Shown: piece by piece, positions 1-32,654 of the stretch
Layout of the letters: every line of letters starts with the position of its first letter
Numbering within the stretch: the stretch's first letter is position 1
Origin: Chitinophagia bacterium
GTDB taxonomy: Bacteria; Bacteroidota; Bacteroidia; Chitinophagales; Saprospiraceae
Length of the DNA: 32,654 nucleotides
Direction of reading: 5' to 3'
NCBI GenBank assembly: GCA_009923745.1
Contig: RFSX01000006.1
Location: 1 to 32,654 of the forward strand
Made by a program: the position numbers and the translations under genes
Notes under the pieces: model-generated
Database searches by the model: none
What the model saw: the letters and a program-made list of their open reading frames with translations, nothing else
Told to the model about the DNA's origin: nothing

Positions 1-270
1 ATCCAGAATATTCTGGATGGTGTCGTTATCAATTCTGATTGGTCCGATAAAACGGGTCATACCATCAGCGTTCAGCATAGCAGCAATCTGATTTCGATAT
101 TCAAGCATAATTCTGTTTTGCTTAAAAAAACCGGCGAGCGGGTAAAAAAGTGTGAGGCCATTGCCATTATTGGAAATACAGGCGAACTTAGTTCTGGCCC
201 TCATGTCCACTTTGAACTATGGAAAGATGGGGTGCCGACAAACCCAGAAAATTATTTGAGTTTTAATTAA
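1..270 (+). CDS. M23 family peptidase (LysM/LytM-type endopeptidase), C-terminal part, truncated by window start
   Basis: Open frame from base 1 to TAA 268-270 translating ...SVQHSSNLISIFKHNSVLLKKTGERVKKCEAIAIIGNTGELSSGPHVHFELWKDGVPTNPENYLSFN*; GPHVHFELW is the M23 HxH motif. Confidence 0.9.
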   Translation: MQNILDGVVINSDWSDKTGHTISVQHSSNLISIFKHNSVLLKKTGERVKKCEAIAIIGNTGELSSGPHVHFELWKDGVPTNPENYLSFN

Positions 271-274
271 GAAA

Positions 275-715
275 ATGAGCAAGCACGAAAATAAAGACAG
301 TCAGTTACAAGATCTTGTAGATAAGGATGGCAATCACCTGAGTCCCCAGTTGCCGGAAGGCATCAAAAATTATCTCATAGATATTGACGGAACCATTTGT
401 GATGATATACCGAATGAAGAACCCGAAAGAATGGTTACCGCTGAATTGTACCCGGATGCCCTAGAAGTGCTCAATAAGTGGTACGAAGAAGGTCACTTCA
501 TTACCTTTTTTACGTCAAGGACTGAAGATCATCGTGAAATCACAGAAACATGGCTCGATGATAACGGTTTCAAGTACCATGGCCTTTTGATGGGCAAACC
601 ACGCGGAGGTAACTACCATTGGATCGATAATCACCTTGTCAAAGCGACCCGGTTTAAAGGTAAGTTTACCGAGCTGATCACTAAGAAGAAAACCATTCAG
701 GTTTTTGAAGATTAG
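275..715 (+). CDS. HAD-like hydrolase family protein
   Basis: YLIDIDGTICDD (HAD motif I DxDGT) and FFTSR motif II-like; 146 aa. Confidence 0.75.
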   Translation: MSKHENKDSQLQDLVDKDGNHLSPQLPEGIKNYLIDIDGTICDDIPNEEPERMVTAELYPDALEVLNKWYEEGHFITFFTSRTEDHREITETWLDDNGFKYHGLLMGKPRGGNYHWIDNHLVKATRFKGKFTELITKKKTIQVFED

Positions 716-1629
716 ATCTTCCTTTCAATAAGATCTTCGATCGCGCATTGCGCTTTGGAGAATTTAAATTTGAAACCCTGGCTTAAGGCTTTCTTTGGCA
801 CCACGCGCATACTTGCCAATAGCATGCTTGCCATTTCACCCATAGCTAGTTTCAAAATGAATGCCGGGACCGGAAGCAGGGGGCCTATGCCGCGTTTTGC
901 TTTTTTGACATCGCGCACAAGCTCTTTGATGGTGACTGGATTTTCCGCTGTGCCATTATAAATCCCTCTATAGTTTTCATCTTCTATCGATTGGATCATC
1001 ATCCGGCATAAGTCATCAATATGAATCCAGGAATAATAGGCTGAGCCATCACCAAAATAACCATAGACGCCTGTTGCGGTGGTTTTAAGAATCTCTGCCA
1101 GGGCACCCCCCTTCGTACTTAGCACTATACCAATGCGGAACATGACCTGCCTTTCGGCCTTGCTCGCAGAAGACACATTGGCTTCCTCCCATACCGTACA
1201 TACCTCCGGCAGAAAAGCATTGCCGCCTGTACTTTCTTCTGTGAGTATTTCTTCACCCCTATCACCATAATAGCCGATCGCTGATGCCGAGACAAACACT
1301 TGCGGTTTGACATTCATTTCGGACAAGGCTATTTCGAGTGTCCTTGCAGAATTAACCCGGGATTCAAGGATAATACGTTTACGATCAGCCGACCATCGTT
1401 TATCTGCAATACCCGCACCGGCAAGATTGATAATAATATCAGGCCTCCATTCTTCTGGCAACTCAATATAATTTTTATCGGTATCCCATTTTACGAAACT
1501 GACTGCACCTTCCCGGTCCGTTTTTGATCGACTCAAAACATAAATATCATATTTATCCTTATCCAACATCTCGATTAATCGGCGACCCAATAAGCCGCTA
1601 CCTCCTGCGATAATTAGCTTTTTCTTCAT
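712..1629 (-). CDS. TIGR01777-type NAD(P)-binding epimerase (SDR superfamily)
   Basis: N-terminal GGSGLLGRRL Rossmann motif, INLAGAGIADKRW, SASAIGYYGDRGEE; C-terminal DUF1731-like end. Confidence 0.9.
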   Translation of the reverse strand: MKKKLIIAGGSGLLGRRLIEMLDKDKYDIYVLSRSKTDREGAVSFVKWDTDKNYIELPEEWRPDIIINLAGAGIADKRWSADRKRIILESRVNSARTLEIALSEMNVKPQVFVSASAIGYYGDRGEEILTEESTGGNAFLPEVCTVWEEANVSSASKAERQVMFRIGIVLSTKGGALAEILKTTATGVYGYFGDGSAYYSWIHIDDLCRMMIQSIEDENYRGIYNGTAENPVTIKELVRDVKKAKRGIGPLLPVPAFILKLAMGEMASMLLASMRVVPKKALSQGFKFKFSKAQCAIEDLIERKI

Positions 1630-1680
1630 AGCCTTGTTTTCAGTTGTAAAACATTTGCACCTGGCTTTTGTTCCAAGTTT

Positions 1681-2442
1681 ATGATCGCAGTATTCCTTGA
1701 CGTCCTATTGATATCTCTGGTGTTCAACCTCTGTCTATTTCTGGTAGCCTATTTTTTCCAGACAGACAAGTTGACTGATCTTTCCTATAGCCTATCATTC
1801 ATTGCTGTTGGCACATATGCTGTTTTTCGTTTCAATACAGACAGTTTGTTCCATAAGCTACTGCTCGCACTGGTAATACTATGGGCTTTAAGGCTAGGCT
1901 CCTACCTTTTTATACGTGTTCATAAAATGGGCAGAGACAAGCGCTTTGATGGGATACGTGAAAAATTTATCTCCTTCCTGGGTTTCTGGATTATGCAGGG
2001 CGTAAGTGTAGCGATAATTATCAACGCCCTAAGTTTTGCATCCTGGTATGGAGACTTGAATCCGGGATATCTATCCTACGCCTTGGTCATTTTATCTTTG
2101 CTGGCTCTGATCTTGGAAGCGGTGGCAGATCATCAGAAATTTACCTTTAAAATAAAACAGCCCAGCCGTTTTATGCAGACCGGCTTGTGGAAAAAGATCA
2201 GACACCCCAACTACCTGGGGGAGATATTATTCTGGACCTTCTTATCGCTATCTGTCACGGCAAACCTGCCAATTATGTATTGGACCTGGACTCTGATCGG
2301 ACCGCTATGGTTGATATTCTTATTGATATTTTTCAGCGGTATTCCACCTTTGGAAAAAAAGTGGAATGAGAAATATTCTGGCTCTGTTGAATTCAAAGAA
2401 TATATCAATCAATCCTGGAGACTTATTCCAGGTATTTATTAA
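1681..2442 (+). CDS. DUF1295 / steroid 5-alpha-reductase-like integral membrane protein
   Basis: Multiple TM segments; KKIRHPNYLGEILFW typical of DUF1295. Confidence 0.88.
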   Translation: MIAVFLDVLLISLVFNLCLFLVAYFFQTDKLTDLSYSLSFIAVGTYAVFRFNTDSLFHKLLLALVILWALRLGSYLFIRVHKMGRDKRFDGIREKFISFLGFWIMQGVSVAIIINALSFASWYGDLNPGYLSYALVILSLLALILEAVADHQKFTFKIKQPSRFMQTGLWKKIRHPNYLGEILFWTFLSLSVTANLPIMYWTWTLIGPLWLIFLLIFFSGIPPLEKKWNEKYSGSVEFKEYINQSWRLIPGIY

Positions 2443-2445
2443 CCG

Positions 2446-3216
2446 GTTAAGCTTTTCAAAAAGTACAGCAGCACGTTCATCGCCCTTTTCTCTTGGATTT
2501 CGGAAAGCATGCTTTATCAGATATTAAGTTGACTTAAGATCCTTATTTGACCAGGATTACAACTCCACCATAGTCAGATTATAATTTAGCTTGGGCATAT
2601 CTCCTATGTGGTTGGCCACTGAAGTCAACACATATTTTTACTTGTCTGTGGACAGGTTTTTCAAGAGTTTAAAAACTGCTTGCGGTTTATCAACAAAATA
2701 TATACACTTACATGCCAAGGGCTATAAAGGGCGGAGCCTCTCTGAACAGAACCGCCTGACATGGAAGCTGGGATCAGCAGCCCAGGGCGTTAGACGTTGA
2801 AATATAAAATCAGGGATCTTCCATCAAAAAAGGCCTTACCACAAATTCTCCTGTTGACCTTTGTGTCAGTTCATATATAAATTCCATAGAAGCTTGCCTG
2901 TCCTCCTGACCATATTGTTCTACAACTGAAGACAAACACCATTGCCAGAAATAATCGTTGAAAGTACCATAGGATCCGGGATTGGGCGGACTCACTATCA
3001 GATGCAGGATTTCCAGCTTTTGAACCAAGGGTCATGAAGGTGACTCTAAATTGAATTCCCGTTCTTTTTCACACATACCTATAACTCAGGATTCTCCAAT
3101 GCCGATGCAGAGTCCTTGATAAATTAATCCTTCGGAAAATCATCTTGAGCAACACTCAGCTTTGAAGAGATATTGACTACACATTGATCATCAAAATAGT
3201 CCTTGAGCTTTTTCAT
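2446..3216 (-). pseudogene. Decayed DNA alkylation repair protein (AlkC-like, HEAT-like repeats), C-terminus missing
   Basis: Minus-strand segments in shifting frames: MKKLKDYFDDQCVVNISSKLSVAQDDFPKD*FIKDSASALENPEL* ; VQKLEILHLIVSPP...EDRQASMEFIYELTQRSTGEFVVRPFLMEDP* ; ADPSFHVRRFCSERLRPL*PLA ; KPQAVFKLLKNLSTDK*KYVLTSVANHIGDMPK ; YLIKHAFRNPREKGDERAAVLFEKL. These match the order of family signatures ELTxRFTAEFAIRPFL, DPNxHVRRLxSEGxRP, YVRRSVANHLNDI, IKHALRTLIKKGDPEAL. Confidence 0.85.
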
Positions 3217-3254
3217 TGAAGATTATTTCCAAATACTTTTAAGCCCGCGTGGCA

Positions 3255-4169
3255 TCAATAGACCATATTTCGAAGATAATCATAGCTTATCTCCATACCA
3301 GCCAAAGGCTCATAATCCCTGAAATCATCCTGCTCGACGAAGAATTTTTTCATACCGGACAGCTCTTCGTTCTTAAATATTTCTACATAATCAATGATGC
3401 CTTTACCTACCGGTGTGTAGAATCTGTCTTCCGTATTTGCCATATCCTTGACATGCCAGTAATGAAATCGTCCAGGATAGTTTTTGAAATACTCGAGACT
3501 GTTGGCGCCACCGTATTCCACCCAATAATGGTCCATTTCAAAATTCACATGTTCTGGATCCGTCATGTTGAGCATCAAGTCATATGGGACCTGATCATCA
3601 ATGGGATAAAACTCAAAATCATGATTGTGATAGGCCATTGACATGCCATACTTATTTGCTGTCACAGCGCAGTCATTCAACAAGTCCGTTGTGTATTTAA
3701 AGTCATCCAGTGATTCACGCTGCCCCTCATCAAGCCAAGCCAGAATAACCGTCTCGACACCCAGCTCTGCCATATCGTTGCAATACCTTTCCCAATTGTG
3801 GGTCATATTCACGGTATCCTTTTCAGAATTTCTTCCTGTGCCGGGAGTGTGGGTTGAGCTCAGCCTTAGACCTAAATCGCCAATAATTGATTTGAATTCC
3901 TTCAATTCAAATCCGTGCACCTTACCATCAGCATAGGCACCCCCCATCCCTTCAATTTCTTTATACCCGATTTCAGAAAGGCTTTTAAGTGTCCCAATGA
4001 CATCCTCATCCATGAGTGCCCTCACTGACCACAACTGCAGGCCAAAATCTCCGAGTTTTTTCCCTGTAGATTCTTCAATTTTCTTCTTGTTTTGTTCTGC
4101 CTTGCACCGCATGAGCATCAGCGAGGCAAGAGCCAAACTCCCCTGTCCCATAAACTTTCTTCTTTTCAT
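3255..4169 (-). CDS. Sugar phosphate isomerase/epimerase (AP-endonuclease-2-like TIM barrel), exported (Tat-like signal)
   Basis: MKRRKFMGQGSLALASLMLMRC leader; GDFGLQLWSVRALM, YHNHDFEF, NFEMDHYWVEYGGA, HVKDM motifs. Confidence 0.88.
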   Translation of the reverse strand: MKRRKFMGQGSLALASLMLMRCKAEQNKKKIEESTGKKLGDFGLQLWSVRALMDEDVIGTLKSLSEIGYKEIEGMGGAYADGKVHGFELKEFKSIIGDLGLRLSSTHTPGTGRNSEKDTVNMTHNWERYCNDMAELGVETVILAWLDEGQRESLDDFKYTTDLLNDCAVTANKYGMSMAYHNHDFEFYPIDDQVPYDLMLNMTDPEHVNFEMDHYWVEYGGANSLEYFKNYPGRFHYWHVKDMANTEDRFYTPVGKGIIDYVEIFKNEELSGMKKFFVEQDDFRDYEPLAGMEISYDYLRNMVY

Positions 4170-4192
4170 GTCCTTTTATTTTTCAAAGCCTT

Positions 4193-6178
4193 CTAAAATA
4201 CGCGTTTGTAACTTAAGACCGGTATGGTTCCGAGCTGTTTTTCCAACAGATTTTTATCCAGATAAGCATCAAAATAATAATACGCGTCATTTTCAAAGCC
4301 GGCTACATTTTGGATATCAAGTATCCAGCTGCTTTTATCATTTCCAAATTCAAGCCTTAAATCCAATCGTTTGTAATCACCCAATTTAATTTTCGACCAT
4401 GCAATATTTTCCGGCGGAAGGTATTGCACCATTCCTCCTCGTCCGTGATAGGCCATATTGATGAGCATAGTTTTTCCATTTTTAAAATGTAAAAGCTTGG
4501 ATAGCATGGCATTCATGGTATATCCAAAATCAAAATTGCCTTCGATTTCTTCATCCACATTACGTACATCCAATAGACCATAATTGATTTGTGTATGCCA
4601 GTCTTTTCCCCAAGACTTATCGAGCATCCATTCGATACCTTTTGATCTGTTCGTTTGCCCTTCCATCCATAGATTATCGAGGACGGGGCCTGACCAATTA
4701 GTCGAGTTCCTGTAAAGAAGATGCTCTATGGCAAAGTGTGGATGGGTGTGGTTAATCTTATACGCGCGGACAGCTGCTATCAATCCATGCTTCTCTACTT
4801 GTAAGCGATATTCAAGTGAAAGAGCATCATTTCTGTCTATGCGAGAAGCGATCAAATCCCTTGAATCCACTTCAGTATATCGCTGTCGCCTGTAACGTCG
4901 GGAGGCTTTAAAGGTGATGTAATGGTTCCCATCATTCAATTCCCAATAAAAGCTGGGCTCCACTCTCAAAGCTCCACTATAGTCAAAGAGGTATTGCAGG
5001 CCAAGCTCTGGCCTGAAACTGATTTTAACCCTGTCATATCGCTTCACTCCTTCCCAGGACAAACCCAGGAATGCATGGTTGTTCTTACCCGTAAGTTCTA
5101 ATCCATCCCTTTCAAATTTATTGAGGCTGTAGCCAAAACGCGCTATGGCTTTCAGAACAGAATTATTAGCATACCAGTTATATGATCCGGCATAGGAAAC
5201 TTTTTCTGCTTCAGACTCGCTTTGATTGTCTTCAAAGACCTGGTCAATGCCTTGAAGCTGTTCAAAAATGGCCTCTCGTTCATCAAGGCTCCTGGAATAA
5301 AAAAGAGCGTGATGCGTATTTGCGGATTGGTGTTCGAGACCTGCAATAAAAAACTGTGAGCGGAATCGGATAGTGTAGAGATCCTGTAGTGTTTTTACCT
5401 GGCTGCTATCCGCTGCCGGCTGCCTGTCATTGGTACTGCGCCCAGCGGAAACTATCACTGAAAGATTTTCATTCAATTTCGTTCTTACAAAGCCATCGTA
5501 AAACTTGATACTCTCCCCATCAAAGTCAACGCCCAGGTCACCAAGAAGGCCGACAAAAGAATACCTGAAATGAGCTTTGGTTTCAAATCTTCCCTCCGTC
5601 TGGATGGCGGCTTCCATCCCAAGCAATCCAAGTTTGATAAAGCTGTCAGAACGATTTGAGAAGTTGAAGTCCGCAATACTGCCGCTGGATGACTGGGCGA
5701 TTAAGGAAGCAGGACTGCCATAAAAACTGAAGCGGTGGATCACATCAAAGGGTATACCCAAAACACCGCCCGATGAAGGACTGCTCTCATCGCTGATACG
5801 GCCGGCATTCGTCAGGTGATTGGGGTTTACTATTTCAGCACCGTAAAAACTCCATTGCACATATTCGGGTGGTATTCCCCTGTAGCTTATGCTGTTGTTT
5901 TGATCATTGTCGAGGCTTACTCCCGGCACGCGGTATAAAACCCTGGATGGATCCTGGAATGTAGCTGCAAACTCCCGGCTTTCCCTGCCGATTTCAATAG
6001 CCTTTGAGCTGGCTCTTAAGTAGGTTTTTAAAGGATAATAAATCAGATCCAAGGTATCGCTAGCATACTCCAATTGAACAGAATCGGCAGTCACCTGGGC
6101 TTCAGTCAAAACCGGATTTAATAGTGTAAGTACTACAACCAGAAAAAAAAACCTGCCTATTTTTTTAAAAGATATCAT
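4193..6178 (-). CDS. TonB-dependent receptor-like outer membrane protein (plug plus beta-barrel)
   Basis: Signal peptide; plug-like DPSRVLYRVPGVSLDNDQNNSISYRGIPPEYVQWSFYGAEIVNPNHL; beta-barrel-like remainder; C-terminal aromatic residue (VLSYKRVF). Confidence 0.75.
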   Translation of the reverse strand: MISFKKIGRFFFLVVVLTLLNPVLTEAQVTADSVQLEYASDTLDLIYYPLKTYLRASSKAIEIGRESREFAATFQDPSRVLYRVPGVSLDNDQNNSISYRGIPPEYVQWSFYGAEIVNPNHLTNAGRISDESSPSSGGVLGIPFDVIHRFSFYGSPASLIAQSSSGSIADFNFSNRSDSFIKLGLLGMEAAIQTEGRFETKAHFRYSFVGLLGDLGVDFDGESIKFYDGFVRTKLNENLSVIVSAGRSTNDRQPAADSSQVKTLQDLYTIRFRSQFFIAGLEHQSANTHHALFYSRSLDEREAIFEQLQGIDQVFEDNQSESEAEKVSYAGSYNWYANNSVLKAIARFGYSLNKFERDGLELTGKNNHAFLGLSWEGVKRYDRVKISFRPELGLQYLFDYSGALRVEPSFYWELNDGNHYITFKASRRYRRQRYTEVDSRDLIASRIDRNDALSLEYRLQVEKHGLIAAVRAYKINHTHPHFAIEHLLYRNSTNWSGPVLDNLWMEGQTNRSKGIEWMLDKSWGKDWHTQINYGLLDVRNVDEEIEGNFDFGYTMNAMLSKLLHFKNGKTMLINMAYHGRGGMVQYLPPENIAWSKIKLGDYKRLDLRLEFGNDKSSWILDIQNVAGFENDAYYYFDAYLDKNLLEKQLGTIPVLSYKRVF

Positions 6179-6891
6179 TGAGACCAGGACAAATTATTCC
6201 TGTATACACCTTCAACGATACAAAACTGCGCAAGGATATACGTAGACATCACCAGAACGCCTGAATGGTTGAAATCTTCCATGAAAACGCGCCAGGCTAC
6301 GAAACTATCAGATAGCATAAAAGCCAGAGCACCTATTAAGACAAGTCCGTAGCTGAGTCGATTTACATAAGCATATCTATAAACAGCCTGTATGGCCATT
6401 AGCCCGATGACAATAATATATAGTGTAACAGGGATTATCATATTTCCTAAAGCATCATAGATCAGAATATAAAACCAAGCTGCCCAGACAAGAATTAAAA
6501 TCAGGAAAATTAAAGCAGCTAAACCGTTCCACTCAATAGGTCCTTTTCGGCCGGCTGCGAAGATCATTATATACAAAACATGAGTAACCAGAAAACAGGA
6601 TAGTCCTCCAAGAAAAAAAAGTTTGCCAGTAAAAAAGTCAAGCAATAAAAAATCTCCGAAGAAAGAAAATAACAGTGCGGCAATCATAAGATTCCAAAGC
6701 TTATTGTGTTCCGCAAACTTTTGTTTGTACATCAATACAATAACAATAAGCAGCGGCATCAAAGCAATCTTACTTAGTCCATACATCAAATCCTGTATGT
6801 ATACCTGACTGAATGAAAGACTCAGCGAAAGCAGGTGGATAAATCCTGTAATTATATAGAGCCATTTGATTCTAATTACCTCCTTCATCAT
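6175..6891 (-). CDS. Lysoplasmalogenase, YhhN/TMEM86 family
   Basis: Eight-ish TM segments, LMYKQKFAEHNKL, FFGDFLLL, ALAFMLSDSFVAWRVF motifs. Confidence 0.82.
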   Translation of the reverse strand: MMKEVIRIKWLYIITGFIHLLSLSLSFSQVYIQDLMYGLSKIALMPLLIVIVLMYKQKFAEHNKLWNLMIAALLFSFFGDFLLLDFFTGKLFFLGGLSCFLVTHVLYIMIFAAGRKGPIEWNGLAALIFLILILVWAAWFYILIYDALGNMIIPVTLYIIVIGLMAIQAVYRYAYVNRLSYGLVLIGALAFMLSDSFVAWRVFMEDFNHSGVLVMSTYILAQFCIVEGVYRNNLSWSQ

Positions 6892-7943
6892 GACAATCCA
6901 AGTAGCTTCTTGATGGTATCTCTGTCTACCCCAGAATCTGCAAAATCGTCAAAGGCCTTGTCGGTTACTTCAATGATGTGCTCTGAAATGAATGCTGCCC
7001 CTTCTTGTGCGCCTTGTTGCGGTGACTTAATACAACACTCCCATTCCATGACAGCCCAGCCATCATAACCATACTGTGAAAGCTTACTGAATATGGTCTG
7101 AAAATCAACCTGGCCATCGCCAAGTGATCTAAATCGGCCTGCTCGGTCTATCCAGTCCTGGTATCCGCCATACACCCCTTTGCGCCCAGTAGGATTATAC
7201 TCGGCGTCTTTGACATGGAACATTTTTAACCGTTCGTGGTATATGTCAATATGTTCTATATAATCCAGTTGCTGAAGAATAAAATGGCTTGGGTCATAAA
7301 GCATATTTACCCGCGGGTGATTATCAAGTCGCTCCAGCAACATTTCAAAAGTGATGCCATCGTGCAAATCTTCGCCCGCATGAATTTCGAAGCAGAGGTC
7401 TATTCCATTTTCTTCGTACACATCCACAATAGGACGCCATCGTCTTGCCAACTCATCGAAGCTTTCTTCAACCAGGCCTTTAGGTCTTTGCGGCCAATTA
7501 TAAAGATAGGGCCATGCCAGTGCTCCGCTAAAGCTTACCTGGGCACTCAAGCTCAGATTACGCGATGCCATAGCAGAATATTTAACCTGTTGAACAGCCC
7601 ATTCCTGTCTTGCCTTTGGATTATTATGTACTTCCTTTGGTGCAAATGCATCAAAAAGTTGATCATATGCTGGATGTACTGCTACCAACTGTCCTTGGAG
7701 ATGCGTTGATAATTCAGTGATCTCAAGGCCGTAGGATGCAATTTTGCCCTTCAATTCATCGCAATAATCTTTACTTTCTGCGGCTAACTTAAGATCCATA
7801 AGTATGGTCTGATCCGTAGGAATCTGAATTCCCTTGTAGCTAAGATCTGATACCCATTGACACAAGCCCTCCAGACTGTTAAATGGTTCTTTATCACCAG
7901 TGAATTGCGCCAGAAAAATTCCGGGGCCTTTGATCGTTTTCAT
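6888..7943 (-). CDS. Sugar phosphate isomerase/epimerase (AP-endonuclease-2-like TIM barrel)
   Basis: DLCFEIHAGEDLHDG, MLYDPSHFILQQLDYIEHI, MFHVKDAEYNPTGRKGVYGGYQDW, DGWAVMEWECCIKSP. Confidence 0.9.
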   Translation of the reverse strand: MKTIKGPGIFLAQFTGDKEPFNSLEGLCQWVSDLSYKGIQIPTDQTILMDLKLAAESKDYCDELKGKIASYGLEITELSTHLQGQLVAVHPAYDQLFDAFAPKEVHNNPKARQEWAVQQVKYSAMASRNLSLSAQVSFSGALAWPYLYNWPQRPKGLVEESFDELARRWRPIVDVYEENGIDLCFEIHAGEDLHDGITFEMLLERLDNHPRVNMLYDPSHFILQQLDYIEHIDIYHERLKMFHVKDAEYNPTGRKGVYGGYQDWIDRAGRFRSLGDGQVDFQTIFSKLSQYGYDGWAVMEWECCIKSPQQGAQEGAAFISEHIIEVTDKAFDDFADSGVDRDTIKKLLGLS

Positions 7944-7985
7944 TTGATAAGCTTTTTACTTGTAGAAGGAAAAAACCTAAAATAA

Positions 7986-10379
7986 CTATTTTTTAGCAGC
8001 TATGGTGAGCGTCTTAAAGCCTGAGTCAAGTTTGATTTTACCTTCCTTAATCTTGAGCTCTTTACCATCTGCCGATGCTGTGAAAATCTTAAAAGGTAGC
8101 CCGATGAGCTCCATCTCATAACTGAGTACCGGAGAATTGAAATCACCTTTTTTCTCCTGTACGATCTCAAGGGCTTGGGATTTACCATTCATGCTGAAGA
8201 CAGACAAGCAGTAGCCTCCCTCTTTATATTCCTGACCGTTATGAGCATCTTCATACCATTCGCTTTGATACTCTCCTGCCAGGTAGTATGCTTTGAGGCT
8301 GACTGTATCAATGACTTTCTCATCTGTATACTGTTGAACAGGATAGAGTGGCAGTACCGTCCCGGCTTTTACAAAAAACGGGAAGCTCGAAAGATCTGCG
8401 CTGACTACAAGTTCCTTTTTACCCTCTGCAGCTTTATTGTCCCAATAGTTGTACCAGGTCCCTTTTGGCAGATACATACTTCTGCTTTGAGCACCATCAT
8501 TTACAACCGGCACAACCAGGAGGTTGGGACCACACAAGAATTCGTGATCCCTGTTATGATTGTGCCTGTCCCTTTGGTCATAGAACACCAAAGGCCTAAG
8601 CATCGGAATGCCCTTGCTGTGATACTGGTAGAATGTAGTGTAAATATATGGCAGTAAACGATATCTTAATTCAACAAACTTCTTGAAGAGAAGCGTATAC
8701 TTTTCACCAAATGACCAGGGTTCCTGGTCGCCATGATCTCCTGAAGAGTGCACCCGGCAAAAGGGGTGGAATATGCCTAATTGTATCCAGCGGACAAACA
8801 ACTCTCCTGATGGCTGCTGGATGAAACCACCGATGTCAGAACCTGCAAATGAAACACCCGAAATACTCAACCTTTGGGCCTGAACTCCGGCAAGCCATAG
8901 ATGCTCCCATGATGCAATATTATCACCAGTCCAGACTGAGCTGTAACGCTGCATACCTGAATATCCAGATCGTGTAATAATCAAAGGTCGCTTGCCTCCA
9001 CCAAATCGTTTAACACCATCGGCAGTGGCTCGCGCCATCTGCATCCCGTATACATTGTGCCCTTTCCTGTGTGAACACAGATTGCCATCATAATCATGCA
9101 TGACATCGTCCGGAAAGGTTTTGCTTTCAACTTCGAACAATGCCGGCTCATTCATATCATTCCATACACCGGCAACACCTTGCTCTTCTATAAGTTCCTT
9201 AAATAGGCCTGCCCACCATTCCCTAACTTCAGGCTTTGTAAAATCTGGAAAATAACATTCTCCTGGCCATACCTTTCCCATTACAAAGTGACCATCCGGT
9301 CTGCGGCAGAAATAGCCTTTTTCCAATGCTTCGGTGAATATGGGATAGTTCTTGTCAACTTTGATTCCCGGGTCTATGATGACCATGGTTTTGAAGCCGA
9401 TATCATTCAATTGATCAATCATACCTTTCGGATCGGGAAACTTTTGATTATCCCAGGTGAAGCATCTGAAGCCATCCATATAATCGATATCCAGATAGAT
9501 GGCGTCGCAAGGAATTTGCCATTTCCTCATTGTATGGGCCACCTCCATAACTTCCGATTCTGGATAATAACTCCACTTACACTGCTGGAAACCTAATGCC
9601 CACATTGGAGGCATTTCTGGCGTACCGGTAAGTACTGTGTATCTCGTCGCAACATCCAGAAGTTCAGGGCCAGCGATAAAATAGTAATTCATCTCGCCCC
9701 CCTGTGCCCAAAAGCTGGTAGCTGAATTGCGCTCACTTCCAAAATCAAAATGGGATTTAAAGCTGTTGTCAAAGAAAATACCGTAAGCTATTCCATTATG
9801 GAGACCATAATAGATGGGTATGTTCTTATACAGCGGGTCAGAATTCTTGGAGTAACCATAATGATCGGTTCCCCAGTTAACCAGTCGCTTACCTTTTAGA
9901 TTCAAATCCGTTGGCTTGTCACCAAGGCCATAAAATACTTCCTGTTCCTGGACTTTTTTTGTCATCTGAACAATGTGCCCGCCATACTTTTGATTCTCTT
10001 CCCAGTGAAATCCTTTTTCATCTTCATTGATGATGTTTCCCTGCTTGTCAAGAATCTTGATCCCCATACTGCTTTTACCAATCTGGCAATCTACGGCTGA
10101 GGTACTCAGCTCGAAATAATCCTCTTTCTCTGAAAACTTAAAGTCTACCTTATCCGCCTTAAAGTCAGGATCAATTCCATAAGAAAAGTCATTCTGAAAA
10201 TAGCCATCCGGAGCGTATCTAAATCGCAATATATATTCACTTATTACATAAATCTGAAGAACCACATCATTATCAGCCGTTATTGTAATACACTGTTTCT
10301 CCTTATCAATACTTGTAGAGGAAATCTGTCCGGGGTGAAACTCCATTTCAGTAAAGTATTGCTTTATATCTATGGTCAT
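7986..10379 (-). CDS. Glycoside hydrolase family 31 (alpha-glucosidase-like)
   Basis: GH31 signatures: DAIYLDIDYMDGFRCFTWD, GVWNDMNEPALF (catalytic D), TRSGYSGMQRYSSVWTGDN, SGVSFAGSDIGGF. Confidence 0.96.
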   Translation of the reverse strand: MTIDIKQYFTEMEFHPGQISSTSIDKEKQCITITADNDVVLQIYVISEYILRFRYAPDGYFQNDFSYGIDPDFKADKVDFKFSEKEDYFELSTSAVDCQIGKSSMGIKILDKQGNIINEDEKGFHWEENQKYGGHIVQMTKKVQEQEVFYGLGDKPTDLNLKGKRLVNWGTDHYGYSKNSDPLYKNIPIYYGLHNGIAYGIFFDNSFKSHFDFGSERNSATSFWAQGGEMNYYFIAGPELLDVATRYTVLTGTPEMPPMWALGFQQCKWSYYPESEVMEVAHTMRKWQIPCDAIYLDIDYMDGFRCFTWDNQKFPDPKGMIDQLNDIGFKTMVIIDPGIKVDKNYPIFTEALEKGYFCRRPDGHFVMGKVWPGECYFPDFTKPEVREWWAGLFKELIEEQGVAGVWNDMNEPALFEVESKTFPDDVMHDYDGNLCSHRKGHNVYGMQMARATADGVKRFGGGKRPLIITRSGYSGMQRYSSVWTGDNIASWEHLWLAGVQAQRLSISGVSFAGSDIGGFIQQPSGELFVRWIQLGIFHPFCRVHSSGDHGDQEPWSFGEKYTLLFKKFVELRYRLLPYIYTTFYQYHSKGIPMLRPLVFYDQRDRHNHNRDHEFLCGPNLLVVPVVNDGAQSRSMYLPKGTWYNYWDNKAAEGKKELVVSADLSSFPFFVKAGTVLPLYPVQQYTDEKVIDTVSLKAYYLAGEYQSEWYEDAHNGQEYKEGGYCLSVFSMNGKSQALEIVQEKKGDFNSPVLSYEMELIGLPFKIFTASADGKELKIKEGKIKLDSGFKTLTIAAKK

Positions 10380-10442
10380 ATCTTATACTTATATATAAGT
10401 GGACTAAGCTAAGAATCTTTTACAATAATTGCTGATGTAATT

Positions 10443-11726
10443 TTAACCCGTATATCCTATAGTTTGACCATTAGGGATAAATGCGCCTTTTTTAATTATT
10501 ACAATACCTTCTTTGATGGCATAACTTTCGGTTTCCATATCCTGCAGACTTTCGTGTCCCTGAATGTGGACATTATGACCGATCCGTACATTTTTATCCA
10601 GGATAGCCCTTTGAATGAAACAATTGTTACCAATGCCGAGTAATTCGTTATTAGGCAATTGCTCAATATCATCCACTGTCTGATAGTAGTCTATACCCAT
10701 AATATAGGTATCGCGGATTATAGTATCCTTCCCAATGCGGGAACGGATTCCTAACACAGAATGAGAAATCTCTTTGGCATGGCAAATACAGCCCTCTGAT
10801 ATAAGTCCGAAGTTAATGTGGGTATTAAAAAACTTTGAAGGAGCCAGCATTCTGGCATGCGTATACAGCTTATCCACATTATCATACAAATGATACTGAG
10901 GCAAAAATCTGGTCAGTTTTAAATTGGCTTCAAAAAAAGAAGAGATATTCCCGATGTCAGTCCAGTATCCGTCAAATGGATAGGATGCTACCACTCTATT
11001 ATGGTCGTTGACAGCATAAGGAATAATCTCTTTACCAAAGTCGTTGGCATCCGGCATTTCCAAAAACAACTCATCCAAGACCTTCCTGTTAAACACATAA
11101 ATGCCCATCGATGCCAGGTATTCTTTTCCTTCTTTTTTCAACTTATCGCTAACAGGTGATTTCCAGTCCTCAACGATATCCCCTCCCGGCTTTTCATAAA
11201 AATTTTGAATGATACCCTCTTCATCCACTTTGAGTATGCCAAAGGACATTGCTTCTTGCTTAACAACAGGAATAGTAGCCACGGTCAGATCCGCACCCTG
11301 CTCTTTATGGTAATCAAGAAGTATACTGAAGTCCATCTGATACAATTGATCACCTGACAATATCAACACATATTCATAATCAATCTTATTCAGCTCCATA
11401 CGTGTCTGTTTAACCGCATCAGCAGTTCCCTGAAACCAGTCCTTGTTATCAGCAGTTTGTTGAGCCGCCTGAATATTAACAAAAGCATCAGAAAACATAT
11501 CAAACTGATAGGTATTCTTGATATGCCTGTTGAGCGAAGCAGAGTTATACATTGTCAAAACAAACATGCGCTTGATGTTTGAGTTGATGCAATTACTTAT
11601 TGGAATATCGATCAATCTGTATTTTCCAGCTATAGGTACCGCAGGTTTTGACCTATGGGCTGTAAGTGGGTAGAGACGGCTTCCCACTCCACCTCCAAGA
11701 ATTAATGCAACAGTACGTTCAGTCAT
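10443..11726 (-). CDS. glgC: Glucose-1-phosphate adenylyltransferase
   Basis: LILGGGVGSRLYPLTAHRSKPAVPIAGKYRLIDIPISNCINS; left-handed beta-helix C-terminus. Confidence 0.96.
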   Translation of the reverse strand: MTERTVALILGGGVGSRLYPLTAHRSKPAVPIAGKYRLIDIPISNCINSNIKRMFVLTMYNSASLNRHIKNTYQFDMFSDAFVNIQAAQQTADNKDWFQGTADAVKQTRMELNKIDYEYVLILSGDQLYQMDFSILLDYHKEQGADLTVATIPVVKQEAMSFGILKVDEEGIIQNFYEKPGGDIVEDWKSPVSDKLKKEGKEYLASMGIYVFNRKVLDELFLEMPDANDFGKEIIPYAVNDHNRVVASYPFDGYWTDIGNISSFFEANLKLTRFLPQYHLYDNVDKLYTHARMLAPSKFFNTHINFGLISEGCICHAKEISHSVLGIRSRIGKDTIIRDTYIMGIDYYQTVDDIEQLPNNELLGIGNNCFIQRAILDKNVRIGHNVHIQGHESLQDMETESYAIKEGIVIIKKGAFIPNGQTIGYTG

Positions 11727-13159
11727 CTTTTCTCTTTTATTGTTTTTTGGTATTCATCTGCATATTTTTTCGCTGACAGTGTCCATGAATTGTCAATGGA
11801 CATGATTTTTGAAATAAGTAATTTCATTTCACCTGCGTCACCATAGAGTTCCCTGATACGTCCCAAGGAATATATAATATCTTCTTCAGAGGCCCTAAGA
11901 AAACTTATTCCATTTCCATCATTCCCAATATCCGGAACCGTATCAATAAGTCCGCCTGTATGTCTGACGACCGGTACAGTACCATAACGCATGGCATACA
12001 TCTGATTTAATCCGCAGGGCTCAAATCGTGATGGCATAAGAATAAAGTCTGAAGCAGCATAAATCCTATGAGCAAGTGCTTCATTATAGGCAATTACAGA
12101 AACCACATTATCGGGAAAGTCCTTTTGGAGCTGCAAAACAGCTTCTTCAATGGATCTGTCACCTGAACCCAATATAAAAAACTGCATGCTGTTATCCCCT
12201 TTCAGGTATCGTCTTATTGCTCCAGGTAAGAGATCAGCACCTTTCTCATAAGCAAAACGGCCTATGAAACTCACAAGGCACTTTGTATGTCTGAAACCAT
12301 GATCGGCGGCCAGACTCTTTTTATTGGCTGTCTTGAAGACAGCTGGGCTTCTTTTTAAAAGCTGATATAGCATTGGGTCCTTTTTGGGATCCCATACCTT
12401 GGAATCAATGCCGTTCAGGATGCCGATAGATTTATTTGAAATGGCTCTCGCCAGACTGGTAAGGGTATCAAAGTCTGATTGGAGCTCTTTCATATAACTT
12501 GGTGATACCGTCGAAGCTCTGTCCACACATTTAAGGGCAGCAGCGAGACAGTTAATCGCTCCATCCCAATCCAGAATGCCAGCCTTTCTGCCATCATATT
12601 CTGGTAAAAACCGGGCATTCGACCAGGGCATGACTCCCCGATACTGTCCATTGTGAATTGTAAAAAAAACAGGAAGGTCTTTGAGGCTTGAAGCCGCAGG
12701 ACAGTGTTGTAAGATAAAAGGTATCAATCCTGTCATATGATCATGGCAATGAAGGATATCAAAGCCATGCTGATCCGAAAGCAACCAATTAACCACAGAG
12801 CGTTGGAATGATATATTGCGTTGGACTTCATCCCGGTAACCTTCTCCATCATTTGCCAGGTATACTTGAGCACGATCAAATTTTCCAGGAATATCAACCA
12901 CATAAAAAGGGAAGCCGAGCTTTTTCTTTTTCAGTCTCTGAATTCGAAAAATGATATGTTCTTCAGCCATATCAAAACTGGCCTCAAAGACAGTTTCAAA
13001 ACTCTGATCCGCCATCCAGGCATTGGCATATTTAGGAATTACAACCGAAGCTTCTACACCCTGCTCCGGAAGGTATAGAGGTAAAGCACCTACTACATCT
13101 CCCATACCTCCGGCCTTGGCAGCTGGATAGCATTCGGTGGATATGTGAAGCACTTTCAT
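11723..13159 (-). CDS. glgA: Glycogen synthase (ADP-glucose type, GT5)
   Basis: MKVLHISTECYPAAKAGGMGDVVGALP (KxGG motif); ILNGIDSKVWDP; MPSRFEPCGLNQMYAMRYGTVPVVRHTGGL. Confidence 0.96.
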   Translation of the reverse strand: MKVLHISTECYPAAKAGGMGDVVGALPLYLPEQGVEASVVIPKYANAWMADQSFETVFEASFDMAEEHIIFRIQRLKKKKLGFPFYVVDIPGKFDRAQVYLANDGEGYRDEVQRNISFQRSVVNWLLSDQHGFDILHCHDHMTGLIPFILQHCPAASSLKDLPVFFTIHNGQYRGVMPWSNARFLPEYDGRKAGILDWDGAINCLAAALKCVDRASTVSPSYMKELQSDFDTLTSLARAISNKSIGILNGIDSKVWDPKKDPMLYQLLKRSPAVFKTANKKSLAADHGFRHTKCLVSFIGRFAYEKGADLLPGAIRRYLKGDNSMQFFILGSGDRSIEEAVLQLQKDFPDNVVSVIAYNEALAHRIYAASDFILMPSRFEPCGLNQMYAMRYGTVPVVRHTGGLIDTVPDIGNDGNGISFLRASEEDIIYSLGRIRELYGDAGEMKLLISKIMSIDNSWTLSAKKYADEYQKTIKEKR

Positions 13160-13160
13160 A

Positions 13161-15110
13161 TCAGGCTTTTAATTTTAAAAATATAGCTGATAGAGGTGGT
13201 AGGCTAAGAGCAAGACTGAAAGGCCTGCCATGAGATGCTACTTCTTCTGAATGAATTAATACATTGCTGATACCCGAACCTCCAAAATCATCATCATCGG
13301 AATTAAATATCTCTTCATATTCACCAGCAGCAGGAATACCTACCCTGTAATCAAAGTGCACACTTGGTGTAAAATTACAGACTACCAGTATATTGTCAGT
13401 CTTGCCCTTACGCATATATGCCAGAACAGAATTTTGATCATCAGAATAATCAATCCATTCAAATCCTTCTGGCCCATAATTGAAATCATAAAGGGCGGAC
13501 TGTGATTTAAAAATTCCATTCAGCTTGGCCACAAGGGCTTTAATACCCCTATGCGGTTTATAATTCAATAAATGCCAGTCAACACTCTGATCTACATTCC
13601 ACTCTGATGTCTGACCTATATCATCACCCATAAACAATAACTTTTGCCCTGGGTGTGTGTACATATAACTGTACAGCAATCTAAGATTGGCAAACCGTTG
13701 CCAGTCATCACCCGGCATTTTATATACCATGGATCGCTTACCATGAACCACTTCATCATGGGATAAAGGCAATACATAGTTTTCGGTAAAAGCATAAGTA
13801 AGGCTTCTGCTAATATCATTATGATGATATCTGCGGTGAATCGGGTCGCGGCTGAAATATTCTAATGTGTCATTCATCCAGCCCATCATCCATTTGAGTC
13901 CAAAACCAAGTCCCGATTCATGTACAGGACGGGTCACACCACTAAAGGCCGTTGACTCTTCAGCTATCATCTGAATGCCCGGAAAACTGCCATAGACAGA
14001 AGCATTCAGTTCCTTAAGAAAGCTTATTGCTTCCAGGTTTTCATTCCCCCCATACTGATTGGGGGACCATTCTCCCTCTTCTCTTGAATAGTCCAGGTAG
14101 AGCATAGAAGCTACAGCATCTACCCGCAAACCGTCAACGTTAAAATGATCAAGCCAGAAATGAGCAGATGATATCAGGAAAGATCTTACCTGAGCGCGTT
14201 CGAAATTGAATATCAAGCTGTTCCAGTCCGGGTGGAATCCTTTCTGTGGATTGGGGTGTTCGTAAATGGCAGAGCCGTCAAAGTCGGCTAAAGCAAACTC
14301 ATCTGAAGGAAAGTGGGCTGGCACCCAATCCAAAATGACAGCAATTCCTTTTTCATGCAAGCAATCCACGAGATACTTGAAGTCTTCAGGATCACCAAAG
14401 CGACTGGTAGGGGCAAAATAACCCGTGCTCAAATAGCCCCATGAAGGATAGAAAGGATGCTCCATAACGGGAAGAAATTCCACATGGGTATAATTCATTT
14501 CTATCAGGTAATCACACAGTTTTTCGGCCAGTTCCCTGTAATGGAGGGATCTGCTTCCTCCCTCTGCTTTCATCCATGAACCTATGTGACATTCATAAAT
14601 GCTCATAGGTGCCTGAAGATGATTTATACTGTTTCGGGTTTCTTGCCAGTTCTTTGTATTCCAAATGTACTCATCCTGCCATATTACACTGGCTGTCTTA
14701 GGTGCCATCTCATATTTTCGGGCATAGGGATCCGTTTTTTCCCTGAGCTTATCATCGTGATTGGAATAGATCTTATACTTATAAAGATTACCTTTCTTCA
14801 AGCCAGGTATAAATCCCTCCCATATACCGCTTGAATCCCAACGGACATATAATTGGTGCTCATCTCCTGACCAATAATTAAAGTCGCCTATGACTTGAAC
14901 CGAACGAGCTGCAGGAGCATATACAGCAAAATATACTCCCATTTCCGATTCATGTTCCAATATATGAGATCCGAATTTTTCGAAGAGCCTGAAGTGTTTT
15001 CCCGCAGCAAAAAGCTCTAGATCAAAACTGCTAAACAGGCTATATGGCTTTACATAATTCATTGCCGTTAATGTAAGATTTTTATAACTATTCTTATTGT
15101 CGCTTCTCAA
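13161..15110 (-). CDS. glgB: 1,4-alpha-glucan branching enzyme (GH13). Track start is TTG at 15110; ATG at 15062 (MNYVKPYSLF...) is a plausible alternative start
   Basis: VYAPAARSVQVIGDFNYW, DWVPAHFPSDEFALADFDGSAIYEHP, VDGLRVDAVASMLYLDYSREEGEW, MIAEESTAF, LPLSHDEVVHGKRS. Confidence 0.96.
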   Translation of the reverse strand: MRSDNKNSYKNLTLTAMNYVKPYSLFSSFDLELFAAGKHFRLFEKFGSHILEHESEMGVYFAVYAPAARSVQVIGDFNYWSGDEHQLYVRWDSSGIWEGFIPGLKKGNLYKYKIYSNHDDKLREKTDPYARKYEMAPKTASVIWQDEYIWNTKNWQETRNSINHLQAPMSIYECHIGSWMKAEGGSRSLHYRELAEKLCDYLIEMNYTHVEFLPVMEHPFYPSWGYLSTGYFAPTSRFGDPEDFKYLVDCLHEKGIAVILDWVPAHFPSDEFALADFDGSAIYEHPNPQKGFHPDWNSLIFNFERAQVRSFLISSAHFWLDHFNVDGLRVDAVASMLYLDYSREEGEWSPNQYGGNENLEAISFLKELNASVYGSFPGIQMIAEESTAFSGVTRPVHESGLGFGLKWMMGWMNDTLEYFSRDPIHRRYHHNDISRSLTYAFTENYVLPLSHDEVVHGKRSMVYKMPGDDWQRFANLRLLYSYMYTHPGQKLLFMGDDIGQTSEWNVDQSVDWHLLNYKPHRGIKALVAKLNGIFKSQSALYDFNYGPEGFEWIDYSDDQNSVLAYMRKGKTDNILVVCNFTPSVHFDYRVGIPAAGEYEEIFNSDDDDFGGSGISNVLIHSEEVASHGRPFSLALSLPPLSAIFLKLKA

Positions 15111-15111
15111 A

Positions 15112-15130
15112 GATTATTGAAATAATAATC
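15112..15130. promoter_or_regulatory. Perfect 7-bp inverted repeat GATTATT-GAAAT-AATAATC upstream of glgB
   Basis: Directly read: gattatt gaaat aataatc. Confidence 0.45.
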
Positions 15131-15188
15131 CATAGATCACTCAAATAAAATCTTTATCATAAAGGGTGCGGTAGTCCGGTCATTCAGG

Positions 15189-15624
15189 CTAGTGCAAGAT
15201 CAGCTTAAAGCCATTTCCATCTGATCCGGATACAGTGACATGAAGTCGATTTTCATTGAGACAATATTTTATACTCTGAGGAAAGTCATGATCGGGCTTT
15301 TCAAAAAAAACCTTCATGCATCTTAATTGACATGACCTGCAAACGATATCGTTTTGTCGTCATTCTGGTTTGTTACTCTGGCTCTGTATATCCTTAGGCC
15401 ATCTTCTATTTAAAAGCTCACATATTCTGATATCGTCTTTTCACCGTCTTGCATGCGAAATCCTACACCACTCAGGCTATGCTGAGCAACGAGAGTCCAG
15501 GATTCATAATTATCAGACGCGTTGATTTGACATTCTCCATCCAAGTCCTCAAGGTACCATTGCACTTGGTATTAATAATGAACAGGACAAACAGACTGGT
15601 AACAAGTAATTCAAGTTTCAACAT
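15189..15624 (-). pseudogene. Decayed small lipoprotein resembling DUF6265-type secreted proteins
   Basis: Minus strand, three frames: MLKLELLVTSLFVLFIINTKCNG (lipoprotein-like leader); NYESWTLVAQHSLSGVGFRMQDGEKTISEYVSF*IEDGLRIYRARVTNQNDDKTISFAGHVN*DA; VFFEKPDHDFPQSIKYCLNENRLHVTVSGSDGNGFKLILH*. In-frame stops and frame changes, one at an 8-T run. Confidence 0.8.
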
Positions 15625-15699
15625 TTCAAGGAAGATTTTGAAACTAACATAAAAAGAACTTCGTTATCTTCACTTTGGAAGTTGTTCTATAATGATTGT

Positions 15700-15737
15700 C
15701 TAGTGTCGTTGTAGCTTTACACGGCACTAGTTTTTTT
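15700..15737 (+). terminator. Rho-independent terminator on + strand with no + strand gene upstream of it
   Basis: CTAGTGTCGT - tgtagctttac - ACGGCACTAG (10-bp stem with one G.U) followed by TTTTTTT. Confidence 0.75.
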
Positions 15738-15812
15738 ATCCCCTTCTTACACTCAATTTTCCTGAAATTTAGATGCTGACTCAGTAACCCGACCGTTAAT
15801 TTATTCTTAATT

Positions 15813-15828
15813 TACGAAATTAATCGTA
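15813..15828. promoter_or_regulatory. BlaI-type candidate operator 1: TACGA-AATTAA-TCGTA
   Basis: Perfect 5-bp dyad with 6-bp spacer, upstream of blaI-like gene. Confidence 0.65.
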
Positions 15829-15842
15829 TTTAAAATTTAATA

Positions 15843-15858
15843 TACGATACATTTCGTA
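15843..15858. promoter_or_regulatory. BlaI-type candidate operator 2: TACGA-TACATT-TCGTA
   Basis: Same half-sites and spacer length as site 1, centre-to-centre 30 bp. Confidence 0.65.
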
Positions 15859-15886
15859 GTACATTGCGTAAATAAATGAATTCCCT

Positions 15887-16270
15887 GTGAAGAAAAAGAA
15901 TACACCTACAGAGTCAGAACTTGAAATACTCCAGATATTATGGCAAAACGGATCCAGTTCAGTGCGTGAAGTCAACGATATTTTGAATACTGAAAGAGAA
16001 GTGGGTTACACCACAACTCTTAAGATCATGCAGATTATGAATGATAAAGGCCTGGTTGTGCGTGATACCAGTAGCCGTACGCATATATATAAGGCCGCAG
16101 CCACTGAAGACGACACCCAGATCAAGCTCCTTGTCATCTTCATTGAAAAAACATACCGGGGCTCTGCCATGCGCATGATCATGCATGCCCTTGGTCACCA
16201 GGAAGCAAGCGGTAAAGAGATAGAAGAATTAAAAAAGATTATAGATCAACTAGAAAAGAATAACAAATAA
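15887..16270 (+). CDS. BlaI/MecI/CopY-family transcriptional repressor (GTG start)
   Basis: PTESELEILQILWQNGSSSVREVNDILNTEREVGYTTTLKIMQIMNDKGLVVRD; winged helix plus C-terminal dimerisation helix. Confidence 0.93.
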   Translation: MKKKNTPTESELEILQILWQNGSSSVREVNDILNTEREVGYTTTLKIMQIMNDKGLVVRDTSSRTHIYKAAATEDDTQIKLLVIFIEKTYRGSAMRMIMHALGHQEASGKEIEELKKIIDQLEKNNK

Positions 16271-16429
16271 CAGCTGTTTACCATAAAAGTCAAGCTGTTT
16301 GTGGGTGCAAAGAAAGCCTTCCGCAAGAAGAAAACTTAAAATTCATTTTTCATTAGCCACTGTAAAGACAAGGAAAACAGGCCTTACCCCTATTGATGGA
16401 TAATATTTATTTTTTCATATGTGTAAATG

Positions 16430-17581
16430 TCACATTTTTATCCACTTAGTGTCTGATTTACCAGATTCAATTACCTTGTAAATAAATTCCATCCCTCTTA
16501 TCCCATCTTCAATACCTGGAAAGTCTTTATAAACCGGATCAGCTTCCACGCCTTCTAATTTAGCCTGAATACATTTAGCAAAATTCCGGTAGATATTGGC
16601 AAAGGCTTCAAGGTATCCTTCAGGATGACCTGCCGGTAATCGTGTATGAGCCTGTGTTGATTCAGACAGCTGTCCTACACCTGTTCTAATGAGCTCCTTG
16701 GGTTTATCCAACCACTTAAGCTCAAGAGTATTGGGATGCATCTGATGCCATTCCAGACCTCCTTTTTCTCCATACACTTTAACAGAAAGCCCATTTTCTT
16801 CACCAGCAGAAATTTGGGATGCATACAATATGCCACGTGCACCATTATTATACCGAATGAGCACATTACCGTCATCATCCAGTCGTCTGCCCTCTACGAA
16901 TGTAGAGATGTCTGCACACAACTCTTCTATCTGAAGCCCTGAAATATACTCCGCCAGATTTTCAGCATGTGTGCCGATATCACCCATTGCTCCTGCAATT
17001 CCGGACTTGCGCGGATCGGTGCGCCAGGATGCCTGTTTCTGCTCAGACTCCTCCAGGAATGTAGATAGCCAGCCTTGAGGATATGCCGTCACAAGTTTCC
17101 GAATCTTTCCCAATTGTCCTGACTGAATGATATGTCGCGCTTCCTTAACCATTGGATAAGCCGTATAATTATGCGTTAACGCAAAGACAAGATCTGTTTT
17201 ACTGTATATCTCACGAAGCGCATAGGCTTCTTCAAGGTTGAAGCAAAGGGGTTTGTCACAAACAACATGAAAGCCATTTTCAAGGGCCATCTTTGCTGGG
17301 GCAAAGTGCATATGATTGGGTGTAACAATAGATATAAAATCCATGCGCTCGCCCTCAGGACGCTTTTTCTCTTTCGTAATCATTTCCTCAAAACTTCCAT
17401 AGACCCTGTCGTCAGGAAGGAACAAATCTTTCCCGGAAAGCCGTGACTTTTCCGGTGAGCTGCTGAATGCGCCACATACCAATTCTATCTGCCCATCCAG
17501 CGCAGCCGCTATGCGGTGTACCTGGCCTATAAAGGCCCCTCGGCCGCCGCCGACCATTCCCATTTTAATTTTTCTGCTCAT
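16430..17581 (-). CDS. Gfo/Idh/MocA family oxidoreductase
   Basis: [22 protein letters not shown]-terminal Rossmann; [14 protein letters not shown] (EKP-like); [13 protein letters not shown]. Confidence 0.94.
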
Positions 17582-19250
17582 CCTCTATATTTTCATTTAT
17601 ATAATCATCAATTATACGCTCGAGTGTTTTCAAAGTCACTGAACCATTTGCTAATAGTGTATCATGAAAACTTTTAATGTCAAATTTTTCTCCAAGTTGA
17701 TTCTCTGCTTTGTTTCTAAGTTCCCGAATCTTAATTTCTCCAATTTTATAGGAGACGGCCTGGCCGGGCCAACCAATATACCTGTCAATCTCGTTTTCAA
17801 TTTCGTGAGGGGTCAGCGATGTGTGTTTAGTCATAAAATCAATGGCCTCATCCCTTGTCCAGTTCATGTAATGGATCCCGGGATCAATGACCAGACGGCA
17901 GGCACGCCACATCTCATAACTGAGGCTACCAAACAAATCATAGAGGGTTTCATACATACCTGCTTCTCTGCCCAGGTATTCGGAATAGAGTCCCCAGCCT
18001 TCTCCAAAGGCGCTGAGGTACTGCTTCCTGAAAACCGGCAAATCAGTCAATTCGCTAGCCAGGCTTCCCTGCAAATGATGGCCTGGAACCGCTTCATGTA
18101 AGGTAAGTGCCGTCATCATATACAATGGCCTGGACTTCAGGTCGTAGGTGTTCACCCAATACTCTCCGGCTTTACCGGTCGTCATGGATCCACCAGAATA
18201 GCGCCCTGTTGTGTAATTCGCTGCAATATTTTCTGGAACCGGTTTGACTGTAAAAGGAAGTCGTGGCAAAGTACCAAAATACCTGGGTAAGAACTCCTCA
18301 GCTTTTTTGGACAACCATGAAGCATAATACAGCAGTTCTTCAGGTGTTTTCGCATAGAATCGCTCATCTGTACGCAACATATTTATGAAATCATCCAGAC
18401 TGCCGCCATATTCCAATTCCTGAAGAATCTCGAGCATCTGAGCCTTTATCTTTTCAACCTCGTCGATACCGATGTTGTAAACCTCCTCAGGACTCATGTC
18501 AAGGCTTGTAAAATATCTGACGCGTTGCCTGTAGAACGCCTTACCATCTTTATTGGCTGAATATCCTATTTCATCACGGGCATAAGGCAGGTATCTTTCT
18601 GAAAGAAATGTTCTGAAATCCTCGAATGCATTATCAATGCTGTCCATCAATTCTGCATCTATGCTTAGTCCGCTGTCTAATGCTGGTTGATATAAAAAAG
18701 CGAGGTCCTGGGTAATTATATCATCCAGGATCTGTATGCAATTGTTAACGACAAGCTTCGGATGGATTCTTCCCATGGACAATCCTTCAAGCATATGCGA
18801 CTTCCTTCCCTGAAAATAAGCCGGAATATTGCGCAAACGGTCCAGATATCTTTCGGTCCTGCTTGAGTCCGTCAAGTTCCATCCCCTGCTCGAATAAATC
18901 ATGCCTGTAATAAATCCACCCTCTGCATTCAAGGGCATATACCAATCACCATATTGGAGAAGATATAACTTATCCGAAAGGATATATTTTAACATATCGG
19001 CATTGATGCTTTCATTATCATCCAATGATGCATAATCCAGCTTGTCCAGCTCATCCAAAAGAGTTCTGTAGCCTTCTATCCTTACAGATATGATTTCATC
19101 TGTTTCAAGAGGCCATAGCATGGTCCTGTCTTCAGAAAGCTCCTTTTCAAGATCTTCGTATCTTTCAATTATATCTGAAAGCTTGCTTTGACCAAAACCC
19201 GTGGATATAAAAAACAGAATGATCAGTGTATATTGAAGTCTTAGCATCAA
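17565..19250 (-). CDS. DUF885 family secreted metallopeptidase-like protein
   Basis: Signal peptide; LHEAVPGHHLQ (HExxxxH-like) and FGEGWGLYSEYLGREAGMYE motifs. Confidence 0.92.
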   Translation of the reverse strand: MMLRLQYTLIILFFISTGFGQSKLSDIIERYEDLEKELSEDRTMLWPLETDEIISVRIEGYRTLLDELDKLDYASLDDNESINADMLKYILSDKLYLLQYGDWYMPLNAEGGFITGMIYSSRGWNLTDSSRTERYLDRLRNIPAYFQGRKSHMLEGLSMGRIHPKLVVNNCIQILDDIITQDLAFLYQPALDSGLSIDAELMDSIDNAFEDFRTFLSERYLPYARDEIGYSANKDGKAFYRQRVRYFTSLDMSPEEVYNIGIDEVEKIKAQMLEILQELEYGGSLDDFINMLRTDERFYAKTPEELLYYASWLSKKAEEFLPRYFGTLPRLPFTVKPVPENIAANYTTGRYSGGSMTTGKAGEYWVNTYDLKSRPLYMMTALTLHEAVPGHHLQGSLASELTDLPVFRKQYLSAFGEGWGLYSEYLGREAGMYETLYDLFGSLSYEMWRACRLVIDPGIHYMNWTRDEAIDFMTKHTSLTPHEIENEIDRYIGWPGQAVSYKIGEIKIRELRNKAENQLGEKFDIKSFHDTLLANGSVTLKTLERIIDDYINENIEDEQKN

Positions 19251-19325
19251 TTCAATCTTTTGAATGCATTCAAAAAAATTAAAATACTAATTGCCAATCG
19301 AATTAAGGTTTTTTACCTAAAAAAA

Positions 19326-19357
19326 TTGCAGGTCTCGCTCCAAGAACCCTACTTTTG
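19326..19357 (+). promoter_or_regulatory. Bacteroidota sigma-A-type promoter for prfC: TTG-N21-TACTTTTG
   Basis: Exact TAnnTTTG at 19350-19357 with upstream TTG at 19326-19328; start codon 14 nt after the -7 element. Confidence 0.6.
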
Positions 19358-19371
19358 CAGCCGATTTTGCT

Positions 19372-20952
19372 ATGAACCTGATTAAAGAAATAGACAAGCG
19401 TAAAACATTCGGCATCATTTCTCACCCGGATGCCGGAAAAACCACTCTTACTGAAAAGCTCCTGCTTTTTGGAGGGGCTATCCAAATTGCTGGTGCTGTC
19501 AAATCCAATAAGATTAAAAAGCATGCGACTTCCGATTTTATGGAAATCGAAAAGCAAAGAGGTATCTCCGTAGCGACATCGGTCATGGCCTTTGAATATA
19601 GAGATAAACAGATCAATATCCTCGACACACCGGGTCACAAAGACTTCGCTGAAGATACCTACCGTACATTGACGGCTGTGGATAGCGCAATCGTAGTCAT
19701 CGATGTGGCAAAAGGGGTAGAGGAACAGACTGAAAACCTGGTTAAGGTATGTAGACGCAGGAATACTCCTATGATCGTTTTCATCAACAAATTGGATAGA
19801 GAAGGAAAAGATGGTTTTGACCTTCTGGACGAGGTGGAAGGTAAATTGGGGATGAAAGCCTGTCCGTTGAGTTGGCCTATCGGTATGGGTCAACGCTTTC
19901 AGGGTGTATACAACCTGTATGAAAATAAGTTACGCCTGTTCTCTTCGCACGGTAAGCAAACAGAAGATGAAACCATAGAAATTTCAAACCTCGATGATAC
20001 TAGACTTGACGAATTGGTTGGCGAAGCGGCAGCCAATGAATTGAGGGAAGAGCTTGAAATGATCAAGGAGGTGTACCCGGATTTCGACAAGATTGCCTAT
20101 CAGAAAGGTGAATTGAATCCTGTCTTCTTCGGTTCAGCCATCAATAATTTCGGTGTTAAAGAGATGCTGGACTGCTTTGTTGAAATAGCTCCTGGTCCAT
20201 TGGCAAGAGATACAGAAGAGCGCAGTGTGCTTCCCACAGAAGATAAGTTTACAGGATTTGTCTTTAAAATCCATGCCAATATGGATCCGAACCACAGGGA
20301 CCGAATCGCTTTCTTGAGGGTATGCTCCGGTGTATTTCAGCGAAATACCAACTATTACCATGTCCGGCAAGAGAAGAAGATGAAATTCGCCAATCCCACC
20401 ATGTTTATGGCCTCCAGGAAGAATATAATCGACGATGCCTATCCAGGTGATATTGTAGGTCTTTACGATTCTGGCAACTTCAAAATAGGTGACTCAGTTA
20501 CAGAAGGAGAGGTGATTCATTTTAAAGGCATTCCATCATTTTCACCGGAGCAATTCAGGTTTATCAACAATGCCGATCCATTAAAATACAAGCAACTGGA
20601 TAAAGGCGTAAAGCAATTGATGGAGGAAGGGGTCGCACAGTTGTTTACCAAGCTGGATAATAACAGAAAAATTATCGGTACTGTTGGAGCACTTCAGTTC
20701 GACGTCATTAAATACCGTCTGGAACACGAATATGGAGCTAAATGTGATTATGAAAGCATGCCTATGCATAAGGCTTGCTGGGTAAGCGCTAAAAATGAGG
20801 CGGCTTTACAGGAACTGAAATCTCGCAGGTCCAGGAATCTTGCATTGGATAAGGATGGCAAACTGGTCTACCTGGCAGAATCAGCCTGGACGCTAAAAAT
20901 GGCCCAGGATAATCATCCCGACATTGAATTCCATACTAGTAGCGAGTTTTAA
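19372..20952 (+). CDS. prfC: Peptide chain release factor 3
   Basis: GTPase motifs [44 protein letters not shown]; full-length RF3 526 aa. Confidence 0.97.
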
Positions 20953-21000
20953 ATAAAAAAATCAGACCGAATCTTTAGTCTGCCCTTTTATTTTGTTTTT
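20951..21000. terminator. Convergent (bidirectional) terminator between prfC and the following minus-strand gene
   Basis: A-rich tract, CAGAC-cgaatcttta-GTCTG stem, then T-rich tract; T-tract also follows the stem on minus strand. Confidence 0.5.
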
Positions 21001-21013
21001 GCTGTTTCTCAAC

Positions 21014-21553
21014 TTACCTGTTCAGCCAGAACCCCAGCCAGGCTCCGACTATACCCCATTGAACGACAGCATCAATCAGGTGGCCAATACTGCTGGTTTC
21101 AAACCAGATAGTAGATAGATAACTGGTTGTAAAGTATGAAATGAGCCCGACCATTACCGAAGAAATCAGGATTTTCTGGAAAGTCAGGTCATTGCGGCCA
21201 ATCAGGATATAAGAGAGCAGAAATACCGCAAGGATATCAACAACAAATCCACGAATCATATTCATGCTCATGTTGATGCTCATTTCCTTGTGATAGGAAA
21301 CCAAAGCCCACGGCTGTCCAATCCTCTGTTCCCACATCTGCTGTGCCTCATCCTGAGGCGTGCCAGGAGGTACATTTGGAATGAAATACGTGCCCTCTTC
21401 TATGCCGGAGTCTGACAAGCAAGCAAGAATCTGATCTTGTGCGCCGGTATAGCTCATTTCTGAGCCATGTATGTTCAGCATACCCCAAGAAAGAAACTGC
21501 CAAACCCATAATAATAGCCCACCGACGAGGGCTCCAATTAATACCTTATTCAT
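21014..21553 (-). CDS. Hypothetical integral membrane protein
   Basis: 179 aa, N-terminal TM and three C-terminal TM segments, conserved-looking soluble loop; no family recognised. Confidence 0.7.
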   Translation of the reverse strand: MNKVLIGALVGGLLLWVWQFLSWGMLNIHGSEMSYTGAQDQILACLSDSGIEEGTYFIPNVPPGTPQDEAQQMWEQRIGQPWALVSYHKEMSINMSMNMIRGFVVDILAVFLLSYILIGRNDLTFQKILISSVMVGLISYFTTSYLSTIWFETSSIGHLIDAVVQWGIVGAWLGFWLNR

Positions 21554-21621
21554 AGTGTGAATTTTCTACCTAAAATACTGATTTTCTGGAAGTTTTTAGA
21601 CCACAACAAATTCATATATGA

Positions 21622-23633
<2,012 letters not shown>

Positions 23634-23669
23634 CCGTTCGTAATAGAGTAATAACAAATCATAAAAGAA

Positions 23670-24983
23670 ATGCTGGAAACGATACAGAGCCTTAAGTATA
23701 AGGTAAAAGACATTTCCCTGGCTTCATGGGGTAGAAAAGAAATAGAATTGGCGGAAGCTGAAATGCCTGGCCTCATGTCACTCAGAGAAGAGTATGGCAA
23801 GGAGAAACCTCTTGCAGGAGCCAGAATTGCAGGATGCCTGCACATGACCATTCAAACAGCTGTTTTGATAGAAACACTTGTTGAATTGGGTGCTGAAGTT
23901 ACATGGAGCTCATGCAATATATTCAGTACACAGGATCATGCCGCTGCTGCGATTGCCGCTGCAGGGATTCCGGTTTATGCCTGGAAAGGCATGAACGAAG
24001 AAGAATTCGACTGGTGCATCGAGCAGACATTGCATGCTTTTGAAGGTGGCAAGCCTCTGAACATGATATTGGACGATGGTGGTGACCTTACCAATATAGT
24101 GCTTGACAGATTCCCTGAACTGGTGCCCGGAATTAAAGGCCTTAGCGAAGAAACGACTACAGGTGTTCACAGATTACACGAAAGAGAAGCCAATGGTACT
24201 TTGCCATTGCCTGCCATCAATATCAATGACTCTGTTACAAAATCTAAATTCGACAACAAATATGGTTGTAAGGAGTCTTGCGTAGATGCTATCCGAAGAG
24301 CAACCGATGTGATGATTGCCGGAAAAGTGGCTGTCGTTGCCGGTTATGGTGATGTGGGAAAAGGATCTGCTGCTTCTTTGAAAGGAGCAGGAGCTCGAGT
24401 CATTATTACTGAAATTGATCCGATATGCGCCCTTCAAGCCGCCATGGATGGATTCGAAGTCAAGAAAATGATCGATGCTGTCGAAGAAGCTGATATCGTT
24501 GTAACAGCTACCGGTAATAAAGATATAATCGACGCTCAGCACTTTTCAAAAATGAAAGACAAAGCAATCGTATGTAACATAGGCCACTTTGACAATGAAA
24601 TCAATATGGCTTGGTTGAATGAAAATTACGGTCATACAAAAGATGAAATCAAAGCTCAGGTTGATAAGTACACACTTGAGAATGGAGACATCATCGTTCT
24701 AGCTGAGGGTCGTCTGGTCAACCTGGGTTGTGCAACTGGTCACCCTTCATTTGTAATGTCTAATTCATTCACAAACCAGACACTTGCTCAAATAGAGCTT
24801 TGGAAAAACAGTGACAAATACGAAAACAAGGTTTACATGTTGCCTAAGCATCTTGATGAAAAAGTTGCCAGGTTGCACCTTGCTAAAATAGGCGTTGAAC
24901 TGGAAGAGATGACAGACGAGCAAGCGAATTACGTAGGGCTTCCAAAATCAGGTCCATACAAACCAGAATACTACAGATATTAA
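23670..24983 (+). CDS. ahcY: Adenosylhomocysteinase
   Basis: [67 protein letters not shown]-terminus. Confidence 0.98.
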
Positions 24984-25000
24984 TTCTGTTCATAATTGAT

Positions 25001-25036
25001 AAAAAAACCCTCGATAATTTATCGGGGGTTTTTTAT
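25001..25036. terminator. Bidirectional rho-independent terminator between ahcY and the convergent gene
   Basis: AAAAAAACCCTCGAT-aattt-ATCGGGGGTTTTTT. Confidence 0.88.
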
Positions 25037-25692
25037 TTGACCTTCAGATAATATTTCATAAGCCTCTCGTTCATTTTCTCTATAACCTTATTCATATTAT
25101 CGCCGCTGAAATTATTCTTGCCCAACAAAAAGTCAAAGAATTTTTTAATCCCCAGGTCATGACTGGAAGGAAAAGGTGAAGAAAGCCGAGCGAACTTTGT
25201 ATCCACAATAATCCAATGCGAGTCACGGTCGCCTTTTATCAAATAAAAGAAATCCCGATTATCCAGGTCCATAGCCGGATTGCACTCCAGCACGGATTCA
25301 TCACCATTCAAAAAGAAATCCATGTTCTGGTTTTCAATCAGGCAATAATCAGAAAAGCTATAATAGCTCTTCATAGCCTCTTTAACATTTTGCTTATAAC
25401 GCAATCGCTGAATATTAAGGCTATCTAATTTTTCCTTGGTTCGCGAGTATTGTGAATCATTTCTGCCCATCTTATCAAGCATTTCCTGATAGGCTTTTTT
25501 TATGTTGTTTTTCATATCAAGGCGGACAATCAAAACGCCTTCTTTCAACTGTTCGAGCTGATCAGAAGGTGTCAAAGCGTCCTGAGCATCCATTATGACT
25601 GGACTTATCAGCAGAAACATGGAGAAAACCAGACGTACACACATAGCACTATTGAATTTATATCTAGACTCTATCGCAAGAAATGTTAACAA
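25033..25692 (-). CDS. Hypothetical secreted protein (likely start Met at 25644)
   Basis: MCVRLVFSMFLLISPVIMDAQDA signal peptide after internal Met; no family recognised. Confidence 0.65.
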   Translation of the reverse strand: MLTFLAIESRYKFNSAMCVRLVFSMFLLISPVIMDAQDALTPSDQLEQLKEGVLIVRLDMKNNIKKAYQEMLDKMGRNDSQYSRTKEKLDSLNIQRLRYKQNVKEAMKSYYSFSDYCLIENQNMDFFLNGDESVLECNPAMDLDNRDFFYLIKGDRDSHWIIVDTKFARLSSPFPSSHDLGIKKFFDFLLGKNNFSGDNMNKVIEKMNERLMKYYLKVK

Positions 25693-25778
25693 TATCTAAT
25701 AAGGCCTAAAAATATTGGATAATACTTCATTCCGCACTAATCTTGCAATTCTTCGACAAGGAATGGTCACTTAAAATT

Positions 25779-25786
25779 TATTTTTG
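25779..25786 (+). promoter_or_regulatory. -7 element TATTTTTG upstream of moxR-like gene
   Basis: Exact TAnnTTTG; 16 nt before ATG 25803 and inside the ORF-track 5' extension. Confidence 0.5.
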
Positions 25787-25802
25787 TACAAAACTCAAAA
25801 TT

Positions 25803-26801
25803 ATGCAGCCATCTGTAGATATTGAAGCTTTAAACGAACAAATAAGGATTGAAAGTGCATTTGTTGAACAGATAAGCACCGCCACATCCAAAATCATTGT
25901 TGGACAGCAGCACATGATCCAAAGGCTCATGCTGGGTCTCTTGGCAAAAGGTCACGTACTTCTGGAGGGCCTTCCCGGTCTCGCCAAGACCCTATCAATC
26001 AAAACTCTTTCTCAAGCGGTTGATGCAGATTTTAGCAGAATCCAGTTTACCCCGGATCTTCTTCCTGCAGATATTATTGGTACCATGGTTTACAATCCAG
26101 GAACCAACGACTTCAGCGTTCGAAAGGGACCTGTTTTTGCCAATTTCATCCTGGCCGATGAAATCAACAGAGCGCCAGCAAAAGTTCAGTCTGCCCTCCT
26201 GGAATCCATGCAGGAAAAACAGGTTACTATAGGCAAAGAGAGCTTTAAGCTGGAAGAACCGTTTCTTGTACTCGCCACGCAAAACCCTATAGAACAGGAA
26301 GGTACTTATCCCCTGCCCGAGGCACAGGTTGACAGGTTTATGTTAAAGGTCAAGATTGAATACCCGGCTAAAGAAGAAGAAAGAGACATCATAAGAAGAA
26401 GTATAAGTGGCGAAACAGAGCAACAGATATCACCTGTGGTAAAACCGGAAACCATAATAAAAGCACGTAAGCTTGTCAAGAAGATTTACATGGATGAAAA
26501 AATTGAGAATTATATACTCGACATTGTTTTTTCTACCCGTAATCCTGAAAAATATGGCCTCAATGAACTGAAACCTCTAATCTCTTATGGAGCTTCCCCA
26601 AGAGCAAGTATCAACCTTGCTATCGCTGCCAAAGCCCAGGCATTCCTTAATAGCAGGGGCTTTGTCATTCCTGATGATATCAGAAACATATGTGCGGATA
26701 TTTTAAGACACAGGATAGGACTGAGCTATGAAGCTGAAGCTGAAAACGTAAGTCAGGAAGATATCATTAAAACCATTATCAATAATATCGAAGTACCTTA
26801 A
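25803..26801 (+). CDS. MoxR-family AAA+ ATPase (track start 25743; ATG 25803 preferred)
   Basis: VGQQHMIQRLMLGLLAKGHVLLEGLPGLAKT, FILADEINRAPAKVQSALLESMQEKQVT, LATQNPIEQEGTYPLPEAQVDRF. Confidence 0.96.
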   Translation: MQPSVDIEALNEQIRIESAFVEQISTATSKIIVGQQHMIQRLMLGLLAKGHVLLEGLPGLAKTLSIKTLSQAVDADFSRIQFTPDLLPADIIGTMVYNPGTNDFSVRKGPVFANFILADEINRAPAKVQSALLESMQEKQVTIGKESFKLEEPFLVLATQNPIEQEGTYPLPEAQVDRFMLKVKIEYPAKEEERDIIRRSISGETEQQISPVVKPETIIKARKLVKKIYMDEKIENYILDIVFSTRNPEKYGLNELKPLISYGASPRASINLAIAAKAQAFLNSRGFVIPDDIRNICADILRHRIGLSYEAEAENVSQEDIIKTIINNIEVP

Positions 26802-26811
26802 GCCGTCAGAA

Positions 26812-27681
26812 ATGGATGCTTCTGAAATTCTGAAAAAAGTCCGGAAAATTGAAATCAAGACAAAAGGCCTGAGCAAGCATATATTCTCGGGAGAATACCA
26901 CTCTGCCTTTAAGGGAAGAGGCATGTCCTTTTCAGAAGTTCGGGATTATCATTATGGTGATGATGTAAGAAATATTGATTGGAATGTAACTGCCCGCACC
27001 GGCGATCCTCACATAAAGGTGTTTGAAGAAGATCGAGAGCTTACCGTTATGCTCATGGTCGACATAAGCAAGTCTTCAGTCTTTGGCACGGACACTCAAT
27101 TTAAGAACGAACTGATTGCCGAAATAAGTGCAGTTATTGCATTTTCCGCCATTACAAATAATGATAAAGTCGGGGCCATACTTTTTACAGACAAGCTTGA
27201 AAAATATATTCCGCCAAAAAAAGGGAAGTCTCATATTCTCAGAATTATTCGGGAAATAATCTATTACGAAGCCGAAGGAACTGGGACTGACATCAACCAG
27301 GCCCTGATATACTTGAACAATATCATGAAAAAGAGAGCTATTGTTTTTATGCTTTCAGATTTTATCAGTCATGATTACAGTTCCGCTATATCTATTGCTC
27401 AAAAACGTCATGATATAATAGGCGTTCGGATTTATGATGCCTGGGAGACCATACTTCCTGATATAGGTATCATTGAGGCCTTGGATCCTGAAACCGGAAA
27501 GAGCTTTTACATCGATAGTTCCGATAGAAGGCTAAAAGAAAAATATAGGCAGTGGCATGAAAACCATTATACACGATTCGTGGAGCTTTTTAAAAAAAAT
27601 AGCCTGGATCAATTGAGTATACAAACCGGTGAAGACTACGTAAAATCTCTTCTCAGTTTTTTCAAAAAAAGAAACAAATGA
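26812..27681 (+). CDS. DUF58 domain-containing protein
   Basis: FSGEYHSAFKGRGMSFSEVRDYHYGDDVRNIDWNVTARTG is the DUF58 signature. Confidence 0.96.
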   Translation: MDASEILKKVRKIEIKTKGLSKHIFSGEYHSAFKGRGMSFSEVRDYHYGDDVRNIDWNVTARTGDPHIKVFEEDRELTVMLMVDISKSSVFGTDTQFKNELIAEISAVIAFSAITNNDKVGAILFTDKLEKYIPPKKGKSHILRIIREIIYYEAEGTGTDINQALIYLNNIMKKRAIVFMLSDFISHDYSSAISIAQKRHDIIGVRIYDAWETILPDIGIIEALDPETGKSFYIDSSDRRLKEKYRQWHENHYTRFVELFKKNSLDQLSIQTGEDYVKSLLSFFKKRNK

Positions 27682-28739
27682 TACGGTGTCTGATCGTCAT
27701 ATCATTTTTATTCCTTAGCAGTGCCGTTTATAGTCAGATAATCAGCTCAGTGAGTTTATCCCGAGACAGCATTGTCATTGGCGATGAACTTGAAATATAT
27801 ATTGAACTCAAAAGCTCCAAGGACGTCCATAATGTGAAAATAAATTACAGCAGTTTTGACAGCATACAAATCATCAGTGATGAGAGCGTATCTGATGTTG
27901 CTCCAGACTATGCTGAAATAGAATTTGTAACAGATAATTTTGACAATAATCAACCCTTAAACTTCAAATTTGAACAAGGGCTTTATGCATATAAGGATAC
28001 TCTCAAAGCCAGGGTTTGGGACACAGGAATCCTGAATATTCCTCATCCTATAATTAAGTCCGGTGACGCATCCTTGAGAGTTGATCTCTTGGAATACCCA
28101 TTTCTTTTTGTCAGCATCCCCCCCAATGTTGTTAACCCGGATACATCCAGTTTGATTCTTCCGATAAAAGATATCATTCGAGAAAACAAAAATATTACAG
28201 ACTACCTATGGCTTGGCTATACCTTACTCGCGATCTTGGCCATTGCCTTGCTTTTCTGGATAATACGTTTCAGAAAAAAAGTTGTACAAACAGAATTGCC
28301 TGAAGAAGTCAGCCTGCCTGCACACCTTACAGCGCTGGATAAACTCAATGCCCTGGACAACAAGAAGCTCTGGCAGAAAGGAAATATAAAAGAGTTTCAG
28401 TCTGAGCTGACCTATATCATAAGAGAATACATAGAAGCAAGATACAATCTACCCGCCCTTGAATCCACCAGCGATGAAATTCTGAATCAACTCAAGACAG
28501 AAGCTGAACTAGGAACTTCTCTACTTGAAGAACTCAAGCATGTATTGCAGATTGCAGACTTGATCAAGTTTGCGAAGGCGGAACCCCCTGAAGATATCCA
28601 CCAGCAATTCCTAAGCAAAGCTTTTGAATTTGTCAGGCATACTAAAACGCAGATGACCGCTGAAGAAGAACTACTCATCAGAAAAGAATACGAAGGGTAT
28701 CTTAAAAAATTATCTGAATTCAAAATCAAAAACTTATGA
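27678..28739 (+). CDS. Bat-operon membrane protein (signal peptide, periplasmic domain, one TM, cytosolic tail)
   Basis: MIRCLIVISFLFLSSAVYSQ leader, TM YLWLGYTLLAILAIALLFWIIRF; position between DUF58 and VWA gene with ATGA overlaps. Confidence 0.75.
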   Translation: MIRCLIVISFLFLSSAVYSQIISSVSLSRDSIVIGDELEIYIELKSSKDVHNVKINYSSFDSIQIISDESVSDVAPDYAEIEFVTDNFDNNQPLNFKFEQGLYAYKDTLKARVWDTGILNIPHPIIKSGDASLRVDLLEYPFLFVSIPPNVVNPDTSSLILPIKDIIRENKNITDYLWLGYTLLAILAIALLFWIIRFRKKVVQTELPEEVSLPAHLTALDKLNALDNKKLWQKGNIKEFQSELTYIIREYIEARYNLPALESTSDEILNQLKTEAELGTSLLEELKHVLQIADLIKFAKAEPPEDIHQQFLSKAFEFVRHTKTQMTAEEELLIRKEYEGYLKKLSEFKIKNL

Positions 28740-29728
28740 ATTCAGGATTTGAGTTTCTCCATCCCTGGTTTCTGGCTTTGATGCTCTTTTTGCCGTTTGT
28801 ATGGTATTGGACGCGCATGGCTGGTAAGCCCAAACTTACATTGCCCCATATTGATCAGTTTTCAGCTAAGCCCGCTTTACGAAGCCGTTTGAGAACCTAT
28901 CTGCCGGTTTTAAGATACCTGGGGCTGATCGCCTTAATCATTGCGCTCGCTAGACCGCGACAAGTTCTGAAAGAAGAAGAAGTACGTGCGGAAGGAATTG
29001 ATATAATCATGGTTATGGATTTATCAAGCAGTATGCTTGCCCGTGATTTTGAGCCGGATCGATTGACAGTGAGTAAGGAGACTGCTAAAAACTTTATTGA
29101 TAAGAGACCCTATGACAGGATAGGACTGGTAGTATTCGCTGGAGAAAGTTTTACACAGAGCCCTTTGACTACAGATCACAGGATTGTAAAAGAATTCCTG
29201 GGATCATTGGAGTCAGGTATGCTGGAAGATGGAACAGCTATCGGCATGGGTCTGGCTTCCGCAGTAAACCGTCTAAAAGAAAGTGATTCGGAAAGCAAGG
29301 TCGTCATTCTACTCACTGACGGTGTAAATAATGCAGGTTATATTAAGCCTATGACGGCCGCCCAAATAGCTCGTGAGTTAAATATCCGGGTATATACTAT
29401 TGGTATAGGCTCAATGGGAGAAGCAATATCCCCTATCAGCAGACGGAGTGATGGGAGATATATATTTGGTTTATCACGCGTGGAAATTGACGAGGAACTT
29501 TTGACGGAGTTATCTCAGCTTACAGGAGGCAAATACTTCAGGGCAACAGATGAAGCAGGTCTCCAGCGCGTCTATGCAGAAATAGATAAGCTTGAAAAAA
29601 CAGAAATCCAATTAAACGTGTACAAAAGATATTCGGAAGAATATCGGTTTTTCTTACTTCTTGCATTTATAACTCTTGGCTTGGAATTCTTGTTGCGGTA
29701 CAGTGTGCTGAGCAAGCTTTCTGAATAA
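28736..29728 (+). CDS. VWA domain-containing BatA-like protein
   Basis: DIIMVMDLSSSMLARDFEPDRL (MIDAS DxSxS), LLTDGVNNAG, terminal TM. Confidence 0.93.
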   Translation: MNSGFEFLHPWFLALMLFLPFVWYWTRMAGKPKLTLPHIDQFSAKPALRSRLRTYLPVLRYLGLIALIIALARPRQVLKEEEVRAEGIDIIMVMDLSSSMLARDFEPDRLTVSKETAKNFIDKRPYDRIGLVVFAGESFTQSPLTTDHRIVKEFLGSLESGMLEDGTAIGMGLASAVNRLKESDSESKVVILLTDGVNNAGYIKPMTAAQIARELNIRVYTIGIGSMGEAISPISRRSDGRYIFGLSRVEIDEELLTELSQLTGGKYFRATDEAGLQRVYAEIDKLEKTEIQLNVYKRYSEEYRFFLLLAFITLGLEFLLRYSVLSKLSE

Positions 29729-29857
29729 AAAAGAAGAGCTTTCTAAACTTGATCACAAGAATTTACTGAAAAGAAGATTGTAAAGATTCATTCCCATTTA
29801 AAAAAGGCAAAGCCCATTGAACGTATCCAATCACTTATCATAAAACCATTAATATTG

Positions 29858-29887
29858 AGCAGTTCTTCTTCAACAATAAGAACTGCT
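29858..29887. repeat. Perfect 10-bp inverted repeat AGCAGTTCTT-N10-AAGAACTGCT
   Basis: Direct reading; no T-tract follows. Confidence 0.7.
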
Positions 29888-30117
29888 AAAGCTAATCTGC
29901 CTGTATATCAGTTAGACGTGAATTAGATAAATAGGACATGAATTGACTGCTAGTTTACAATTTTTAAGACCTTTTATCAAGATATTCTAGTTATTCATAT
30001 TCAAGACTTAACATATGTACCATTCAGACCATTTGTCTGATTTTCAGAAGATTAAGGCCGATTGCTGTGATTAAACGCAAGAATATCAATACATTTATTG
30101 TCTAAGTTGAGTACGCT

Positions 30118-32654
30118 TTGAAGCAGCAGACCTTCTCCCTTTTAATTTCTTTGGTTTTAGGCGTGTCGATGAATTCATTGACGGCACAGAATAACTGTAT
30201 GGAAATACCTGATATCGGTGGTGGCACCTGCACAGGTTGCGCCCCTCCGGGATGGGATATATGGCTGCTTACCCCAGATGTGGTTAACGGAACAAATTGG
30301 GTCGCATGTGCTCTTTCAGGCGTTGGCACATCGCCTAGTGGCGGCAACATGATCATCCTGGATGGCAGTCCAACCAATGTGGAGGGCGTATCTGTTGAAG
30401 TTACGGGCCTAACTCCAGGCACGGTTTATAATATTGGCTTTTACTGGACTGAAGCGTATGCTCAATGCGGTCTTCTAGGTTACGGTGGTGGCGATCTGCT
30501 CATGATTATCGATGGCTTTGAGTATTCCTTCTCAGGTGCCGATGATTGGGAGCTGGCTGAAATATGTTATGGTGCCACCAGTACCAGTGTCGAGATTTTT
30601 CTAACCATCGAATCAGATGACGCCGGCTTGATCGTAATCGATTCCGGAATCTGCGAAGAATTCGAAACCTGTTGTGACCTCGTTGTTGAAGCCGATAACT
30701 CTTATGATATATGCCCAGGCGAATCCATACAACTGGATGCAGAATTTTCTGAAGAGACAGGCACTGTGTCTGTTGAGTGGACATGCCAGCCTGATGATGG
30801 CCTCGACTTTCTAGATGACAGATTTGCTTTAAATCCAATCTTTGAAGTGCCCCTTAATGGCGAATTTGATGGCGAGAGATACATATTTACATTATCCGTC
30901 ACGGATGACGTGTGTACTCGAGAAGAAGAAGTCATCATAGATGTAACGCCCTATATAATTCCAGAATTTGAAATTAGAATTTGTGACCTCTTTGAAGATT
31001 TCCTATTGCCAGAAGTATCAGATGACGGCTACACAGGAAGCTGGTCAGGTGACTTTGACTTTGGATCCCTGGGTGGCACCATCCAGGAATACATTTTCAC
31101 CCTTGACCCTGAGCAGGATAATTGCCTGGAGTCACAATCGTATTTTGTAGAAATCGAAGCCTCCGGGCCAACAACTTTTGATCTGAAAGAGGCCTTTTGC
31201 CAACTGGATCCAAAAGAATATGATTTACCGGTCAACAGTCTCGAGGGATATACAGGACTTTGGGAAATCACCTTTATATCACCGGAAAATCTGACGCCCG
31301 ATTTTTATACCTTCTACTTTTTCCCTGACCTGGATATACATTGTGCGTTACCCTTTGAATACAATTTTGAAATCCGTAATGCCGATAGTCTGAGTTTCAA
31401 TATTCCAACGAGTTTCTGTGTTCAACAAGATGACTATGGTTTACCGTCTGCTTCCCTTGAAGGCATCCAGGGACGCTGGGATGAAGACACCATATATACC
31501 GACATAGCTGGTGTTGTAAGATCTGTTGTTTTTACACCTGAAGAAATTGAGGATTGCTACTTCGAATATGAGCATACTTATGAAATCACGGACAAGCTTG
31601 AGATCAGTTTTCCCATTGCAGATACATTATGCAGAAGAATAGGCTATTATGAATTGGATACTCTCAGCAATGAAGGATACTCGGGGACCTGGGATCCGCC
31701 CGCCTTTCTTTTGGACACAATAAGTTCAGATTTTGTCCGCTCTGTCTGGACACCCAATACTGGTCAATCTGTTTGCCTCAGTGAAACAGAAATAATAATC
31801 CAGCTAAAGCCTGTCGTCGAGACAACAATCGAATTACCTGGAAGATATTGCCAGAACTCTGGTGTCTTTGTGCTACCGAACATCTCCACTATGAATGCTA
31901 TTCCCGGAAGCTGGGATGATAATCTAATTGAAACGGATAGTCTTGACCCCGGGACATATACCAGGAGTTTTCTCCCGGACATGGGCTTTTGCTACAGTGA
32001 CTTTCAGTACAGTTTTGAAATAGTTGAAGAGCAAACACCAAGTTTTAATCTGATAACCGGACTTTGTGAAAGCCAGCCTGCTATCACTCTTCCGCTTATT
32101 TCAAATGAGGGATTTACGGGCCAATGGAGTATCCCGGAAATCGACCCTTCGGCTATTCCAACGAATACGATAAGAAGTATATTCACCCCTGATGCAAAAG
32201 ATTCCTTATGCCTTTTGGATTATGAAGTTGAATTCGTTTTAGATGAAAAAATAGACCCTGCCTTTTCATTAGACTCAATTATTTGCTCTGAATTAGCTAC
32301 TTTAGAATTTCCTTCCACTGCTGATAATGGCATTGCAGGAGAGTGGAGTACAAGCTTGCTTGACTTTCAGAATATAAGTACGCAGGAGTTTAGCAATTAT
32401 TTCCTGCCTGAGGATACTGCATGCTACAACCCCATAGAGCTAGAATTTCAATTGATACGGGCCGATTTGCTGACGGTTACCAAACAAGACTTGAGTGATT
32501 GTTATGCTGACGATGGATTGATTGAGATTAACGGAGGAAACAACAATTTTGAGTATTCTATTGACGGAGGAATAAGCTGGACAAATAACAGCACATTTAA
32601 CGGTCTTCAAACAGGCGATTATATTGTGATGGCACGTTCTACCCTGGATACATT
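30118..32654 (+). CDS. Large secreted multi-repeat surface/adhesin-like protein, TTG start, truncated by window end
   Basis: Continuous open frame from TTG 30118 (upstream in-frame TAA 30103-30105) to window end; signal peptide MKQQTFSLLISLVLGVSMNSLTAQ|NNC; N-terminal beta-sandwich-like domain, PKD/Ig-like segment, seven ~71-aa repeats, then SprB-like FEYSIDGGISWTNNSTFNGLQTGDYIVMARS. Confidence 0.9.
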   Translation, partial: MKQQTFSLLISLVLGVSMNSLTAQNNCMEIPDIGGGTCTGCAPPGWDIWLLTPDVVNGTNWVACALSGVGTSPSGGNMIILDGSPTNVEGVSVEVTGLTPGTVYNIGFYWTEAYAQCGLLGYGGGDLLMIIDGFEYSFSGADDWELAEICYGATSTSVEIFLTIESDDAGLIVIDSGICEEFETCCDLVVEADNSYDICPGESIQLDAEFSEETGTVSVEWTCQPDDGLDFLDDRFALNPIFEVPLNGEFDGERYIFTLSVTDDVCTREEEVIIDVTPYIIPEFEIRICDLFEDFLLPEVSDDGYTGSWSGDFDFGSLGGTIQEYIFTLDPEQDNCLESQSYFVEIEASGPTTFDLKEAFCQLDPKEYDLPVNSLEGYTGLWEITFISPENLTPDFYTFYFFPDLDIHCALPFEYNFEIRNADSLSFNIPTSFCVQQDDYGLPSASLEGIQGRWDEDTIYTDIAGVVRSVVFTPEEIEDCYFEYEHTYEITDKLEISFPIADTLCRRIGYYELDTLSNEGYSGTWDPPAFLLDTISSDFVRSVWTPNTGQSVCLSETEIIIQLKPVVETTIELPGRYCQNSGVFVLPNISTMNAIPGSWDDNLIETDSLDPGTYTRSFLPDMGFCYSDFQYSFEIVEEQTPSFNLITGLCESQPAITLPLISNEGFTGQWSIPEIDPSAIPTNTIRSIFTPDAKDSLCLLDYEVEFVLDEKIDPAFSLDSIICSELATLEFPSTADNGIAGEWSTSLLDFQNISTQEFSNYFLPEDTACYNPIELEFQLIRADLLTVTKQDLSDCYADDGLIEINGGNNNFEYSIDGGISWTNNSTFNGLQTGDYIVMARSTLDT
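30961..32460 (+). repeat. Seven tandem protein-level repeats of 70-73 aa (30961, 31171, 31390, 31603, 31822, 32035, 32251)
   Basis: Each unit has consensus F-x-[IL]-x(3-5)-C ... LP-x-x-S-x-x-G-x-x-G-x-W ... [FW]-x-P ... C ... [FI]-x-[IL]; GSW/GLW/GRW/GTW/GSW/GQW/GEW in order. Confidence 0.9.

Follow-up and report, generated by a model that had tools for sequence, protein, structure and literature searches.

N-terminal half of a probable T9SS type B surface adhesin from an uncultured Saprospiraceae bacterium, with a stalk of putatively disulfide-pinned domains

Many enzymes are counted among the cargo of the T9SS (PMC11205867), whereas the type B substrates described to date have known or predicted roles as adhesins (PMC12618676). 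Such type B substrates, SprB among them, are gliding or surface adhesins of large size and repetitive build with a signal peptide; an adjacent PorP/SprF shuttle gene is a common, though not obligatory, trait of this type, and in F. johnsoniae 3 of the 12 type B substrates are orphans (PMC12618676). Small beta-sandwich repeats such as Big_4, Ig_7, and PKD-like domains are found in surface stalks, and a Thr-rich repeat of the form PTFTQLGPYCVGDxPxxLPTTSDNGVSGTWxPxTIxTxxxGxxxYTFTPxxGxCA (L012, L016, L024, and others) has neither a Pfam nor an NCBIfam model, the nearest curated match being a partial Big_4 score in one Thr-rich array. Moreover, a Saprospiraceae genome encodes T9SS type B surface proteins without an assigned role by the dozen, with 29–38 PF13585 matches per near-complete genome of the genus considered here.

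The window, i.e., the whole stretch of DNA under analysis, is one entire contig of 32,654 bases belonging to an assembly of 1.77 Mb that is 79.5% complete; as a result, the gene at its end runs off the contig and is represented by its 5' part, the features of which are collected in Table 1. This part likely encodes the N-terminal half of an adhesin that an uncultured Saprospiraceae bacterium exports to its surface as a T9SS type B substrate, with a stalk built of disulfide-pinned domains. Upstream, about 390 bases (29728–30118) separate a BatA-like gene from the surface protein gene, and the relatives L056, L057, and L058 carry a TPR/Bat-type gene of 510–535 aa between the same two genes; tblastn detected no trace of it in the window, so that it was either lost or the assembly was wrongly joined.

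Table 1. Features of the surface protein gene at the end of the window.
Feature	Positions	Strand	Remarks
Large secreted surface protein gene, 5' part	30118..32652	+	845 aa within the contig; probable TTG start; frame open at the contig end
Predicted Sec signal peptide MKQQTFSLLISLVLGVSMNSLTAQ	30118..30186	+	sequence by eye
N-terminal Cys-containing (Cys-rich) domain, probable beta-sandwich head	30187..30657	+	without Pfam match
PKD-like domain, weak	30667..30951	+	PKD_4 E = 0.047; K319L-like PKD E = 0.024
Two-Cys unit 1	30952..31167	+	72 aa
Two-Cys unit 2	31168..31389	+	74 aa
Two-Cys unit 3	31390..31602	+	71 aa
Two-Cys unit 4	31603..31821	+	73 aa
Two-Cys unit 5	31822..32037	+	72 aa; least position-specific, 32/90 best matches
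Two-Cys unit 6	32038..32256	+	73 aa; fold predicted (AlphaFold)
Two-Cys unit 7	32257..32469	+	71 aa; fold predicted (AlphaFold)
Second repeat class, first unit (~75 aa; Asp-box motif SIDGGISW)	32470..32652	+	cut by contig end

The central part of the encoded protein is an array of seven units (30952–32469), each of 71–74 aa and each containing exactly two Cys. The original prediction had drawn the borders of this array correctly within three residues and had described units of 70–73 aa; their regularity stands, and the range itself is to be replaced by the measured one. In the alignment of the window's seven units, a Cys, the G-x-W, and a second Cys are the only invariant columns, as had been read for every unit, and the identity between units amounts to 19–34% at the protein level and 36–49% at the DNA level, the latter bearing out the low DNA identity that had been anticipated. 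When an HMM built from six units was used to score the seventh, every real unit reached 30.2–55.2 bits, as compared with best scores of 10.7–18.9 bits in the shuffle control (about 1,900 shuffles per unit); the repeat array is thus genuine, its scores lying far outside those given by chance. Its composition (D+E 18.2%, T 7.9%, His 0.4%, pI 4.05) is acidic and not Thr-rich, in accordance with the first description, as against T of 17–23% in the typical Thr-rich members of the repeat class. Acidic units also occur outside the window's gene, in a relative from another genus (L008; E 11.6%, T 7.6%).

Profile and sequence searches of Pfam, NCBIfam, and PDB returned no entry that matches the two-Cys units; the expectation that an HMM of the seven units would not prove an exact member of a named family thereby holds for the curated families. 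A Cas5b match (E 0.007–0.012), far below the 97-bit cut-off, is attributable to chance on a repetitive protein, and the lysozyme and calreticulin entries returned by the PDB sequence search, which align only over the G-x-W stretch, are chance matches as well. A search with a profile built solely from the seven units of the window gave matches in 29 of 100 genomes sampled from the family (almost all from another genus), and the matched proteins comprise acidic versions together with typical Thr-rich arrays (e.g., PTFTQLGPYCVGDSPDALPTTSDNGVSGTWDPSTIS...YTFTPANGECA). Since the profile reaches this Thr-rich class, the proposed kinship to the Bacteroidota repeats with a LPTTSNNGITGTWSP...FTPxxGQC core, i.e., the LPTTSNNG class, is substantiated. 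A joint alignment of 26 units retains C, G, W, P, and C as invariant residues, and the profile derived from it also gives matches elsewhere in the phylum, in further families and orders (with E of 0.001 or better in 11 of 248 genomes). The window units display the features by which the class is recognized, namely two Cys framing LP..S..G..G.W and F.P within about 70 aa. Literature searches on the motif letters and on Saprospiraceae adhesin repeats found nothing. The protein family thus contains, at a fixed count, a repeat class that has a nearly invariant Cys pair and lacks a curated model; with such a model, many surface proteins could be annotated.

At about 32461–32470, the array yields to a different repeat class. 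The original prediction had recognized this change and had called the new class SprB-like; the change is real, and the name does not hold, as the SprB model PF13573 matches neither the array nor 32470–32652 up to E = 10 and the resemblance is one of outline only. After the array of the relatives L056 and L059, several units of about 75 aa follow, with an Asp-box-like motif (YSIDNGxxWQ or YSIDxGxxWQ) and Cys of their own. In the window (32470–32652) and in the relatives, this class gives weak matches only, to Asp-box/BNR, Reelin subrepeat B, CHB_HEX_C, and Y_Y_Y models, and weak, sub-cut-off matches to PF13573 among the relatives are confined to the C-terminal part of two.

Colinear relatives along all 845 residues are present in the same genus with complete frames of 1466–1623 aa, and those with named contigs all come from uncultured Saprospiraceae. 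The best three relatives share 54, 50, and 47% identity with the window's protein over about 820–840 residues and follow the MoxR-DUF58-Bat genes, as in the window; owing to this same position, they are likely orthologues. The remaining genus relatives are paralogues, and the more distant genus relatives, of 29–39% identity, occur several per genome. In the complete relatives, a signal peptide, a beta-rich head, a PKD-like domain, the two-Cys array, and Asp-box-type repeats of about 75 aa follow one another in this order, after which come further SprB- or PKD-like stretches and finally a T9SS type B C-terminal domain. PF13585 (CHU_C) scores above its cut-off in 4/4 complete relatives and TIGR04131 in 2/4, with one more just under (34.2 vs. 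35 bits). The C-terminus of the window's gene lies beyond the contig end; hence, its T9SS type B C-terminal domain is predicted from the sequences of its orthologues and other relatives.

No PorP/SprF shuttle gene was found adjoining the relatives examined, so that the surface protein would be of the orphan type. In three near-complete genomes of the genus (G100, G104, and G105), the PF11751 matches lie elsewhere in the genome, and DNA polymerase I is among the various genes downstream of the relatives. Its gene begins 36–99 bases after two of the three likely orthologues, on the same strand (L057:11378–14194 and L058:11187–13970). These three genomes contain 10–13 shuttle genes versus 29–38 PF13585 domains, and the sharing of shuttles by orphan type B substrates may therefore be common there.

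The lack of a shuttle gene next to the relatives examined would also suit an enzyme or soluble protein that is released by the T9SS into the medium, in which the array would be a spacer and the N-terminal domain would be carbohydrate-binding or catalytic. Such a protein is unlikely, however, given that domain searches found no catalytic family in any of the four complete relatives and that type B substrates have so far belonged with the adhesins, even though the N-terminal head domain has no family match in profile searches, which leaves room for catalysis, and enzymes are numerous in T9SS cargo. In the most likely reading, the protein is an adhesin that would be exported by Sec and the T9SS and anchored at the surface through the type B domain at its C-terminus. 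Its stalk would consist of the seven small beta domains of Ig-like type and, behind them, a second set of Asp-box-type beta repeats, and would hold the beta-rich N-terminal head at a distance from the cell, where the head would bind another cell, a polymer, or a surface.

The fold of units 6–7 was predicted by AlphaFold with 24 aligned rows, for which the array was divided into disjoint two-unit pieces. The resulting model (pLDDT 90.8) is all beta with one short helix turn per unit; in it, the first Cys falls within or at the first strand, and the second immediately precedes the last one. A single-sequence prediction of units 3–5 (pLDDT 28) was discarded. In a Foldseek search of the PDB, most of the matches to the two-unit model are tandem domains of Ig-like or cadherin-like type and domains of bacterial surface proteins, the latter including SraP, InlK, intimin, and S-layer proteins, all of them weak; none falls below E 0.001, and the best reaches E 0.089 with a TM-score of about 0.3. 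Taken together, the evidence is best read as an Ig-like domain pinned by a disulfide, though it does not amount to proof. Indirect support for the bond comes from a profile with both Cys columns masked: of the 249 distinct full-context units that it identified, 246 retain the pair. One of the three exceptions reflects a miscount caused by a longer loop, and the other two, from other proteins, have no second Cys. One intra-unit disulfide probably pins each domain, joining the domain start to the last hairpin; both the single disulfide per unit and the rigid rod shape of the array that the original prediction had put forward are plausible.

Two Cys at fixed places in every unit would equally permit bonds between neighboring units or between molecules, from which a covalent fiber or sheet would result with no intra-unit bond. 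This arrangement is improbable, because this Cys pair persists across proteins that have from a few to more than 12 units and very different neighbors, and because their modeled positions at the first strand and before the last are compatible with a bond inside the domain. That the units instead bind a metal or another ligand through Cys and acidic residues, with no disulfides, is very improbable despite the acidity of the array (pI 4.05), since there are just two Cys per unit and His is nearly absent (0.4%), the Thr-rich relatives keep the Cys without the acidity, and the invariant columns hold no acidic residue.

The most interesting feature of the array, which probably is the stalk of an adhesin, is its fixed unit number. 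The comparison of unit numbers envisaged by the original prediction was carried out on relatives: seven units are present in the window, in all nine closer genus relatives, and in one colinear protein of 1519 aa from another genus, and six units are present in two more distant genus relatives. When single units were compared with whole proteins, the best match was the unit of the same number in 491 of 630 cases (about 90 by chance) and, for the window's own units, in 55 of 63; this position specificity is highest in units 1–4 and lowest in unit 5. In an alignment of seven proteins (A2), moreover, each of the 14 Cys and each of the seven G-x-W is conserved without exception. The fixed count of seven and the matching of same-number units indicate that the expansion to seven predates the gene duplications within the genus, and no later homogenization of the units is visible. 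A recent tandem expansion is rejected in view of the low DNA identity and of the units matching their own positions in other proteins; conversely, the view that these repeats are old and selected is borne out by the fixed count and by position-specific conservation across paralogues and genera. It is conceivable, though doubtful, that the array is a length-fixed stalk, i.e., a molecular ruler, the unit number and order of which are held by selection throughout a multi-copy family and across genera because the head needs a set height above the cell surface, unlike in the variable Thr-rich arrays. Fixed versus variable unit numbers offer a natural test of selection on stalk length.

When compared with the known systems, the window units resemble the Thr-rich repeat in their length, their two Cys, and their F..C....LP..S..G..G.W....F.P..C core; they differ in being acidic, Thr-poor, only 19–34% alike, and fixed at seven, whereas the Thr-rich arrays are often longer or consist of near-identical neighbors. 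The Big_4, Ig_7, and PKD-like models, which describe similarly small domains, do not match the window units. GhpA (grappling hook protein A; PDB 9flu), a giant surface protein of Aureispira, which likewise belongs to the Saprospiraceae, is among the structures retrieved by Foldseek; its fold match is weak (E 0.54, TM-score 0.28) with no sequence match to the units, and it serves as a lead only. With SprB and the other type B substrates, the protein has in common its large size, its repetitive build, and a predicted signal peptide, and its relatives end in TIGR04131/PF13585; as differences, no adjacent porP/sprF was found for the relatives examined, and the Pfam SprB repeat matches neither the array nor the repeat that follows. 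The array is probably an adhesin stalk and, as such, departs from a design common in Bacteroidota without constituting a new system.
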